From Halorientalis sp. LT38 (lineage in GTDB: Archaea > Halobacteriota > Halobacteria > Halobacteriales > Haloarculaceae), in the NCBI RefSeq assembly GCF_037031225.1, contig NZ_JAYEZN010000001.1, forward strand, positions 62,001 through 126,000: DNA of 64,000 nucleotides. The letters run 5' to 3'. Both the position numbers and the translations under genes were made by a program. This document shows positions 1 through 64,000 of the stretch, piece by piece (position 1 is the stretch's first letter; every line of letters starts with the position of its first letter). The notes beneath the pieces are model-generated. The model was given only the letters and a program-made list of their open reading frames with translations, ran no database searches and was not told where the DNA came from.

Positions 1-96
1 GGGGTCGAGCAGGTCCAGGACGTGCTCGTCGTCGACGTCGACGGCCGCGGGGTCGAAGTCCACCGACTCGGCGGCGAGCAGGTCGCGCTCTCCCAT
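1..96 (-). CDS. Truncated hypothetical protein, N-terminus only
   Basis: A minus-strand reading frame begins with ATG at 96 and runs off the left edge, giving 32 residues that start MGERDLLAAESV. It is very acidic and has no recognisable domain in the visible part. The gene is divergent from the aldolase gene at 197, with about 100 bp between them that must hold both promoters. I do not recognise the family; the rest of the gene lies outside the window. Confidence 0.5.
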   Translation of the reverse strand, partial: MGERDLLAAESVDFDPAAVDVDDEHVLDLLDP

Positions 97-196
97 CCTG
101 GGCACCCTTGGGGCGTCGCGCTCAAGTCGGTTGGGAGAGCGCGGTGAAAGTGGAACCGCCCGCCGCGTTTATTGAATTCGCACACGAGGTACGTCC

Positions 197-991
197 ATGC
201 CCGACGGTCAGCGATCGAACGCGCTGAAGGCCCGACTCGACGCCGACGAGGTGGCCCTCGGCGTCCTCGACAGCACCTACAGTCCGACGCTGGTGGAACT
301 GTACGGCGACCTCGGTCTCGACTTCGTCTGGATCGACCTGGAACACGGCGGCCCGAGCCCCTGGGACGCCGGCGCGATGGAGAACCTGTTGCGCGCGGCC
401 GAGGTGACCGACACGGAACTCCTGGTCCGCGTCCCGACGAGCGAACCGGCACAGATCAGGAAAGCCCTCGACGCCGGCGTCCGCAACCTGTTCCTCGCCA
501 GGGCCGAGGGGGCCGACGAGGTGCGACGCGCCGTCGAGGCCGCGCGGTTCCGGTACGGGGGCGGCGCCGGCAAGCGCGGGCTGGCGGCCCCGCGTGCCCG
601 TCGCTGGGGGATGGCCGACGAGTACGTCGTCACAGAGGACGCCGAGACGGTCGTCGGCGTCACCGTCGAGACTCGTGAGACGCTGGACGACCTGGACGAG
701 ATCCTGGGCATCGAGGATCTCGGATTCGTGTTCATCGGCCCGCTGGACCTCTCGGTCCAGTTAGGCCACCCCGGGGAACTCGACCACCCGGAGGTCCGCG
801 AGGCCGTCGAGATGGTCCGGTCGAAGGCCGTCGACGCCGGCGTCCCGGTCGGCGGCCTCGGCTTCGGCATGGACGACGTCAACGAGAAGGTCGACGAGGG
901 GTACCAACTGCTCAACCTCGGGAGCACCGCCGGCGCCCTCCAGGCTGCGGTCTCGGACTGGCTGGACGCGTACGACGGCGACCGGAGCTAA
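197..991 (+). CDS. HpcH/HpaI family aldolase
   Basis: A 264-residue TIM-barrel aldolase of the HpcH/HpaI (2-keto-3-deoxy-sugar-acid or 2,4-dihydroxyhept-2-enedioate aldolase) family, a class II metal-dependent pyruvate aldolase group. Visible family marks are WIDLEHG with His50 as the likely base, VRVP around Arg78, the metal-ligand stretch VTVETRE with Glu158, and GPLDLS with Asp184. The length is normal for the family. The physiological substrate cannot be read from sequence, and in haloarchaea these proteins are usually annotated only at family level. The gene is monocistronic with a short gap to the next gene. Confidence 0.85.
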   Translation: MPDGQRSNALKARLDADEVALGVLDSTYSPTLVELYGDLGLDFVWIDLEHGGPSPWDAGAMENLLRAAEVTDTELLVRVPTSEPAQIRKALDAGVRNLFLARAEGADEVRRAVEAARFRYGGGAGKRGLAAPRARRWGMADEYVVTEDAETVVGVTVETRETLDDLDEILGIEDLGFVFIGPLDLSVQLGHPGELDHPEVREAVEMVRSKAVDAGVPVGGLGFGMDDVNEKVDEGYQLLNLGSTAGALQAAVSDWLDAYDGDRS

Positions 992-1054
992 GGGAGCGAT
1001 TCCCCACAGGCGGCAGTGCCGTGGCTTGAAGTCGCCGGGCGTCGCCGTTGTGGT

Positions 1055-1831
1055 ATGCGCGTCACTTTCCTCGGCACCGGGAGTGCGATGCCCACTGGCG
1101 AGCGGTTCCAGACCGGCATCCTGCTGGAGGCCGGCGGGGATCGCCTCCTGCTCGACTGCGGCAGCGGCGTGATCCACGCCCTCCAGACCACCGACGTCGG
1201 CTACGAGGGCGTCGACACCGTCCTCCTGACGCACCATCACCTCGACCACCTCGCCGACCTCCTCCCGCTCATGAAGGCCCGGTGGCTCGCCGGCGCGGAG
1301 TCGCTCGAAATCGTCGGCCCGCCGGGCACGCCGGACCTGGTCCGCGACCTGCTCTCCGTCCACGAGTACATGCAGAACCGCCTCGACCTCACCCTCCGGA
1401 CCGTCGAGGACGGCGAGTCCTTCGAGGTCGCCGGCTTTTCCGGGCGAGCGAAGGCAACCCGCCACTCGATGCCCTGTCTGGCCTACCGTCTCGCTCACGA
1501 TGCGGACCGCGACGGCGACACCGAGCCGCCGGCCTTCGGCTTCAGCGGCGACAGCGAGGCGTTCCCCGAGCTGATCGACTTTTTCGACGGCTGTCCCGTC
1601 CTGGCCCACGACTGCTCGTTCCCCGACGAGGTGGACGTCTCCAACCACCCGACGCCCGCCTCGCTCGGCGACGCGCTCGCCGCGGCCGACGCCGAAATCG
1701 GCCGGGTCTACCTCACCCACCTCTATCCCCACACCGAGGGCGAACACGACGCGATGCTCGACTCGCTGGGCGAGCGCTACGACGGCGACGTCCGCTTCGC
1801 CAGGGACGGCCTGTCGGTCGAGATAGCCTGA
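1055..1831 (+). CDS. Metallo-beta-lactamase fold hydrolase, RNase Z-like
   Basis: A 258-residue protein of the metallo-beta-lactamase superfamily. The N-terminus MRVTFLGTGSAMP is typical of the RNase Z/ElaC-like branch, and the zinc motif HxHxDH is present at His60, His62, Asp64 and His65. A GDS motif and a late TH(LY) histidine supply further metal ligands. ATG 1055 is chosen because it begins exactly at the conserved first strand; a longer frame reaching 1016 adds only non-conserved residues. It could be a tRNA 3'-processing paralogue or a small-molecule hydrolase. The RNase Z exosite arm is not evident, so I call only the family. Confidence 0.85.
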   Translation: MRVTFLGTGSAMPTGERFQTGILLEAGGDRLLLDCGSGVIHALQTTDVGYEGVDTVLLTHHHLDHLADLLPLMKARWLAGAESLEIVGPPGTPDLVRDLLSVHEYMQNRLDLTLRTVEDGESFEVAGFSGRAKATRHSMPCLAYRLAHDADRDGDTEPPAFGFSGDSEAFPELIDFFDGCPVLAHDCSFPDEVDVSNHPTPASLGDALAAADAEIGRVYLTHLYPHTEGEHDAMLDSLGERYDGDVRFARDGLSVEIA

Positions 1832-1847
1832 CCGCACCCCCCGCTAC

Positions 1848-2915
1848 TCACTCGAGTCGGTACCGCAGGACGGCCGCGATCTCACCGAGGTTCGACAGTT
1901 GCAGTCCGGGATCGAACTCGCTCGAGAACACCGTCACGGTGCCGCCCTGCTGTTCGACCGACTCGACGACGTCGTCGACGTCCACGTCCCACTCGCCGTC
2001 CGGGCCGCGTTCGCGCCGGAGCGCCTCGTCCAGCACGAGCAGGTGCTCCACCGCACCGAAATCGGCTGCCTTGGCCGTCTGTTCGGGCCCGTAGGCCGCC
2101 TTCTGCCCCTCGCCGATCTGTTCCATCAGTTCGTCGATCAGGTCCGCCTCCTCGGCGATCCGGGTCTGCTCCTGGACCTCGTCGACCGCCCCTCGCTTGA
2201 GGACTTCGTGGACCCCGCGATCACCCACCCCGCTGGTGTCGACAGTGGTGATCGACTCGGCCACCTCGGGGGCCGCGTCCTCGATGTAATCGAGCGCGTC
2301 CTGCTTCGTGAACCCTGGGCCCGCGAGGATGATCGCCGCGACGTCCATCCGTCCCAGCACGTCCGTCAGGTCCGAAAACAGTTCTTCGCGGGGGCGGGCG
2401 TACTCCCCCTTCCCGGTCGGCGCGTTGATGCTCGCTCGCTCCTCGGTCCCGTACTGGGCGACCGTGTGGACGTAGGCCTGCCCCTCCTCGACCGTCGCGA
2501 TGGCGACGTCGGGGTTCTCCGAGGCCTCGACGGCCTCGTTCAGGCGCTCGAGTTGATCCGATTTCCAGCGCTTCTCGACCTCCAGTTCGTCGCGCTCCTC
2601 GACGTTGAGCGTGTGGTGGTGGCCCAGCTGGTCCTCCCGGGAGCAATCCACGATCTCGCCGCCGACCCGGAGCCGGTTGGCGAAGCGGGCGAACTCCACG
2701 TCGTCGACGGCGATGGTGACGTACATGTGCTCGCGCTCCCCGCCGGTGTCGCGCATCTGGTCGTCGTTGCGCTGGATGCGACGCGTGGTGTCCCCGCCGA
2801 CGAGATCGCCGGGCTCCAGGACGTAGGTCAGGTGCCAGAGGTCGTCGAGCGTCTCCGGAACGACGGTGATTCGCTCCTTCCCGCCCTCGACCCGCACCCG
2901 GTCGGCGATACGCAT
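1848..2915 (-). CDS. pelA: mRNA surveillance protein pelota
   Basis: A 355-residue archaeal pelota (Dom34), the tRNA-shaped factor that works with aABCE1 and a GTPase partner (aEF-1alpha in archaea) to release stalled ribosomes. The three domains can be seen: the Sm-like N-domain starting [12 protein letters not shown], a central eRF1-like domain with the AGPGFTK signature near residue 200, and an L7Ae/eRF1-like C-terminal domain. The length matches the family. It lacks a GGQ motif, as expected for pelota and unlike aRF1. A TATA-like stretch lies about 25 bp before the ATG. It ends 17 bp from the convergent upstream gene. Confidence 0.95.
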
Positions 2916-3003
2916 ACCCGCCGGTGCGGGGCTGTCGGGTAAGTGCCCTCCGGTTTCGCGACCCGATCGGTCCCCGTTCTTCTCGTTCGGACGGCCGACG
3001 GGA

Positions 3004-3627
3004 TCAGTGCCGGGCGACCAGGCTCGTCCGCTGGGTCACGGGATCGATGTAGGCCACCAGCGACTCGCCGTCGGCGTCGACGTCCACCACCCAGACACTG
3101 ACCTGTCGCTCGACGCCCGTGATCTCCCCGTCGCCGTACTCGCTCTCCGCGAGCGCGTCCTCGGCGATGGCCCGCGCGTCCGCGGCGTCGGTCACCGTCT
3201 CGTCGCTCTCGGGCAGCCGGACCGTCATGACCGGACAGTCCGCGTGGCGAACGAGTCGCTCCGCGACGCTCCCGATCAGCCGTCGCTCGACCCCGGAGCG
3301 CCCGTGCGTGCCCGCCACGATCAGGTCCGCGTCGATCTCCTCGGCGTACTCGAGGATCGCCGTCGCCGGATCGCCCGTCCGGATCTCCGTCTCGACGTCG
3401 ACGCCGTGGACCTGCGCCATCCGCTCGATCCGCTCGACCGCCCGCCGGCCCTGCTCCTCGAGTTGGTCCCGGGACCCCGTGGCCTCCAGTAACGAACTCG
3501 CCGTCTCGTCGACCACGTGGAAGACCGAGACCGTCCCGCCGTACTGTTCGGCCAGGTCGATCGCCTGCATGGCGACGTGGGCCGTCCCTGTACTCCCATC
3601 CGTCGGAACGAGGATGCGTTCGTACAC
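3004..3627 (-). CDS. Universal stress protein with C-terminal extension
   Basis: A 207-residue protein. Residues 1-140 form a UspA domain: [10 protein letters not shown] at the start, then GTHGRSG and the [15 protein letters not shown] nucleotide-binding signature. About 70 further residues follow, ending in a strand-rich segment with [12 protein letters not shown] do not recognise this extension. The start is placed at GTG 3627, where the Usp fold begins; a TATA-like ATATTA stands about 27 bp upstream, which fits a leaderless transcript. The longer open frame to 3738 adds 37 unconserved residues. It is divergent from pxpA. Confidence 0.85.
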
Positions 3628-3650
3628 ACCTGATCGAACGACTTTGGGCC

Positions 3651-3660
3651 GTATATTACC
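3651..3660 (-). promoter_or_regulatory. TATA-like box of the Usp gene
   Basis: The AT-rich element GGTAATATAC on the minus strand is centred about 27 bp before GTG 3627. This supports that start and a leaderless mRNA. Confidence 0.5.
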
Positions 3661-3802
3661 ACAGCCACGTTCCCAATCCACGGGAACAACGCTCGACCCA
3701 CACTTCTCGACGAGTCCGTTGTTCGTCGGATCGGGCATTATCTGGCCGATCCGCCCGGTGACTTAATCCCTCAGAGGACATCTCTCCGACCATCGATCGG
3801 TC

Positions 3803-4564
3803 ATGGCTCACCACATCGACATCAACTGCGACATGGGCGAGAGTTTCGGCAAGTACACCAAAGGCCGGGACGCCGAGGTGATGCCCTACATCACCACTGC
3901 GAACATCGCCGGCGGGTATCACGCGGGTGACCCACACGTTATGCGGCGAACGGTCGCGCTCGCAGACGACCACGACGTCGATGTCGGTGTCCATCCGGGC
4001 CTTCCCGACAAACTCGGCTTCGGGCGTCGAACGATGGACGCCTCACCCGAGGAGGTTCGAGACTACGTCGTCTCCCAACTCGGCGCACTGCGAGCGTTCG
4101 CCGACCAACTCGGCGTCCCGTTCCAGCACGTCAAACCCCACGGGGCGATGTACACGATGCTCTCCGAGAGCGAGGATCACGCCCGAGCGGTGATCGAGGG
4201 CATCCTGGAGGTCGACGAGGATCTGATCTACCTCGCGACGGATATGAACATCTACGAGGTCGCACAGGAGTATTCCATTCGAACCGCGTTCGAGGGCTAC
4301 GTCGACCTGGATTACCGGTCGGATCGGAGCGTCGTGATCCCGAAAGAGAAGACGGCCCGCGACCCGGAACTCGTCGCCGACCGATTCATCAGCATCGCAA
4401 CCGAGGGCGTCGTGGAGACGCCGTCCGGCGAGCAGCTCGACATCCCGGCCGAGAGCATCTGCGTCCACGGGGACACCCCGAACATCGTCGAGATTCTGGC
4501 GGCGATTCACGACCGCCTCGACGACACCGATATCGAACTCACCGGTGTCGCCGACATCGTCTGA
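3803..4564 (+). CDS. pxpA: 5-oxoprolinase subunit A (LamB/YcsF family)
   Basis: A 253-residue LamB/YcsF protein. The start DINCDMGESFG, ANIAGGYHAGDP, VGVHPGLPD, FGRR and KPHGAMY are the hallmark motifs of this metal-dependent carbohydrate-esterase-like fold. In bacteria PxpA acts with PxpB and PxpC in ATP-dependent opening of 5-oxoproline to glutamate. No pxpB or pxpC is adjacent; the downstream neighbour is tRNA-Leu. Many synonymous codons here end in A or T, slightly more than in neighbouring genes, which may hint at transfer. Identification at family level is firm; the oxoprolinase role is inferred. Confidence 0.88.
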   Translation: MAHHIDINCDMGESFGKYTKGRDAEVMPYITTANIAGGYHAGDPHVMRRTVALADDHDVDVGVHPGLPDKLGFGRRTMDASPEEVRDYVVSQLGALRAFADQLGVPFQHVKPHGAMYTMLSESEDHARAVIEGILEVDEDLIYLATDMNIYEVAQEYSIRTAFEGYVDLDYRSDRSVVIPKEKTARDPELVADRFISIATEGVVETPSGEQLDIPAESICVHGDTPNIVEILAAIHDRLDDTDIELTGVADIV

Positions 4565-4720
4565 CACGGATCGGTTTCCATCAGTTTCGGCGGCCGCCGC
4601 TCCCGGGGTCGACGACCGCCGGGATACCGGTACAACGATTCGTCCGAACGGGAAGCCCGCCCGAGTCGACCGCACGACGCCGTCGCTTCCCGCCGCCTTT
4701 TCTCACCGAACGGGCGGTAG

Positions 4721-4742
4721 TGCGCGGGAGCGGATTCGAACC
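4721..4742 (-). repeat. Partial copy of the tRNA-Leu 3' end
   Basis: 22 bp here match the 3' end of the tRNA-Leu gene (4841-4862) at 20 of 22 positions and in the same orientation, exactly 120 bp apart. The copy covers the acceptor 3' strand and part of the T arm. Such duplicates are left when an element integrates into a tRNA 3' end, so this may be an old attachment-site scar. Confidence 0.6.
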
Positions 4743-4802
4743 AGAGGAAGAAATGCTCGCTCACTACGTTCGCTGCGCGTTCCTTCCTCTGGTTCAAATC
4801 CG
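4731..4802. repeat. 20-bp inverted repeat with T-arm sequence
   Basis: The arms 4731-4750 and 4783-4802 are complementary at 19 of 20 positions and flank a 32-bp loop. Each arm contains a T-arm-like GGTTC(G/A)AATCC. The loop carries a GCTCGCTCACTACG-type motif; I recall similar sequence near tRNA genes in other haloarchaea, but could not check it here. The whole can fold as a cruciform or RNA hairpin. Confidence 0.6.
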
Positions 4803-4808
4803 CTGGCG

Positions 4809-4841
4809 ATTCTGCTGCTCGCGGATTGCTCGCAGCAGAAT
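4809..4841. repeat. Perfect 10-bp inverted repeat at the tRNA-Leu 3' end
   Basis: Arms ATTCTGCTGC (4809-4818) and its exact complement (4832-4841) enclose 13 bases. The right arm reaches the discriminator base of tRNA-Leu, so the precursor trailer would fold into a hairpin immediately after the tRNA. It could serve in 3' processing or termination. Confidence 0.6.
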
Positions 4842-4925
4842 GCGCGGGACCGGATTTGAACCGGCGGACCCCTACGGGACAGCGTCCTAAGCGCTGCGCC
4901 TTTGGCCTAGCTCGGCAACCCGCGC
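4841..4925 (-). tRNA. tRNA-Leu (anticodon UAG)
   Basis: An 85-nt class II tRNA read on the minus strand. The acceptor GCGCGGG pairs with CCCGCGC, followed by discriminator A; no CCA is encoded. The anticodon stem CAGCG/CGCTG encloses the loop CTTAGGA, giving anticodon TAG. A long variable arm and a GGTTCAAATCC T arm fit leucine. A TATA-like CGTTTATAC lies about 26 bp upstream. Repeats of its 3' end occur downstream. Confidence 0.95.
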
Positions 4926-4950
4926 CCAGTCCTCTCTTTCCAGCGCCTCC

Positions 4951-4959
4951 GTATAAACG
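4951..4959 (-). promoter_or_regulatory. TATA-like box of tRNA-Leu
   Basis: CGTTTATAC on the minus strand sits 26-34 bp before the tRNA 5' end, the usual distance for archaeal TBP/TFB promoters. Confidence 0.55.
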
Positions 4960-5012
4960 TCACGAGCGAGACCGACCCACGGAACCGCCACGACCCGGAC
5001 TATTTGCGAACT

Positions 5013-5020
5013 AACTTATA
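5013..5020 (+). promoter_or_regulatory. TATA-like box of the glycosyltransferase at 5048
   Basis: AACTTATA is centred about 31 bp before ATG 5048, which fits a leaderless or nearly leaderless transcript. Confidence 0.45.
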
Positions 5021-5047
5021 CGAACAGGCGGAACCCACGACCGAGAG

Positions 5048-6409
5048 ATGCAGGTGGTTCCCGCGACGGTCCCGCGAACGCGGAGCGACCTCCACGACTG
5101 GATCGAGGCCCACTGGTTCCCCCTCCTCGCCGGGGGTGCCATCGCGCTCGTCCTCGTCGGGACACTCATCCAGGCGGTCGACAACCCCTGGCACGTCAGC
5201 AGCGACTCAGCCCTCTTCCAGCACGGGGGCTGGTACATCACCCAGGGCGCGACGCCGTACGTCGACTTCTGGGACCTCAAACCGCCGCTCATCTACGCCG
5301 TGACGACCGTCCTCGCGGTCCTCTCCGGCGGCAACATGGCCGTCCTCCACGTCCTCAGCGTTCTGGCCGCCATTGGTGCAATCGCCGCCGGCGTCACCGC
5401 GGTCGGCGTGCTCAACTACCGCCTGACGGGTGACGGCCTCGCGAGCGTGGCGGCCGGCTGGTCGGTCTTCGCCGTGACCACGCTGTTCACCTACCCCTAC
5501 GCCGGGATCCGACCGAAGTACATGACCTTCTGCGTGGGAATGGTGGCGCTACTGCTGGCCTACGACGAGCGCTGGCTCGCGAGCGGTGCTGCCGCCGCCG
5601 TCGCCGCCGGATTCTGGCACCTCGGTGCGCCCCTCGCCGCCCTCGTGCTGGCGATGTCGTACTACGACGGGCGGCGAGCGGGCCTGCTTCGCGCCGTCGG
5701 CGGCGCCGCGCTGGTCACGGCGCTGGTGCTCCTCCCGTTCGTGCTGACGGACAATCTCGTCCCGCTGTTCGTCGAAGTAGTCCTCACGCCGCTTTACGGG
5801 GCCGGTGAGTACCCCCTCGCGAGCCGGCTGATCGAGCCGATCTACGAGGTCGGCTGGGGTGTGCTCCTCTTCCCGATCGGCATGTACGGCTGGTTCAGGG
5901 CTGCAGACGGCGACTGGTCCCGCTACTGGTGGGTCGCCGTCGGCGGGATCACCTACCAGGTCCTCTTCTTCGTCGAGATGGCCGGCGCGATCGACGCGGC
6001 GCTGGCGATCCCCTTCGCCGGACTCGGCGTGGGTGCGCTGATCGCCGACACGCCGACCCCGTCCCGACGGACGCTGCTACTGGGGCTCGTCGTCCTCCTG
6101 GTCGCCGGGAGCTACTACTGGAACGCCGACGGGACCGTCACGCCGATCCGCGACCGAATCGGCGAGCAGCAGGAGTCCTGGGGCGAAATCGACTACGGCC
6201 CGCTCGCGGCCGAACCGCCTGGCGTGCCGGACATGCAGACGATCTACTGGGAGCAACTGAAACCCGACACCTGCCACTACCGACTCGACAACAAGCAACG
6301 CGCCTTCGTCTTCCAGACCGGCGGGACCCTCCTCGAACCGACCTGCGGCGAGTGGCCGTTCGACCAGCCGCCGGTCCCCTGGATCTTCGACAGAGTCACT
6401 CCCTGGTGA
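5048..6409 (+). CDS. Multipass membrane glycosyltransferase, DolP-mannose transferase-like
   Basis: A 453-residue protein with about ten hydrophobic helices. After the first helix comes an extracytoplasmic loop with DNPWHVSSDSALFQHGG and a DFWDLKPP motif. This layout (acidic residues in the first loop, then KPP) is typical of GT39/GT83-like enzymes that take sugar from dolichyl-phosphate-sugar on the outer face of the membrane. The C-terminal 90 residues form a soluble outer domain. Substrate and acceptor are unknown; S-layer or glycolipid glycosylation is inferred. It ends 2 bp from the convergent MOSC gene. Confidence 0.75.
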   Translation: MQVVPATVPRTRSDLHDWIEAHWFPLLAGGAIALVLVGTLIQAVDNPWHVSSDSALFQHGGWYITQGATPYVDFWDLKPPLIYAVTTVLAVLSGGNMAVLHVLSVLAAIGAIAAGVTAVGVLNYRLTGDGLASVAAGWSVFAVTTLFTYPYAGIRPKYMTFCVGMVALLLAYDERWLASGAAAAVAAGFWHLGAPLAALVLAMSYYDGRRAGLLRAVGGAALVTALVLLPFVLTDNLVPLFVEVVLTPLYGAGEYPLASRLIEPIYEVGWGVLLFPIGMYGWFRAADGDWSRYWWVAVGGITYQVLFFVEMAGAIDAALAIPFAGLGVGALIADTPTPSRRTLLLGLVVLLVAGSYYWNADGTVTPIRDRIGEQQESWGEIDYGPLAAEPPGVPDMQTIYWEQLKPDTCHYRLDNKQRAFVFQTGGTLLEPTCGEWPFDQPPVPWIFDRVTPW

Positions 6410-6411
6410 CG

Positions 6412-6927
6412 TCAGGATCGCCGATCCCTGATCGCGTCGGCCAGTGCGTCCGGATCCGCTGCGGTCGAGTCGCCGATCTCGATCGCGTCGCCGACCGCGA
6501 TCTCCCCGGGTTCGACGACGTCGGCGCAGATCCCGCCGCGGCCGTCCGTCAGCGATCGGGCGACCCCCTCCTCGCCGGCGACCTGTTCGACGTGCGCACA
6601 GGGCGGTCGCGGGCGGGTCCCCTCCAGCACTGCGTCACCGATCTCGAACCGCGTCTCGAGGAGGTCGTAGACGTCGACCCCGCGCGTCACCACGTTCCGG
6701 CGGTGGCGGCCGTCGCGCAGGTCGATGCCGTGCTCCGATCTGATCCGCTCGATGGCCGCCGCATCGAGCAGCGTCACCTCGCACTCGTCGTAGCCCGAGT
6801 AATAGCCGCTCCCGCGGCGATAGCGGTCGCCTTCGAGCCCGCCCTGGACGGCACGGACGGACTCGACGGCTTCCATCGGGGCCGATCCCTCGTCGGTCAC
6901 CCAGAGGCGTTCGACGGTGGGCGTCAC
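6412..6927 (-). CDS. MOSC domain protein
   Basis: A 171-residue MOSC-domain protein, the family that includes the C-terminal part of molybdenum-cofactor sulfurases and YiiM/mARC proteins. It shows the GGLEGDRY segment, a TLLDAAAIER helix, GIDLRDGRHRRNVVTRG, and a conserved Cys in RPPCAHVEQ that may bind sulfur or the cofactor. The start GTG 6927 lies where homology begins; the longer frame to 7140 is low-complexity and runs into the divergent gene. Likely role: sulfur carrier or molybdopterin-binding redox partner. Its exact substrate is unknown. Confidence 0.8.
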   Translation of the reverse strand: MTPTVERLWVTDEGSAPMEAVESVRAVQGGLEGDRYRRGSGYYSGYDECEVTLLDAAAIERIRSEHGIDLRDGRHRRNVVTRGVDVYDLLETRFEIGDAVLEGTRPRPPCAHVEQVAGEEGVARSLTDGRGGICADVVEPGEIAVGDAIEIGDSTAADPDALADAIRDRRS

Positions 6928-7018
6928 GTGTCGCCCTACAGTCCGGGCGTCGAAAAGTCTCGCGGCGAACCAGCGAGTCGGCGACAGCGTTTTGATCGCC
7001 GGGCGAGCTACTGCGAAC

Positions 7019-7327
7019 GTGTACCGCGCCAGCGACGAGGTCGAACACGCCGAGTGGCTCGCCGAGCTGGAAGCGGCCGCCGATCGACTCGACCTCGACG
7101 ACGCCGTCCGTTCGCGCGCGGCGGACCTGTTCCTCTCCACCGTCCCAGCGGACGACCGCTCGAAGCGCGCGGCGATCGCCGCGAGTCTCTACGTCGCGAC
7201 GCTGGTGGGCGGCGATCGACGTGCGCAGGGCGAGGTGGCCGACGCCGTCGGCGTCTCGCGACTCTCCGTCCAGCAGCGCTGGAAGGATCTGCTAGAAGAG
7301 ACAGGACTGGACGCCCCGGACTGGTGA
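7019..7327 (+). CDS. Short TFIIB-like (cyclin-fold) protein
   Basis: A 102-residue protein starting at GTG 7019 with a TATA-like TTTTGATC about 25 bp before it. It looks like a single cyclin repeat of archaeal TFB: helices with AADLFL, RSKRAAIAASLYVATL, then EVADAVGVSRLSVQQRWKDL, which resembles the DNA-contacting helix-turn-helix of the second TFB repeat. It lacks the N-terminal zinc ribbon and B-reader of a full TFB (about 310-330 residues). It could act as a modulator of transcription initiation. The family-level call is fair; the function is not known. Confidence 0.65.
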   Translation: MYRASDEVEHAEWLAELEAAADRLDLDDAVRSRAADLFLSTVPADDRSKRAAIAASLYVATLVGGDRRAQGEVADAVGVSRLSVQQRWKDLLEETGLDAPDW

Positions 7328-7328
7328 C

Positions 7329-7826
7329 TCAGGTTTCGGTCTCGCGCTTGGGCCGGCCGTCGCGTTCGGGCGTGAGGTTGCCGTGTTCGTCGATCTCGCC
7401 CTTCACGATCCGCGTCGAGGAGATGATCTCGCCGTCGTCGGCGTAGACGTGCTCGACGACTTCGATCTCGAGTGGGTCGTGGCCGTTGTCGCGGCGGATC
7501 TCGTTGATGCGGCGGCCGCCCGTCTCCGTCTCCGGGGAGACGATGAGGAAGTCGAACTGCGGTTCGGTCGCGATCCCGGTCGGCTCGGTCAGTTTCCGGA
7601 CCTCGTACTCGCGGTCGAAGTCCTCGGCGAACGCGGCGAGTTCGGCCTCGAGATCGCGCCGGCGCTTCTCGAACGTCCGGACGTGGCGATCCTCGTCGCG
7701 GGTCTTCGGTGCGAGTTCGTCGCTCGTCAGCCCGACGGTGACGTCGCCCAGCTCGAACGCGCGCTCGAACAGCGCACGGTGCCCATCGTGTACGGGGTCG
7801 AACGTCCCGCCCAGCGCGACCTTCAT
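7329..7826 (-). CDS. coaD: Phosphopantetheine adenylyltransferase
   Basis: A 165-residue archaeal-type PPAT that makes dephospho-CoA from 4'-phosphopantetheine and ATP, the fourth step of CoA synthesis. The nucleotidyltransferase signature is present: GGTFDPVHDGHR with the HxGH motif at His13 to His16, and ISSTRI near the end. ATG 7826 is preferred over ATG 7838 because a TATA-like CACTAAACCC is centred 27 bp upstream of it and the conserved MKVALGG begins there. It ends 1 bp after the convergent TFB-like gene. Confidence 0.92.
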   Translation of the reverse strand: MKVALGGTFDPVHDGHRALFERAFELGDVTVGLTSDELAPKTRDEDRHVRTFEKRRRDLEAELAAFAEDFDREYEVRKLTEPTGIATEPQFDFLIVSPETETGGRRINEIRRDNGHDPLEIEVVEHVYADDGEIISSTRIVKGEIDEHGNLTPERDGRPKRETET

Positions 7827-7848
7827 ATCTCCGTGCATGGTCCCCTCA

Positions 7849-7858
7849 GGGTTTAGTG
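7849..7858 (-). promoter_or_regulatory. TATA-like box of coaD
   Basis: CACTAAACCC on the minus strand is 23-32 bp from ATG 7826 but only about 15 bp from the alternative ATG 7838, so it decides the start. Confidence 0.45.
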
Positions 7859-7887
7859 GCTTCGGATTTCCCCGCCGACCGCCGGCA

Positions 7888-8409
7888 TCACTCCTCGGAC
7901 TCCTCGACCGTGATCGTCACCGGTTCGTCGGCGTCGTCCGTCGGTTCTGCCTCCTCGTCGCCGAGGTGATCGTCCAGGTTGAACACCGTGTTCAGCTCGG
8001 CCTGGACCTCGCCCGCGATGCTCGTGACCAGCTCGCTCGGAGCGATGGCCGTGTACTCGTAGGGGTTGTTTCCGGCACCGCCGTTCTCGCGTTTGCGCCT
8101 GCTAACTCGTTCTTCCTCGTGGAGTTCCGCGAGCGCCTCACGCACCGTACTGGGGTACAGCCCCGTCCCCTCCGCCACCTCGTCGCTCGTGCTGTGGGGG
8201 TGTTGGCGGAGGTAGACGAAGATGCGTGCTCGCGTCTCCGTGTCGAGCACCCACGACAGCAGGTCCACGACGCCATCGTCGAAGCGCTCGACCGCCCGGT
8301 CGGTCTCGGCCTCCAGCCGCTCCCGGACGCCCTCCTCGTCCTCGTCCTCGTCGGCCGTTTCCCGCCCCGGTTCCGGCTCCTCCCCGTCCGGTGTCTCGTC
8401 TGTCGACAT
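7888..8409 (-). CDS. Winged-helix transcriptional regulator
   Basis: A 173-residue very acidic protein. The central region, roughly residues 50-115, is a winged helix-turn-helix: LDTETRARIFVYL, then HSTSDEVAEGTGLYPSTVREALAEL as the recognition unit, then a wing with RRKRENG. Both ends are strongly acidic tails without domains. It resembles haloarchaeal MarR/TrmB-like or ArsR-like regulators. The target is unknown. Its promoter region overlaps the T-rich end of gshA downstream of 8454. Confidence 0.75.
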   Translation of the reverse strand: MSTDETPDGEEPEPGRETADEDEDEEGVRERLEAETDRAVERFDDGVVDLLSWVLDTETRARIFVYLRQHPHSTSDEVAEGTGLYPSTVREALAELHEEERVSRRKRENGGAGNNPYEYTAIAPSELVTSIAGEVQAELNTVFNLDDHLGDEEAEPTDDADEPVTITVEESEE

Positions 8410-8458
8410 GAGTCGTTTCTATTCCGACGGAAGGCCGCAGGCGGGTAAAAACCCTTGG

Positions 8459-9541
8459 CTAGAGGCGCAGTGCCGCACAGAGCGCGTCCATGCCGCCCTC
8501 GTCGCGGAGTCGGCGCTGTCTCTCGGCCCCGCTCTCCCCGTCGTACACGTCGGCGATGCCGTCGATGCCGAGACGCTGACACTCCCGGTCGACCAGTTCG
8601 CCGAGGTCGACCGCTTCCGAGAGGTCACGGGAGAGCAGCTCGGCGTCGTGGCCGTGACGGATCGCGCGCCACTTGTTCTCGTCCAGGGGTTCCCGTCGGT
8701 GCTTCTGGCCGGTCTCGCCGTCCTCGTAGCGCGCCGCGAAGTCCGTGACCAGCGCGTGGACGTACTCGACGAAGGCCATCACTTTCTCGCGGTCGGCCTG
8801 CCCGTCCGGCGTCCGCACTTCCACGGTCCCGAGCCCGGAGTGCGGTCGCACGTCGTACCACAGTTCGCCCCGGTCTTCGATCGATCCCGTCTCGATCATC
8901 GTCCGCTCGAACTCGTCGAACGCGGCGTAAGAGTCGAACGCGGTGGGGATACCCGTGTTCGGGAGCGCCTCGAAGATCTTCGCCCGCGCGGCGTGGAGCC
9001 CGGTGTCGAACCCACACCAGTACGGCGAGTTGGCCGACAATGCCAGCAGGATCGACAGGTGCCAGCGGAGCTCGTTGGCGATCCAGATCGCCTTGTCCGC
9101 GTCGTCGACCCCGACGTGGACGTGCAAGCCCGCGGTCGTGTTCCGGTGTTGGGGGTACTGGATCCGGTCGAGTTGCGATCTGTACCGGGGCTTCTCGGCG
9201 TGTTCCAGCTCCCGCCACTTCGCGGCCGGGTGCAGCCCTGCCGCGGCGATGCCGTAGCCGTGGCTCTCGGCGTGCTCGACGAGCGCGTCGCGGACCGCGT
9301 CCAGTTGTTCGCCGGCCTCGTCGAGGTTGTCGGCGCCGATGGTCGGCGTCTGCGTCTCGATGACGCACTTGAACAGTTCGTGACCGAGGCGGCCCTCGAG
9401 GATTTCGGGCGGGTCGGACTCGTAGACGAGTTCGTCGGTGCCGGAGGTCGGTCGGTTCCGGTCGTCGACGACGAAAAACTCCTCCTCGATGCCCAGCGTG
9501 CCCATCCGGGTGAACGTCTCGGCGGAGCCCCTCCGGTCCAT
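8459..9541 (-). CDS. gshA: Glutamate-cysteine ligase
   Basis: A 360-residue enzyme of the GCS2/YbdK carboxylate-amine ligase family, which makes gamma-glutamylcysteine from Glu, Cys and ATP. Haloarchaea use this thiol in place of glutathione, and the Haloferax enzyme has been characterised. Diagnostic segments are [13 protein letters not shown] at the start, [13 protein letters not shown] in the middle (His metal/nucleotide ligands), [19 protein letters not shown], and [15 protein letters not shown]. The length is normal. No second glutathione gene is adjacent, as expected. Single-gene unit on the minus strand. Confidence 0.92.
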
Positions 9542-9600
9542 CTCTCCGCGGCTACAATTGCCCTCGGCCTAAACCTTCCCCTCTGACCCCAGCGCGCGCC

Positions 9601-10236
9601 TCACTTCCGTGGGCGCGCGACGACGGCCAGGTGATCGGCGTGGTACGGCTCCAGCCGGTCCCGTTCGAGGACCTCGAACCCCTCGGCCAGCGTCTCGACG
9701 GCGTCGTCGAACACCGTCTCCGGTTCGGCCGTCACGTCCTCGCTCCGGGCCTTGATCGAAAGCAGCAGCCGACCGTCCTCGCGGAGGAACTCCCGGTTCG
9801 CCAGTGCCACCTCGGCCTGGCCACGGGTCGCCACGTCCTGCACGATAACGTCCACCGGTTCGACGACGTGCGCGTAGGTCTCGGGCTTCCTGGCGTCCTT
9901 CAGGAGCGGGAACAAGCGCTCTCTGTCCTCGGCCACCTCGAGGAGGTCCCGCGCGGGCCGGGCCGCGAACTCGACGGCATAGGTCGGTCCGGCGAAGTCC
10001 GCGACGTGGCTGACAGTCGTCCCCGCGGCTGCGCCGAGGTAGAGGACCGTCTCGCCACCGGCCAGTCCGGTGTCCATCCCCGTCTCCAGCATCGCGCCGA
10101 GTTTCGAGCGCCGGGCGTCCCAGCGCCGCCAGCCCTCGTCGTCCGTCGGCTCGCCGTAGGCCGGCGGCCCCTGCGTCGCTAGCGCCTCCTCGCCGTCGAA
10201 GGGTCTGCGCTCGACGCCCTCGGGCAGGTCACTCAT
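9601..10236 (-). CDS. flpA: Fibrillarin-like rRNA/tRNA 2'-O-methyltransferase
   Basis: A 211-residue archaeal fibrillarin, the SAM-dependent 2'-O-methyltransferase of box C/D ribonucleoproteins. The Rossmann motif VLYLGAAAGTTVSHVAD, YAVEFAARPARDLL, and VIVQDVATRGQ with the catalytic Asp are present, and a SIKARSED segment follows. Its ATG at 10236 overlaps the end of nop5 by 8 bp, so the two are co-transcribed and translated together. It works with NOP5 and with L7Ae, which is encoded at 43758-44120 in this window. Confidence 0.95.
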   Translation of the reverse strand: MSDLPEGVERRPFDGEEALATQGPPAYGEPTDDEGWRRWDARRSKLGAMLETGMDTGLAGGETVLYLGAAAGTTVSHVADFAGPTYAVEFAARPARDLLEVAEDRERLFPLLKDARKPETYAHVVEPVDVIVQDVATRGQAEVALANREFLREDGRLLLSIKARSEDVTAEPETVFDDAVETLAEGFEVLERDRLEPYHADHLAVVARPRK

Positions 10237-11116
10237 CGTCGCCCCCCTGGGATTGGTCTGCCTCCTCCCCGTCCGCCCGCGCCTGGATGGTCGCGATCCG
10301 GTCCTCCAGGTCCTCGCGTAACTCGGGTCGGCGGTCGCCGCTGTAGTGGTCGATCCGGGCGGCGATCGACAGTTTCCCGGCGAGCGCCCGGGCCGCAGAG
10401 CCGCGGTCCTCGGGGCGCGTCCCCCGGACCGCGTCGTGGGTGTAGATGATCCCGTGTTTCGGCGACGGCGCGTCGCCCCGGAGGTGCGCGAACAGGGCGT
10501 CCTCGGCGCCGAGCACCTGCACCGTGCCGCTCGGCTTCTTCGCCAGCGTCTCCAGGCCACCGGCCAGCGAGAGCAGGCGCGCCGCGAGGACGGGGCCGGC
10601 GAGTGTCGAGAGATTCGGGGCCACGTCTGGCGTCGTCGTCTCGACGTACTCTCTGAGCGCGTCGGCCTCCTCGTCGAGCGCGACGACTCGCCGGGCGAGC
10701 GCGACGACCCGCTGGTCGCCCGGGGTCTCCGGGTTACGGTCCGCGAGTTCGCGTGCGTAGTCGACGCCGGTGCCCGCCGACTCGAAGCGACTGCCGCCCC
10801 ACTCGGCGACGCGTTCGGCGAGTTCGTTGGCCTGTCGTCGGCAGTCGTCCATGGCCCGCACTGCGTGGACGAGTTGCTGGTCGACGGCGCCCTCGCGTTC
10901 GGCGACGGCGTCCCGGGCGGCCGACAGCGTCGCCGTCCGGAGGCGCTCGTAGTACTCCTCTTCGTCGGCGGCGAAGCCGGCTTCGACGGCCAGCGCCGGC
11001 CAGTCCCGCGGTTCGTCGGCCGTGCCATCGGCGATGGCCTCGGCGGCTCCGTCGCCGTCCTCCGGTTCCAGGCCGGCGAACCACCCCGATTCCGGGGTGT
11101 CGCTCGTGTCGGTCAT
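10229..11116 (-). CDS. nop5: NOP5/NOP56 family C/D RNP scaffold protein
   Basis: A 295-residue archaeal NOP5, the scaffold that binds fibrillarin with its N-domain and L7Ae plus guide RNA with its C-terminal NOP domain. The NOP domain is visible as GPVLAARLLSLAGGLETLAKKPSGTVQ in pieces, followed by VLGAEDALFAHLRG and KHGIIYTHDAVRG. The N-terminal domain is somewhat short and acidic. ATG 11116 is favoured by a TATA-like CATATAC 26-33 bp upstream; the longer frame to 11299 runs into the divergent gene. First gene of a nop5-flpA operon. Confidence 0.93.
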   Translation of the reverse strand: MTDTSDTPESGWFAGLEPEDGDGAAEAIADGTADEPRDWPALAVEAGFAADEEEYYERLRTATLSAARDAVAEREGAVDQQLVHAVRAMDDCRRQANELAERVAEWGGSRFESAGTGVDYARELADRNPETPGDQRVVALARRVVALDEEADALREYVETTTPDVAPNLSTLAGPVLAARLLSLAGGLETLAKKPSGTVQVLGAEDALFAHLRGDAPSPKHGIIYTHDAVRGTRPEDRGSAARALAGKLSIAARIDHYSGDRRPELREDLEDRIATIQARADGEEADQSQGGDDE

Positions 11117-11140
11117 TGGCCGGTATTTGTGACCCGCCTC

Positions 11141-11150
11141 GTATATGCGT
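11141..11150 (-). promoter_or_regulatory. TATA-like box of the nop5-flpA operon
   Basis: ACGCATATAC on the minus strand lies about 25-34 bp from ATG 11116 and marks the probable leaderless promoter. Confidence 0.5.
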
Positions 11151-11276
11151 TCCCGAACGGACGGGGCGAGAACGGGCAGGTCGCGCCCTCCGACGGTCGA
11201 CGGCATGGAGGTCCCCGGACCTGTCACGGAAGGCCCGCGTCCGGGCCCCTTTCCGGACGGGCGACGACTAGCGGAC

Positions 11277-11936
11277 ATGGCCACAGAGGCGACCTTCACG
11301 GTACCCGCCGATCAGTTCCCGCTCGGGACTATATTCGAGCGGCTCCCGGACGTTACGGTCGAACTGGAGCGGATCATCCCCGCGCGCGACGTGGTGATCC
11401 CCTACTTCTGGGTCCGGGGGACGATCGTCGACGACATCGAGGGCGCGTTCGACGAGCATCCCGGCATCGAGCGAATCGACTTTGTCGACTCGGTCGCGCA
11501 CGAGCACCTGCTGCGCGTCGAGTGGGCGATGGACTACGACGACGTGCTGACGACGCTGACGGAGACCCGTATCGCGCTCATCGAGGCGACAGGCACGAAC
11601 AGCCACTGGACCTTCGAGATCAGGGGCGACGACCGGGCCGACATCGCCGCCTTCCAGGCTCGCTGTCGCGAACTGGATATCCCGATCACCCTGACCGCGC
11701 TCCACGCGCTCACCCCCATCGAGACGGGGACCGAGACGGCGCTCACCGGCCCGCAGCAGGAAGCGCTGGTCCTGGCATACGAACGCGGCTACTTCGAATC
11801 CCCGCGCAAAGTGACGCTGGCCGACCTCGGCACGGAACTGGGCATCTCACAGCAGGCCGTCGCCTCCCGTATCCGGCGCGGGACCAACCACGTCCTCGGC
11901 GAGACGCTCTCCGCCGTGGCGCCGCCCTCGCCCTGA
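11277..11936 (+). CDS. Bacterio-opsin activator-type HTH-10 regulator
   Basis: A 219-residue regulator of the haloarchaeal Bat/HTH-10 family. The first 150 residues form a bat-type N-terminal sensing region (MATEATFTVPADQFPLG start is typical). The last 60 residues are the HTH-10 domain: LTGPQQEALVLAYERGYFESPR, VTLADLGTELGISQQAVASRIRRG. No PAS or GAF domain is present. ATG 11277 fits the conserved start; the frame is open to 11145 without homology. The target genes cannot be inferred; the next gene is a sensor kinase with its own promoter. Confidence 0.85.
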   Translation: MATEATFTVPADQFPLGTIFERLPDVTVELERIIPARDVVIPYFWVRGTIVDDIEGAFDEHPGIERIDFVDSVAHEHLLRVEWAMDYDDVLTTLTETRIALIEATGTNSHWTFEIRGDDRADIAAFQARCRELDIPITLTALHALTPIETGTETALTGPQQEALVLAYERGYFESPRKVTLADLGTELGISQQAVASRIRRGTNHVLGETLSAVAPPSP

Positions 11937-11938
11937 CC

Positions 11939-11948
11939 GTATAAAAAG
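11939..11948 (+). promoter_or_regulatory. TATA-like box of the histidine kinase
   Basis: GTATAAAAAG is a strong TATA match. It stands about 55 bp before ATG 12003, so this transcript would carry a leader of roughly 30 nt. Confidence 0.55.
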
Positions 11949-12002
11949 GGGTTGTCTACTCAACAGTGCGTCTGAACCACACCGCCGACCTCTTCGAACG
12001 GT

Positions 12003-13292
12003 ATGAACGGTCGTTTTCGCGACGCACTCTCGGACCGCACGGGCCCCTGGATCCTGGTGTTCCCGGTGCTCGGTACGGTGTTTCTCCTCACTGCGCTCGG
12101 GCGGTCGATCACCGCGCTCTCGACCAGTGGCGGGCTCCTCGAGGCGGCGCTGAACCTGCTCCTGCTCGCCGTTCCCGGCCTGGTGTTACTGTACGCCGCG
12201 TTCTGGCTACCGAACTCGGACGTCGACCGCGCGTTCTACCCGCGCATCGCGGCCTGGACCGTCGGCGGGATCGTCCTGATGGGCGTCGTGCTGGCGCTCC
12301 GCGTCGCACACCCGGGCGTCGACGTCCAGTTCACCTTCGGGACCCAGGCCGTCCTGTTGTCGATCGGCTCGATCGCGGGGCTCGGGATCGGCGTGAACAA
12401 GGCTCAGGCGCTCACGCACGCTCGAGCGCTCGAAGCGCAGTACGAGACCCAGAAGCGAACTGAAGAAAAACTGGAGGAGGCAGTCGAGAAACTGGAGGCG
12501 TCGAACGAACGGCTGGAGCAGTTCGCCTACGCCGCCTCGCACGACCTGCAGGAACCGCTCCGGATGGTGACGAGCTATCTGAAACTGATCGACGATCGCT
12601 ACGGGGACGAACTCGACGACGAGTGCACGGAGTTCGTCGAGTTCGCGGTCGACGGCGCCGAACGGATGCGCGGCATGATCGACGGGCTGCTCGAGTACTC
12701 GCGTGTCGACATGCAGGGCGAGTCGTTGCGGGCCGTGGACCTGGACGCGGTCCTCGACGACGTGCTCAGCGACCTCAAGCTCAGGATCGAGGAGTCCGGC
12801 GCCGAGATCACGCGTGAACCGCTCCCGACAGTGTGCGGCGATCCCCGCCAGATGCAGCAACTGTTCCAGAACCTGCTCTCGAACGCCATCGAGTACAGCG
12901 GGGAGGAGCCGCCGCGAATCGACGTGACCGCCACGGCGTCGGACGAGAAATGGACCGTCTCGGTTCGCGACCACGGGATCGGCATCGACGGCGACGACCG
13001 CGACCGGATCTTCGAGATCTTCCAGCGGCTCCACTCCGTCGACGACCACGCCGGGTCCGGGATCGGGCTGGCGCTGTGCAAGCGGATCGTCGATCGCCAC
13101 GACGGCGAGGTCCGGGTCGAGTCCCAACCAGGGTCCGGATCGACCTTCTCCGTCACGCTCCCGGCCGAGGGCCAGTCTACGGACGCCCCGGCCGGACCGG
13201 AAGACCGGTCGACGGAGTCGACGCTGAACCCGGATCTCCTGCGCTCCGAGACCGTCGGTGCGGAGACGGCCCAGGACTCCCGCACGGACTGA
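12003..13292 (+). CDS. Membrane sensor histidine kinase
   Basis: A 429-residue kinase. Residues 15-130 hold about four membrane helices with short loops, then a coiled coil to about 170. The HisKA H-box is ASHDLQEPLRMV with phospho-acceptor His180. The HATPase_c domain shows the N box (NLLSNAIEYSG), G1 (DHGIGIDGDD) and G2 (GSGIGLALCKRI). The last 50 residues are a disordered acidic tail. No response regulator is adjacent, as is common in haloarchaea. The input signal is unknown; the sensor may be the membrane part itself. Confidence 0.88.
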   Translation: MNGRFRDALSDRTGPWILVFPVLGTVFLLTALGRSITALSTSGGLLEAALNLLLLAVPGLVLLYAAFWLPNSDVDRAFYPRIAAWTVGGIVLMGVVLALRVAHPGVDVQFTFGTQAVLLSIGSIAGLGIGVNKAQALTHARALEAQYETQKRTEEKLEEAVEKLEASNERLEQFAYAASHDLQEPLRMVTSYLKLIDDRYGDELDDECTEFVEFAVDGAERMRGMIDGLLEYSRVDMQGESLRAVDLDAVLDDVLSDLKLRIEESGAEITREPLPTVCGDPRQMQQLFQNLLSNAIEYSGEEPPRIDVTATASDEKWTVSVRDHGIGIDGDDRDRIFEIFQRLHSVDDHAGSGIGLALCKRIVDRHDGEVRVESQPGSGSTFSVTLPAEGQSTDAPAGPEDRSTESTLNPDLLRSETVGAETAQDSRTD

Positions 13293-13533
13293 CGGGTCGT
13301 CGCGGCTGTCGGTCTTCCGCTCGTCTCCGTCGACGTCGCAGTATATCTACACCCGGTCGAACATATTCGTGTCGAATCTCAGACCGTGAAAATGCGCCTC
13401 TGCGTTCATGTCTGTCGGTTCCGCAGTTCCGTCCGACGGTCGAACAACGGATCGAGTACCGCGCCGGGCGCTCGCGGGGTCCGGATCGAGTCCCTCGCGG
13501 GCCGACTCGGCGGACGCGTGATCGGGGTTCACT

Positions 13534-14778
13534 ATGACAGGAGACGACGCACCGATATCGTTCGACGACGACGAAGAAGAGCGCATGGAGCGCCTGCTCG
13601 ACGACACCGAGTACGACACGGAACTCGGGATGGAGATGGCCAAAGACGCCCAGCGCGTCACGGCAGGCGAACTGAACGAAGCGGAGTTCTACCGGAAGTA
13701 CCACGAGCGAATCCTCGAGGAGTTCGGCGAGGACGACCGCGAACTCGACGAGTTGCTGGAGGGACTCGAAGCCGACACTCTCGACGAGGCCGCCGAGGAC
13801 GGCACGCTCTCGGATCGACTCACGGACCTCGCCGACGGGGAAGACCTCTCGCGGCGTGAAGTGATGAAGAAAGGCGGTGCGGCCGCGCTCGCGCTCGGGA
13901 TGATCACGAGCGCGGGCGGCGGCGGGGCCTCGGCCGCCGAGGAGGGAGGCGGCGACGGCACCCGCTACGGGATGACGATCAACCTGAACAACTGCGACGG
14001 CTGTCTGGCCTGCGTCGTCGCGTGCCAGGAGGAACACGGCACCTCCCGCGGGGCAAACTGGATGTACGTCTTCACCTACGAGGACGACGACCAGGACGAC
14101 GAGAACTTCCTGGTCCGGCCCTGCCAGCACTGCACCGACTCGCCGTGTACGAAGGTCTGTCCCGTCGGGGCGCGCCACACCCGCGAGCAGGACGGCCTCG
14201 TACTCACCGACTACGAGATCTGCATCGGCTGCCGGTACTGCGAGGTGTCCTGTCCCTACGGGGTCAACTACTTCCAGTGGGGCGAACCCGATACGCCCGA
14301 CTCCGAGATCGACGACGCCCACCAGTACGACGAGCGCGACCGCTGGGTCGGGGCCCGCCCGCCCAAGGGCGCGATGGGGAAGTGTACCTTCTGCGTCGAC
14401 CGCCAGGACGGCCAGATGGGCGAGGACAAGATCGGCACCACCGCGTGCGAGGAGGCCTGTGCCATGGACGCGATCCACTTCGGGGACCTGAACGACCCCG
14501 AGAGCGCGCCCAACCAGCATCTGGAGCAGTACCGGAGCTCACAGGAGAACGACACCTCGACGTTCCCCGACCGGAAGGACCACACCGTCTCGACGTTCAA
14601 GCTCATGGAAGAGCGGGGAACGAACCCCAACATCCACTACGTCGGCAACGAGCCGTCCCAGCACGCCCGGCAGGTCGAGGGCCCCGTCACGTACGAGGAC
14701 GTGGGCCTCGTCGACGAGCGCAAGGAAGTGCTGGACAACGGTGCGATGGCCAACGAGAGCGGAGGTGAGAGCGCGTGA
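13534..14778 (+). CDS. Four-cluster FeS subunit with internal Tat signal (DmsB/NrfC-like)
   Basis: A 414-residue ferredoxin-type subunit of a molybdoenzyme-like membrane complex. Four Cys groups fit four [4Fe-4S] clusters: Cys154/157/160/164, CQHCTDSPCTKVCP, CIGCRYCEVSCP, and CTFC with a later ACEEAC. A twin-arginine motif SRREVMKKGG lies at residues 106-115, preceded by about 100 acidic helical residues, which is an unusually long n-region. It passes electrons between a membrane anchor and a catalytic subunit. No molybdopterin subunit is in the window. Its stop overlaps the GTG of the NrfD gene. Confidence 0.85.
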   Translation: MTGDDAPISFDDDEEERMERLLDDTEYDTELGMEMAKDAQRVTAGELNEAEFYRKYHERILEEFGEDDRELDELLEGLEADTLDEAAEDGTLSDRLTDLADGEDLSRREVMKKGGAAALALGMITSAGGGGASAAEEGGGDGTRYGMTINLNNCDGCLACVVACQEEHGTSRGANWMYVFTYEDDDQDDENFLVRPCQHCTDSPCTKVCPVGARHTREQDGLVLTDYEICIGCRYCEVSCPYGVNYFQWGEPDTPDSEIDDAHQYDERDRWVGARPPKGAMGKCTFCVDRQDGQMGEDKIGTTACEEACAMDAIHFGDLNDPESAPNQHLEQYRSSQENDTSTFPDRKDHTVSTFKLMEERGTNPNIHYVGNEPSQHARQVEGPVTYEDVGLVDERKEVLDNGAMANESGGESA

Positions 14779-16100
14779 GCACCGACGTGACCGACGTCGG
14801 CGAGGACACGCTCGTCCGCCCGATAGAGTCCACGTCGAAGAAGTACGTCCTGGCGCTGCTGGTCGCGCTGGCGGCCATCGGCGTCTGGCTGTTCTTCTAC
14901 GTCCAGCAGCTCCAGGAGGGGCTGATCGTCACGAACCTCGCCGACTGGGGGTCGGGCGGCGGCGTCCCCTGGGGCCTCTACATCGGCGCGTTCATCTGGT
15001 GGGTCGGCATCGCCCACGGCGGGATCATCCTGTCGGCGGCGGTCCGGCTCATCGGTCTCGACACCTACCAGCCGGTGGCCCGGATGGCCGAACTGCTGAC
15101 CATCGCCGCGCTGACCTGTGCCGGCCTGTACATCCTGATCCACGTCGGTCGGCCCGATCGGCTGGTCACGAGCGTCCTGCCCGCGTGGCCCTGGCGCGTC
15201 CAGTGGTCGCCGCTGGCCTGGGACGTCACCGTCATCACGGCCTACTTCGTGCTGACGGCGACCTACCTGCTACTCACCATCAGGTACGACATCCACCGGC
15301 TCCGGGATCGGCTCCCCGACCGCTTCGAGCCGATCTACAAGCTGCTGATGATCGGCTACAGCGAGACGGAGGATCGGATCGTCGAGCGGATGGTCTGGTG
15401 GATCGCGTTCGCGATCATCATCATGGCCCCGCTCTTGCTCCACGGCGGCGTCATTCCGTGGCTGTTCTCGACGCTGCCCTCGATGGCCGGCTGGGCCGGC
15501 GGGGTGCAGGGCCCATCCTTCCTCTCGATCGCCCTCACCTCGGCGGTCTCCGGCATCATCATCATCGCCGCGATGTTCCGCTGGGTCTACGGCTGGGAGG
15601 ACCTCATCCCGCTCGAGGTGTTCCAGGGGCTGGCCAAGTGGCTCGGCTTCTTCAGCGTGATCTTCCTGTGGCTCCAGCTGCAGCAGGTGCTGACGGGCAT
15701 CTTCGCCGCGCCGACGACGCTCCAGCACGCGACGGAGGTCAAGATCAGCACGCCGCTGTACTGGGTCGCGCTCGGCCTGGTGGGAATCACGCTGCTGTAC
15801 ATCTTCGCGTCGGCACTGAAGCCCCACCTGTTCAGCATCAGGGCGATGGTCGGCTTCTCGGTCGCCGTCCTCGTCGGCACGCTGATCGAGAAGACGCTGT
15901 TCGTCGTCGAGGGGCTCCAGCACGCCCACTTCGCGCTGTACGAGGGCGTCCCCGGTGCCTACGTCCCCTCGGCCGTCGAACTGTCGTCGCTGCTCGGTAC
16001 CGTCGGGATCGTCGTTCTCTTCTTCCTGCTGATCTCGAAGGTGATCCCGGTGGTCGAACTGCACGCGATCGAGGAGCACGACGACGGAGGTGACCACTGA
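14775..16100 (+). CDS. nrfD: NrfD/PsrC-family membrane anchor
   Basis: A 441-residue polytopic protein with about ten membrane helices, of the NrfD/PsrC/DmsC-like quinone-reactive anchor family. It exchanges electrons between menaquinone and the FeS subunit encoded just upstream. The GTG at 14775 overlaps the upstream TGA and is preceded by GGAGGTGA, a clear Shine-Dalgarno. WYIGAF-like and ARLIGL-like helix ends typical of the family are seen. Its TGA overlaps the ATG of the next small gene. The direction of electron flow cannot be told. Confidence 0.87.
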   Translation: MSTDVTDVGEDTLVRPIESTSKKYVLALLVALAAIGVWLFFYVQQLQEGLIVTNLADWGSGGGVPWGLYIGAFIWWVGIAHGGIILSAAVRLIGLDTYQPVARMAELLTIAALTCAGLYILIHVGRPDRLVTSVLPAWPWRVQWSPLAWDVTVITAYFVLTATYLLLTIRYDIHRLRDRLPDRFEPIYKLLMIGYSETEDRIVERMVWWIAFAIIIMAPLLLHGGVIPWLFSTLPSMAGWAGGVQGPSFLSIALTSAVSGIIIIAAMFRWVYGWEDLIPLEVFQGLAKWLGFFSVIFLWLQLQQVLTGIFAAPTTLQHATEVKISTPLYWVALGLVGITLLYIFASALKPHLFSIRAMVGFSVAVLVGTLIEKTLFVVEGLQHAHFALYEGVPGAYVPSAVELSSLLGTVGIVVLFFLLISKVIPVVELHAIEEHDDGGDH

Positions 16101-16336
16101 TGCTGCCGCTCGCGAGCGCGCCCGAGTACACGCTCCCCTTCGTGGGGCCGGGCACGTACCTGATCTTCGGCATCGTCCTGATGCCGGTGTATCTGATGAT
16201 CGCCGCGTGGTTCCTTGGCGAACCCAGCGACGTCAGGAAGGCACTGCTCGGCGTGGTCTACGTGGCCGGCCTCACGACGTCGCTGTGGGGCGGCCTGTTC
16301 GTGGCCACGATGGTGATCAAACTGCTGTTCTTCTGA
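16100..16336 (+). CDS. Small membrane protein of the FeS/NrfD operon
   Basis: A 78-residue protein with two clear membrane helices (around residues 15-37 and 50-77) and few charged residues. Its ATG overlaps the TGA of nrfD (TGATG), with GGAGGTGA upstream, so it is translationally coupled. It is likely a structural subunit of the same complex. I do not recognise the family. Confidence 0.75.
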   Translation: MLPLASAPEYTLPFVGPGTYLIFGIVLMPVYLMIAAWFLGEPSDVRKALLGVVYVAGLTTSLWGGLFVATMVIKLLFF

Positions 16337-16388
16337 GGGCGGCCGGCGCATCGGCTTTCGACCGACCGCGGACCGAGACACCACACCA

Positions 16389-17489
16389 ATGACGCTCACC
16401 GAAACCGAACTGCGCGACGAGCTCGCGACCGTCGAGGACCCCCAGAACGACGACGACATCGTCTCCATGGGCCTCGTGAACGACGTCCGGATCGACGGCG
16501 ATACCGCCTCCGTGTCGCTCGCGTTCAACGCCCCGTACTCACCGGCCGAGATTGACATCGGCAACGCGATCCGCGACGTGATCGAAGACGCCGGCCTCGA
16601 ACCCGAACTGAGCGCCCGCGTCGAGGCCGACCACGGCTTCGACGAATCGATCCTGCCGGGCGTGAAGAACGTGATCGCCGTCGCCTCCGGCAAGGGCGGC
16701 GTCGGCAAGACCACCGTCGCGGCCAACCTCGCGGCCGGCCTCAACGACCGCGGGGCGCGCGTCGGCATCCTCGACGCCGACGTCCACGGCCCGAACGTCC
16801 CGCGCATCCTCCCGACGGAGGACGAACCGGGCGTCACGCCCGAGGAAGAGATCGTCCCACCGCGATCGGACGGCGTGATGGTGATGAGCACCGACCACCT
16901 CATGCCGGACAACGACGACCCCGCCATCCTCCGCGGACCGATGGTCAACAACGTGATGATGAAGCTGATCAACGAGGTCCAGTGGGGTCGCCTGGACTAC
17001 CTCGTCGTCGACCTCCCGCCGGGGACCGGCGACGCCTCGCTCAACCTGCTCCAGACGCTGCCCGTCGCCGGCGTCGTCATCGTCACCACGCCCCAGGAGA
17101 TGGCCGTCGCGGACGCCCGGAAGGGCCTCCGGCTGTTCGACGAACACGACACGCCGGTCCTGGGCGTCGTCGAGAACATGAGCGGCTACCACTGTCCGAA
17201 CTGCGAGGACACCCACGAGGTGTTCGGTTCCGGTGGGGCCGACGAGATCCGCGACGACTACGACGTGCCCGTCCTGTCGAAACTGCCCGTCCACCCGGAC
17301 TTCGACAGCGCCGAGAGCCACGGGCCGACGATCAGGAACGGGGACAGCGCGATCCAGGACGACCTCTTCGAGTTCGTCGATTCGGTCTCCGATCGGGTGG
17401 GCGCCATCAACCGCCGCACGGTCGCCGAACACGTCGGGACCGCCGAGGTGGAAGGCGAGACCATCCCGACCGACGCCGAATCGGCCTGA
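16389..17489 (+). CDS. apbC: Mrp/NBP35 family ATPase, FeS carrier
   Basis: A 366-residue P-loop protein of the Mrp/ApbC/NBP35 family, which loads FeS clusters onto target proteins. Residues 1-80 are a MIP18-like (DUF59) domain; residues 95-350 form the ATPase with the deviant Walker A GKGGVGKTT at 101-109. A CxxC (HCPNC) near residue 270 is the bridging cluster site. It starts 52 bp after the FeS/NrfD operon and might help mature that FeS-rich complex, though Mrp is a general factor. Confidence 0.92.
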   Translation: MTLTETELRDELATVEDPQNDDDIVSMGLVNDVRIDGDTASVSLAFNAPYSPAEIDIGNAIRDVIEDAGLEPELSARVEADHGFDESILPGVKNVIAVASGKGGVGKTTVAANLAAGLNDRGARVGILDADVHGPNVPRILPTEDEPGVTPEEEIVPPRSDGVMVMSTDHLMPDNDDPAILRGPMVNNVMMKLINEVQWGRLDYLVVDLPPGTGDASLNLLQTLPVAGVVIVTTPQEMAVADARKGLRLFDEHDTPVLGVVENMSGYHCPNCEDTHEVFGSGGADEIRDDYDVPVLSKLPVHPDFDSAESHGPTIRNGDSAIQDDLFEFVDSVSDRVGAINRRTVAEHVGTAEVEGETIPTDAESA

Positions 17490-17582
17490 GAAGCAGGCGG
17501 AGCCGGCCGCCTTCTCGACGGCTTCGACCCGAGCGCTCGGCACTCGTCACTCGCGCGACGAGTCCACAGGTTCATTAGTCGA

Positions 17583-17601
17583 TGGTTGAAATATCGAACC
17601 A
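17583..17601. promoter_or_regulatory. Imperfect palindrome at the start of the winged-helix gene
   Basis: TGGTT and AACCA arms flank GAAATATCG, ending on the A of the ATG at 17601. The position would suit an operator for autoregulation, but the arms are short. Confidence 0.25.
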
Positions 17602-17972
17602 TGGCAACTGGGGACCTCGACGGCGTGGAGCCGTTCCACCGGTTCGTACTGCTCTCGGTCATCGACCTGCGGGCGCGCGACGACGTGCCCGTCCACTCCT
17701 TCGACGTCACCGGCGTCTGCGAGGACCTCCTCTCGGAGTACGAGGACCTCGACGGGATGGTTCCCGGGGGCGTCACGCGCCAGCGGGTGATCAACGCCCT
17801 GACCGAACTCGAGGACGCGGGCCTGCTGGGAGAGCAACGAAAGGAGTCGCCGACCGGAAAGGGGCGCCCGGCCTACTCGCTCGACATCGCCGAGGACGAG
17901 GTGCTCGAGCGCCTCGAAGGCGACGACCGCTTCGAGCCAGCCGTCCAGGCCGTCCGCGAGCGTCGCGACTGA
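17601..17972 (+). CDS. Small winged-helix DNA-binding protein
   Basis: A 123-residue protein with a winged helix: FHRFVLLSVIDLRAR at the start, TRQRVINALTELEDAGLLGEQ as recognition helix and first strand, and a GKGRPAYSLD wing. This pattern is common in haloarchaeal PadR/MarR-like regulators. ATG 17601 is chosen over an in-frame TTG 15 bp upstream. An imperfect palindrome covers the start. The target is unknown. Confidence 0.75.
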   Translation: MATGDLDGVEPFHRFVLLSVIDLRARDDVPVHSFDVTGVCEDLLSEYEDLDGMVPGGVTRQRVINALTELEDAGLLGEQRKESPTGKGRPAYSLDIAEDEVLERLEGDDRFEPAVQAVRERRD

Positions 17973-18021
17973 CCGGTCAGGCCGACAATCATTTGCGCCC
18001 CCTCTCCCTGCAGTAGGGTAT

Positions 18022-18879
18022 ATGCGAGGGGTACTCGATCGGGTCCGGCGGCCCGAGTACACGGGGGAGAATCGCTGCGTGCCGTGCACGGCGGTGAATC
18101 TGGTGATCGCTGTCGGGGTGAGCGCGGCGGCCGTCGTCGCCGTGCGCGCCGCCACGGACGGACTCGCCGTCGCAGCAGGTGCCGGGAGTGTCGTTTTGCT
18201 TTGCTGCGTCGCGGCCATCGCCCTGCGCGGATATCTCGTGCCAGGGACGCCGACGCTGACGAAACGCTACTTCCCGGACCGCGTGCTGGCCTGGTTCGAC
18301 AAAGCCGAGACGGGGACCAGTTCGGCTGGCGCGGTCGGCGGCGGCGAGGAACCCGCGGAGATCGACGTCGAGGCGACGCTGGTGGGCGCGGACGTCCTGG
18401 AGGAGAAACCCCACGGTGACCTCGGTTTCACGCGATCGTTCGCCGCCGACCTCGACGCACAGGTCCAGCGGGAACGCGACGAGACGGCCGATCGGGCGGT
18501 CGTCGCGTCGATCGTGGGGATCGACACAGACGACCTCGAATTCGAGGAGTACGGCGACGCCTTCGTGGCATACCGGGGTGACGAGCAGGTCGGTCGCTGG
18601 GAGTCCCGCGCCGCCTTCCTGGCCGACGTGGCGGCGGGCCGAGTCCTGCCTGACTACGTCGACGACTGGGCGTCGGTCGAACCCGCCGTCCGCGGCCAGT
18701 TGCTCGCGGGCCTCCGCCTGTTCGTCGATCGCTGTCCGGCCTGCGAGGGCGAGGTCCGCTTCGGGCAGGAGGTCGTGGCCTCCTGCTGTCGGACGGTCGA
18801 CGTCGTCGCCGTCACCTGCGACGACTGCGGCGACCGGCTGTTCGAGGCCGACGCCGCAGACGTGGCGGCCAAGACCTGA
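18022..18879 (+). CDS. Membrane protein with C-terminal zinc ribbon, unknown function
   Basis: A 285-residue protein. Two hydrophobic helices lie near residues 28-48 and 52-75. After a linker comes a soluble region, and the last 60 residues have CPAC followed later by CCRTV and CDDCGD, which looks like a zinc ribbon. The start ATG 18022 follows a GTATAT-like stretch closely. I do not know this family; it appears haloarchaeal. No functional partner is obvious, since the next gene is a thiolase with its own promoter. Confidence 0.6.
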   Translation: MRGVLDRVRRPEYTGENRCVPCTAVNLVIAVGVSAAAVVAVRAATDGLAVAAGAGSVVLLCCVAAIALRGYLVPGTPTLTKRYFPDRVLAWFDKAETGTSSAGAVGGGEEPAEIDVEATLVGADVLEEKPHGDLGFTRSFAADLDAQVQRERDETADRAVVASIVGIDTDDLEFEEYGDAFVAYRGDEQVGRWESRAAFLADVAAGRVLPDYVDDWASVEPAVRGQLLAGLRLFVDRCPACEGEVRFGQEVVASCCRTVDVVAVTCDDCGDRLFEADAADVAAKT

Positions 18880-19007
18880 CGCGGGGCTCCGGCACCGCTT
18901 CGTCGTCGGTCGAGTTTTCGCAGCAGGAGCCCTCGACGTCGCGGTTCGCGCGGAAACGCCGAGTCCGGAGTGACACGTTTATGGCCCGTCGCGTTCCACG
19001 TCCGGCC

Positions 19008-20189
19008 ATGCGAGACGCCTACCTCATCGGGGCTGGCCAGTCGGACTACGGCTCCTTCCCCGAGGAAAGCTACCGATCGCTGTTCCGGACGGCGTTCGAG
19101 AACGCCCGCGAGAGCGTTCCCGACGGCATCGAACCGGGAGACGTGGACGAGGCCGTCGTCGGCACCCTCGGCGTCGGCGGGCGACAGCTCGGACTGTCCG
19201 GCCCCGCCGTCACCGAGCACGTCGGCCTCCACGGCATCCCCGTCACGCGCGTCGAGAACGCCTGCGCGGCCTCCGGTTACTCCGTCCGGCAGGGCGTCCA
19301 GGCCATCCGCAGCGGGATGGCGGACGTGGTGCTGGCGAGCGGCGTCGAGATCATGACCGACGTCTCCGGCGACGCCGTGCGCTACTGGCTCGGCGTGTCG
19401 GGGGAAACGGAGTGGGAGCGCCTCTCGGGCACCACCTTCGCCGGCGTCTACGCCCAGATGGCCAGCCGCCACATGCGCGAGTACGGCACCACCCGGGAGC
19501 AACTCTCCCACGTCGCCGTCAAGAACCACGAGAACGGGGCGAAGAACCCCCACGCGCAACTGGGCTTCGAGTGCTCGCTCGAGGACGCCATGGACGCGCC
19601 CACGGTCGCCGACCCCCTCAATCTCTATCACTGCTGTCCGACGACCGACGGCGCGGCCTGCGTCCTGCTCGCCAGCGAGGACGTCGTCGAGAACTACACC
19701 GACGACCCGATCCGCGTCGCCGGCGTCGGCGCCGGGAGCGACCGCGTGGGCCTCTTCCAGCGCGACACCTACACCTCGGTGCCGGCATCGCAGTACGCCG
19801 CCGACCGGGCCTACGAGATGGCCGGGTACGGCCCCGACGACCTCGACTTCGCCGAGGTCCACGACTGCTTCGCCATCGCGGAACTCATGGCCTACGCCGA
19901 CCTCGGCCTGTGCGAACCGGAGGAGGCCGGCGAGTTCGTCGCCAGCGGGAAGACGAAACGGGACGGCGAGATGCCGGTCAACACCTCCGGCGGCCTCAAG
20001 TCGAAGGGCCACCCCATCGGTGCGACCGGGGCCGGTCAGGTCGTCGAGGCGTTCAAACAGCTCACCGGGCAGGCCGGCGAGCGGCAACTGGACGACCCGC
20101 AGATCGGGCTGACGCACAACGTCGGCGGCTCCGGTGGTGCGGCGGTCGTCCACGTCTTCGAACGAGGTATGGGAGGTGATGCGGCATGA
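19008..20189 (+). CDS. Thiolase family protein (acetyl-CoA C-acyltransferase-like)
   Basis: A 393-residue thiolase of the SCP2-like archaeal type. The acylated cysteine is Cys86 in VENACAASG; EVHDCFAIAE and GGLKSKGHPIGATG hold the catalytic His residues, and THNVGGSGG closes the active site. A TTTATG promoter element sits 27 bp before ATG 19008, so I prefer it to ATG 18981, which lies inside that element. The TGA overlaps the ATG of the HMG-CoA-synthase-like gene by 4 bp, so the two are coupled. In archaea such thiolases form complexes with HMG-CoA synthase and a DUF35 protein. Confidence 0.9.
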   Translation: MRDAYLIGAGQSDYGSFPEESYRSLFRTAFENARESVPDGIEPGDVDEAVVGTLGVGGRQLGLSGPAVTEHVGLHGIPVTRVENACAASGYSVRQGVQAIRSGMADVVLASGVEIMTDVSGDAVRYWLGVSGETEWERLSGTTFAGVYAQMASRHMREYGTTREQLSHVAVKNHENGAKNPHAQLGFECSLEDAMDAPTVADPLNLYHCCPTTDGAACVLLASEDVVENYTDDPIRVAGVGAGSDRVGLFQRDTYTSVPASQYAADRAYEMAGYGPDDLDFAEVHDCFAIAELMAYADLGLCEPEEAGEFVASGKTKRDGEMPVNTSGGLKSKGHPIGATGAGQVVEAFKQLTGQAGERQLDDPQIGLTHNVGGSGGAAVVHVFERGMGGDAA

Positions 20190-21619
20190 GTGGAGATTCT
20201 TCCCACGAAGGCATCCACGCCGTCGGCGCGTACGCGCCGCGGCTCCGCATCTCGGCCGAGGAGTTCGCCGACGCCTGGGGGAACTTCGAGGCGTCGGGGA
20301 TCGAGGCGAAGGCGGTCCCCGAGGCCGACGAGGACGCGCTGACGATGGGCTGGGAGGCCGCCCGACGCGCGCTCGAAGTCGGAGACGTCGACGCGGCCGA
20401 CGTGGACTGGCTCGGCTTCGCGACGACGAACCCGCCGATGGCCGAGGAGGACCCCACCGTTCGACTCGGCTCGTTCCTCGACGTGCCCGAGGACGCTGCC
20501 CGGCAGACCTTCACCGGGAGCACGCGGGCGGGCACGCGAGCGCTGTACGCAGCGCTCGAAGCTGAGACCGACGGCCTCGCGCTGGTCGTGACCGCGGACT
20601 GTCCCCGGGGCGAGCCCAGCGACGAGCGCGAGCACGCCGCCGGGGCTGGCGCGGCGGCGTTCCTCGTCGGTCCCGACGCCCCGGCACCGATCACCGACCG
20701 CGCGGAGCACGCCGAACCGTACCCGGGGACCCGTTTCCGCCGGGCCGGTAGCGACGACGTCGAGGGTATCGACGTGACCAGCTACGACCGCGGCGCCTTC
20801 CGCGAGACGCTCGCGGCCGCGGTCGAGTCCGTGGACGCCCCCGACGACCTCGACGCGGCGGCGGTTCAGGCGCCCGACGGCGGCCTGCCCTACCGCGCCG
20901 CCGGTGCGCTGGGTCTGGACAACGAGACGGTCTACGCGTGCGCGACCGTGCAGGACCTGGGCGACACCGCGGCAGCGAGCGTCCCGCTCTCCCTGGCGAC
21001 GGCCCTGGCGGACGGGCAGGAGTCGATCCTGGGGGCCGCCTACGGCAGCGGTGCGGGCGCGGACGCCTTCGTCGTCGCAGCCGAGGGCGAGGTCCCCGCA
21101 ACCGTCGACCTCGACGGCGAGACCGACCTCAGCTACGCCGAGTACCTCCGGCGACGGGGCGACGTGACCGGCGGCGAACCCTCCGGCGGCGCGGCGTACG
21201 TCTCCGTACCGACCTGGCAGCGATCGATCCCCCAGCGCCACCGACTGGTGGCCGGCCGCTGTCCCGAGTGCGGTGCGCTGGCGTTCCCGCCCGAGGGCGC
21301 CTGTCCCGACTGCCGTGCGCTGGTCGAGTTCGAGCCCGTCGAACTCCCGCGAACCGGCGATGTGGAAGCGGTCACGAGCGTCTCCCGGGGCGGTGAACCC
21401 CCGGAGTTCGCCGTCCAGCAACAGAAAAGCGGGGAGTACGGCGTCGCCATCGCCTCGTTCGACGCGGGGGACGAGTCGGTCAGCATGCCGCTGCAGGTCG
21501 TCGGCGCCGACACGTCGCCGGCCGTGGGCGATCCGGTGACCACCGTGATCCGGCGGATCTACGAGCAGGAGGGCGTGATCCGCTACGGTCGGAAGGCGCG
21601 GGCCGAGGACGGGGCGTAG
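20186..21619 (+). CDS. HMG-CoA-synthase-like protein fused to a DUF35 (zinc ribbon-OB) domain
   Basis: A 477-residue fusion. Residues 1-330 follow the archaeal HMG-CoA synthase fold (HAVGAYAPRLRIS start, RAGT motif at 114-117). Residues 345-470 are DUF35: CPECGALAFPPEGACPDC zinc ribbon, then an OB fold. Where archaeal HMG-CoA synthase has its nucleophile Cys just before KAGT, this protein has Thr113, and the usual HxPN histidine is replaced in the segment around QAPDGG. It is therefore probably not a normal synthase. It is coupled to the thiolase upstream, suggesting a scaffold or CoA-binding partner. Confidence 0.75.
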   Translation: MSGDSSHEGIHAVGAYAPRLRISAEEFADAWGNFEASGIEAKAVPEADEDALTMGWEAARRALEVGDVDAADVDWLGFATTNPPMAEEDPTVRLGSFLDVPEDAARQTFTGSTRAGTRALYAALEAETDGLALVVTADCPRGEPSDEREHAAGAGAAAFLVGPDAPAPITDRAEHAEPYPGTRFRRAGSDDVEGIDVTSYDRGAFRETLAAAVESVDAPDDLDAAAVQAPDGGLPYRAAGALGLDNETVYACATVQDLGDTAAASVPLSLATALADGQESILGAAYGSGAGADAFVVAAEGEVPATVDLDGETDLSYAEYLRRRGDVTGGEPSGGAAYVSVPTWQRSIPQRHRLVAGRCPECGALAFPPEGACPDCRALVEFEPVELPRTGDVEAVTSVSRGGEPPEFAVQQQKSGEYGVAIASFDAGDESVSMPLQVVGADTSPAVGDPVTTVIRRIYEQEGVIRYGRKARAEDGA

Positions 21620-21670
21620 CGTCAGACGCCCGCGTAAAGGTTTAACCCGTGGGCACTCCCGGTTCTCTCC

Positions 21671-22570
21671 ATGCGAGTCACAGTCATCGGGGCCGGCACG
21701 ATGGGCGCCGGGATCGCCCACGTCTGTGCGGCCGCGGGCCACGACGTGAGCGTCCGCGACGTCGATCCGAACATCGTGATGGACGCCATCGACACGATCA
21801 CCAACCGACTCGACGCCGGGGTCGACCGGGGCTATCTCACCGAATCCGAGAAGGAGCAGGCGATCGACGACCTCGACGGGACGACCGACCTGGACTCCGC
21901 GCTGCAGGATGCCGAACTGGTGATCGAGGCCGTGCCCGAGGACCTGGACCTCAAACGCGAACTCTTCGCCGACGCGGAGGCCGTGGTCGACCAGGAGACC
22001 GTGCTGGCGACCAACACCTCGTCGATGTCGGTCACGTCGATCGCCGCCGCGCTGAAGCACCCCGAGCGAGCGGTCGGGCTCCACTTCTTCAACCCGCCGC
22101 ACAAGATGGACCTCGTCGAGGTCGTCCTGGCCGAGCAGACGAACGGGGCGACCGCCGACCTCGCCGAGGAGTTCGTCGACGGCCTCCGGAAGGAACCGGT
22201 CGTGGTGACGGACACGCCCGGTTTCGCCTCCTCCAGACTCGGGGTCGCGCTGGGCGTCGAGGCCATGCGCATGGTCGAGAACGGCGTCGCCAGCGTCGCG
22301 GACATCGACGCAGCGATGGAACTGGGCTACAATCACCCGGTCGGCCCGCTGGAATTGACCGACCGCGTCGGACTGGACGTGCGCCTCGACATCTGTGAGT
22401 ACCTCTACGAGGAGCTGGGCGATCGGTTCGAACCGCCGGAGATCCTCAGGGAGAAGGTCGAGAACGGCGACACCGGCAAGAAGGTCGGGCGCGGCTTCTA
22501 CGTCTGGGAGGGCGGCGAACCCAAGGACGTGGCCGACGACGAGGACTACGACATCGAGGACGTGATCTGA
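21671..22570 (+). CDS. 3-hydroxyacyl-CoA dehydrogenase
   Basis: A 299-residue NAD-dependent dehydrogenase of the 3-hydroxybutyryl-CoA dehydrogenase type. The N-terminus MRVTVIGAGTMGAGIAH is the NAD-binding motif; TNTSS and HFFNPPHKMDLVEVV give the active-site Ser and His; the C-terminal domain has NHPVGPLEL. It oxidises 3-hydroxyacyl-CoA in beta-oxidation or acts in reverse in polyhydroxyalkanoate or butanoate routes. A TTTAAC element about 32 bp upstream gives it its own promoter. No enoyl-CoA hydratase domain is fused. Confidence 0.92.
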   Translation: MRVTVIGAGTMGAGIAHVCAAAGHDVSVRDVDPNIVMDAIDTITNRLDAGVDRGYLTESEKEQAIDDLDGTTDLDSALQDAELVIEAVPEDLDLKRELFADAEAVVDQETVLATNTSSMSVTSIAAALKHPERAVGLHFFNPPHKMDLVEVVLAEQTNGATADLAEEFVDGLRKEPVVVTDTPGFASSRLGVALGVEAMRMVENGVASVADIDAAMELGYNHPVGPLELTDRVGLDVRLDICEYLYEELGDRFEPPEILREKVENGDTGKKVGRGFYVWEGGEPKDVADDEDYDIEDVI

Positions 22571-22575
22571 CGGCG

Positions 22576-23226
22576 ATGGCGGACCACACCGATCGAGCGG
22601 TCGCCGACGATCACACGGGCGAGGACGCCGACGAGTTCGATCCCGACGAGCGGCACGCGGGCGAGGGGGCCACGGCGGACGACGAACCGCCGACGCTGGG
22701 CGACCTGCTGGACGAACTCGACGCCTACCAGGAGTCGCTGACCGACACGGAGCGCCGCGAGCGGATCTCGGAGATCATCGAGACCGCGACCGAGGTGGAA
22801 GAGCCAGCGGTGTTCGGCCGGACGATCGTCGGCTTCGACCGCGCCGACCTGATGGAGGCGACGCTCGGCGCGCTGCTGTTCGGGATCCCGATGATGGTCG
22901 AGGGCGGCACCCAGGAGGTCGGCGCGTTCGTCGCCTCCCACCCGGTCTTCCTGGTGGGGACACTCGGCTTCGCCGTCGCGATGGCCATCGGCATCCTCTA
23001 CGTCGCGGACTTCCAGGACGTCCGGGTCCGCAATCCGATCCTGGGTATCGTGCCCCGTCGACTCGTCGGGGTGGTGGGGGTCTCCCTGCTGCTCTCGCTC
23101 GCCATGAGCACCGCCTGGGGGCGCGTCGACTGGGCCGAGCCCTGGCTAGCGTTCTGTATCTGCGTCGTCGCCTTCGTCCCGATGGTCATCGGGGCGGCCC
23201 TGGGCGACATCCTTCCGGGGTCGTGA
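22576..23226 (+). CDS. DUF2391 family integral membrane protein
   Basis: A 216-residue protein. The first 90 residues are acidic and soluble; about four membrane helices follow from residue 95. The segment from [18 protein letters not shown] onward matches what I know of the DUF2391 membrane family. Function is unknown. It starts 5 bp after the dehydrogenase stop, so it may be co-transcribed, although a functional link is not evident. Confidence 0.65.
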
Positions 23227-23245
23227 CCGACGGACTTTGTTAAGG

Positions 23246-23253
23246 GTTATATG
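23246..23253 (+). promoter_or_regulatory. TATA-like box of the zinc micro-protein gene
   Basis: GTTATATG lies 23-30 bp before ATG 23276, fitting a leaderless transcript. Confidence 0.5.
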
Positions 23254-23275
23254 TCGGGCTGTCTTCGCGGTAGGT

Positions 23276-23455
23276 ATGAGCGAGAGTCAGCAAAAGCGAA
23301 AGCAGAAGTGCATCTCCTGCGGGATCAACATCTCGGGGACGAACGCGGCCGCGTTCAAGTGTCCGGACTGTGGCCACCAGATCTACCGCTGCTCGAAGTG
23401 CCGCAAGCAGAGCAACCTCTACGAGTGCCCCGACTGCGGGTTCACCGGTCCCTGA
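23276..23455 (+). CDS. Small zinc-finger protein, HVO_2753-like
   Basis: A 59-residue protein with four CxxC pairs: CISC, CPDC, CSKC and CPDC, the first followed by [12 protein letters not shown]. This is the two-zinc-site micro-protein family known from Haloferax volcanii HVO_2753, whose solution structure is published. In Haloferax it likewise sits beside the aEF-1beta gene, so synteny supports the call. A role in RNA or protein binding during translation is likely but unproved. It starts at ATG 23276, with the promoter directly upstream. Confidence 0.88.
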
Positions 23456-23504
23456 ATCGCGTCGCAATCGCAACCCCAATCAACCACCACCGCAATCACT
23501 ACCC

Positions 23505-23771
23505 ATGGGAAAAGTTGCAGCCAAGATCAAGGTCATGCCGCAGAGCCCGGACGTCGATCTCGACGCCCTCCAGGAACGTCTCGAACAGTCCCTCCCCGAG
23601 GGAGCGAAGATCAACGGCATCGAGCGCGACGACGTCGCCTTCGGCCTCGTCGCCCTCTTCCCGACCGTCGTCGTCCCCGACGACGCAGGCGGGACCGAAG
23701 CCGTCGAGGAGGCCTTCGCCGAAGTCGACGGCGTCGAATCCGTCTCCGTCGACTCCGTCGGTCGCCTGTAG
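23505..23771 (+). CDS. ef1b: Translation elongation factor 1 beta (aEF-1beta)
   Basis: An 88-residue guanine-nucleotide exchange factor for aEF-1alpha. The start [16 protein letters not shown] and the repeated alpha-beta pattern with [14 protein letters not shown] are standard for the archaeal family; the length is normal. It follows the zinc micro-protein by 49 bp and is probably in the same transcript. It promotes GDP release so that the factor can bind aminoacyl-tRNA again. Confidence 0.93.
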
Positions 23772-23850
23772 GCCGCCCGAGTTTTTCCGCCCGTCGCGAC
23801 CGTCGAGTCCCGTCTGTCCCGGCGAGGCGCGCCCGTGACGGAACGCACGT

Positions 23851-23858
23851 TTTATAAG
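23851..23858 (+). promoter_or_regulatory. TATA-like box of the L21e-rpoF operon
   Basis: TTTATAAG ends 27 bp before ATG 23885. It is a close match to the archaeal consensus. Confidence 0.6.
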
Positions 23859-23884
23859 GTCGACCACACAAGCGACACCCACGA

Positions 23885-24175
23885 ATGCCCAATTCGCACG
23901 GTCCGCTCAAGAACACGCGGAACAAGCTCTCGAACGACCCCCGCGACCGGGGAACCTCCCCGCCCCAGCGCTCCGTCCAGCAGTTCGAGGACGGCCAGTC
24001 CGTCCACCTGAAGATCGACCCGTCGGTCGACGACGGTCGCTTCCACCCGCGATTCAACGGGCTCACCGGCACGATCGCCGGGAAACAGGGCGAGGCCTAC
24101 AAGGTCCTGGTCGACGACCAGGGCAAGGAGAAGACGCTCATCACGAAGCCCGCCCACATCTCGCTCCAGGAATGA
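23885..24175 (+). CDS. rpl21e: 50S ribosomal protein L21e
   Basis: A 96-residue ribosomal protein. The start [23 protein letters not shown] and [18 protein letters not shown] match the archaeal/eukaryotic L21e family, an SH3-like fold in the large subunit near 5S rRNA. Its TGA overlaps the ATG of rpoF by 4 bp. It begins the conserved L21e-rpoF-DUF655-ksgA order. Confidence 0.96.
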
Positions 24176-24528
24176 CGATCTTCAAGGAGAAGGTCGGAGA
24201 GGAGTACCTGACCCTCGCCGAGACCAAGGAGATCCTCGAGGGCCTGGAGAAAGAACGTGCCGCCGACGAGGAGCGCGAGATGCGTTACGAGCTGGCGCGA
24301 GCCATCGAGCACGTCAACCGCTTCGCCACGCTCGAGCCCGAGGAGTCCCGCGAGTTCGTCGAGGAACTGCTCGAACAGGAGAAAGTCGACGAGGCGACCG
24401 CCTACAAGATCGCCAACACGACGCCGCGTGACCGCGACGAACTCCGCGCCATCTACGCCCAGGAGCGCTTCTCGCTTTCGGGCGAGGAACTCGACGACAT
24501 CCTCGACGTCGTCGCGAAGTACGTCTAA
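24172..24528 (+). CDS. rpoF: RNA polymerase subunit F (Rpb4-like)
   Basis: A 118-residue archaeal Rpb4, which together with Rpo7 forms the stalk of RNA polymerase. The all-helical HRDC-like fold is visible, with [11 protein letters not shown] at the start and [22 protein letters not shown] near residue 85. The gene overlaps L21e by ATGA and is therefore coupled to ribosomal protein synthesis. Confidence 0.95.
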
Positions 24529-24603
24529 CCCGGGGCCCGCGGCCGGTCGGCCGCTCCGGAACCGGAACCGAAATCGCGTCGCGGTCGGCGAATCGGCTGG
24601 GGC

Positions 24604-24610
24604 TTTTATG
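24604..24610 (+). promoter_or_regulatory. TATA-like box of the DUF655 gene
   Basis: TTTTATG is 25-31 bp before ATG 24635, supporting a leaderless start. Confidence 0.45.
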
Positions 24611-24634
24611 TATCCCGTCGCCGTATCGAAGTGT

Positions 24635-25231
24635 ATGAGCGACTCCGAGAGCGGCGACCCGACCCCCGAGACCGACCAGGAGACGGGTGTCGTCCTCGAC
24701 TACCTGCCACACGGTCGCACGGAAGACGACCGACCGCAGTACGAGAAGTCGCCGCTCGCGTACGTCCTGACCGAGTCCGAGTTCGGACTGCTCGAAATCC
24801 AGGTCGATTCCGACGCCGACGTCCAGATCGGCGACCGGATCCCGGTCCAGCGCGGCCCGGAGAGCCCGGTCGAACGCATCCGCACGATCGAGCACGACGA
24901 CCTCCCCAGCGGCGCCCGCTCCGAACTGGAGTACGTCGTCGAGGAGATCGTCACCACCGACGAGGACCGGTTCGTCGACTTCTACAACGAGGCCCAGCCG
25001 ATCACGCTGCGGCTCCACCAGTTGAACCTGCTGCCCGGCATCGGGAAGAAACTCCGGAACAACATCCTCGACCAGCGAGACCGGCGGCCGTTCCAGAACT
25101 TCGAGGATCTGGAAGCACGGGTCAGCGGGCTTCACAACCCCAGAGACGTGTTGGTCGAGCGCATCCTCGAGGAGTTGCGCGAGGACGACCTGAAGTACCG
25201 CACGTTCGTCGGCACGGACGATCAGGACTGA
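24635..25231 (+). CDS. DUF655 helix-hairpin-helix protein
   Basis: A 198-residue archaeal DUF655 protein. The N-terminal half looks like an OB-type beta domain (VVLDYLPHGRTEDDRP start, IGDRIPVQRG). The C-terminal half has a helix-hairpin-helix nucleic-acid motif, LLPGIGKKLRNNILDQR, and then HNPRDVLVERILEEL. It lies between rpoF and ksgA in many euryarchaea and is probably RNA-binding. Its precise job is unknown. Confidence 0.88.
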   Translation: MSDSESGDPTPETDQETGVVLDYLPHGRTEDDRPQYEKSPLAYVLTESEFGLLEIQVDSDADVQIGDRIPVQRGPESPVERIRTIEHDDLPSGARSELEYVVEEIVTTDEDRFVDFYNEAQPITLRLHQLNLLPGIGKKLRNNILDQRDRRPFQNFEDLEARVSGLHNPRDVLVERILEELREDDLKYRTFVGTDDQD

Positions 25232-25265
25232 CACGTTTTTGGTCGGCGAGCGACGAGTCCCGCCA

Positions 25266-26141
25266 ATGACCGGTGGCCCCGCAGACGACGCCGCGCCGAC
25301 GGCCGGCGAACGCGACCCCGACGCCTTGCTCGCCCGCGCCGGCGTGCGCGGCGACCCCGCCCGGGACCAGCACTTCCTCGTCGACGACCGCGTCCTCGAC
25401 CGCCTCCCCGGATACGCCACGGAGATCGACGCCGACCTGCGCCACGTCCTCGAGATCGGCGGCGGGACCGGCGCGCTGACCGATCGCCTCTTGGCCGTCG
25501 CCGACCGCGTGACCGTCGTCGAACGGGACCCCGACCTCGCCGCCTTCCTCCGCGAGGAGTTCGCGGACGCGATCCGCGACCACCGACTGACCGTGATCGA
25601 GGGGGACGCCCTCGACGTCGACCTGCCCGACTTCTCCCTCTCGGTCTCGAACCTGCCGTACGGGGCGTCGAGCGAGATCGCGTTTCGCCTGCTGCCCCAC
25701 GACCGGCCGCTCGTGCTCATGTTCCAGCAGGAGTTCGCCGAGCGGATGGCCGCCGAGCCGGGAACCGACGAGTACGGCCGGCTCTCGGTGACCGCGGGCC
25801 ACTACGCCGACGTCGAGGTCGTCGAGCCGGTGCCGCCGGGTGCGTTCTCGCCGCCGCCCGCGGTCGACAGCGCCGTGGTGCGGACCCGGCCGCGCGACCC
25901 CGAGTACGACGTCCCGAACGACGACTTCTTCCTCGACTTCGTGACTGCCGTGTTCACCCAGCGCCGGAAGACGATGCGCAACGCCGTCCGGAACACGGCC
26001 CACATCTCGGGGCTGGGGGACCCCGACGCGGTCGTCGACGCCGCCGACGAGGACCTGATGGGAATGCGTGCCGGGAACGTCACGCCCGCCCAGTTCGCCG
26101 AACTGGCCACTCTGGCGTGGGAGGTGGGTGAGCCGACGTGA
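25266..26141 (+). CDS. ksgA: 16S rRNA dimethyladenosine transferase
   Basis: A 291-residue KsgA/Dim1 methyltransferase that dimethylates the two adjacent adenosines in helix 45 of 16S rRNA. It shows DQHFLVD, the SAM loop EIGGGTGAL (63-71), SNLPYGAS with the catalytic NLPY at 129-132, and the C-terminal QRRKTMRNA segment. ATG 25266 is chosen; an in-frame codon at 25239 lies inside the promoter-like TTTTTGG. The TGA overlaps the next start by 4 bp. Confidence 0.95.
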   Translation: MTGGPADDAAPTAGERDPDALLARAGVRGDPARDQHFLVDDRVLDRLPGYATEIDADLRHVLEIGGGTGALTDRLLAVADRVTVVERDPDLAAFLREEFADAIRDHRLTVIEGDALDVDLPDFSLSVSNLPYGASSEIAFRLLPHDRPLVLMFQQEFAERMAAEPGTDEYGRLSVTAGHYADVEVVEPVPPGAFSPPPAVDSAVVRTRPRDPEYDVPNDDFFLDFVTAVFTQRRKTMRNAVRNTAHISGLGDPDAVVDAADEDLMGMRAGNVTPAQFAELATLAWEVGEPT

Positions 26142-27436
26142 GCGCCCTCCTGATCGACGGGGTCCAGAACGCGTTCGTCTCGCGGACGAGCCGGCTGCTG
26201 GCGAGCCTGGCCGTCCTGCTCGGGCTGGCGGCGGTCGGCCTGGCGATCCGTCGGGTGGGGCCACTGCTCGAACGGCGGTTCTCAGCGGACGACACGGATG
26301 CGATCCAGGCCGTCGCCTTCAGCCTCGCAGCGGCGGCGGCCAGCGCGTTCCTGGTGATCGTCTGGCACGCCGTCGACGACGTCGAGACGAGTTTCGAGAC
26401 GGTCAAGGTCGGCCCCACACAGGGCGTCCTGGCGCTGGTCGGCGTGCTGACGCTGATCGTGGCCTACACGATCACGCGCGTCAGCAAGGGGCTGCTGGAG
26501 ACCCGGGGCGGCGACGTGCTCACGGCCCACCGGCGCGAGGTGATCCACCACCTCATCCAGCTTGCGGTCTACCTCTTCGCGGCCGTGTTCGTCATGTCGC
26601 TGGCCGGCGTCAACCCAGGGGACCTGCTGGTCGGGGCTGGCGTCATCGGTCTCGTGGTCGGCCTCGCTGCACGGCAGACCCTCGGCGCGGTGCTCGCCGG
26701 CTTCGTCCTCATCTTCGCCCGGCCGTTCGAGGTGGGCGACTGGATCGTCGTGGAGGACCGCGAGGGCGTCGTGACCGACGTCTCGCTGTTCAACACCCGC
26801 CTGCGGACCTACGACGACGAACACGTCCTGCTCCCGAACGACGAGGTGACCGCTACCCAGGTCGTCAACCGCTCGAAGTCGGGGCGGCTCCGGGTGTCCG
26901 TCGAGGTCGGTGTGGACTACGACGCGGACGTGACGCGCGCGGCCGAGGTCGCCGAGCAGGCCATGCGCGACTGCGAGGTGAAGCCGCTGCTCACCCAGCC
27001 CGAACCCGTCGTCGTCGGCAAGCAGTTCGACGACTCCGCGGTGATCCTTGAGTGTCGGTTCTGGATCTCGAACCCGAGCGCGCCGCGCAAGTGGCAGACC
27101 CAGACGGCGGTCATCGAGGCCATCAAGAACGCCTTCGACGCCGAGGGGATCAAGATCCCCTTCCCCCAGCGGGAACTGCTCGGCCGCGAGGAGGACGGCG
27201 GCCTCCGCCTCGCGGGCAACGGCGTCGACGTGGCGACCGGCGACTCCGGGTCAAGCGACACCGACGGCGACTCGGTGTCCGTGGACGGCGAGCGGTCCTC
27301 GGTGGAGAGCCAACGGGCCTCGACGAACGGCGACGAGGCCGAGGACCCGCAAACCGATGGGGAATCCGCGGACGGACAGTCGGCGTCGGGATCGGGGTCG
27401 GAGTCGGAGTCGGAATCGGGGTCGGAGGGGCGATGA
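26138..27436 (+). CDS. MscS-family mechanosensitive channel
   Basis: A 432-residue channel protein starting with GTG that overlaps the ksgA stop. Four or five membrane helices precede the pore helix, where LLVGAGVIGLVVGLAARQTLGAVLAGFVL is the family signature (seen in part as GLAARQTLG), then the beta domain FARPFEVGDWIVVEDREGVV and PNDEV. It relieves turgor on osmotic down-shock. The last 80 residues are a Ser/Glu/Asp-rich low-complexity tail encoded by short DNA repeats. Its TGA overlaps the next ATG. Confidence 0.9.
   Translation: MSALLIDGVQNAFVSRTSRLLASLAVLLGLAAVGLAIRRVGPLLERRFSADDTDAIQAVAFSLAAAAASAFLVIVWHAVDDVETSFETVKVGPTQGVLALVGVLTLIVAYTITRVSKGLLETRGGDVLTAHRREVIHHLIQLAVYLFAAVFVMSLAGVNPGDLLVGAGVIGLVVGLAARQTLGAVLAGFVLIFARPFEVGDWIVVEDREGVVTDVSLFNTRLRTYDDEHVLLPNDEVTATQVVNRSKSGRLRVSVEVGVDYDADVTRAAEVAEQAMRDCEVKPLLTQPEPVVVGKQFDDSAVILECRFWISNPSAPRKWQTQTAVIEAIKNAFDAEGIKIPFPQRELLGREEDGGLRLAGNGVDVATGDSGSSDTDGDSVSVDGERSSVESQRASTNGDEAEDPQTDGESADGQSASGSGSESESESGSEGR
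27390..27428 (+). repeat. GGRTCGGAG-type short tandem repeats
   Basis: Hexamer units of the form TCGGAG or TCGGGG are repeated at least six times and encode the Ser/Glu-rich tail of the MscS protein. Such a tract can change length by slippage. Confidence 0.5.
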
Positions 27437-28020
27437 CCGACCTCGCCGAGCGTCGGGACCTCGATCAGGTGTACGGCCCCGCGGAGGACTCGCGGCTGCT
27501 GGCCGAGACGGTCGGCGAGTACGTGGGCGAGGGCGACCTGGTCCTCGACGTGGGCACCGGGAGCGGCTACGTCGCCAGCGTCGCAGCCGACGCCGGGGCC
27601 GACGTCGTGGGGTCGGACGTGAGTCCGCTGGCCTGCGAGGCGGCCCGCGAGAACGGCGTGCCCGTCGTGCAGGCGAACCTGAGCGAACCCTTTCGGGATG
27701 CCGTCTTCGACGCCGTGCTGTTCAACCCGCCCTACCTGCCGACGCCGCCCGAGGAGGAGCGGAACGACTGGATGGAGTACGCCCTCTCCGGGGGTGACGA
27801 TGGCCGGGCGGTCATCGAACCCTTCCTCGACGACGTCGGTCGCGTCCTCGCCCCCGACGGCGCGGTCTACCTCCTGATCTCGTCGCTGACCGACCCGGAC
27901 GCCGTCGCCGACTACGCCGCCGACCGCGGCCTCGACGCGGCCGAGGTCGCGAGCGAGAAACACGCCTTCGAGCGCCTCCTCGTCCTCCGGCTGACCCCCC
28001 GCGGGAAGGACGGCGAATAA
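27433..28020 (+). CDS. HemK2/Mtq2-like class I methyltransferase
   Basis: A 195-residue SAM methyltransferase. It has LDVGTGSGYVA (GTGSG 41-45), SDVSPLAC, and FNPPYLP with the NPPY motif at 98-101 that marks methylation of Gln, Asn or adenine. The small size and KNAFERLLVL-like end match archaeal HemK2, whose eukaryotic homologue methylates the GGQ glutamine of eRF1 with Trm112. It overlaps the MscS gene by 4 bp. The aRF1 target is inferred. Confidence 0.85.
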   Translation: MTDLAERRDLDQVYGPAEDSRLLAETVGEYVGEGDLVLDVGTGSGYVASVAADAGADVVGSDVSPLACEAARENGVPVVQANLSEPFRDAVFDAVLFNPPYLPTPPEEERNDWMEYALSGGDDGRAVIEPFLDDVGRVLAPDGAVYLLISSLTDPDAVADYAADRGLDAAEVASEKHAFERLLVLRLTPRGKDGE

Positions 28021-28044
28021 CTCGGGCGCATCAAACGGATTAGC

Positions 28045-28054
28045 AAATATTAAA
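28045..28054 (+). promoter_or_regulatory. TATA-like box of the metE pair
   Basis: AAATATTAAA stands 26-35 bp before ATG 28080. Confidence 0.6.
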
Positions 28055-28079
28055 GGCCGTCATTTCGTAGAGTGGTGCA

Positions 28080-29075
28080 ATGCCAGAGGTAGTTACGACG
28101 ACGCCGGGGCTGTATCCCCTGCCCGACTGGGCCAAGGACGAGCTCTCCGATCTGAAGGGCCACCAGAAGGCCGACCTGATCGACGGGACCGAGGGTGAGG
28201 CGGTGCAGGACGCCTACGGTCGCGTCCGGAGCGAGTACGTCGAGCGACAGCAGGACGCCGGCCTCGACCGGATCGTCGAGGGCCAGGGCCGCTGGGACGA
28301 CATGATCGCCCACCCGCTCGCGGTCGCCGACGCCGTCGAGACGCGCGGCATCGTGCGCTACTACGACAACAACAACTTCTACCGGGAGCCGGTCGTCACC
28401 GACGACCTCGAGGCGACCGGCGACGTCGCCGCCGAGCTGGAGTCCGCCGGCGAACAGGTCGAGGAGGGCCTGCAGGCGGTTCTCCCCGGCCCGTACTCGC
28501 TCGCCGACCTCGCGACGGACGAGCACTACGGCGACGACGCCGAGTTCCTGGAGGCCGTCGCCGACTTCCTCGCCGCCGAGATCGCCGAGTTCCCCGACGT
28601 GGAGACGCTCTTCCTGCTCGAACCGTCGCTGGTCGAGAACGCACCGGACGACGGCGAGGACGCCCGCGCCAGCGAGGCCATCGACGCGGTGGCCGACGCG
28701 GCCGACGCCGAGGTCGTCGCCCACACCTACTGGGGCGCGCTGGAAGAGAAGGTCTACGCGCACCTGATGGACGCCGACGTCGACGCCATCGGCTTCGACT
28801 TCGTGGCCGACCACGAGGCGAACCTATACAACATCAGCGAGTACGGCACCAAGTCGGACGTGGCCCTCGGACTCGTCGACGGGCAGAACACCCGCGTCGA
28901 GGATCCGGGGACCATCGCCGAGCGCATCGACTGGGTCGACGAGAACACGCCCGGCTCGGACTTCGAGACGGTCTACGCGACGATCAACACGGAGACGTTC
29001 TACCTGCCGGTCAACCGCTTCGAGGAGAAACTCGACGCGCTGGCCGCAGTCACCGAAGAGGTGATCGAGGCATGA
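28080..29075 (+). CDS. MetE-like protein without zinc ligands
   Basis: A 331-residue protein of the UROD/MetE-like superfamily, similar to the N-terminal half of cobalamin-independent methionine synthase. It includes TPGLYPLPDWAK, VLPGPYSLADL and VAHTYWGALEEKV. The whole protein has no cysteine, so the His-Cys-Cys zinc site of MetE cannot form. Its TGA overlaps the start of the zinc-binding partner gene. In Haloferax the same pair lies downstream of ksgA. Likely a subunit for the methyl donor or a substrate-channelling partner. Confidence 0.82.
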   Translation: MPEVVTTTPGLYPLPDWAKDELSDLKGHQKADLIDGTEGEAVQDAYGRVRSEYVERQQDAGLDRIVEGQGRWDDMIAHPLAVADAVETRGIVRYYDNNNFYREPVVTDDLEATGDVAAELESAGEQVEEGLQAVLPGPYSLADLATDEHYGDDAEFLEAVADFLAAEIAEFPDVETLFLLEPSLVENAPDDGEDARASEAIDAVADAADAEVVAHTYWGALEEKVYAHLMDADVDAIGFDFVADHEANLYNISEYGTKSDVALGLVDGQNTRVEDPGTIAERIDWVDENTPGSDFETVYATINTETFYLPVNRFEEKLDALAAVTEEVIEA

Positions 29076-30136
29076 GCAACAACCGCGACCAGTTCCGCCC
29101 GGAGAACCACCCGCACGACCACTTCCTGCTGACGACGGTCGTCGGCAGTTACAAGAAGCCCAAGTGGCTCGACCGTGCCCGCGAACTTCTCGAGGACGAG
29201 GAGGCGAGCTTCGACGAGGAGGACTGGGCGGAAGCGACCGACGACGCCGCTCGCCTCATCACCGAGGAACACGAGCGATCCGGCCTCGACGCCGTCGTCG
29301 ACGGCGAGATGCGGCGCAACGAGATGGTCGAGTACTTCGCCCACCTGATCGAGGGCTACGAGTTCAACGGCCGCGTCAAGGTCTGGGGCCACAACTACTT
29401 CGACAAGCCCTCCGTCGTCGAGGAGGTCGAGTACGACCAGGAGTGGCTCGTCGACGAGTTCGAGTTCACCGACTCCGTCTCCTCCCGCCCCGTGAAGGTG
29501 CCGATCACCGGCCCCTACACGCTCGCGAACTGGTCGTTCAACGAGGTCTACGACGACGACGAGCAGCTGGCCTACGACCTGGCCGACCTCGTCAACGAGG
29601 AGATCGAACGCCTCGTCGACGCCGGCGCGAAGTACATCCAGATCGACGAGCCCGCGCTGGCGACGACCCCCGACGACCACGCCATCGTCGGCGCGTGTCT
29701 CGACCGGATCGTCGACGAGATCCCCGACGACGTGCGCGTCGGCCTCCACGTCTGTTACGGCGACTACTCGCGCATCTACCCCGAGATGCTCGACTACCCC
29801 GTCGACGAGTACGACCTGGAACTCTGCAACGGCAACTACGAGCAACTCGACGTGTTCGTCGAGGACGAGTTCACGAAGGATCTCGCGCTCGGCGTCGTCG
29901 ACGCCCACGTCGCCGAGGTCGAACCCGTCGAGGAGATCAAGGAGAACATCCTGAAGGGCTTCGAGGTCGTCCCGCCGGAGCGCCTGACCGTCTCGCCCGA
30001 CTGCGGGCTGAAGCTCCTGCCCCGCGAGGTCGCCTACGGCAAGATGGAGAACATGGTCCAGGCCGCCCGCGAGGTCGAGGCCGAACTGGACGCCGGCGAG
30101 ATCGACGTCGGCCTCGCCGCGCCGACGAGCGACTGA
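29072..30136 (+). CDS. metE: Core MetE methionine synthase
   Basis: A 354-residue protein like the C-terminal catalytic half of MetE. It has TTVVGSYKKPKWL, DGEMRRNEMVEYF, QIDEPALATTP, and the zinc ligands His and Cys in GLHVCYGDY plus Cys in SPDCGLKLLP. It transfers a methyl group to homocysteine zinc-thiolate. Such archaeal core-MetE proteins lack the folate-binding N-half and are thought to accept methyl from a corrinoid or tetrahydrofolate-like donor. It is coupled to the upstream gene by ATGA. Confidence 0.88.
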   Translation: MSNNRDQFRPENHPHDHFLLTTVVGSYKKPKWLDRARELLEDEEASFDEEDWAEATDDAARLITEEHERSGLDAVVDGEMRRNEMVEYFAHLIEGYEFNGRVKVWGHNYFDKPSVVEEVEYDQEWLVDEFEFTDSVSSRPVKVPITGPYTLANWSFNEVYDDDEQLAYDLADLVNEEIERLVDAGAKYIQIDEPALATTPDDHAIVGACLDRIVDEIPDDVRVGLHVCYGDYSRIYPEMLDYPVDEYDLELCNGNYEQLDVFVEDEFTKDLALGVVDAHVAEVEPVEEIKENILKGFEVVPPERLTVSPDCGLKLLPREVAYGKMENMVQAAREVEAELDAGEIDVGLAAPTSD

Positions 30137-30181
30137 GTCCGTTCAGCTACATTTTTACCGCCATCGGCGGTTGGATCTGAC

Positions 30182-31975
30182 ATGGTATCCCGCAGTCGCG
30201 CCCTGTACCGACGCGTCCGCGGTACGGTCGCGGACGACCTCCGGGCCGACCCGTACCTCCCCTACGTCCTCCTGCTAGCTGTGGTACTCTGTAGCTTCTG
30301 GTTCTGGCACCGCATCCCCAACTTCGCGACCAGAGACGAGAAGAGCCGCCTGTTCGACGCGATGGTCCCCATCGGGCGCGTGCTGGCCGAACCCAGTATC
30401 GAGAGCCTCCAGAACGGCGTCGAGTGGAGCCGCGTCCCCTTCGGCGCGACGCTCTACCTGAACGCGCTTGCCCTCCTCCCCGTCGTGATCGTCGCCGCGC
30501 TCGTGGGCGACCTCTCGGCGTTCACGGACCTGGGCTATCCCAGCTACGAGTTCGGGTTCTACCCGGCGTGGGCGGCCACGCCCGAGTGGATCTGGACCTG
30601 GAGTCTGGCGTTCGTCCGCCTGTTCAACGTCGCGTTCGCCATCGGCGCGGTCTATCTGACCTACCGGATCGGAACGGCCGCCCGGGACCGGGCGACGGGT
30701 CGGCTGGCGGCCCTCCTCCTGACGCTTACCTTCGGCTTCCTGACTATCGCCCACGAGGGCGGCGAGGACATGCCCGCGCTCTTTTTCACACTGCTCGCGC
30801 TGTATCTGGTCCTGCGGTACGTCCAGACCGGCGACGGGACCGCCTTTCTGGCCGGGAGCGCGGCCGGCGGCGTCGCCATCGCGTTCAAACTCACGGCGGC
30901 GCCGGTCGTTCTCCTGATCGGGCTGGCCTACCTCCTCCGGGCGCACAGCGCGGATGCGGATCCGGTCGACGTCCTCCTCCAGCCGAAACTCCTGCTCGGC
31001 GGCGCGGTGTTCGGACTGGTCGCCATCCTGCTGGGCTTCCCGACTTTCCTCGTCGGCGGCGTCGATCTGTTCGTCGCCCGCGTCTTCGAAGGGTCGGCCG
31101 GGCGGATGAACCACCCGACGGGCCCCGACGCGCCGATCTGGTGGTGGTTCCTCCGCGGGTACTTCAGCGCGCTCTCACTGCCGCTTTTCGCCGCGGCCCT
31201 CGTCGGCGTCGTCGCGAGTCTCGAATCGGTGCGAGACCGGGCCACCAGCACCCACGCGGTCGCGCTCGCGTTCGCCGCGCTCACGACGTATCTCCTGCTT
31301 TTCTCCCGGTGGCACGACTTCCGGGTTCACCACCTCCTGCCGACCTTCCCGTTCATCGCCGTGTTGCTCGCCGTCTCGCTGGTCCGGTTCCGGGAGCGAA
31401 ACCCGAAGATCGCCGCACCCGTGATCGCGCTCTTGCTCGTGACGACTGGCATCTACGCTGGCTACGGGACCGTCGGGTTCGCCTCGATGCCCCGCGACCA
31501 GGCCGAGGCGTGGCTGGAGGACGATGCCGACGAAAACGCGACCCTCGAAGTGTATCGTCGGGACTTCCAGGACGCCGCGATTCCCCACGGCATGCGCGTC
31601 AACCACCTCTTCGGGGAGGAAGACGAGGCCGAGGCGGCGGCGGTCGATCCCTGCCCAGAGTACATCCAGCTCGGCTACCGCGACCTGCTCTACCTGAAAG
31701 ACGACACGTACTTCCGCAACGGCGAGGCCCAGAAGCGGTACATCCGGGAGTTGCTCTCCGGCGAGTACAACTACCGGATCGCCGCCGAGTTCGGGCCTCG
31801 GCCGCCGAACTTCGTCCCCGACCGGCCGACGCCCGGGTCGCTCACGGAGCTGTTCCGGCTGGGGCTGGTCCCGCAGACCGACCAGTTCGCCGACGAGCAG
31901 GAACTCGCCGCCAACCAGTACACGGTGATCCTCCGCCAGACCGGTGGCTGTGGCTACCGCATCGCGCCGTTCTGA
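30182..31975 (+). CDS. GT39/ArnT-like membrane glycosyltransferase
   Basis: A 597-residue protein with about eleven membrane helices and a soluble C-terminal domain from residue 430. The first loop has NFATRDEKSRLFDAMVPIG with acidic residues after helix 1, followed by AHEGGEDMPALFF, as in GT39/GT83 enzymes that use polyprenyl-phosphate sugars on the outer face. A TTTTTAC box lies about 30 bp upstream. It sits near a GT2-deacetylase-flippase-like operon, so it may use the product of that operon. The acceptor is unknown. Confidence 0.78.
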   Translation: MVSRSRALYRRVRGTVADDLRADPYLPYVLLLAVVLCSFWFWHRIPNFATRDEKSRLFDAMVPIGRVLAEPSIESLQNGVEWSRVPFGATLYLNALALLPVVIVAALVGDLSAFTDLGYPSYEFGFYPAWAATPEWIWTWSLAFVRLFNVAFAIGAVYLTYRIGTAARDRATGRLAALLLTLTFGFLTIAHEGGEDMPALFFTLLALYLVLRYVQTGDGTAFLAGSAAGGVAIAFKLTAAPVVLLIGLAYLLRAHSADADPVDVLLQPKLLLGGAVFGLVAILLGFPTFLVGGVDLFVARVFEGSAGRMNHPTGPDAPIWWWFLRGYFSALSLPLFAAALVGVVASLESVRDRATSTHAVALAFAALTTYLLLFSRWHDFRVHHLLPTFPFIAVLLAVSLVRFRERNPKIAAPVIALLLVTTGIYAGYGTVGFASMPRDQAEAWLEDDADENATLEVYRRDFQDAAIPHGMRVNHLFGEEDEAEAAAVDPCPEYIQLGYRDLLYLKDDTYFRNGEAQKRYIRELLSGEYNYRIAAEFGPRPPNFVPDRPTPGSLTELFRLGLVPQTDQFADEQELAANQYTVILRQTGGCGYRIAPF

Positions 31976-32060
31976 CGCCGTCGTGATGCACCCGGCCGAC
32001 CCGGCGTCCCGTGACCGTGTTTATGGGCGTCCTCGGCGTACACTCTCGCACTGTTCCTGA

Positions 32061-32906
32061 ATGTCCACGGACGCAGAACCCAGCGGCGCGACGCTCTCGT
32101 ACCGCCACATCCTCGAACGGGAGATGGAGAACGCCCTGCAGGAGGTCGGGCGGCCGAGGACGGGGCTGTTCCTCTCGGGGCTGTCAGCGGGGCTGAACCT
32201 GAGCTTCGGCGCGCTGTTCATGGCGATGGCGCTCACCTTCAGCGGGGGATTCGCGTCCGATCTCGTCCAGCAGGCCGTGCTGGCCGCCGTCTCCGCGATC
32301 GCCTTCCTCTTCGTCGTCATCGGCCAGACCGAACTGTTCACCGCCCAGGCCACGATGGCGATCCTGCCGGTTCTGGACGGCCGCATCGGACTCCGGGCAC
32401 TGGGGCGGCTCTGGGGGATCATCTACGTCGCCAACCTGCTCGGCTGTGCGGGCTTTTCGCTGCTGATCGCGACGGTCGGCCCGCCGATGGGCATCGTCGA
32501 CCCTGGTGCTGCCGGGACGCTGGCCGACGCGCTGACCGGACTCCGGTGGTGGGTCGTCCTGGCCAGCGCCGTCGTGGCCGGGTGGCTGATGGGGCTTGCG
32601 ACCTGGCTGGCCGCGGCCAGCCGCGACACCGTCGGCCGGGTCCTGATCGTGCTGCTCGTGACCGCGACGATCGGGTTCGGCCCGTTCCACCACGTCATCC
32701 TCGGGACGACGGAGTTGCTGACGGCCATGCTGCTCGGACAGGGCGTGAGTCCCGCCACCTTCGGCGCGTTCCTCGCGCTCGCGACCGTCGGCAACACCAT
32801 CGGCGGCTCGGTCTTCGTCGGCCTGCTCAACTACGGCCACGTCGCACTCGCCGGCGACGAGGCCGACGTCGACTTCGAGGCCGAGACCGGCTCAGAGGAG
32901 GAGTGA
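32061..32906 (+). CDS. FocA/NirC-type formate/nitrite transporter family protein
   Basis: A 281-residue protein with six membrane helices, characteristic of the pentameric formate-nitrite transporter family. Typical marks are FLSGLSAGLNLSFGALFMA in the first helix and GQTELFTAQATMAILPVL, the omega-loop region. It probably conducts small monovalent anions. It converges with the flippase-like gene (7 bp apart) and seems unrelated to the glycan genes around it. Confidence 0.82.
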   Translation: MSTDAEPSGATLSYRHILEREMENALQEVGRPRTGLFLSGLSAGLNLSFGALFMAMALTFSGGFASDLVQQAVLAAVSAIAFLFVVIGQTELFTAQATMAILPVLDGRIGLRALGRLWGIIYVANLLGCAGFSLLIATVGPPMGIVDPGAAGTLADALTGLRWWVVLASAVVAGWLMGLATWLAAASRDTVGRVLIVLLVTATIGFGPFHHVILGTTELLTAMLLGQGVSPATFGAFLALATVGNTIGGSVFVGLLNYGHVALAGDEADVDFEAETGSEEE

Positions 32907-32913
32907 GCGTCGA

Positions 32914-33942
32914 TCAGGAGTCCGGCGCCAGCGACGACGTGTCGATCTTGAGCGACGGGTACCACCCCGCGACGGCCGGGAGGTAGGTCCCGAGGAACCG
33001 GTCGACGAAGACCACGGGGACGATAATCTCACCGGGGACGCCGAGCGCGACGAACACCGCCGTCGCCGTCGCCTCCGTGACGCCGATGCCGCCGGGCGTC
33101 AGTGGGAGCAGCGTCACGCTGTAGGCCGCGACCAGCACCACCGGCAGCAGGATCGCCGGTTCGAAGGCAGCGCCGAAGGCCCCCAGGAGGAGGACGACGC
33201 GGGCCGCGGGCGCGAGCACGAGCGCGCCGGTCCACCCGAGCGCGTACCGCAGCCAGACCCCCGGTGAGGCCGCCAGCGCGCGGAAGGCGTCCGTCGAGTC
33301 CGTCGTGAATTCGGTCAGCCCGCGGATCCGATCCGCCAGGGCCGATCCCACTCGCGGGACGAGGGCGGCGAGGCCAGCGATCCGGTCGAGGAGGACGTCC
33401 AGCAGTTCGAGGTTCGTCCCCGCGAGGAGGACGAACGCGCCGGCGGCGAGGTACAGCCCCGTCGAACCGGCGAGCAGGACGATCAGGCCGAACGGGAGCC
33501 GACCGAGCACGGCGAGCACGCCGACCGCGGCGGTGAGTCCGTACAGCACCGCGTAGATCCCGGTGTGGACGCCAGCGATCGCGGTGGCGTCGGTGTAGGC
33601 GATCCCCGTCTCGCTCCGGAGGACGAAGGGGGCCGCGACCCGGCCCGAGAGTCGCGAGGGCAGCAACTGGTTGACGAAGTTGACGATCAGGTCCGTGTTC
33701 GCGGCCTCCCTGAACCGCACCGGGCCGCGAGGATCGATCACCGCGTACCAGGTGTAAAAACGCGCGAGGAGGCCGGCGACGCTCACTGCCAGGACCGCGA
33801 GCACCGTCGTCGCGTCGAGAGTCGCGAGCAGATCTACGACGCGACCGAGATCCACCTGGGAGAGCAGCCACGCCAGCGCCGCCAGACCGAGGGCGTACTG
33901 CAGGATCGTGACCGCGATACCGCGACGTGACCGGCCGCTCAC
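32914..33942 (-). CDS. Flippase-like membrane protein (LPG-synthase TM / UPF0104 family)
   Basis: A 342-residue protein with about eight membrane helices of the lysylphosphatidylglycerol synthase transmembrane (UPF0104) family. Typical features are NTDLIVNFVNQLLPSRLSGR near residue 85 and LPLTPGGIGVTEA near 280. The family includes AglD-related proteins of haloarchaeal glycosylation and candidate lipid flippases. It overlaps the deacetylase gene by 4 bp, and is the last gene of a four-gene operon. Confidence 0.82.
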   Translation of the reverse strand: MSGRSRRGIAVTILQYALGLAALAWLLSQVDLGRVVDLLATLDATTVLAVLAVSVAGLLARFYTWYAVIDPRGPVRFREAANTDLIVNFVNQLLPSRLSGRVAAPFVLRSETGIAYTDATAIAGVHTGIYAVLYGLTAAVGVLAVLGRLPFGLIVLLAGSTGLYLAAGAFVLLAGTNLELLDVLLDRIAGLAALVPRVGSALADRIRGLTEFTTDSTDAFRALAASPGVWLRYALGWTGALVLAPAARVVLLLGAFGAAFEPAILLPVVLVAAYSVTLLPLTPGGIGVTEATATAVFVALGVPGEIIVPVVFVDRFLGTYLPAVAGWYPSLKIDTSSLAPDS

Positions 33943-34787
33943 GCGTGCTCGCCCCCGTTACCCTCGGCCAGGGCGTCCTCGACGACGGTCCGCGCCGTCG
34001 TGAACTCGAAGTCCTGAGCGAGGATCCGTTCGACCGCCCGCTGCATCCACTCGCCGGTGTGGTAGTAGACGCGGCTGGGGACCCCTTCGACCTCGGGGAG
34101 GTCGACGAACTCCCAGGGGTGGACGTAGAGGACGGGTGCGATGCCCCGACGAGCGAGTAACTTCATCCCGAGGATCGTGTAGCGCGGGCCGAAAAAGCGC
34201 AGCCACGTGCCCGTCAGCGGGAGGCGAACGCCCGGCATCACGCTGGCGGGGAGTTCCAGTAGCCTGTCGGGCGCGTCCGGATCGACGTCCGTGGCTGGGG
34301 CGGGGCGGTCGAGATCGTACTCGCCGCCGTACCAGCCCGGAATCGCACGGCTGGCGACGACGCTCGAATCGTAGCTGTAGCCCGTCTCGGCGAGCAGGTC
34401 GAAGTGATCGGCCGTGATATCGAACGCCGGTGCCCGAAAGCCCGCGACGTCGGCGCCCGTCACGTCGGCCAGGAGTTCCCGCGATCGTCCGAGTTCCTCG
34501 CGGCGTTCGCTCGCGGAGAGCTCCGAGAGCAGGCGGTGGCTGTGGGTGTGGGATCCGATCTCGAAGCCGGCATCGGCGAGGGCCTGCACCTCTTCGGGGT
34601 ACTCCTCGGCGACCGACGAGACGACGAAACAGGTTGCGCTCGCGTCGGCGTCCGCGAGGGTGCGGCGGAGGAAACGGCCGCCGTCGAGACCGAAGCCCGA
34701 CTCGTCCATCTCGCCACTCGCGGACCGGTACGCGGGCGTCTGGGAGAACAGTTCGAAATCGATCGAGAGGACGGCGCGACTACTCAT
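33939..34787 (-). CDS. Polysaccharide deacetylase (NodB-fold)
   Basis: A 282-residue NodB-type deacetylase. All five motifs are present: Asp10 in SIDFE; His80 and His84 in SHTHSH; RAP at 118-120; YDSSVV; and His223 in YVHPWE. It would remove N-acetyl or N-formyl groups from a sugar by a metal-assisted mechanism. No signal peptide is present, so it acts on the cytoplasmic face, as ArnD does on prenyl-phosphate sugars at the membrane. It overlaps both neighbours (8 bp and 4 bp). Confidence 0.87.
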   Translation of the reverse strand: MSSRAVLSIDFELFSQTPAYRSASGEMDESGFGLDGGRFLRRTLADADASATCFVVSSVAEEYPEEVQALADAGFEIGSHTHSHRLLSELSASERREELGRSRELLADVTGADVAGFRAPAFDITADHFDLLAETGYSYDSSVVASRAIPGWYGGEYDLDRPAPATDVDPDAPDRLLELPASVMPGVRLPLTGTWLRFFGPRYTILGMKLLARRGIAPVLYVHPWEFVDLPEVEGVPSRVYYHTGEWMQRAVERILAQDFEFTTARTVVEDALAEGNGGEHA

Positions 34788-35130
34788 CCAGCTCCTCGAG
34801 TTCGCTACGCAGCAGACTCACTTCCTCGTTCAGCCGCGAGAGCCGGTCGTAGAGCTTCCCGATGCGGTTGACGAGGTACGTCACCAGCACGAACAGCGTC
34901 AGGTTCGAGACGACCAGGATGGCCCGCGCCTTCCACTCCAGTCCCAGCACGGTCGCGAGCACCTCGAAGACGTTGGGGAATATCGCGACGAACATGAGGC
35001 CGGCCCCGACGATCAGGGACATGACGAAGAGGGCGAGCGCCTCGCGGCCGGACTTGACGAGGAAGTAACCGTTGGCGAGGAAGCCGATCCCGACGAGCAG
35101 CGCGAGCAGGTTGACGACTGTGAAGTCCAT
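34780..35130 (-). CDS. DUF2304 small membrane protein
   Basis: A 116-residue protein with three membrane helices and a C-terminal coiled coil (LYDRLSRLNEEVSLLRSEL). This is the DUF2304 family, which I know mainly as a neighbour of GT2 dolichyl-phosphate sugar synthases. It lies 2 bp after the GT2 gene and overlaps the deacetylase. It may anchor or regulate the synthase in the membrane, like DPM2/3 in eukaryotes. Confidence 0.8.
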   Translation of the reverse strand: MDFTVVNLLALLVGIGFLANGYFLVKSGREALALFVMSLIVGAGLMFVAIFPNVFEVLATVLGLEWKARAILVVSNLTLFVLVTYLVNRIGKLYDRLSRLNEEVSLLRSELEELDE

Positions 35131-35132
35131 CG

Positions 35133-35807
35133 TTATCGGAAGAGCAGGACCCTGAGGATCACGTCGGTCATCCGGATCGGGTAGAGGACGAAGGTGTCGA
35201 GCGAGAACTGCGACTCGCCCTCGTCTCTGGTCGGGATCTCGATGGAGATCTCTTTGATCCGGAAGTCCCGTTTGGCGGCCTCGAGGGTCTGTTCGACCGC
35301 CCAGTGTTTGTCCGATCGGTGCAGGATGGTCGCGAGCGCCGACACGCGATAGACCCGGAAGCCGCTCGTCACGTCCGTGATGTCGATGCCGCCGAGGACG
35401 TTGACCACGGTCGTGAAGAACTTGATCCCGAGTTTGCGCGTCAGCGAGTAGTCCTGGAAGCTCTCGTTGAGGTAGCGACTGGCGATCACCATGTCGCAGT
35501 CCTCGGCGGCCTCGAGCAGCGTCGGGATGTACTCGGGGTCGTGCTGCCCGTCGGCGTCGATCTGCATGACGAAGTCGTAGTCGTGGCGGATGGCGTACTG
35601 GTAGCCGGTCCTGACGGCACCGCCGACGCCCGTGTTGAACACGTGTTCGATCACCACTGCGCCGTGGTCGCGGGCGATCCGGGCGGTGCCGTCGCTCGAC
35701 CCGTCGTCCACGACGACGACCTCGTCGACGTGTTCACGGGTCCCGTCGATCACGGAGCCGATGGTGTCGGCCTCGTCGTACGCGGGGATGACGGCGACGA
35801 CGTCCAC
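35133..35807 (-). CDS. GT2 glycosyltransferase, dolichyl-phosphate sugar synthase-like
   Basis: A 224-residue cytoplasmic GT-A enzyme. It has VVAVIPAYDEADTIG, VVDDGSSDG, the metal-binding DAD in QIDADGQHDP, and TDVTSGFRVYR. It lacks C-terminal membrane helices, like DPM1. It should transfer a sugar from a nucleotide donor to dolichyl or other prenyl phosphate. GTG 35807 is preferred because a TATA-like box lies about 27 bp upstream; GTG 35825 is possible. First gene of the operon with DUF2304, the deacetylase and the flippase-like protein. Confidence 0.87.
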   Translation of the reverse strand: MDVVAVIPAYDEADTIGSVIDGTREHVDEVVVVDDGSSDGTARIARDHGAVVIEHVFNTGVGGAVRTGYQYAIRHDYDFVMQIDADGQHDPEYIPTLLEAAEDCDMVIASRYLNESFQDYSLTRKLGIKFFTTVVNVLGGIDITDVTSGFRVYRVSALATILHRSDKHWAVEQTLEAAKRDFRIKEISIEIPTRDEGESQFSLDTFVLYPIRMTDVILRVLLFR

Positions 35808-35828
35808 TGGTGGTGTTGCTCGCACCGG

Positions 35829-35838
35829 TTTACTTATT
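35829..35838 (-). promoter_or_regulatory. TATA-like box of the GT2 operon
   Basis: AATAAGTAAA on the minus strand is centred about 27 bp from GTG 35807 and thus favours that start. Confidence 0.45.
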
Positions 35839-35926
35839 CCTGTCGTTCGAGCAAGCGGTGTGGTGGACGGTCGCGCAGGTGCGACGGACGGAAAGACATA
35901 GTTGCGTCCGTATCGACGGTCGAGCC

Positions 35927-37471
35927 ATGACACGGACGTTCGTCGTCGGGCTCGACGGCGCGAGCTGGCGACTGCTCGACCCCTGGATCGAGGCCGGCGA
36001 CCTGCCGAACATCGCTGCCCTCCGCGAGGAATCGGCCTGGGCCGAGACCCGCAGCTGTCTGCCGCCCGTGACCTTCCCCAACTGGAAGTGCTACTCCTCC
36101 GGGAAGGACCCCGGCGGCTTCGGCGTCTTCTGGTTCGAGCACGTCGACCTCGAGGCGGGTACCATCGAGGTGGCCAACGGCGGCGACTTCGACACCGTCG
36201 AACTCTGGGACTACCTCAACGACGAGGGCCAGACCGCCGGCGTCGTCAACATGCCCACGATGTACCCGCCCCGGGACATCGACGACCTGATCGTCGCCGG
36301 CGGGCCGGACGCCGTCGAGGGCGAGTACCGATCGATCTCCTCGGGCTACACCTCGCCCGAGTCGCTGGCCGCGGACCTCGAAGAGCGGTTCGACTACCAA
36401 GTCCACCCCGACCCGCTGCTGTCCTCGAACCAGGAGCGCGGCGCCGAGGTCGACGCCATCCTCGACCTGCTGGAGAAGCGCTTCGAGGTCGCCCTGACCC
36501 TGTTCGAGGAGGAAGACCTCGACTACGTCCACGTCACGCTCTTCTACCTCAACGTCCTCCACCACTTCTTCTGGGACGAGGAACCCACGAAACGCGCCTG
36601 GGAACTCGTCGACGAGTGGGTCGGGAAGCTGCGAGAACTGGAGGACACCAACCTCGTCCTGATGTCAGACCACGGCGCGGCCCCGACCCAGACGGAGTTC
36701 TACGTCAACGAGTGGTTGGCCGAGAACGGCTACCAGACCCGGACTCGCACCGTCGACGACTACCTCAAGCGGATCGGGATCGACCGGGAGAACGTCCTCG
36801 GGGCGGCGAAACGCGTCGGCGCGGTCGACCTGCTCGCCTCGGTCGTCCCCGAGCGGATTCAGGAGCTGGTCCCCCAGCGCGCGGGCCTCAAACGCTCCCG
36901 GAAACTCGGAGCCGTCGTGCTCGAGGAGACCCAGGCCGTCGCCAGCGCGCAGGGCCCGATCTACCTCAACCCCGACTTCGAAACCGAGTCCCTCCGCGAG
37001 GAACTGATCGCAGACCTCGAAGCGGTCGAGGACGAGCACGGCCCGATCTTCACCGACGTCTACCGCGGCGAGGAGGTCTACGAGGGCCCCTACCTCGACG
37101 AGGCGCCGGAGATCGTCGTCGACCAGCGCCCCGGCGTCCACGTCAACGACGGGATCGGCGGCGGCGAGATCACGGCCGGACCGGACCGCTGGGCCGCGGA
37201 GAACACGCCCCAGGGCATCTTCCTCGCGAACGGCCCCGACTTCGCCGACGCCGGGGAGCTCCGGGACGTGAGCATCCTCGACATCGCGCCCACCCTGCTG
37301 GTCGCCAGTGGCTGTGACGTGCCCGAGGACATGACCGGCAAGGTACTCGAGATCTTCGACGACGACCGCGAGTGGGACGAACGCGAGCCCCTGGCGCTCG
37401 CCGACGAGGACGACAGCCGCGACGACGAGGAGGTCACGGAACGGCTCAAGCAACTGGGCTACATGGAGTGA
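35927..37471 (+). CDS. Type I phosphodiesterase/nucleotide pyrophosphatase family protein
   Basis: A 514-residue enzyme of the alkaline-phosphatase superfamily. It has FVVGLDGASWRLLDPWIEAG-type start (first metal Asp), the nucleophile region LPPVTFPNWKCYSSGK, LMSDHGAAPT and late His residues. Relatives cleave phosphodiester bonds of nucleotides, phospholipids or glycan modifications. There is no signal peptide. It is divergent from the GT2 operon and is likely part of the glycan locus, but its substrate is unknown. Confidence 0.85.
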   Translation: MTRTFVVGLDGASWRLLDPWIEAGDLPNIAALREESAWAETRSCLPPVTFPNWKCYSSGKDPGGFGVFWFEHVDLEAGTIEVANGGDFDTVELWDYLNDEGQTAGVVNMPTMYPPRDIDDLIVAGGPDAVEGEYRSISSGYTSPESLAADLEERFDYQVHPDPLLSSNQERGAEVDAILDLLEKRFEVALTLFEEEDLDYVHVTLFYLNVLHHFFWDEEPTKRAWELVDEWVGKLRELEDTNLVLMSDHGAAPTQTEFYVNEWLAENGYQTRTRTVDDYLKRIGIDRENVLGAAKRVGAVDLLASVVPERIQELVPQRAGLKRSRKLGAVVLEETQAVASAQGPIYLNPDFETESLREELIADLEAVEDEHGPIFTDVYRGEEVYEGPYLDEAPEIVVDQRPGVHVNDGIGGGEITAGPDRWAAENTPQGIFLANGPDFADAGELRDVSILDIAPTLLVASGCDVPEDMTGKVLEIFDDDREWDEREPLALADEDDSRDDEEVTERLKQLGYME

Positions 37472-37542
37472 ACGCCCGACTGCGGACACGGCGTCGAAAA
37501 CCGCCCCGTCACTTTTCACCGCCGACTGCGTACTGGCGGGGC

Positions 37543-38499
37543 ATGGACACAGCGGTCGCCCCCGAAGTGGAGGCCGTCGCCGCGGACATCGCGTCGATGG
37601 AGACGCGCGGGGCGGCGACCATCGCCCGCGCCGCAGCGGACGCACTCGCCGCCCAGGCCCGGGAGAGCGACGCCGAGACACCCTCGGAGTTCCGGGCCGA
37701 GATGACCGCGGCCGCGCGAACCCTCCACGACACGCGCCCGACCGCCGTTTCGCTCCCCAACGCCCTCCGCTACGTCTTTCAGGGGATGGACGGCACCACG
37801 GTCGAGAGCCTCCGCCAGTCGGCGGTCGATTCCGCCGAGACGTTCTGCGCGCAACTGGAACGCGCCCAGACCGACCTCGGGGAGATCGGGGCCAACCGCC
37901 TGCGCGACGGGGACACCGTCATGACCCACTGCCACTCGACGGACGCGCTGGCGTGCATCGAGGCCGCCCTCGACCAGGGGAAGGAGCTCTCGGCAATCGT
38001 CAAGGAGACCCGGCCGCGCAACCAGGGCCACATCACAGCCCAGCGATTGCGGGAACTCGACGTGCCGGTGACGCTGATCGTCGACAGCGCCGCACGGCGG
38101 TACCTCGACGAGGTCGATCACGTCCTCGTGGGCGCGGACTCGATAGCCGCCGACGGCTCGGTTATCAACAAGATCGGGACTGCAGGGCTCGCCGTCTCGG
38201 CCCGCGAGCGGGGCGTCCCGATCGTCACCGCAGCCCAGACGATCAAACTCCACCCGGACACGATGACCGGCCACACCGTCGAGATCGAGACCCGCGACGA
38301 GGCGGAGGTGATCGACGACGAGAGCCGGGCGGAGATCGGCGAGATCGAGGTGGAAAATCCGGCCTTCGACGTGACGCCGCCGCGGTACATGGACGCCATC
38401 GTCACCGAGCGCGGGCAGTTCCCGCCCGAGAGCATCGTCACGCTGATGCGCGAACTGTTCGGCGAGGCCACCGCCCGGCCGTGGGAGGAACCTGCATGA
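37543..38499 (+). CDS. Ribose-1,5-bisphosphate isomerase
   Basis: A 318-residue member of the eIF2B-related R15P isomerase family. It converts ribose 1,5-bisphosphate to ribulose 1,5-bisphosphate in archaeal nucleoside-ribose salvage. The catalytic pair is seen as Cys130 in THCHSTD and Asp199 in GADSIAADGSVINKIGT. The extra N-terminal helical region is typical. ATG 37543 starts the conserved protein. It is followed 12 bp later by a PfkB kinase gene and then by a convergent RuBisCO gene, so the local context fits well. Confidence 0.93.
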   Translation: MDTAVAPEVEAVAADIASMETRGAATIARAAADALAAQARESDAETPSEFRAEMTAAARTLHDTRPTAVSLPNALRYVFQGMDGTTVESLRQSAVDSAETFCAQLERAQTDLGEIGANRLRDGDTVMTHCHSTDALACIEAALDQGKELSAIVKETRPRNQGHITAQRLRELDVPVTLIVDSAARRYLDEVDHVLVGADSIAADGSVINKIGTAGLAVSARERGVPIVTAAQTIKLHPDTMTGHTVEIETRDEAEVIDDESRAEIGEIEVENPAFDVTPPRYMDAIVTERGQFPPESIVTLMRELFGEATARPWEEPA

Positions 38500-38511
38500 G
38501 AGGGGCATAGC

Positions 38512-39396
38512 GTGGCGCGGATCGTCTGTGCGGGCCACGTCAACTGGGACGTGACGCTCTCTGTCGACCGGTTGCCCGCGGCCGACGGCGAGGCCACCAT
38601 CGCCGACCAGGCCCAGTCCTGCGGCGGCAGCGCCTGCAACGTCGCGACGGGGGTCGCCGCGCTCGGTGACGACCCCGCGATCCTCGGGAGCGTCGGCGAC
38701 GACGAGCACGGCCACCTCGCCGAGCGCTCGCTCGACGACTCGGGCGTCGACTGCGGCCCGCTGGTGATCTCCGAGGGAGATACGGCCGTGAAGTACCTCG
38801 TCGTCGATCCGGCGGGGGAGGTCGCCGTCCTCGGCAACGAGGGGGCGAACGAGGCGTTCGCGGCCGACGACCTCGATTCGGAGACGCTCGGGGCCGCCGA
38901 TCACCTCCACCTGACGAGCCAGGACCCGGACACGGCCGCCGCGCTCGCCGATCGAGCCCACGATCAGGAGATCTCCGTGAGCTTCGACCCCGGACGGCGG
39001 ATCGACGCCCGCGACTTCGCGGCGCCGCTCGCGCGTGCCGACCTCGTGTTCGTCAACGAGCGCGAGGCCGCGACGGCCATCGAGGAGTACTTCGGCCCGG
39101 CCGACGACCTGACGAAGACCGTCGCGCTGAAACACGGCGCGGGCGGCGCGGAGGTGCTGACCCCCTGCGGACGGTACGCCAGTCACGACGGCTTCCCCGT
39201 CGAAGCCGTGGACACGACCGGCGCGGGCGACGCCTTCGCCGCCGGCTTCCTCTCCGTCTGGCTCGACGGCGGTGACGACCCGGACTACGATCGCTGTCTC
39301 GCCGTGGGGAACGCCTGCGGGGCGCTCGCGGCGGCCGAGCGCGGAGCGAAGGCCGAACTGTCCTGGGACCGAATCGAGGGTCTGCTCGCCAACTAG
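38512..39396 (+). CDS. PfkB-family kinase, probable ribose-1-phosphate kinase
   Basis: A 294-residue ribokinase-fold kinase starting with GTG. It has GHVNWDVTLSVDRLP, CGGSACNVATG, and the ATP-site DTTGAGDAFAAGF with base Asp240. Next to R15P isomerase, the best candidate reaction is ribose-1-phosphate + ATP to ribose 1,5-bisphosphate, as shown for a haloarchaeal pentose-bisphosphate pathway. Other nucleoside or sugar kinase activity cannot be excluded. It converges with the RuBisCO gene with 12 bp between stops. Confidence 0.85.
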   Translation: MARIVCAGHVNWDVTLSVDRLPAADGEATIADQAQSCGGSACNVATGVAALGDDPAILGSVGDDEHGHLAERSLDDSGVDCGPLVISEGDTAVKYLVVDPAGEVAVLGNEGANEAFAADDLDSETLGAADHLHLTSQDPDTAAALADRAHDQEISVSFDPGRRIDARDFAAPLARADLVFVNEREAATAIEEYFGPADDLTKTVALKHGAGGAEVLTPCGRYASHDGFPVEAVDTTGAGDAFAAGFLSVWLDGGDDPDYDRCLAVGNACGALAAAERGAKAELSWDRIEGLLAN

Positions 39397-39408
39397 TATT
39401 CTCCTGAC

Positions 39409-40662
39409 TCACCGCGGCGTCTCGGTCCCCCACTTCTCGACGGCCGTCGCGAGTTCCGGCACCTGCTCGGCCTTCGACTCGATGGACTCGCCGGCCGCGG
39501 CGGCGTCGACGGCCGCGCGGAGCGCCTTCGCCCCCGCGTGGGTTCCCTCGGGGTGGCCGTGGACCCCGCCGCCGGCCTGAATGCAGAGGTTCGTCCCGAG
39601 CCGATCGATCAACTCCGGGACGAGTCCGGGGTGGAGCCCGCCGGAGGCGACCGGGAGCACGTCGCGCAGGCCGTGCAGGTCGCCGTAGAGCCACTCGTTG
39701 ATGCCGGCGGTGTCCTCGTTCTCGAGTTTGCCGAGGTCGGCGGTCCCGGTGTGCAACTGATCCGCACCGCACAGGCGCGTGATCTGCGCGAGGACGCGCA
39801 TCGACACGCCGTGGTCGGGCACCCGGTCGAAGGCGGCGTGCATCGCCCGGTGGGCGTGGATCGCCAGGCCGTGCTCGTCGCAGCGCTCGCGCACCCGCTG
39901 GACCGCCGCCCAGCCGCAGGTGACGACGTCGACCATCACGTACTCGCCGCCGTGCTCCGCGACCAGATCGACCCGTTCGAGCATCCGGTGGGCGTCGGCC
40001 GTGACGTTCACGAGGTAGGACTTGCGTTCCCCCGTCTCATCCTCGGCTCGATCGCGCTGGGCCAGCGACTCGGTCAGGCGCTCCCTGAAGGGATTGAAAT
40101 CCTGATCCGTGAGGTTCTCGTCGTCCTTGAGGAGGTCGAGGCCACCAGTCCAGGCCTGGTAGCCGATCTCCGCGTGCTGGTCGGTCGAGAGCCCGACCTT
40201 CGGTTTCGGGACCGTCGCCGTGATCGGTCGGTCGCCGGCGCCGAAGACTTCCTCTCGGACGCTCGTCCCGAACTGCGGCCCGGGGAAGGAAGTCGCCAGG
40301 GGTTCGGGCCACTCGCAGTCGAGGAGGCGGATGCGTTCGACGGCTTTCATCCCCAGGATGTTCCCGGCGATGCAGGAGAGCACCTGGGGCATGTTGCCGG
40401 CCTCGAACAGGGCGTCGGGGTAGGCGACGGTGACCGTCCCGCGCTCCTCGTCGATCTCGAAGGCCGTCGCCGAGAGGTCGGTGATCGACCCCTCGACCTG
40501 GAGTTCGGCCCACGTCCCGTTCGAGCTCTCGGAGGCGACGCGGCCGGCCGCCGCCTCGAGGTCCATGTCGCTCGCCGGCTCGACGGCGAAGGTACAGACG
40601 AGTTCCGAGTCGCGAGGGTCGTGGTCGAGGTCCAGGAAGTCCTCGTAGTTGATGCCGGGCAT
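39409..40662 (-). CDS. rbcL: Type III ribulose-1,5-bisphosphate carboxylase large subunit
   Basis: A 417-residue form III RuBisCO. Active-site residues are all present: Lys153 in VPKPK, the carbamylated Lys179 with Asp181 and Glu182 in GGLDLLKDDE, His271/Arg272/His275 in HAHRAMHA, and loop-6 Lys312 in GKLEN. It is thus a true carboxylase rather than a RuBisCO-like protein. Form III enzymes use RuBP derived from nucleotides, giving two 3-phosphoglycerate. A TATA-like box lies 25-33 bp before ATG 40662, so it is probably leaderless. Confidence 0.95.
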   Translation of the reverse strand: MPGINYEDFLDLDHDPRDSELVCTFAVEPASDMDLEAAAGRVASESSNGTWAELQVEGSITDLSATAFEIDEERGTVTVAYPDALFEAGNMPQVLSCIAGNILGMKAVERIRLLDCEWPEPLATSFPGPQFGTSVREEVFGAGDRPITATVPKPKVGLSTDQHAEIGYQAWTGGLDLLKDDENLTDQDFNPFRERLTESLAQRDRAEDETGERKSYLVNVTADAHRMLERVDLVAEHGGEYVMVDVVTCGWAAVQRVRERCDEHGLAIHAHRAMHAAFDRVPDHGVSMRVLAQITRLCGADQLHTGTADLGKLENEDTAGINEWLYGDLHGLRDVLPVASGGLHPGLVPELIDRLGTNLCIQAGGGVHGHPEGTHAGAKALRAAVDAAAAGESIESKAEQVPELATAVEKWGTETPR

Positions 40663-40686
40663 GCCACACCGTTGACCGCGGTGGGA

Positions 40687-40695
40687 CTTAAAATA
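40687..40695 (-). promoter_or_regulatory. TATA-like box of rbcL
   Basis: TATTTTAAG on the minus strand is 25-33 bp upstream of ATG 40662, a strong match. Confidence 0.6.
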
Positions 40696-40746
40696 CCGCC
40701 GGGAGCGAAACGGGTAAGGAGCAGGTTCGAGCAACGTGCAAGTGAG

Positions 40747-40968
40747 ATGACCACGGCGCCCGCAGTCCGCGTCTCGCGCATGCTCAGCCAGATCGACGAC
40801 CCGGAGCGGGCCACCCTGCTGCGCGGTCTCTGGCAGGTCTACCGGTTCGGGCTGCGCCTGGCGCGGGCCGTTCGGGCCTTCTTCACGCTGTTTCACCGCA
40901 TGGTCCGGGCCTTCGCGCTGACGGTCGCCCGGCTCGTCGAGCTCTCCGTCGAACGCTTCACGAACTGA
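40747..40968 (+). CDS. Small amphipathic hypothetical protein
   Basis: A 73-residue frame starting at ATG 40747, 84 bp from the divergent rbcL start. It is rich in Arg, Leu, Ala and Phe, with long predicted amphipathic helices (LARAVRAFFTLFHRMVRAF). It is basic, unlike most proteins here. No family is recognised. The codon pattern is consistent with a coding gene in this genome, but the same frame stays open upstream on the back of rbcL, so chance is possible. Confidence 0.4.
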   Translation: MTTAPAVRVSRMLSQIDDPERATLLRGLWQVYRFGLRLARAVRAFFTLFHRMVRAFALTVARLVELSVERFTN

Positions 40969-40997
40969 CGCCGTCGCCGTCCCCTCGCTTCGTCGGT

Positions 40998-41381
40998 TCA
41001 GAGCGTGACCAGTAACGCAACGGCCAGTCCGACAGGCGCCGCGTAGATGCACCCGACGATCAGCAGACTCGCGCGGTCGTCCCTGAAACCGAGCCAGTGG
41101 CCGGCGAGACTGGCCAGGACGGCGAGGATCCCGATGACGGTCCAGTGCGTCGCGTACCCGGTCGTCCCCGTCAGCACGAAGACCGCGACCAGCGACGCGC
41201 CCGCGGTGGCGACGTAGTCGAACGCCCGCTCCCGTCGCACGGCCGCGCCGACGAGCGCCGCGAGGATCGGCGCGCCGAGGACGACGCTCACGAGCAGGCT
41301 CAGCGTCGATCCGGCCCCCGCTGCAAGCGGTACCGTCCCCCGCTCGTCCCGGTGGAGGTCGTTCAGCGAGCGCTCGGGCAT
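40998..41381 (-). CDS. Hypothetical membrane protein, four helices
   Basis: A 127-residue protein. The first 20 residues are polar; four hydrophobic helices follow from residue 25 to the end. Small loops contain few conserved residues. I do not recognise the family. It is convergent with the small gene at 40747 and divergent from the YdjM-like gene at 41494. Confidence 0.6.
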   Translation of the reverse strand: MPERSLNDLHRDERGTVPLAAGAGSTLSLLVSVVLGAPILAALVGAAVRRERAFDYVATAGASLVAVFVLTGTTGYATHWTVIGILAVLASLAGHWLGFRDDRASLLIVGCIYAAPVGLAVALLVTL

Positions 41382-41493
41382 AGACTCACTGGCCCGTCTG
41401 CCGGCAAATAACTATCCCCGGGACGAGTGGTCGCCTGCCGGAGGGGTCCCACAAAGGTCATTCCGCTCGGGCGATTACGTGTGTCGAGACGCC

Positions 41494-42108
41494 ATGATGG
41501 CGACGACGCACGCGTTCGTCGGTGCCGCCCTGGCCAGCGTGACGGTCCTCGTCGCTCCCGAGGTCGCCCCGGCGGCGATGACCGCCGGCTTCCTCGGTGG
41601 CCTGCTCCCGGACCTCGATCTGGCCTTCGAGCACCGCCGAACCTTCCACTTCCCTGTCCTGGCACCGCTCTGTGCCCTCCCCGTCATCGGCCTGGCCGCG
41701 GTCGCGCCGTCACCGACGACGATCACCCTGGCCGCGTTCGCGGTCGGACTCGGCGTGCACGCCACGACGGATATCTTCGGCGGCAGCACCGAGCCGTGCC
41801 CGTGGCGCTACACCTGCGACCGGGCCGTCTACGACCACCTCCGCGGCAACTGGCTGGACGCTCGCCGCTGGATCCGGTACGACGGCGCCCCCGAGGACCT
41901 CCTGGTGGCGGGCGTCGCCGCCCTCCCGATGCTCCTGCTCGGCTCCACCGCGAACCGATCGCTGGCGCTGGGTGCACTGGCCCTCTCCGCGGGCTACGTC
42001 CTGATCCGCAAGCGGCTCTGGGACGTCGTCGACGTCCTCAGGCGGATCTGTCCGGAACCGCTCGAGCGGTTCCTGCCGGTCCGCGAGTGGCCGACCGAGG
42101 AACCGTGA
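41494..42108 (+). CDS. YdjM-like membrane-bound metal-dependent hydrolase
   Basis: A 204-residue protein of the YdjM/LexA-regulated inner-membrane hydrolase family. Its HAFVGAALASV start, GLLPDLDLAFEHRR and GVHATTDIFGG hold the conserved His and Asp residues expected for metal binding at the membrane. Three to four helices are predicted. ATG 41494 starts the family match; ATG 41497 is equally possible. Substrate unknown. Confidence 0.72.
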   Translation: MMATTHAFVGAALASVTVLVAPEVAPAAMTAGFLGGLLPDLDLAFEHRRTFHFPVLAPLCALPVIGLAAVAPSPTTITLAAFAVGLGVHATTDIFGGSTEPCPWRYTCDRAVYDHLRGNWLDARRWIRYDGAPEDLLVAGVAALPMLLLGSTANRSLALGALALSAGYVLIRKRLWDVVDVLRRICPEPLERFLPVREWPTEEP

Positions 42109-42127
42109 GCGATCGGCCTCCGATGGC

Positions 42128-42556
42128 TCACGGTGACAGATACCAGCCGAACAGGAGCGGCGAGAAGAGGAGCGCCAGCGGGACCGCGATCCAGACCTGT
42201 CCGGCCAGCACGTTGTACTGTCCCACGGTCACCGAGACCGGCGTCCCCTCGACGTAACCGACCAGGAACTCGAATCCGACCGTCAGCACAGTCCAGACGA
42301 CGCCGACGAGCAGCAACTCCGCCCACGTGTACTCGACGGGCGTCCACGAGAAGTACGCCCCCGACAGGACGAGGATGGCCGTCACCAGGACGGCGGTGCT
42401 GAGGACGTGCCCGGCGTACTCTCCGGTACGGGGGATCAGGACGACCTCGCGGATCCCACCGTTGACGACCGCGACGACGGCCATGACGACCCAGAGTCCG
42501 AGCGGGTACAGGATGGCCCGAACTGACTGATGCTGCAGTGTCGACAGGAGAGTCAT
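42128..42556 (-). CDS. Hypothetical membrane protein
   Basis: A 142-residue protein with four predicted membrane helices, starting at ATG 42556 (MTLLSTLQHQSV). One acidic residue pair in the loop after helix 3 and an aromatic cluster (SWTPVEYTWAELL) are notable. No family is recognised. Upstream frame to 42730 overlaps ndk and is not likely coding. Confidence 0.6.
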   Translation of the reverse strand: MTLLSTLQHQSVRAILYPLGLWVVMAVVAVVNGGIREVVLIPRTGEYAGHVLSTAVLVTAILVLSGAYFSWTPVEYTWAELLLVGVVWTVLTVGFEFLVGYVEGTPVSVTVGQYNVLAGQVWIAVPLALLFSPLLFGWYLSP

Positions 42557-42629
42557 TCCGCTATCGGTACACGTCGCCGCATAATAGGTTCGGTGGGGTC
42601 GCCCCGACAGTGAGGCTGCGGTCCCCGCG

Positions 42630-43109
42630 TCAGTGATCGACGTCTTCGTAGACCCACGTCGCGTCCGACTTCTCCCAGTCGACGAGTTCCTCCTCGTCGA
42701 AGAACAGGTCGATCTCCCGTTCGTTCGCACCGGGGTCCTCGTGGTCGGAGCCGTGGATGACGTTCTGCCCGAGGTCCAGGCCGAGGTCGCCCCGGATCGT
42801 TCCGGGCTGGGCCTCGGCGGGGTCCGTCGTTCCCATCATCTGTCGGACCTGCCGGGTGGCGTCGGCGCCCTCCCAGACCATGGCCATCACCGGACCGGAG
42901 GTGATGAACTCGACAAGGCCGTCGAAGAAGGGCTTGTCCTCGTGTTCACCGTAGTGCTCGTGGGCGAGTTCCTCGTCGATCTGCATGAACTTCGCGCCGG
43001 CGAGCTTCAGCCCGCGCTCTTCGAGGCGACCGATGATTTCGCCCACCAGTCCGCGCTGGACTCCGTCGGGCTTTACCATCACGAACGTCCGCTCGTCGTG
43101 GTGGCTCAT
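42630..43109 (-). CDS. ndk: Nucleoside-diphosphate kinase
   Basis: A 159-residue Ndk, which equalises NTP pools through a phospho-histidine. [19 protein letters not shown], and NVIHGSD containing the catalytic His, are present; the final WVYEDVDH region is slightly longer than in bacteria. It is the last gene of the L7Ae-S28e-L24e-ndk operon, an order conserved in euryarchaea; its ATG lies directly after the L24e stop. Confidence 0.96.
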
Positions 43110-43517
43110 TTACGCCTCGGCCTCCTCCTCTTCGGCCTCTTCCTCGTCGCCGTCGTCGGCCGCCTCGTCCTCGTCGACCGCTTCGGATTCGGCGTCTTCG
43201 AGGTCGGGGGCCGCGTCCGAGTCCTCGACGGCTTCGTCCTCGGCCGCTTCGGATTCGGCGGGTTCTTCCTCGGCTTCGGGTGCTTCCTCGGTCTCGTCCT
43301 CGGCGGGTTCGTCCGCTGTCTCGGCGGCGCGCTTGCTGCCGGCGCTCCGGCCGGACGCGGTCCACTCCACGTCGCGGGCCTCGCGGCCGAGGTCGGCGTT
43401 CTTCTCGCACTTCGAGGAGCAGAACATGACGGTCGAGCCGTCGTTCTGCACGAGCATGGTCCCGGTGCCGGGTTCGATATCGTCGCCACAGAAGTCACAG
43501 TCGCGAGTTCGTGGCAT
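43110..43517 (-). CDS. rpl24e: Ribosomal protein L24e with long acidic tail
   Basis: A 135-residue protein. The first 58 residues are a normal L24e zinc finger (Cys7, Cys10, Cys33, Cys37; TRDCDFCGDDIEPGTG start). Residues 65-135 are almost only Glu, Asp, Ala and Ser. Archaeal L24e is typically about 55-70 residues, so the tail doubles the protein. The ATG overlaps the S28e stop (TAATG). The tail could stabilise the zinc protein in high KCl or bind a basic partner. Confidence 0.9.
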   Translation of the reverse strand: MPRTRDCDFCGDDIEPGTGTMLVQNDGSTVMFCSSKCEKNADLGREARDVEWTASGRSAGSKRAAETADEPAEDETEEAPEAEEEPAESEAAEDEAVEDSDAAPDLEDAESEAVDEDEAADDGDEEEAEEEEAEA

Positions 43518-43747
43518 TATTGTCCTCCGATCTGATCGGCCTCGCGGGCCGTCTCCCGGAGCTGTAGCACGTCGCCCTCGCGGACCGGACCGAGGACGTT
43601 CCGGGTGATGATTCGGCCCTGGTTCTCGCCTTCGCGGATGCGACACTTGACCTGCATGGCCTCCCCGTGCATACCGGTTCGGCCGACGACTTCGATGACC
43701 TCCGCTGGCGTCGAGCCGCCGTCGCCTTCGGTTTCTTCAGCGCTCAT
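43517..43747 (-). CDS. rps28e: 30S ribosomal protein S28e
   Basis: A 76-residue OB-fold protein of the small subunit, with [20 protein letters not shown]-type beta strands and the invariant [10 protein letters not shown]. Twelve acidic residues precede the conserved core. It lies 10 bp after the L7Ae stop and overlaps the L24e ATG by one base. Confidence 0.95.
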
Positions 43748-43757
43748 CGCTGATCAC

Positions 43758-44120
43758 TCACTGAAGGTCCTCGAGCTTCCCTGCGATGTCGTCGACGTCC
43801 TCGCTGGCGTCGCCGGCGGTGACGATGGCCGCGGCGGCGCTCCCGACTTCCAGCCCGGCCGCGTGTCCCACGTCGGACTGGGACTCGACGAACAGATAGG
43901 GGACGTCCTTCTCGTCGGCCAGCTCGGGGAGGTGCATCACGATCTCCTCCGGCTGGACGTCTTCGGCGACGAAGACGAGTTCCGCGTTACCTCGCTCGAC
44001 GGCTTTGGTCGTCTCGTTCGTACCCTTCTTTACAACTCCTGTGTCCCGTGCGACCTCGAGCGCCTCGAGGGCGTCTTCGGCGAGGTCGGCTGGGACGTCG
44101 AAATCGACGTATACTGACAT
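43758..44120 (-). CDS. rpl7ae: Ribosomal protein L7Ae, K-turn binder
   Basis: A 120-residue L7Ae, a component of the large subunit, of C/D and H/ACA RNPs and of archaeal RNase P, which binds K-turn [22 protein letters not shown] and [19 protein letters not shown] are the signature. ATG 44120 follows GGAGGTG and a roughly 90-nt leader with a box-C-like TTGATGATG and long closing stem, which might allow binding of its own mRNA. Confidence 0.96.
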
Positions 44121-44126
44121 TGTATT

Positions 44127-44203
44127 CACCTCCCGCGCGTGGGCTCGCACTCCCCCGCCTGATAGTCCTGAGAGGCTAGGAGCATCATCAACCCCGCGCA
44201 GGC
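44127..44203 (-). promoter_or_regulatory. Structured leader of the L7Ae operon, K-turn-like
   Basis: In the RNA, CCUGCGCG (44196-44203) pairs with CGCGCGGG (44132-44139), GGG (44193-44195) with CCC (44141-44143), and GCUCC (44180-44184) with GGAGU (44149-44153). The internal loop holds UUGAUGA opposite CGAG, like a box C with an imperfect K-turn partner. The closing stem reaches the Shine-Dalgarno GGAGGUG (44127-44133). Confidence 0.35.
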
Positions 44204-44230
44204 TGTATCCCTTCATTGGCTATCCCCCGC

Positions 44231-44237
44231 TAAAAGC
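44231..44237 (-). promoter_or_regulatory. TATA-like box of the L7Ae operon
   Basis: CTTTTAG on the minus strand predicts a transcription start near 44205-44210, just at the first base of the predicted leader stem. Confidence 0.4.
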
Positions 44238-44302
44238 GCTTTCGATGCCGTCACTGCCGTGTCAGCCCTCCACACATGAGTTACGGGCCAACTGAGCCGC
44301 GG

Positions 44303-45331
44303 TCAGGGGTCGCGAGTGAATGCTGACAGGGAATCGATACGATCGTGAGCCTCCGCGACCAGTTCGTCGACGATCTCGGCGGCGGGCCGGACCGCCCCGG
44401 TCAGATCGGCGCTCTGTCCGGCGTACATCGCGAGCGATTCCACGTCGCCGTCCATGCCGGCCAGCGGCGGATCGTCGTCGTACCGCGCGACCGGGTGCCC
44501 GTCCCCGTACCGAGCGACCGCTTCGCCCTCGCCCGGGCGCTCCCCAGCGGGCGGTTCGCCCGCCTCGGTCCAGTCCTGGTACGTGCTGTTTGCCAGCGTT
44601 CTGTGGGGCTGGCCCGGCCAGCCACCGTCGTACAGTTCCGAGCGCACGGCGTCGAGCGCGTCGGCGTCCCTGACGGCCCGCTGGTAGTCCGCGTGTGCCC
44701 GGGACTCGGTCGCGGTCACGAATCGCGTGCCGAGCCAGGCACCGTCGGCCCCGAGTGCGAGTGCCGCGGCCAGCCCTCGACCGTCGGCGATGCCACCGGC
44801 AGCGATCACTGGGACGTCTTCGGCGGTGGCGTCCGCCACCGCAGGGACGAGCGGCATCGTCGCCACGTCGCTCTGGACGTGCCCGCCGGCCTCCCAGCCC
44901 TGACTGACGAGCACGTCGACGCCCGCGTCCACTGCCTCGCGCGCCTCCGCTGCACTCCCGACTGTCTGTACCACTGTCCCGCCGGCCTCGTGGACCCGGT
45001 CGACGTACGGCGCGGCGTCGCCGAAGGAAAACGAGACGATCTCGGCACCCGCGTCGAGACAGGTCTCCAGGTGGGCCCCGGTCTCGTGGATCGTCGTATC
45101 CGGATCGAGGACGAGATTCACGCCGAAGGGGCGATCGGTGCGCTCGCGGGTCGCTTCGATCACCGATTCGGTCGCATCGAGCGGGAGCCACGTGACGGCG
45201 AGGGTCCCGAGACCGCCGGCCTCGGAGACCGCGGCCGCGAGTTCGGGGCAGGAGACGCTCCCGATGGGAGCCTGCACCACCGGGACATCGATTCCGAGCC
45301 GGTCGCAGAGCGGCGTCCGTAGCGTCGACAT
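44303..45331 (-). CDS. Nitronate monooxygenase-like FMN enzyme
   Basis: A 342-residue TIM-barrel flavoprotein of the 2-nitropropane dioxygenase family. It has PVVQAPIGSVSCPELAAAVSEAG, VSQGWEAGGHVQSD with the key His, and VIAAGGIADGRGLAAALALGADGAWLGTRF in parts as FMN phosphate loops. It oxidises nitronates such as propionate-3-nitronate; some relatives act in fatty-acid metabolism. ATG 45331 gives the family start. It is divergent from tmcA. Confidence 0.85.
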   Translation of the reverse strand: MSTLRTPLCDRLGIDVPVVQAPIGSVSCPELAAAVSEAGGLGTLAVTWLPLDATESVIEATRERTDRPFGVNLVLDPDTTIHETGAHLETCLDAGAEIVSFSFGDAAPYVDRVHEAGGTVVQTVGSAAEAREAVDAGVDVLVSQGWEAGGHVQSDVATMPLVPAVADATAEDVPVIAAGGIADGRGLAAALALGADGAWLGTRFVTATESRAHADYQRAVRDADALDAVRSELYDGGWPGQPHRTLANSTYQDWTEAGEPPAGERPGEGEAVARYGDGHPVARYDDDPPLAGMDGDVESLAMYAGQSADLTGAVRPAAEIVDELVAEAHDRIDSLSAFTRDP

Positions 45332-45422
45332 ACACGCAGTTCCGGGGCCGCGCAATTCAGTGTTCGGGCCCGGAGACCGCCGAGACCGCCAGACACAAGC
45401 CCGAGCCCCCTCGATAGGGCGT

Positions 45423-47660
45423 ATGCTCGACGGCGTCGTCAGCCGACTGCGCGAGGAGGCCCGCGAGACCGGCGAGCGCCGGTTGCTCGTCCTCGCCGGG
45501 GAACCCGATCGGACCCGCTCGCTCGCCGCCGACGCGCTCGACGCGGCCGCCGTGGACCCGGCCGACGCGACGCTGATCGCCCCGGAGCCGGTTCTCGACT
45601 GCGACCACCTGCCGCCCGAGCGCTCGGCGGAGTTGCTCGGGCGCACTCGCGACGCCGTCGTCCTGGACCTGCACGCGGCCTGCGGACCGAACGTCATCGG
45701 CCGCGCCGTCGGCGCCGTCGACGGCGGCGGACTTTTGATACTCTCGACGCCATCCCTCGACGACTGGCCCGACCGGCGCGACGAATTCGACGCGGGGCTG
45801 GCGGCCCCACCCGCCGAGGTGTCAGCGGTCACCGGCCACTTCAGACGGCGACTCGTCGAGACGCTCCGGGTCCACCCCGGCATCGCCATCGTCGACGCCG
45901 ACGAGGAGCGGGTCGAACGCGACGGGCTGACCCACCCCGCTCCCCGACTCCCTCGCGAGCCGGTTCCGGAAGCCGGGACGCGCCGGTTTCCCGACGCCGT
46001 CTACGCCGCCTGCCTGACCGCAGATCAGGCGAACGCCGTCGAGGCGCTGGAGGCCCTCGACGCCGAAGGAAGCGCCGTCGTCGTGGAGGCAGACCGCGGT
46101 CGCGGGAAGTCGAGCGCCGCTGGACTGGCAGCCGGTGCCCTGGCGCTCGCCGGGCGGGACGTCCTGGTGACAGCACCGGCCTACAGGAACGCGGCGGAAG
46201 TCCTCGCCCGCGCACGCGAACGACTCGCTGACGCGGACGCCCTCGTCGACGTCGACGACCCGGAGACGCCCCACGAGTTGCGTGCTCCGGAAGGCCGGGT
46301 CCGGTTCCGACGAGCGGTCGAGGCGGTCGACCTGCCCGGCGACCCCGACGCGGTGATCGTCGACGAGGCGGCCGCACTCCCGGTTCACCTCCTCGCCGAC
46401 TTCCTCGACGCCCCCGCGGTCGCGTTCGCGACGACGGTCCACGGCTACGAGGGCGCCGGCCGGGGGTTCTCGGTCCGGTTTCGCGATCGGCTGGCCGAGA
46501 GCGACTTCGAGGTGACGGAGACGCGCCTGGCCGAACCGATCCGCTACGCCGCCGGCGATCCGGTCGAGGTGTGGGCGTTCCGGGCGCTCCTGCTCGACGC
46601 CGGGCCGCCGGTGGACACGCTCGTGACCGACGCGACGCCGGAGACCGTCGAGTACGAGCGACTCGCCCCGGCCGACCTGCTGGCCGACGAACACCTGCTG
46701 CGCGAGGCGTTCGGGCTGCTCGTGCTCGCGCACTACCGGACGGAACCCGACGACCTGGCGCGGGTCCTCGACGCGCCCAACGTCACCGTCCGGGCGCTGC
46801 TGCACGACGGCCACGTCGTTTCCGTGGCCCTGCTGGCTCGCGAGGGCAGCCTCGACGCAGAAACCCGGGCCGAGATGTACGACGGCGGGCGTATCCGCGG
46901 GAACATGCTGCCGGACGTGCTCACCACCCAGCTACGGGACGAGTCGGCGGGCATTCCTGTGGGCCAGCGCGTCCTCCGGATCGCGACCCACCACGCGGCC
47001 CGATCCCGCGGCCTAGGCTCGCGGTTGCTCGCCGAGATCCGCGCCGAGTTCGAGGACTCCGTCGACTGGCTCGGCGTGGGCTACGGCGCGACCCCCGACC
47101 TGCTCGACTTCTGGGCCGAGAACGGGTACCGGCCTGTGCACCTCTCGACGACTCGTAACGACGAGAGCGGGGAGTACTCCGCGCTGATGCTCGATCCCGC
47201 GAGTGAGGCCGGACGAGACCTATTCGAACGCCACGCCGACCAGTTCCTGTCACGGATCGGTGGCGTGCTCGCCGACCCGCTCGCGGACCTCGACCCGGAC
47301 GTGGCGCGGGCCACTCTCGACGCGCTCGACCGGACGGTCGACCCGGAACTCGACGACTGGGAGTGGCGCCACGTCGCGAGCGCGGCCTTCGGTCCCGGCC
47401 TGTTCGACGCCGCGCCCGAGTCCTACCGACGGCTCACCCTGACGTACTTCGCGAGCGACGTCGACCTCGGGCTCTCCGCGCGCGAGGAGCGGCTCCTCGT
47501 CGCCAAACCGCTCCAGGGACGGCCCTGGGACGCCGTCGCAAATCGACTCGACTACCACTCGACGGCGGGGGCGATGCGGGCGCTGGGCGACGCGCTCGAA
47601 CCGATCGTCGACGAGTTCGGCCCGGCGGCCGCGCGCACGGAGGCCGATCGGTACCGATGA
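45423..47660 (+). CDS. tmcA: tRNA(Met) cytidine acetyltransferase
   Basis: A 745-residue TmcA/Nat10-type RNA acetyltransferase that makes N4-acetylcytidine. An N-terminal domain is followed by a helicase-like ATPase with Walker A ADRGRGKS (223-230) and Walker B VDEAAALP. A GNAT domain follows with RILRIATHH-like strand and ARSRGLGSRLL for acetyl-CoA binding, then the tRNA-binding tail. In archaea TmcA homologues can modify many RNAs. The TGA overlaps the DUF456 start by 4 bp. Confidence 0.93.
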   Translation: MLDGVVSRLREEARETGERRLLVLAGEPDRTRSLAADALDAAAVDPADATLIAPEPVLDCDHLPPERSAELLGRTRDAVVLDLHAACGPNVIGRAVGAVDGGGLLILSTPSLDDWPDRRDEFDAGLAAPPAEVSAVTGHFRRRLVETLRVHPGIAIVDADEERVERDGLTHPAPRLPREPVPEAGTRRFPDAVYAACLTADQANAVEALEALDAEGSAVVVEADRGRGKSSAAGLAAGALALAGRDVLVTAPAYRNAAEVLARARERLADADALVDVDDPETPHELRAPEGRVRFRRAVEAVDLPGDPDAVIVDEAAALPVHLLADFLDAPAVAFATTVHGYEGAGRGFSVRFRDRLAESDFEVTETRLAEPIRYAAGDPVEVWAFRALLLDAGPPVDTLVTDATPETVEYERLAPADLLADEHLLREAFGLLVLAHYRTEPDDLARVLDAPNVTVRALLHDGHVVSVALLAREGSLDAETRAEMYDGGRIRGNMLPDVLTTQLRDESAGIPVGQRVLRIATHHAARSRGLGSRLLAEIRAEFEDSVDWLGVGYGATPDLLDFWAENGYRPVHLSTTRNDESGEYSALMLDPASEAGRDLFERHADQFLSRIGGVLADPLADLDPDVARATLDALDRTVDPELDDWEWRHVASAAFGPGLFDAAPESYRRLTLTYFASDVDLGLSAREERLLVAKPLQGRPWDAVANRLDYHSTAGAMRALGDALEPIVDEFGPAAARTEADRYR

Positions 47661-48169
47661 CCGGCGTCGTCCTCACCACCGTCCTCGGTCTCGACCTGCT
47701 CGCGTGGGTCGCGCTCGGCCTGGCGCTGGTCGGGGTCGTCGGGAGCCTCGTCCCGCTGGTCCCCGGCGCCCTGCTCTCGGTCTCGGGCGTCCTCCTCTAC
47801 TGGTGGTCGACCGGCTACGCGGATCCCAGCCTGCCCGTCCTGATCGCCCTCGTGTCGCTGGGCCTGGTCGTAATCGCCGTCGACTGGTTCGCCGGCGCCA
47901 TCTCGGCGAAGGTCAGTGGGGCCGGCACGGGCACGACCGTCCTGGCGGGCGTCGCGGGGTTCGCCCTCTTCTTCGTCGCCGGCCCCGTCGGCATCTTCGC
48001 CGGCGTCGCAGGGGTGGTCTTCCTCGCCGAGTTACGGCGGACCGGCGACGCGGGTTCGAGCGCCCGCACTGCCGCGTACACGACCGTCGGGATGTTCGCG
48101 AGCACCGTCGCACAGTTCCTGCTGACGGGCCTGCTCTTCCTGGGGTTCCTGCTCGCCGTCGTGCTCTGA
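47657..48169 (+). CDS. DUF456 membrane protein
   Basis: A 170-residue protein with about five membrane helices and Gly-rich turns (GSLVPLVPGALLSVSGVLLY; VAGPVGIFAGVAG). This is the DUF456 family, in which the PLVPG motif is typical. Function unknown. It overlaps tmcA by ATGA, but a functional link is not evident. Confidence 0.82.
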   Translation: MTGVVLTTVLGLDLLAWVALGLALVGVVGSLVPLVPGALLSVSGVLLYWWSTGYADPSLPVLIALVSLGLVVIAVDWFAGAISAKVSGAGTGTTVLAGVAGFALFFVAGPVGIFAGVAGVVFLAELRRTGDAGSSARTAAYTTVGMFASTVAQFLLTGLLFLGFLLAVVL

Positions 48170-48239
48170 GTCGCCAGCGGACTCACTGCCGTCGGGTCCC
48201 CAGCGCAACGGCTGTAAGGTAGCCCCTCGAAGCGGTCGT

Positions 48240-48395
48240 ATGGCGGCGTGTACGGAACCGGATTGTGAGGAGTCAGCGAGCGTGCGGCTGCACATCCCGT
48301 GGGACGAGAATCGGGTCGTCTGTGCCGGGCACGCTCGGGTCTGGGCGCAAAAAGACGGGGTCGTCGCCGATCCGCTAGAGGACTTCGACAGCTAG
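48240..48395 (+). CDS. 51-residue putative zinc-binding micro-protein
   Basis: The frame ATG 48240 to TAG 48395 encodes 51 residues with Cys4, Cys9, Cys28 and His31 (CTEPDC and CAGH), a CCCH set suited to one zinc ion. The rest is polar and acidic at the end. Codon use is normal. Its TAG overlaps the TAG of the GNAT gene on the other strand, inside one CTAG. I know similar short haloarchaeal proteins only as uncharacterised zinc micro-proteins. Confidence 0.65.
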   Translation: MAACTEPDCEESASVRLHIPWDENRVVCAGHARVWAQKDGVVADPLEDFDS

Positions 48396-49126
48396 AGGTC
48401 GATCTCCATCATCACTTCGTCGATGTAGTCGCCGCCGAGCTTGTAGTGGTCTTCCCGACGCGCGGCCTCCTCCCAGCCGTGTTCCTTCAGGAACGCGATG
48501 GCGCCCTCGTTGGTCGAGGGGATGCTGTTGTAGATGCGCTCGTACCCCTGCTGGGCGGCCCACTCCAGACCGCGCTGGAGGAGGTGGCTGCCGATGCCGT
48601 TCCCGCGGTACTCGTCGAGGACGCCGACCGTCAGCTCGGCGGTGTGGGACAGCTTCTCCATCTCCGGGTGTTCGAGGTGGACCCAGCCGACGACGTCGCC
48701 CTCGACACAGGCGACGAAGAACATCCGCGATTCGAGTTCGTTGTGCCGCAGGAGGACCTCCTCGTGGTCGATCATGTCGGCCACGCTCTCGGCGACGACG
48801 TAGGTCCCCGCGTCGATGGCCGACCGCATCACGCCGACGATGCCCGTCATGTCCGCCTGCCGGGCCTGTCTGATCGTGTACTCGACATCCTCGACCGCGT
48901 ACTCCTCCTCGGCGGCCTCGTCGTATGCGATCTGGAGGTGGCCGTCTTCGGCCTCCTCGAGGACCCCGTCGCGTTTCAGGATCGCGACGTGGTGCCCGAA
49001 CTCCCGTGGATCCATCTTCAGCGCGTCTCGTGCCTCCTCCTGTGCGACGTCCCCGTGACTCTCCACGTACTCGTATACGTCCTTGCGCCCGCGGTGATCG
49101 AACTCCAGTTGCTCCGTAAGCTCCAT
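48392..49126 (-). CDS. HTH-GNAT fusion acetyltransferase
   Basis: A 244-residue protein. Residues 1-75 form a winged helix (RKDVYEYVESHGDVAQEEARDAL, then FGHHVAILKRDGVLEEA). Residues 80-240 are a GNAT domain: ELTVGVLDEYRGNGIGSHLLQRG is the acetyl-CoA motif, and IPSTNEGAIAFLKEHGWEE follows. It may acetylate a protein N-terminus or small molecule with binding to DNA or another effector through the HTH. The stop overlaps that of the 51-residue gene. Confidence 0.85.
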   Translation of the reverse strand: MELTEQLEFDHRGRKDVYEYVESHGDVAQEEARDALKMDPREFGHHVAILKRDGVLEEAEDGHLQIAYDEAAEEEYAVEDVEYTIRQARQADMTGIVGVMRSAIDAGTYVVAESVADMIDHEEVLLRHNELESRMFFVACVEGDVVGWVHLEHPEMEKLSHTAELTVGVLDEYRGNGIGSHLLQRGLEWAAQQGYERIYNSIPSTNEGAIAFLKEHGWEEAARREDHYKLGGDYIDEVMMEIDL

Positions 49127-49246
49127 GTGGGCTGTTACCAGCCCGCAGTACTTAACTGTTGATGCGGCTACGAGTCTCCGCGGTTACGAGTTTTCCGGCG
49201 GCCAACACGAGGAGCGAACCGCCCCGATATCGCCCGATTCGAGCGT

Positions 49247-49666
49247 TCAGGCGGTGGGTTCGGGGGGCGTGTACCACCAGGCCCACGCGATCAGGACTAC
49301 CTGCAGCGGGAGTCGCCCCCAGCGACCCAGCGTCGACGGATCGGCGATCGGCCCGGGCGCGCCCTGGATCACCACGCCCGACATCGCCATGTAGACGTTC
49401 GCGGGGAAGACGGCGAGCAGGAGGGCCACGAGCCCCCAGGCGGCGATCCTGCGCGTTCGCGGAACCATCACGCCGATCCCGAGCGCGATTTCGGCCACGC
49501 CGGAGAGGTACACCAGGCCAGTGGGCCACGGGAGTTGCGGCGGGACGATCTGCACGTACAGCTCCGGAACGAGGAAGTGCAACACCCCGGCGATCACGTA
49601 GGCGGTCCCCATGAGGTAGACGAGCGGCGTTTTCGCCCGCCCGACCCCGATAGTCGACGTCGACAC
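49247..49666 (-). CDS. DoxX-like membrane protein
   Basis: A 139-residue protein with four membrane helices. Helix 1 with AGVLHFLVPELYVQIVPPQLPWP, LSGVAEIALGIG and NVYMAMSG are typical of the DoxX/DoxD-like small quinone-oxidoreductase-associated family. Function in haloarchaea is unknown; it stands alone, upstream of the GNAT gene in the same direction. Confidence 0.75.
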   Translation of the reverse strand: MSTSTIGVGRAKTPLVYLMGTAYVIAGVLHFLVPELYVQIVPPQLPWPTGLVYLSGVAEIALGIGVMVPRTRRIAAWGLVALLLAVFPANVYMAMSGVVIQGAPGPIADPSTLGRWGRLPLQVVLIAWAWWYTPPEPTA

Positions 49667-49719
49667 GTCAGGTCATCGCGACCGTTCGGGTTTGGGTCTT
49701 CGCATCTCGATTCGGGTCT

Positions 49720-50115
49720 TCACTCCCCGTCTCCGGACCCGGTCCGCTCGGGAACGCCCGTCAGCACCGCGGCCACGTCGCCGACGTTGTGGGTGTCGAG
49801 CAGCAACTCCGCGGCCTCGCGGACGGTCGTGTCGGGGGCCGTCTCGACGCCGTAGCAGGCCGCGTACAGGGAGAGGTAACCGTTGAGCGCCTCGTGGAGC
49901 AGGTCGAACTCCCGCTCGGTGAAGCGGACGTCCTCGTCGCCTGCGCGGGCGTCCACGTAGACCATGACCGCCGGGCCGACCCCCTCGCGGCAGTACTCCA
50001 TCGCCGCGTCGGCGGCCGGTGGGTCGGTCGGGGGCTCGAACGCGGCCCGGTCCGCCCGATAGCGTTCGACGACCGATTCGATGCGGCGGTGATACGACGA
50101 GTGCTGGTCTGCCAT
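49720..50115 (-). CDS. Conserved haloarchaeal hypothetical protein
   Basis: A 131-residue soluble, all-helical acidic protein (MADQHSSYHRRIESVVERYR start; TEREFDLLHEALNGYLSLYAACYG middle). Two cysteines lie far apart and no metal motif is evident. It starts 16 bp after the stop of the fixC-fixX gene, so it may be the last gene of the fix operon. The family is not recognised. Confidence 0.65.
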   Translation of the reverse strand: MADQHSSYHRRIESVVERYRADRAAFEPPTDPPAADAAMEYCREGVGPAVMVYVDARAGDEDVRFTEREFDLLHEALNGYLSLYAACYGVETAPDTTVREAAELLLDTHNVGDVAAVLTGVPERTGSGDGE

Positions 50116-50131
50116 CGAGCGAGATCGAACC

Positions 50132-51799
50132 TCAGCCCTGGTTGTACTCGACGCCCTTGCCGCCGGCGGGGTGTTCCCACTCCGTGTCGGCGACGATGGC
50201 GCAGGTGCCGCACTCGACGCAGGGCTGGGTGTCGAGGCTCACGAGGTGTTCCTCGTGGCCGTTCGTCTGCACCTTCTCGTCGCGGTAGCAGCCCCCACCG
50301 AAGTCCTTGGCGCTGACCGGGCACGCCGCGACGGCCGCCCCGCTGGCCTCGAAGGAGTTGTCGAGGAGTTCGATGTGGGGGTCGCCCACGTCGTAGGTCA
50401 GGTCGCCGATGCGGTCGGCCAGGTCCGGCGGCTCGATCTCGTTGTCGCCGTCGACCGGCGTCCCGAGCGTCTCTGCGATCACCGTCGGCGCGGTCACGTA
50501 CGGCGTCTTCGTGTCGGGCATGACCGCCATCACGAACGGCGAGTTGAACGCGCGCTTGAGGACGCCCAGCCGGTCTGCCGCCCTGATTCCCAGCCGACCG
50601 ACCGCCGAGTCGACGAGCCGGTCGGTCACCGACGCGACCGCGCCCCGCTCGGCGACGGCGCTCGCGGCCGTGTACTGCGTCGGCCGGAGCTTCTTCATGA
50701 CGCCCTCGTCGCGGAGTTTCGTCTCGTAGCGCTGGCCGGCCTCGGTCGCTCGGCCACGGGAGTCGGCCTCGACGTACGCCTCAGCGGCGAGCGCGCCCGC
50801 CGACACCGCGTGGTTCATCCCCTTGATGATCGGCCCCTGGGCCTGCATCTGCCCCGCGGCGTCGCCGACGAGCATGAGCCGCCCCCGGTGGGGCGAGGGG
50901 TTGGCCACCTTCTTCGAGTCCGGGACGAGTTTCGCCCCGTACTCCAGTTCCTCGTAGTCGCCCTGGAGCCACTGGTCCAGCAACGGATGGGTGAGCAGCG
51001 CGTCGAGCAGTTCGTGGGGTTCGGCCGCCTCGGCGACCAGCGAATCGAGGTGGAAGACGGTCCCGATGGACAGCGAGTCCTCGTTCGTGTAGCAGAAGCC
51101 GCCGCCCCGGACGTCCTCGAAGAGGTCGCCCGAGAACAGGTGGGCCGCGCCCTCGTCTTCGTCGACGCCGAACCGCTCCGCGATGGCGTCCTCGGGCATG
51201 TCGACGACGGCCTTGACCCCCTGGAACCACTCCTCGGGGTCCTCCCAGTCCATCAGGCCGGCGTCGCGAGCCAGTTCGGAGTTGACGCCGTCGGCGGCGA
51301 TGATGGTGTCGGCTTTGATCGGATCCAGTTCCTCGCAGGTGACGCCGACGATCTCGCCGGCTTCCCGGAGCAGGCCGTCGACGCGGACGTCGGTCAGCAG
51401 GCCGCCACCGGTCTCGCGGGTCATCTCGTGGACCCGGTCTTCGAGCCAGCCGTCCATCTGGCGGCGGAGGACCGCGTCGGACCACTCCGTGTCGTGTTCG
51501 TGGAGGTCCGTCAGGTCGATCGTCTCGACCTTGCGGCCAGCCACGTTGTGGAGGTAGTACTCCGTGACGGGCCGTTCGCTCGCCTCGGCCCGGAACTCGG
51601 GAAAGAGGCCGTCGATGGTGTACGGCGCGGACGATTCGGCGTAGAGCAGGCCGCCCGAGACGTTCTTCGAGCCCGCCTCCACCCCGCGTTCGAGGACCAG
51701 CGTCTCCACGTCGTTCTGTGCCAGCGTCGCCGCCGCGGCCGCGCCGCCGGGACCGGCTCCCACGACGACGGCTTCGTAGTGTTCGTAGTCGTCAGTCAT
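50132..51799 (-). CDS. fixC: FixC-FixX fusion, ETF:quinone oxidoreductase-like
   Basis: A 555-residue fusion. Residues 1-440 are FixC, an FAD enzyme with the GxGxxG motif AVVVGAGPGGAAAA and DGVNSELARDAG, LMLVGDAAGQMQAQGPIIKGMNHA. Residues 470-555 are a FixX ferredoxin with Cys in AACPVSAKDF, GGGCYRDEKV and CVECGTC. It would take electrons from FixAB to menaquinone and, through the FeS domain, to the quinone site. ATG 51799 overlaps the end of fixB by 8 bp. The fusion is notable; the two are separate in Azotobacter. Confidence 0.9.
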   Translation of the reverse strand: MTDDYEHYEAVVVGAGPGGAAAAATLAQNDVETLVLERGVEAGSKNVSGGLLYAESSAPYTIDGLFPEFRAEASERPVTEYYLHNVAGRKVETIDLTDLHEHDTEWSDAVLRRQMDGWLEDRVHEMTRETGGGLLTDVRVDGLLREAGEIVGVTCEELDPIKADTIIAADGVNSELARDAGLMDWEDPEEWFQGVKAVVDMPEDAIAERFGVDEDEGAAHLFSGDLFEDVRGGGFCYTNEDSLSIGTVFHLDSLVAEAAEPHELLDALLTHPLLDQWLQGDYEELEYGAKLVPDSKKVANPSPHRGRLMLVGDAAGQMQAQGPIIKGMNHAVSAGALAAEAYVEADSRGRATEAGQRYETKLRDEGVMKKLRPTQYTAASAVAERGAVASVTDRLVDSAVGRLGIRAADRLGVLKRAFNSPFVMAVMPDTKTPYVTAPTVIAETLGTPVDGDNEIEPPDLADRIGDLTYDVGDPHIELLDNSFEASGAAVAACPVSAKDFGGGCYRDEKVQTNGHEEHLVSLDTQPCVECGTCAIVADTEWEHPAGGKGVEYNQG

Positions 51800-53453
51800 C
51801 AGATGCACCTCCAGCCAGCGCCTTCAGGTCCAGTTCGCCTTTCTCCAGGGAGTCGGTCAGCTCGGGCAGGATCTCGAAGAGGTCGCCCTCGACGAAGTAG
51901 TCCGAGAAGCCGACGATGTCGGCCTCGGGGTCGGTGTTGATCGCGATGATCGTGTCCGATTCGTCCATCCCGACCTTGTGCTGGACGGCCCCGGAGATGC
52001 CCGCGGCGATGTACACGTCCGGTTCGACCTCCTGGCCGGACTCGCCGATCTGTCGCTCCTCGGCCACGTACTGCTCGACGTGGCCAGCGAACTGGTAGGA
52101 GGCCGTGATGACCCCCCGGGAGAGTCCGAGGTCCGCTTCCTCGAACTGGTCGACCAGATCCAGGCCCAGTTCGATCCCCTCGGTCGGCCGGTCGCCGATA
52201 CCACGGCCCAGCGCGACGATCACGTCGTTCCCGGTGAGATCGACGCCGCCCTCGAGCTGGTCGTGGTCGGTGACCTCGACCTGGAACCAGTCCTCGTCGA
52301 GGGGCATCTCGTGTTCGATCACCTCTCCCTCCCGTTCGGGGTCGGGATCGGGCACGTCGAAACTGCCGGGAATCACCGACGCCCCCTGCGGGTGGAACTC
52401 CCGGCCGGGCTTGTCCAGACAGAGGATCGTCGAGTACTCGAACCCGGAGAAGTCCGGGCGCTTCATGTGGAGCACCCGCTGGAACTCGACCGTCTCGCCG
52501 GGTTTGCCGGTCTTCGCCGGGTTCGAGATGTTGGCGGCCTCGATGAACAGGTCCGAACAGTCAGAGGCCAGCCCCGAGTCGAATTCGGCCTGGGCCAGCG
52601 CCGAGAGGTCCCGGCCGTTGTTGGTCGCCGGGAAGACCGTGTAGCGCGGTTCGTCGTACTCGCGCCAGTCGTCCTCGGCCCTGTCCTCGCGGCCGAACGG
52701 GTGGCCGCCGTTGCGCGCCATGTCACAGAATATCTCCGTGTAGGGCGTGTGTCGGAACCTGGTCAGGCGCTCGTCTTCGTGGTAGAGCACCCGATCGGCG
52801 CCGTACGTAATGCACTCCTCGGCCAGGTCGCCGACGCCGTCGCCGATCAGGACCGCGATGACTGACTCCGATTCGTCGTACTGCTCGTTGTACCCGTCGA
52901 CGAGTTCACGGGCCTTCCCGAGCATCTCCTTCGAGACGTCGATCAACTGCCCCTGCTGGGTCTCGCAGTAGACCCACATGTCCCGATAGTCGCCGCCTTC
53001 GAGCGCGCGGACGTGCTTCTTGTCCGCCGTCGGGTGGTCGAGTTCCGGGTACTTCTCCTCGGGGTCCTCGATCACCACTTCCTCGCTCTCGCCGTCGTCG
53101 CTCCCCTGCAAGTCGTCGATGCGACCCTCGATCTGGCTCTTTGCCGTCTTGCGGTCCTGGCCCGCTTCCTCGCGTTCCAGCAGGTCCTCGAGGACCTCGA
53201 CGTCCTCGATGTCCCGGACCATGTTCGCCACGTCGGCGACGGTCATGTCGTCGAGGTCGGCGTCGCTCGGATCGACGTCCTCGTCGTCTCCCTCGACCTT
53301 CTCGAGGCGGTCCTCGATGAGCGTCTTCACTGGCGCGCGGTCCTCGCCGTCCTCCTCGGCCTCGAGCATCGCGCGCAGTTCGTCGGCGTCGTCGACGTCT
53401 TTGATCTTCGGTCCCAGGTCGGCGATGTCGTGTTCGGTCGGATCGATCTCCAT
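51792..53453 (-). CDS. fixB: FixB, electron-transfer flavoprotein alpha subunit with N-terminal repeats
   Basis: A 553-residue ETF alpha subunit. Residues 155 to 553 are the normal FixB, with MWVYCETQQGQLIDVSKEML, SRGVITASYQFAGHV-type FAD loop and VYIAAGISGAVQHKVGMDESDTIIAINTDPEA in parts. The first 120 residues contain two acidic helical repeats, 9-54 and 71-116, that are not part of the usual ETF. With FixA it binds two FADs and bifurcates NADH electrons to ferredoxin and quinone. It starts 2 bp after fixA. Confidence 0.9.
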   Translation of the reverse strand: MEIDPTEHDIADLGPKIKDVDDADELRAMLEAEEDGEDRAPVKTLIEDRLEKVEGDDEDVDPSDADLDDMTVADVANMVRDIEDVEVLEDLLEREEAGQDRKTAKSQIEGRIDDLQGSDDGESEEVVIEDPEEKYPELDHPTADKKHVRALEGGDYRDMWVYCETQQGQLIDVSKEMLGKARELVDGYNEQYDESESVIAVLIGDGVGDLAEECITYGADRVLYHEDERLTRFRHTPYTEIFCDMARNGGHPFGREDRAEDDWREYDEPRYTVFPATNNGRDLSALAQAEFDSGLASDCSDLFIEAANISNPAKTGKPGETVEFQRVLHMKRPDFSGFEYSTILCLDKPGREFHPQGASVIPGSFDVPDPDPEREGEVIEHEMPLDEDWFQVEVTDHDQLEGGVDLTGNDVIVALGRGIGDRPTEGIELGLDLVDQFEEADLGLSRGVITASYQFAGHVEQYVAEERQIGESGQEVEPDVYIAAGISGAVQHKVGMDESDTIIAINTDPEADIVGFSDYFVEGDLFEILPELTDSLEKGELDLKALAGGASDD

Positions 53454-53455
53454 GG

Positions 53456-54316
53456 TCAGTCGGCCTCCGCGTAGGGCTGCAGTTCCTCGAACAGCGATTC
53501 CATCCCCTCCTCGTCACCGGGTTCGATCACCGTGGCCTCCCGCTCGGAGGGCGCCTTCGGGATCGGGTCGACCCCGGAGACGATGGTGGGCGAGCCGTCC
53601 AGGCCGATGAAGTCCGGGTCGAGGTTCAGCGCCTCCTGGTTCCAGACCGTGACGTCCTCGTCCAGATCCAGCGCCTCGGCGCGCTGCTCGGTCTCCGCGC
53701 GGAGGTCCTTGTGCCGGAGCCGGTGATCGGCCTTCCGGTAGGTCGGCTCGAACTCCGGGTCCGCGACGACGAAGCAGGGCAGGGGCGCCTCGACCGTCTC
53801 GATCTCCTCGACGTCGCCCTCGACGAGCCGTTTGGCCCGCAGGGTTCCCTCCTCCTCGTCGATGTCGAGCGCGACGACGTGAGTGACGATGGGCCAGTCC
53901 TGACACCAGCAGGTCTGGGGTCCGGTGTGGCCCGTCTCCCCGTCCGCGGTCTTGAACCCCGCGAACACGACGTCTGGTTCCTCGTCGAGGTGGTCGATCC
54001 CCGTCGAGAGGGTGATCGAGGTGGCCCAGGTGTCGGCCGCCCCCATCTCGCGGTCCGAGAGGAGGTAGAGGTCGTCGGCGTAGACGTCACGCATGCCCTC
54101 TTCGAGGACCTCCTTGTAGCCCGGCGGGCCCATGCTCATCAGCGAGACGGTGCCGCCGTGACGGACCTTCGTCTGGAGGGCCGCCTCCAGCGCGTGCTTG
54201 TCGTTGGGGTTCATCACCGTCGGTGTCTTCCCGCGCTCGAGGTGTCCGTCCTCGTCGAACGACACCTGTCCTTCCCGGAAGTCCGGGACGCCTTTCGTGA
54301 GTACTAGTGTGTGCAT
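53456..54316 (-). CDS. fixA: FixA, electron-transfer flavoprotein beta subunit
   Basis: A 286-residue ETF beta subunit (MHTLVLTKGVPDFREG start, TPTVMNPNDKHALEAALQ, SDREMGAADTWATSITL, and FAGFKTADGETGHTGPQ, the region that binds AMP or bifurcating FAD). It heterodimerises with FixB. An AT-rich CCAAAATAG about 50 bp upstream may be the promoter. First gene of fixA-fixB-fixC/X, perhaps followed by the gene at 49720. Confidence 0.9.
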   Translation of the reverse strand: MHTLVLTKGVPDFREGQVSFDEDGHLERGKTPTVMNPNDKHALEAALQTKVRHGGTVSLMSMGPPGYKEVLEEGMRDVYADDLYLLSDREMGAADTWATSITLSTGIDHLDEEPDVVFAGFKTADGETGHTGPQTCWCQDWPIVTHVVALDIDEEEGTLRAKRLVEGDVEEIETVEAPLPCFVVADPEFEPTYRKADHRLRHKDLRAETEQRAEALDLDEDVTVWNQEALNLDPDFIGLDGSPTIVSGVDPIPKAPSEREATVIEPGDEEGMESLFEELQPYAEAD

Positions 54317-54456
54317 AGATATCGCGCCTGTTGGGTGAACATCTCTACCACTGTCTTCCTGCTATTTTGGTATTGTGCTTTTTCCGGCCCATTGAGAACC
54401 GTAGAAGGGTGTATCAGTCGCTCTCCGGGGGGAAAACGAGGCGGCAGGGTGTCCGT

Positions 54457-54792
<336 letters not shown>

Positions 54793-54858
54793 CTAATGGC
54801 TAGCTTCGCGGGCAAGTACTTAAAGGTTAGACCGAACGCCACGTGGCGGGTCCAGCGA

Positions 54859-55560
54859 TCAGCGCAGACCCGCGATCTGCTGGCGCTTGTACGCGTAGTA
54901 CCCGAGGACGAGCACCTGAATCGGAAGCAGGGCGGTGCCGATCAGCGTGGCGAACCACATCCCGAGGAGGTAGTTTGCGGGGTTGAGTTTGCCGGATTGC
55001 TCTCTGGCCGCCTTCTCGTGGAGGAATCGCGCGTCCATGTAGATCGTCGCAGCGACCGGCCCCGAGAGCACGATCGCCGCGGGGAAGCCGACTGCCATCC
55101 CGATCCCGACACCGTCCACGAGACCGACGAGCGAGAGGACGGCGCTGATCCCACCGAGGATCACCGTCGCGTACCACCAGACGGATTCGTGCGTTTTCCG
55201 CGGCAGATACTTGTAGCGACGCCAGAGGTAGTTGTACCCGACCAGCGGGATCAAGAGCCCGCCGATGGCGTACAGCACGGGTGAGGGAACCCACTCGATC
55301 CCCGTCTCCCCGAGGCTACTCGCGTCCATGTACAGGCTCACCGCCAGGACGACCCCCAACGCCACCCCGAGGACGGGCAGTCCGACGAGGAGCACGCCCA
55401 TGATGCCGGCCATGCCACCGAGGACGCTATTTCCGTCCCCAGCGATGGCCACCCCGTAGACGATTCCGGCGAGCGCCATGAGACTGAACCCGACCGGCCA
55501 GCCGACGAGTGCCACGTCCAGCCACCGATCCCACTTCGTTCCGACGTCTCGCGTCGACAT
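54859..55560 (-). CDS. Hypothetical membrane protein
   Basis: A 233-residue protein with about six membrane helices (starting around residue 20). A YLWRRYKYLPRKTHES loop between helices is basic and is followed by VWWYATVILGG. The last 15 residues form a basic tail with YAYKRQQI. No family is recognised. It has a strong own TATA box and is not obviously linked to its neighbours. Confidence 0.6.
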   Translation of the reverse strand: MSTRDVGTKWDRWLDVALVGWPVGFSLMALAGIVYGVAIAGDGNSVLGGMAGIMGVLLVGLPVLGVALGVVLAVSLYMDASSLGETGIEWVPSPVLYAIGGLLIPLVGYNYLWRRYKYLPRKTHESVWWYATVILGGISAVLSLVGLVDGVGIGMAVGFPAAIVLSGPVAATIYMDARFLHEKAAREQSGKLNPANYLLGMWFATLIGTALLPIQVLVLGYYAYKRQQIAGLR

Positions 55561-55590
55561 GTGTCTAGTTGAAAGATTGACCTGTGTTAC

Positions 55591-55600
55591 GTTATAAATA
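55591..55600 (-). promoter_or_regulatory. TATA-like box of the membrane protein at 54859
   Basis: TATTTATAAC on the minus strand is 31-40 bp before ATG 55560. Confidence 0.55.
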
Positions 55601-55672
55601 TACGGATCGAAACGAATGGTGAGCGAGATCGGGACCGGCTTCCGAGGGCGATCCGGCGGACTCGCTCGCCGC

Positions 55673-57388
55673 TCAGGGATGGGCGTAGTACGCGACGCTG
55701 TCCTCTGCTGAGACGCTATCGATCCGTGCGAATCCGATCCGCACGAACTGGACCGTCTCGCCGGCGTCGTAGTCCACGATACCGGGTTCGGCCCGGCCGG
55801 ACACGTCGCCGTCCATCGTCCGGAGGGTAAGGGGGACGCTCTCGTCGGCCGGCACCCAGTGGATCACGGGCACGTCGCCCTCGCGGACCACGTCGATGTC
55901 CTCGTCGGTGTGGTGGAGGGTTCCGTCGTCGAGACGAACCGGGCCGAAGCCCTTCAGCCAGACGCGCTCGCCCTCGGCCGGAACGTCTTCCGGTTCCAGC
56001 AGGACGGCCTCGCCCACCGGAATGTCGCGCTCGCCCCGGTCGTCGTGTTCGGGGTGGACCGGCGGGTGCGCGGCGTCGGGGCCGCCCTCGACCGGGAAGC
56101 GCTCGCCGTCGCGTACGAGGAAGGCCCGGTCGGTCTCGTCGTCGATCAGTTCGCGGTTTTTCGCGTAGACCGAAGACATCGCCAGGTCGACGTTGGAGGT
56201 CGAGGTGCCGAGTTCGATCATCGCGTCGACGATGGCCTGCCCGCGGATGCCCCGCCGCCGGAGACTGGCGAGCGTCGGCGCGCGCGGGTCGTCCCAGCCG
56301 TCGAGTTCGCCCGCCTCGATCTGCTCCTTGATCGTCGACGTGCTCATCGACACGTCGTAGGCGTCGACCTGGACGTGGCCCCAGTGGATCACTTCGGGAT
56401 AGTCCCAGTCGAAGTAGTCGTAGACGAACCGCTGGCGCTTGGCCGAGTCCTGCAGGTCGATCCCGCGGATTATGTGGGAAATTCCGGTGAGGTGGTCGTC
56501 GATCCCGCTCTGGAAGTCCAGCATCGGCCAGCAGCGGTACTCGCTGGCCTCCTCACGTGGATGCGGCGTGTCGATCATCCGGAAGGCCACCCAGTCCCTG
56601 AGCGCGGGATTCTTGTGTTCGATGTCGGTCTTCACCCGCAGGACCTTCTCGCCCGCCGCGTACTCGCCGTCGATCATGGCCTCGAACTCCTCGAGCGAGG
56701 CCTCGGGGCCTTTCTCGCGGTGGGGACAGGCCTCGCCGGAGTTCTTCATGTCGGAGAACTCGCCCTGTGGACAGGAGCAGGTGTAGGCCCCACCCAGGTC
56801 GATCAGTTCGCGGGCGTGGTCGTAGTAGGTCTCGAGGCGGTCGCTGGCGAGGATGACGTCGTCGGGTTCGAAGCCGAGGTAGTCGATGGCGTCGAGGATC
56901 TCGTCGTAGGCGTCGAGGTCCGGGCGCTTGGTCTCGGGGTCGGTGTCGTCGAACCGGACGAGGAAGGATCCGTCGTACCGATCCTTGTAGGTGCCTATGA
57001 CCGACGGCATCCGGGCGTGACCGAGGTGCCACGGGCCGTTCGGGTTCGGGGCGGCGCGCAGTCGGATCTCGTCGTAGTCGTCGGCGTTCGGTAGATCCGG
57101 GAGGTCGTGTTCGTCTTCCTCGTCATCGGCGTCGAGTTCCGCCACGAGGTCGGGATCGAGTTCTTCGAGGCGGTCCCGGCGCTCGTCGGTCGACATCCCT
57201 CCGATCTTGCCGACCACGGGGCCGATCAACTCGGGGATCTCGTCGCCGTGTTCGCGGAACTCGGGGTTTTCCCCCATGAGCGGCCCCATGATCGCACCGA
57301 CCTGCGGATCGCTGTCGTGTTTGAGCGCGTTGAAGAGGGCGTTTTTCTCGGCCTCCTCTTTCACTCGCTCGCGTACCTCGTCGTCCAT
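55673..57388 (-). CDS. gltX: Glutamyl-tRNA synthetase
   Basis: A 571-residue archaeal-type GluRS, which in archaea charges both tRNA-Glu and tRNA-Gln with Glu. The class I HIGH motif is HLGH at 121-124 in PNPNGPWHLGHAR; the KMSKS-equivalent is SMSTSTIK. An N-terminal helical domain and a C-terminal beta-barrel domain are as in the archaeal/eukaryotic type. ATG 57388 matches the usual start; the frame continues to 58720 without homology. Confidence 0.95.
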   Translation of the reverse strand: MDDEVRERVKEEAEKNALFNALKHDSDPQVGAIMGPLMGENPEFREHGDEIPELIGPVVGKIGGMSTDERRDRLEELDPDLVAELDADDEEDEHDLPDLPNADDYDEIRLRAAPNPNGPWHLGHARMPSVIGTYKDRYDGSFLVRFDDTDPETKRPDLDAYDEILDAIDYLGFEPDDVILASDRLETYYDHARELIDLGGAYTCSCPQGEFSDMKNSGEACPHREKGPEASLEEFEAMIDGEYAAGEKVLRVKTDIEHKNPALRDWVAFRMIDTPHPREEASEYRCWPMLDFQSGIDDHLTGISHIIRGIDLQDSAKRQRFVYDYFDWDYPEVIHWGHVQVDAYDVSMSTSTIKEQIEAGELDGWDDPRAPTLASLRRRGIRGQAIVDAMIELGTSTSNVDLAMSSVYAKNRELIDDETDRAFLVRDGERFPVEGGPDAAHPPVHPEHDDRGERDIPVGEAVLLEPEDVPAEGERVWLKGFGPVRLDDGTLHHTDEDIDVVREGDVPVIHWVPADESVPLTLRTMDGDVSGRAEPGIVDYDAGETVQFVRIGFARIDSVSAEDSVAYYAHP

Positions 57389-57450
57389 TTGCTCCAGATT
57401 CGGGCGGCGCCCCTCAAAACTCCGCCGTTCCGAACCGACTCCGCCCGGCC

Positions 57451-58176
57451 TCAGAGCTCGATCCGCTCGCCGTCCGCCGGGATCGTGACGTCGTCGACCG
57501 CCGCCGCCAGATCCTCGCGGGTCGCCAGACAGTGGTTGATCGCGTCCATGTGGTCGGCGATCACCGGCACGTCGTCGTCGACGTGCGCCCGAACCTCGCC
57601 GACCTCCTCGGGTGTCATCGTGATCGGCTCCCCCTCGACGAACTGGGCCGCCCCGGCGTTCACGACCACCGCGTCCGGGTCGTGCGCGTCGATCGTCTCC
57701 GGGACCGCATCGTACCAGACCGTGTCGCCCGCCAGGTAGAGGGTCTCCTCCCCTGCGAGCACGAACCCCGACACCGGAGCCATCTGCTCGGCCAGGTCGC
57801 CGTGGCCGTGTCGGGCCGGCGTCCGGACGAGTTCGATACCTTCGAAGGAGATCGAATCCTCGACCGGTCGGACGTCCTCGAACCCGTCGTTCTCGAACGC
57901 GTCGGCCTCGACCGGCTGGCAGAGGATCGGGACGTCGGCGGGCAACTGTTCGGCCGCGGCGTCGTCGAAGTGGTCCCGATGCCGATGGGTGACGAGGACG
58001 GCGTCGTAATCGAGGTCGACCTCGGGGAGCGCCACGAGGGGGTTCTCGCGATCGTTGGGCGAGTTCGGGATCGGCGGGATCTCGCCGGGGCTGCTCAACA
58101 TCGGATCGACGAGGAGCGTCGTCCCGTCCAGTTCGACGAGCAGCGTCGCGTGTCGCAGGAGTCGGATCGAAGCCAT
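57451..58176 (-). CDS. Metallo-beta-lactamase fold metal-dependent hydrolase
   Basis: A 241-residue protein of the UlaG/UPF0173-like group (RLLRHATLLVELDGTTLLVDPML start). The metal motif is VTHRHRDHFD. Further ligands are in TPARHGHG and LAGDT, and near the end DHMDAINH. Substrate unknown; the group includes L-ascorbate-6-phosphate lactonase and general phosphodiesterases. A single gene between gltX and a small membrane gene. Confidence 0.85.
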   Translation of the reverse strand: MASIRLLRHATLLVELDGTTLLVDPMLSSPGEIPPIPNSPNDRENPLVALPEVDLDYDAVLVTHRHRDHFDDAAAEQLPADVPILCQPVEADAFENDGFEDVRPVEDSISFEGIELVRTPARHGHGDLAEQMAPVSGFVLAGEETLYLAGDTVWYDAVPETIDAHDPDAVVVNAGAAQFVEGEPITMTPEEVGEVRAHVDDDVPVIADHMDAINHCLATREDLAAAVDDVTIPADGERIEL

Positions 58177-58218
58177 ACGTCTCCGCAGTGGCGAAGCGGT
58201 ATAATTCCGCCGACGGTT

Positions 58219-58743
58219 TCACAGGTAATCCCGCAGGACGGCGCCGAACCCGGCCGCGCCGACGCAGAACGACAGCAGCCAGCCGATGCCGGAGAGCGCC
58301 AACGCCCCGTTGAGCGCGCCCGCTACCAGCAGCGGCCGGAGCCACCCGTCCTCCGAATCGACGAGTCGCTCGGCGATGGCCAGGAAGGCGATGGCCGAGC
58401 CGACCGCCCAGATGGCCATGGTCGCCAGCAGGAACGGGATCGCGACGAAGATGCCGATGATCGTGATCACCAGGACGATGGTCACCAGGACGACGAAGAC
58501 CAGGCAGGTGAACCCGTAGAGAAAGGAGCCGAGCGGTTCGGCGCGGATACGCTCCATCTTCGACTCCGTGAACGCCGGGGCCAGCGCCACCATGATCGCG
58601 CCCACGGCGACCGTCAGCAGGAAGCTCCCGACAGCGCTCGAGAGGAGTCCGACCGCCGGATCGAGGTCGACGTCCACCGAGACCGCGTTCGTCAGGTCTC
58701 CCAGTTGCAAGAGCAGCCACGACGCCGTCGCGACGAGATTCAT
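58219..58743 (-). CDS. Hypothetical membrane protein
   Basis: A 174-residue protein with four hydrophobic helices. There is a KMERIRAEPLGSFLYGFTCL segment before helix 2 and GALNGALALSGIGWLLSF near the C-terminus. Such layouts with a basic stretch then paired helices recall bactofilin-associated membrane proteins, but the similarity is too weak to call. Function unknown. Confidence 0.6.
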   Translation of the reverse strand: MNLVATASWLLLQLGDLTNAVSVDVDLDPAVGLLSSAVGSFLLTVAVGAIMVALAPAFTESKMERIRAEPLGSFLYGFTCLVFVVLVTIVLVITIIGIFVAIPFLLATMAIWAVGSAIAFLAIAERLVDSEDGWLRPLLVAGALNGALALSGIGWLLSFCVGAAGFGAVLRDYL

Positions 58744-58797
58744 CGTACGTCTATCGTGTCGCGCCCGAAAGAAAAGCTGTCGCCGGGGCGTCGGCGC

Positions 58798-59841
58798 TCA
58801 GTACTCCCGCTGGATCAGGTAATCGGCGATCCCGCCCAGCAGGTCGCGGCTGGGGTTGTCGGGCAGCACTTCGAGGTTGGCCTTCCCGCTGTCGATGAGG
58901 CCGTGTGCGGTCTCGCGGGCGTACTCGATGCTGCCCGCGGCCCGCAACTGTTCGACGGCGGCCTCGATCTCCCGCTCGTCGACGGTCTCGACGCTGTTTG
59001 CGTCCACGAGGCCGTCCACGTCGACGCCGTTCTCGCGGGCGTGCAGCGTGACGAGGGTCTTCTTGTTCTCGACTAGGTCGCTCCCGCGCTGCTTGCCGAG
59101 TTTCTCGCTCGGCGTCGTCAGGTCCAGCAGGTCGTCCTGGATCTGGAACGCGCGGCCGATGTCCAGCCCGTAGCCGTAGAGGGCGTCGACGGCGTCGTCG
59201 TCACCCAAAAGCATCGCCGGGACGCTGGCGGCCGCGGCGTACAGCACCGCGGTCTTGAGTTCGACCATGTCAAGGTACTCGTCGGGTTCGACGGCGTTCC
59301 TGGACTCGAAGTCGATGTCGAAGGCCTGGCCCTCGCAGATCTTGGTACAGGTCGTCGCCAGTTCGGACAGCGCGCGGACGGATCGCTCGTCGGGCGCGCC
59401 CGTCTCCAGCATGACCTCGAAGGCCTTCGAGTAGAGCGTGTCGCCGGCCAGGATCGCGGTTTCGAGATCGTACTCGCGGTGGACGGCCGGCACGCCGCGA
59501 CGCATGTCGTCGTCGTCCATGATGTCGTCGTGGATCAGGGTGAACGACTGGATGATCTCGATGCTGACCGCGGCCGACATCACGTCGACGGGGCCGTCGG
59601 GGGCGGGGAACGCCTGGTAGTCCTCGGCCAGGGGTTCCGCGTCGGCGATGGCTTCGGCCGCGAGCAGGAGGATCGTCGGGCGCAGGCGCTTGCCGCCCGC
59701 GTCCAGCAGGTAGCGCGAGGCCTCGTAGAGGCGCTCGGGGCGGATGATCGGCAGTTGCTCGGGGATGGCGTCGTTGACGCGCTCGCGGCGCGTCGCGATC
59801 GCCTGCTCGACCGCCGCCTGGTCCGCGCGTGGGGTCGTCAT
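58798..59841 (-). CDS. idsA: Geranylgeranyl/farnesyl diphosphate synthase
   Basis: A 347-residue trans-prenyltransferase that makes the C20 (or C25) chains of archaeal lipids. The first Asp-rich motif is DDIMD at 105-109 and the second is [17 protein letters not shown] and LIHDD are also present. The residues before the first motif that set chain length are F and T at 100-101, consistent with a C20 product. The ATG overlaps the rnj TGA by 4 bp; the rnj-idsA order is conserved in euryarchaea. Confidence 0.93.
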
Positions 59842-61187
59842 TCGTCGACGAGCGTGATCAGGTTCCCGTTACGGGTCACGTGCAGGTCGCGCCCGAGATT
59901 GTAGCCCATGTTCTCCGCCAGGTCCACGTACGGCGCGAACCCTTCGAGCGACTGGTGAGCGGGGATGACGTGCTGGGGCTGGAGCGCGTCCAGCATCTCG
60001 TAGTGGCCCTCCTGCCGGAGGTGGCCCGAGACGTGGATGTCGTCGTAGATCCGGGCGCCCTGCATCCCGAGGAGTTTCTCGGACTGGTAGCGCTGGCCCT
60101 CGTTGGTCGGCTCCGGGATGACCCGTGCCGAGAACAGGACCTTGTCGCCGTCCTCCAGTTCGTACGGCGTCTCGCCGCGGCCCATCCGGGTGAGCATCGC
60201 GCGCGGCTCGCCCTGGTGGCCCGTCACGATCGGCAGGAAGTCTTCCTTGCCCTCGTTCATGATCCGCTTGAAGGTACGATCGACGGATTTCCGGTGGCCG
60301 TACATCCCAAGGTCGTCCGGGAAGTCGACGAAGTCCAGGCGCTCCGCGGTGCCCGAGTACTTCTCCATCGAACGGCCCAGCAGGACCGGCTGGCGGCCGA
60401 TGTCCTCGGCGAACTCCACGAGGGAGGAGACGCGTGCGATGTGGCTCGAGAACGTCGTGGCGACGATGCCGCCGTCGTAGTCCTCGATGCTGTACATCAC
60501 GTCCTTCAGGTGTCGGCGAGCGACGGCCTCGCTCGGGGTGCGGCCCTTGCTGCCGGCGTTGGTACAGTCCTCGATGTAACAGAGGACGCCGCCGTCCTCG
60601 CGAGCGATCTCACGGAAGCGCTTCATGTCGATGGGGTCGCCGATGACCGGCGAGTGGTCCATGCGCTTGTCGAGTCCGTAGACGATCGAGCCCTCCGGCG
60701 TGTGGAGGACGGGGTTGATCGCGTCGATGATCGAGTGGGTGACGTTGACGAACTCGAGTTCGTTTCGCTCGCCGATCTGCATCGTCTCGCCGGCCTCCAT
60801 CTTCTGGAGGTCGTTCTCGACGCCGAACTTCTGCTCGCCCTCGATCTGCTGTTTGACCAGTTCGATCGTGAACGGTGACGCCACGATCGGTGCGTCGTAG
60901 CGGTGGGCCAGTTTCGAGATGGCGCCGATGTGGTCGAGGTGACCGTGGGTCGGCACGATGGCCTTCACGTCGCCCTCGAGGTCGGACATGACCCGGTCGT
61001 CCGGGATGGCGCCCATGTCGATCAGATCGAGACTGTGCATCCGCTCGGTCTCGACGTTGTCGTGGATCAGGACCTTCGAGAGGTTCAGACCCATGTCGAA
61101 GACGACGACGTCGTCGCCCGCCCGGACCGCAGTCATCTGCCGGCCGACTTCCTGGTAGCCGCCGATTGTCGCAATTTCGATTTCCAT
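59838..61187 (-). CDS. rnj: Ribonuclease J
   Basis: A 449-residue archaeal RNase J, a 5'-to-3' exoribonuclease of the beta-CASP metallo-beta-lactamase family. It has HGHLDH (81-86), [11 protein letters not shown], and SGHLRQEGH with [10 protein letters not shown] at the end. ATG 61187 gives the conserved [15 protein letters not shown] start. It overlaps idsA. It has a long leader of about 240 nt with a strong hairpin, unlike most genes of this window. Confidence 0.95.
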
Positions 61188-61285
61188 GGTTGTGTCTCCG
61201 AGACGTGCCGCCGCGAACACGGACGACTGCGCCGACCGGCAAACCACGGCCGTTCGAAAGGGTCCGAAAGCTAGCGACTTCCCGT

Positions 61286-61345
61286 ACCGTCGGCGATCCG
61301 TCCGGCGGCGGGCCACGTTCGTGGCCCCCGCCGCGCGCCGACGGT
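61286..61345 (-). promoter_or_regulatory. Large hairpin in the RNase J leader
   Basis: Outer arms 61286-61295 and 61336-61345 pair over 10 bp. Inside, GGGCCAC (61310-61316) pairs with GTGGCCC (61321-61327) around a GTTC loop, with five further G-C pairs after a two-base bulge. The structure lies about 100-160 nt before the rnj ATG. Confidence 0.5.
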
Positions 61346-61452
61346 CGGGAGAGAGTCCCGTTCCGGACACACCGAACCGCTCGATGTGTTGCCGGCCGCC
61401 GCGTCCGTAACAGGGCGGCCGTGCGCTCGGTTACTCGGCCTTTTGACGCCTG

Positions 61453-61463
61453 CTTTTAAAACT
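61453..61463 (-). promoter_or_regulatory. TATA-like box of rnj-idsA
   Basis: AGTTTTAAAAG on the minus strand predicts a start near 61430 and so a leader of about 240 nt. The gap 61188-61505 holds only this box and the hairpin; no gene is seen in it. Confidence 0.45.
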
Positions 61464-61505
61464 GTTGGGTTTGGCCCACAGAAATTGTCGGAACTCCCGG
61501 CGCGC

Positions 61506-62315
61506 TCACTCCAGGGGCGACTGGTGGAGGAGGTGCCCGCCGTCGACCGCGTAGTAACTGCCGGTGACGTAGTTCGCCGCGGGACTCGCCAGAAAGAGGA
61601 CCAGCGGCACGCAGTCGGCGGGCTGGCCGAACCGGTCGGCCGCCAGATCGTCGAGCAGTTGCTCGGGCAGCGATCCCCCGACCGCGCCGGCGATGCCTTC
61701 GGTCTCGATGATCCCCGGGGCGACGGTGTTCGCGCGGACGCCGAACTTCGCCCACTCGCTGGCCAGTGACTGCATCAGGTTGTGGACGCCGGCCTTCCCG
61801 GCCCCGGAGTGTGCGTGGTACGGCGCGCCGAAGACGGAGTTGGTCGCGCCCATCGAGACGATCGACCCCCCGCCGTTCTCGATCATGTGCTCGCCGACCG
61901 AGAAGGAGCAGTAGGCCGTGCCGTCGAGGATGGTTCCCACGACGGACCGCCACCCGTTGGCCGAGAGTTCCTCGGTCGGCGTGACGAAGTTCGCGCCCGC
62001 GTTGTTGACAAGGATCGTGATCTCGCCCAGTTCGTCGAGCACCGTCTCGGTCATCGCGTCGACGCGCTCCTCCTCGCGGACGTCGACCGTCGTCGCACAG
62101 GCCTGCTGGCCCCTCGCTTCGATTTCCGCCGCGACCGGTTCCAGGTGCTCCATGTCCCGGCTGGCGACCGCCACGTCCGCGCCGTGGTCGGCCATCGCCA
62201 GCGCTATCTCCTCGCCGATGCCCGTCCCCCCGCCGGTGATCAGCGCCGTCTCGCCCGCCAGCAGGTCGTCGGCGAACACGTCGGTACTGGGCGGCGTCGG
62301 ATCGAACCCTGTCAT
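61506..62315 (-). CDS. SDR oxidoreductase, 2,4-dienoyl-CoA reductase-like
   Basis: A 269-residue Rossmann-fold reductase with GGGTGIGEEIA, NNAGAN, and VAPGIIETEG. In place of the usual YxxxK it has HSGAGKAGV, as in peroxisomal 2,4-dienoyl-CoA reductases (HAGxxKA). That and the divergent acyl-CoA dehydrogenase suggest an auxiliary beta-oxidation enzyme that reduces dienoyl-CoA with NADPH. ATG 62315 has GGAGAGGAG just upstream; the longer frame to 62378 covers the promoter. Confidence 0.85.
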   Translation of the reverse strand: MTGFDPTPPSTDVFADDLLAGETALITGGGTGIGEEIALAMADHGADVAVASRDMEHLEPVAAEIEARGQQACATTVDVREEERVDAMTETVLDELGEITILVNNAGANFVTPTEELSANGWRSVVGTILDGTAYCSFSVGEHMIENGGGSIVSMGATNSVFGAPYHAHSGAGKAGVHNLMQSLASEWAKFGVRANTVAPGIIETEGIAGAVGGSLPEQLLDDLAADRFGQPADCVPLVLFLASPAANYVTGSYYAVDGGHLLHQSPLE

Positions 62316-62454
62316 CTCCTCTCCATCCCCGCAGACACACGGTAAATGCATTTCTAATTCCTTGTGATACGTTTCCACGCGACAGGCCGCGTGAACGCCG
62401 CACCAGTTCTTGACACTCGGAAACAGTTAACACACTTACTGCCGTCGCGTGCCT

Positions 62455-63591
62455 ATGATCGATTTCTCCCTGACCGAGGAGCAACGGGCCGTCCGACAGA
62501 CCGCCCGCGAGTTCGCCGAGAACGAGATCGAACCCGTGGCCCGCGAGCACGAGGAGAGCGGCGAGTGGCCCGAGGCCGTCTGGGAGACGGCCGTCGACGC
62601 CGGCCTGATCGGCGTCTCGATCCCCGAGGAGTACGGCGGCGCCGGGATGGGGCAGGTCGAGGCCTCGATCTTCGCCGAGGAGATCGCCCGCGCCGACGCC
62701 GGGATGCTCGCCGCCATCGGCACGGAGTTCGGCACGCGCATGATCGCCGAGTACGGTACCGAGGCACAGAAAGAGTGGATCCTCGAAGGCGTCTGCTCGG
62801 GCGAACTGATCGGCGCGCTCGGAAACACCGAACCTGACCACGGGAGCGACGCGGCGAGCATCGAGACTACCGCAGAGAAGGAGGGCGACGAGTACGTGAT
62901 CGACGGCGTCAAGACCTTCATCACCCACGGCGGCATCGCCGACTACGTCCTTACGATGTGCCGGACCGGCGTGGAGGGTCACGCTGGCATCTCGGCCATC
63001 ATCGTCGAGACCGACCGCGACGGGTTCGAGGTGGAGTCGGAGATCCACAAGATGGGCTGGAACGCCTCGAACACGGTCCAGCTCCGGTACGACGGCGTCC
63101 GAGTCCCCGAGGAGAACCTCGTCGGCTACGAGGACGCGGGCTTCTACCAGCTCATGGAGTTCTTCGAGGAGGAGCGGGTCGGCATCGCCGCCCAGGCGCT
63201 CGGGATCGCCCAGCGCTGTCTCGACGAGGCCGTCGAGTACGTCGGGGAAAGACGCCAGTTCGACCGGAAGATCCAGCAGTTCCAGGCCGTCCAGCACAAA
63301 GTAGCGGACATGGCGATCCAGGTCGAGAACGCCCGGCGGTTGACCTACGACGCCGCCGCGCGCATCGACCGCGGCGAGAAACCCACGAAACTCGCCAGCA
63401 TGGCCAAGCTCTACGCCTCCGAGGTCGCAGAGGCGGTGGCCAGCGACGCGATGCAACTCCACGGCGGCAACGGCTACACCCGCGACTACCCGGTCGAGCG
63501 CCAGTATCGCCACGCCAAACTCTACCAGATCGGCGAGGGGACCAGCGAGATCCAGCGCAACATCATCGCGAAAGAGCTACTGGATCTGTGA
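62455..63591 (+). CDS. Acyl-CoA dehydrogenase
   Basis: A 378-residue FAD-dependent acyl-CoA dehydrogenase, first step of beta-oxidation. It has the helical start [32 protein letters not shown] (substrate/FAD region), [47 protein letters not shown], and the C-terminal EGTSEIQR with the catalytic Glu region. Electrons pass to ETF, which could be FixAB at 51792-54316. It is divergent from the dienoyl-CoA-reductase-like SDR. Confidence 0.93.
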
Positions 63592-63636
63592 CTCCCCGCA
63601 AGACAAGGATGGGTCGGAGAAAGAATATTTCAGATA

Positions 63637-63646
63637 CATTTATATA
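63637..63646 (+). promoter_or_regulatory. Strong TATA-like box in the AT-rich gap before the lipoprotein
   Basis: CATTTATATA is the best TATA match in the window. A start near 63670 would leave about 160 nt before ATG 63829. The region 63592-63828 is AT-rich for this genome. Confidence 0.5.
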
Positions 63647-63828
63647 GCAAGGTAGACAATAATAGGTATCGGTCTTTCGTCATGCTCGGGCGTCCGGCAC
63701 GAGATTGACTGATCGTAGGTATTCGATGATATACGCACATAGCGGACAGCAGGTGTACAGCGACGAGACGACGCCGCACCCGAATCGTCCCGGGGCAACG
63801 CTCGGACGGATCGGGGGATGGGTAACCG

Positions 63829-64000
63829 ATGAGTGACCGAGACTCACCGGACGGTCGGGACTCCCCGGGGGACCGGATCACGCGCCGTCGCGCGCTCCAG
63901 ACGGTCGGGGCGGGCGGTGCGCTGGCGCTGGCCGGCTGTATCCACGACGATCCGCCGTGCCGGGATCGTCACGTGGACCTCAGCACGGGGACGACCGACT
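63829..64000 (+). CDS. Tat-exported lipoprotein, N-terminal part
   Basis: The window ends after 57 codons. The n-region contains TRRRALQTVG (twin arginine), followed by a short hydrophobic stretch ALALAGC with lipobox Cys, so the protein is exported folded by Tat and anchored by a lipid, as for most haloarchaeal lipoproteins. The mature start is polar. The function lies in the missing part. Confidence 0.75.
   Translation, partial: MSDRDSPDGRDSPGDRITRRRALQTVGAGGALALAGCIHDDPPCRDRHVDLSTGTTD

Follow-up and report, generated by a model that had tools for sequence, protein, structure and literature searches.

A haloarchaeal gene module that probably equips surface glycans with a sulfonated sugar carrying a free amine

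Organization of the locus

The locus lies at positions 30182-37471 of the window, the 64,000-nt stretch of the Halorientalis sp. LT38 contig NZ_JAYEZN010000001.1 that was analyzed. Six genes of interest form open frames here, and their products match PMT_2/PMT, LPG_synthase_TM, Polysacc_deac_1 with DUF3473, DUF2304, Glycos_transf_2 and Phosphodiest above the curated Pfam cut-offs. On the minus strand, a GT2 family candidate dolichyl-phosphate sugar synthase (35133..35807, 224 aa) is followed by a DUF2304 small membrane protein with three hydrophobic segments (34780..35130, 116 aa; PF10066, 61 bits), a NodB/CE4-type de-N-acetylase with a DUF3473 C-terminus (33939..34787, 282 aa), assigned by Pfam and motif residues, and a flippase-like UPF0104/LPG_synthase_TM membrane protein (32914..33942, 342 aa; LPG_synthase_TM, 1e-31). 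The junctions are tight: the flippase and deacetylase genes overlap by 4 bases, the deacetylase and DUF2304 genes overlap by 8, and 2 bases separate the DUF2304 gene from that of the GT2, whose start codon is most likely the GTG at 35807 rather than 35933.

Two plus-strand genes flank this operon. One encodes a GT-C glycosyltransferase (30182..31975, 597 aa; PMT_2, 2e-9; PMT, 1e-5) and the other a soluble PF01663 phosphodiesterase of the AlkP superfamily (35927..37471, 514 aa; Phosphodiest, 3e-35). A first-pass annotation had described a compact minus-strand operon flanked by a GT39-like transferase and a phosphodiesterase; the open frames, overlaps and Pfam matches bear out both parts of that description. 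A plus-strand formate/nitrite transporter gene at 32061-32906 was considered as a further member and rejected, as no other module locus fetched contains a homolog.

Conservation across haloarchaea

Among 293 haloarchaeal genomes, orthologs of the deacetylase and the flippase occur in an identical set of 56, an association far beyond chance (Fisher p ~1e-61, phylogeny ignored). GT-C orthologs are found in the same 56 genomes, with one additional weak match, so that the four operon genes and the GT39-like gene are conserved together, as the first-pass annotation had anticipated. Phosphodiesterase orthologs scoring above 900 bits are present in 54 of the 56 deacetylase-containing genomes and in none of the others, which places this protein in the module as well. 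The distribution spans 8 families and 17 genera. In Halomarina (L093/L097) all six genes are co-directional, and in other haloarchaea DUF2304 is fused N-terminally to the GT2. Given the shared genome sets, the co-directional arrangement and the fusion, this block of five to six genes, common to about a fifth of haloarchaeal genomes, is therefore a functional module.

Features of the module proteins

The deacetylase retains the catalytic motifs of its fold: D10, H80, H84, R118-P120 and H223 show little or no variation among 58 homologs. It has no hydrophobic segment and therefore no signal peptide, in agreement with the original description and with the cytoplasmic location proposed for it. A fold search with its AlphaFold model (pLDDT 94.6) returns HP0310 with a VIA Z score of 26.4 and ArnD with 21.6; the superposition on ArnD (8t0j) covers 213 residues with an rmsd of 2.4 and 17% identity. 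This likeness to ArnD is one of fold and is not specific, as other CE4 enzymes score higher. The ArnD sequence family does not extend to the protein: NF011923 gives no match to the window deacetylase at E 0.01 and weakly matches only 11 of the 58 homologs (best 1e-4). Among curated families, the nearest is that of the XrtA-system polysaccharide deacetylase (TIGR03006), at 111 bits and below its cut-off of 276. Bacterial relatives of the deacetylase (24-38% identity) often come after a GT2 gene, a pattern too unspecific to use, and a search for DUF2304 in a Williamsia genome encoding such a relative found none.

The GT2 lacks hydrophobic segments, and its best NCBIfam match is PpgS, a polyprenyl-phosphate-GalNAc synthase (NF058614; 94.4 bits, below the cut-off of 370), a model matched by all 20 family members scanned. 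The ArnC model NF007986 gives 56.5 bits, far from its cut-off of 529, and is outscored by the models for PpgS, AglJ and DolP-hexose transferases. Known pairs of a GT2 and a DUF2304 protein, namely GacI/GacJ, WpsA/WpsB and PpgS/Rv3632, make polyprenyl-phosphate-linked HexNAc (PMC8327497, PMC9671496). By analogy with GacI/GacJ and PpgS/Rv3632, the DUF2304 protein is the likely partner of the GT2, and the family assignments, with DUF2304 encoded by a separate gene or fused to the GT2, predict a GT-A-fold polyprenyl-phosphate sugar synthase. AepG, the DolP-GlcA synthase of Haloarcula, was considered as the module GT2 and rejected, because its gene belongs to the aglB cluster at C3:1.14 Mb and that of the module GT2 is at 1.495 Mb.

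The candidate flippase belongs to the LPG_synthase_TM/UPF0104 family rather than to the small multidrug-resistance type of ArnE and ArnF, and has invariant residues at P280, P283-G285, G287 and E290. UPF0104 genes have previously been noted beside polysaccharide deacetylase and glycosyltransferase genes in Methanosarcina (Makarova 2015; PMC5898192).

In the GT-C protein, D52 of the first loop is invariant and E53 nearly so. A fold search with its AlphaFold model (pLDDT 84.6) gives VIA Z scores of 28.6 for AglB, 28.4 for ALG12, 27.4 for Pmt4 and 25.9 for ArnT, and together with the D52/E53 pair predicts a GT-C fold with an acidic motif in an outer loop. The ArnT family model does not match the protein. 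The GT-C likely moves a sugar from dolichyl phosphate onto a surface glycan. A match of its profile to a Na/K-ATPase (E 0.005) is taken as chance, and PDB searches with the single GT-C and phosphodiesterase sequences returned no matches. The phosphodiesterase, with 77% mean column identity and invariant D10, T49, D248, H249 and H405, is together with the GT2 the most conserved protein of the locus.

Association with sulfosugar genes

A gene for an SqdB-like protein, by sequence a relative of the UDP-sulfoquinovose synthase family (NF041015; 355-360 bits, below the cut-off of 575), is found in 54 of the 56 module genomes and in 70 of the 237 others (Fisher p 1e-21); the two module genomes with no match are G316 and G131. 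In five genera of five families, an SqdB-SDR-SDR triplet lies about 11 kb or less from the module, and in Haladaptatus and Salinarchaeum it adjoins the phosphodiesterase gene. The L166 locus has GlmU-GlmS-SqdB-SDR-SDR next to the module, and the module also has GlmU/GlmS neighbors in Salinarchaeum, G099 and Halopenitus. The SqdB-like gene is unlinked to the module in most genomes, including that of Halorientalis sp. LT38, where GlmU-GlmS genes accompany it outside the window.

One module genome (G166) was identified as Haloarcula hispanica by two exact primer matches. By gene count, its module corresponds to HAH_1567-1571, with the GT2 at about HAH_1567 and the deacetylase at about HAH_1569; HAH_1571, which would be the GT-C, is presumably Agl22. 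The phosphodiesterase ortholog of G166 is at C3:1386563-1388104 and its SqdB-like gene at C3:467758-468789. These genes lie inside HAH_1567-1573, previously listed as a glycosyltransferase cluster (PMC9943897), and the initial statement that no such system had been described in haloarchaea needs qualifying in view of this listing, of the Methanosarcina gene neighborhood and of the HexSDF system of Clostridioides difficile, which pairs a deacetylase with an MprF-like flippase (PMC10128005). The same study reports DolP-QuiNS and a 6-sulfo-quinovosamine branch on the S-layer N-glycan of H. hispanica, and does not tie DolP-QuiNS to the module genes (PMC9943897). The literature covered here, which excludes Lu 2020, contains no gene assignment for this sulfoquinovosamine.

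These gene links bear on a simpler scheme, in which DolP-GlcNAc or DolP-GalNAc is converted to a DolP-linked amino sugar such as DolP-GlcN, as in Arn- or Flm-like systems, then flipped and transferred, leaving a glycan or polymer with an amino sugar that is cationic and lacks a sulfonate, and assigning the SqdB-like genes to a separate pathway. Known GT2 and DUF2304 pairs do use plain UDP-GlcNAc or UDP-GalNAc, in Halopenitus the module has GlmU/GlmS nearby but no linked SqdB, and a tree of 42 haloarchaeal sequences revealed no module-specific SqdB subtype, so that the protein, which 70 genomes carry without the module, may make ordinary UDP-sulfoquinovose. Against this stand the near-universal presence of SqdB in module genomes, its linkage in five families, and the fact that the amino sugar reported on both DolP and the N-glycan of H. 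hispanica is the sulfonated one. We regard an unsulfonated product as unlikely, although it is the strongest of the alternatives.

A proposed pathway

The module probably assembles, on a membrane lipid, a sugar bearing a sulfonate as well as a free amine, which is then flipped to the outside and joined to the cell-surface glycan. GlmS and a GlmU-like enzyme would provide UDP-GlcNAc, which the UDP-sulfoquinovose-synthase-like enzyme and two SDR partners, whose genes lie outside the window in the LT38 genome, would convert to 6-sulfonated UDP-N-acetylquinovosamine. Together with the DUF2304 protein, the GT2 would then place 6-sulfonated N-acetylquinovosamine on dolichyl phosphate, and the cytoplasmic NodB-fold enzyme would strip the N-acetyl group from the sugar on its lipid carrier. 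The resulting DolP-6-sulfo-QuiN would be flipped by the UPF0104 protein and joined by the GT-C to the S-layer N-glycan, where in Haloarcula it would form the 6-sulfo-QuiN-Gal branch. The pathway would also require the phosphodiesterase, with no step given to it. We infer every substrate, the order of the steps, the acceptor and the action of the SqdB-like enzyme on UDP-GlcNAc; deacetylation is placed before flipping solely because the deacetylase lacks a signal peptide. The published 6-sulfo-QuiN branch is beta-linked, whereas inversion at both the GT2 and the GT-C step would produce an alpha linkage, so one of these two steps would have to be unusual.

On balance, we favor this Arn-like route from DolP-6-sulfo-QuiNAc to a zwitterionic S-layer N-glycan sugar, with reasonable though far from complete confidence. 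More tentative, at slightly under even confidence, is the narrower proposal that six genes act together to convert DolP-6-sulfo-QuiNAc to DolP-6-sulfo-QuiN ahead of flipping and transfer, with an obligatory phosphodiesterase whose role has no precedent in Arn-type systems. Families, folds and co-occurrence support the earlier view that the synthase, deacetylase, flippase and GT-C belong to one pathway. The exposed, positively charged amine proposed in the first-pass annotation stands as an amine, but is probably an incomplete description, as the sulfosugar gene links, the published glycan and DolP-QuiNS point to zwitterionic 6-sulfo-quinovosamine on the S-layer N-glycan.

The acceptor could instead be a membrane glycolipid or exopolysaccharide, as in the HexSDF system of Clostridioides difficile, which likewise pairs a NodB-type deacetylase with an MprF/UPF0104-type flippase and in which HexSF without HexD builds up an acetylated intermediate (PMC10128005). 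However, the annotation of HexS is that of a monogalactosyldiacylglycerol synthase rather than a GT2, and the GT-C obligatory here is absent from HexSDF and would be needless for a glycolipid assembled at the cytoplasmic face. We regard this acceptor as improbable. It is just as improbable that the deacetylase acts on a nucleotide sugar or an already transferred product, with no lipid-carrier step and an ArnD parallel in fold only: CE4/NodB-fold enzymes do act on a wide range of compounds, among them polymers and allantoin, which is not a sugar, and the closest curated family acts on polysaccharide, but the protein lacks features of an outside enzyme, its gene always accompanies that of the flippase, and ArnD, which has the same fold, acts on an undecaprenyl-linked sugar.

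Relation to known glycosylation systems

The favored zwitterionic-sugar pathway shares with bacterial Arn (ArnC, ArnD, ArnE/F and ArnT) the order of steps and the folds of the deacylase and GT-C. The Arn parallel thus holds for mechanism and fold and fails at the level of families: no Arn family model fits, the GT2 is closer to PpgS, the flippase family differs, and the sugar is probably 6-sulfo-quinovosamine rather than aminoarabinose. The mycobacterial and corynebacterial PpgS-Rv3632-Rv3779 pathway, which adds galactosamine to arabinogalactan, also combines a GT2 polyprenyl-phosphate-HexNAc synthase and small membrane partner with a deacetylated sugar and GT-C transfer. The module differs in its archaeal dolichyl phosphate, its SqdB link and a GT2 below the PpgS cut-off, and it encodes a deacetylase and a candidate flippase, whereas no genes are assigned to these functions in the mycobacterial pathway (PMC9671496).

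Streptococcal GacI/GacJ/GacK/GacL, a multi-component transmembrane glycosylation system for a GlcNAc side chain, has a GT2 with a DUF2304 partner, a flippase and a GT-C (PMC8327497, PMC8035078), but no deacetylase, and its flippase GacK is of the Wzx type rather than UPF0104. HexSDF encodes a deacetylase, MprF-like flippase and glycosyltransferase in one operon that yields an aminohexose (PMC10128005); its product is an aminohexosyl-hexosyl-diradylglycerol glycolipid, its glycosyltransferase is of another family, and it has neither DUF2304 nor a GT-C. The AglD/AglR/AglS DolP-mannose branch of Haloferax similarly adds a single DolP-linked sugar to an N-glycan outside the cell (PMC4335974), and AglD has a C-terminal UPF0104 domain (PMC5898192). 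This branch lacks a deacetylase and DUF2304, and transfers a hexose rather than an amino sugar. With the same confidence as for the proposed route, we view the locus as a multi-component transmembrane glycosylation module of haloarchaea that includes its own de-N-acetylase.

The chemistry of the H. hispanica N-glycan sulfoquinovosamine and its DolP carrier is already known. If the assignment is true, each gene of its pathway can be tested in turn in an archaeon amenable to genetics, and roughly one in five haloarchaeal genomes would be predicted to carry 6-sulfo-quinovosamine. Archaea would have built Arn-like logic (an acylated lipid-linked sugar, deacylation inside, flipping and GT-C transfer) from different families, which would also suggest protein families to consider for deacetylation and flipping in the mycobacterial pathway that adds galactosamine. 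A zwitterionic sugar on the surface would also be relevant to how cells adapt to salt and how viruses attach to them.

Gene content and conservation of the module

The module, together with a formate/nitrite transporter gene, spans positions 30182-37471 of the window and uses both strands. Four genes within this span lie on the minus strand, where neighbours overlap or nearly touch: a flippase-like UPF0104 protein (seven hydrophobic segments at a strict hydropathy threshold), a NodB-type deacetylase, a DUF2304 protein (three membrane segments by hydropathy) and a GT2 whose frame most likely starts at the GTG at 35807. The same span carries, on the plus strand, a GT-C transferase (eight hydrophobic segments at the strict threshold) and a divergent PF01663 phosphodiesterase, which, like the GT2, has zero membrane segments by hydropathy. 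The transporter (32061-32906, plus strand) sits inside the module span in the window's genome only, and its homolog is absent from every other fetched module locus. Adjoining the module, positions 37543-40662 were read by eye as ribose-1,5-bisphosphate isomerase, a PfkB-type kinase and archaeal RuBisCO, putative genes of a possible AMP/nucleoside degradation pathway.

The locus is a module. A co-occurrence search of 293 genomes of the order found the deacetylase and the flippase in the identical 56. The GT-C shares this distribution, with a single additional weak match. The phosphodiesterase ortholog, delimited by a sharp score gap (909 versus 640 bits), occurs in 54 genomes, every one among the 56. 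Raw Fisher p values, which ignore phylogeny, are below 1e-56. The module is scattered across 8 families and 17 genera, and G006, which belongs to the same genus as the window's genome, lacks the deacetylase, flippase and GT-C. Deacetylase orthologs (at least 52% identity) are present in 36 of 97 relatives, with a contig-end fragment as a 37th, and also in 49 loci, mostly from named species; at these loci, the flippase lies within 10 kb of the deacetylase in 49/49, the GT2 and the GT-C in 45 each, and the phosphodiesterase in 40. The Halomarina loci L093 and L097 are ordered GT2-DUF2304-deacetylase-flippase-phosphodiesterase-GT-C on a single strand. Many genera carry the DUF2304 domain as an N-terminal fusion to the GT2, a reversal of gene order, and Haloarcula keeps the phosphodiesterase, though often ~110 kb from the module.

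In some Halorientalis genomes (L033, L034, L039, L073, L117, L118), the locus comprises phosphodiesterase-deacetylase-flippase-GT-C and is missing GT2/DUF2304; three of these genomes encode DUF2304 elsewhere, in a long frame resembling the fused synthase. A PF00884 sulfatase-family gene, whose product may modify the sugar further, adjoins the deacetylase in 16 loci (L096, L101, L104-L113 and others), mostly with fused DUF2304-GT2.

Relation to known systems

The module is classed as a variant of systems already known in kind. In Methanosarcina, UPF0104 has been observed next to polysaccharide deacetylase and glycosyltransferase genes, and a flippase function has been proposed (Makarova et al. 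2015; PMC5898192). The deacetylase and MprF-like flippase paired in C. difficile HexSDF serve a glycolipid product (PMC10128005). With respect to the bacterial Arn pathway, it is the deacetylase that makes the haloarchaeal system Arn-like.

CE4 residues of the deacetylase are kept across 58 homologs. Hydropathy gives the protein zero membrane segments and therefore supports the cytoplasmic location originally claimed for it. Its predicted model (pLDDT 94.6) adopts a CE4 fold. The closest structures are a deacetylase of Mycobacterium smegmatis and HP0310 (Z ~26), then the allantoinase PuuE, with ArnD (Z 21.6) behind them. The GT-C model matches AglB, ALG12, Pmt4 and ArnT at similar Z. For the deacetylase and the GT-C alike, folds shared by predicted models do not settle substrates. 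The CE4 deacetylase-like fold recurs in the Haloferax tailed virus 1 turret protein (PDB 8qpg_TA; VIA Z 17.6), suggesting that viruses of haloarchaea may act on N-acetylated sugars of the host surface.

The window's genome encodes a second close GT-C paralog (G000 C1:2830266-2832089, 882 bits), and several relatives have two or three; acceptor diversity is therefore possible. The phosphodiesterase (mean column identity 77% in 37 species) is NPP/phosphonoacetate-hydrolase-like at best.

Identity of the sugar

The best NCBIfam match of the GT2 is PpgS, the mycobacterial polyprenyl-P-GalNAc synthase, a model matched by 20/20 family members scanned. By experiment, the GT2+DUF2304-type pairs GacI/GacJ and WpsA/WpsB (PMC8327497) and PpgS/Rv3632 (PMC9671496) produce polyprenyl-P-HexNAc. 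The sugar is thus most naturally read as N-acetylated, which would give the deacetylase a function. For mycobacteria, flipping and deacetylation are listed as steps without a known protein (PMC9671496). C. glutamicum encodes a PF10066 protein, presumably the Rv3632 homolog Cgp_0393.

G166 was recognized as the H. hispanica genome of the sample because the primers published for HAH_1206 and HAH_1662 match it exactly; the HAH_1206 primer has a second exact match, in G281. By our own gene finding, counted back from HAH_1662 such that single numbers could be off, GT2, DUF2304, deacetylase, flippase and GT-C are 1567 to 1571, followed by a second GT (1572) and a transporter-like gene (1573). This region matches the glycosyltransferase cluster published as HAH_1567-1573 (PMC9943897). 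A paper citing Lu et al. 2020 describes Agl23 as a putative hexose-P-Dol flippase and Agl22 as a glycosyltransferase; one of the two may be in the module cluster.

Linkage to a SqdB-like gene, a relative of UDP-sulfoquinovose synthase, is an independent sign of the sugar's identity. Plant SQD1 (UDP-sulfoquinovose synthase, sequence checked against PDB 1qrr) has homologs in 124/293 genomes, comprising 54/56 with the module and 70/237 without; no SqdB match was found in the module-bearing G316 and G131 in this search. A SqdB-SDR-SDR triplet is found next to the module in Salinarchaeum, Haladaptatus (L110, 35 bases past the phosphodiesterase), Halovenus and G181, and ~11 kb away in G099, for a total of five genera in five families. 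Locus L166 reads GlmU-GlmS-SqdB-SDR-SDR-GT-C-flippase-deacetylase-DUF2304-GT2-phosphodiesterase, and Salinarchaeum, G099 and Halopenitus likewise have GlmU/GlmS next to the module. The window's genome has GlmU and GlmS at a distance of 2 kb from its SqdB-like gene and ~1.38 Mb from the module. The SqdB-like protein scores under the curated cut-off of its family, and a search for a module-specific type found none. The beta linkage of the H. hispanica branch differs from the outcome expected of two inverting steps. UDP-GlcNAc synthesis, candidate C6 sulfonation, a HexNAc-type lipid synthase and a de-N-acetylase add up to 6-sulfo-quinovosamine, a sugar found in H. hispanica (PMC9943897).
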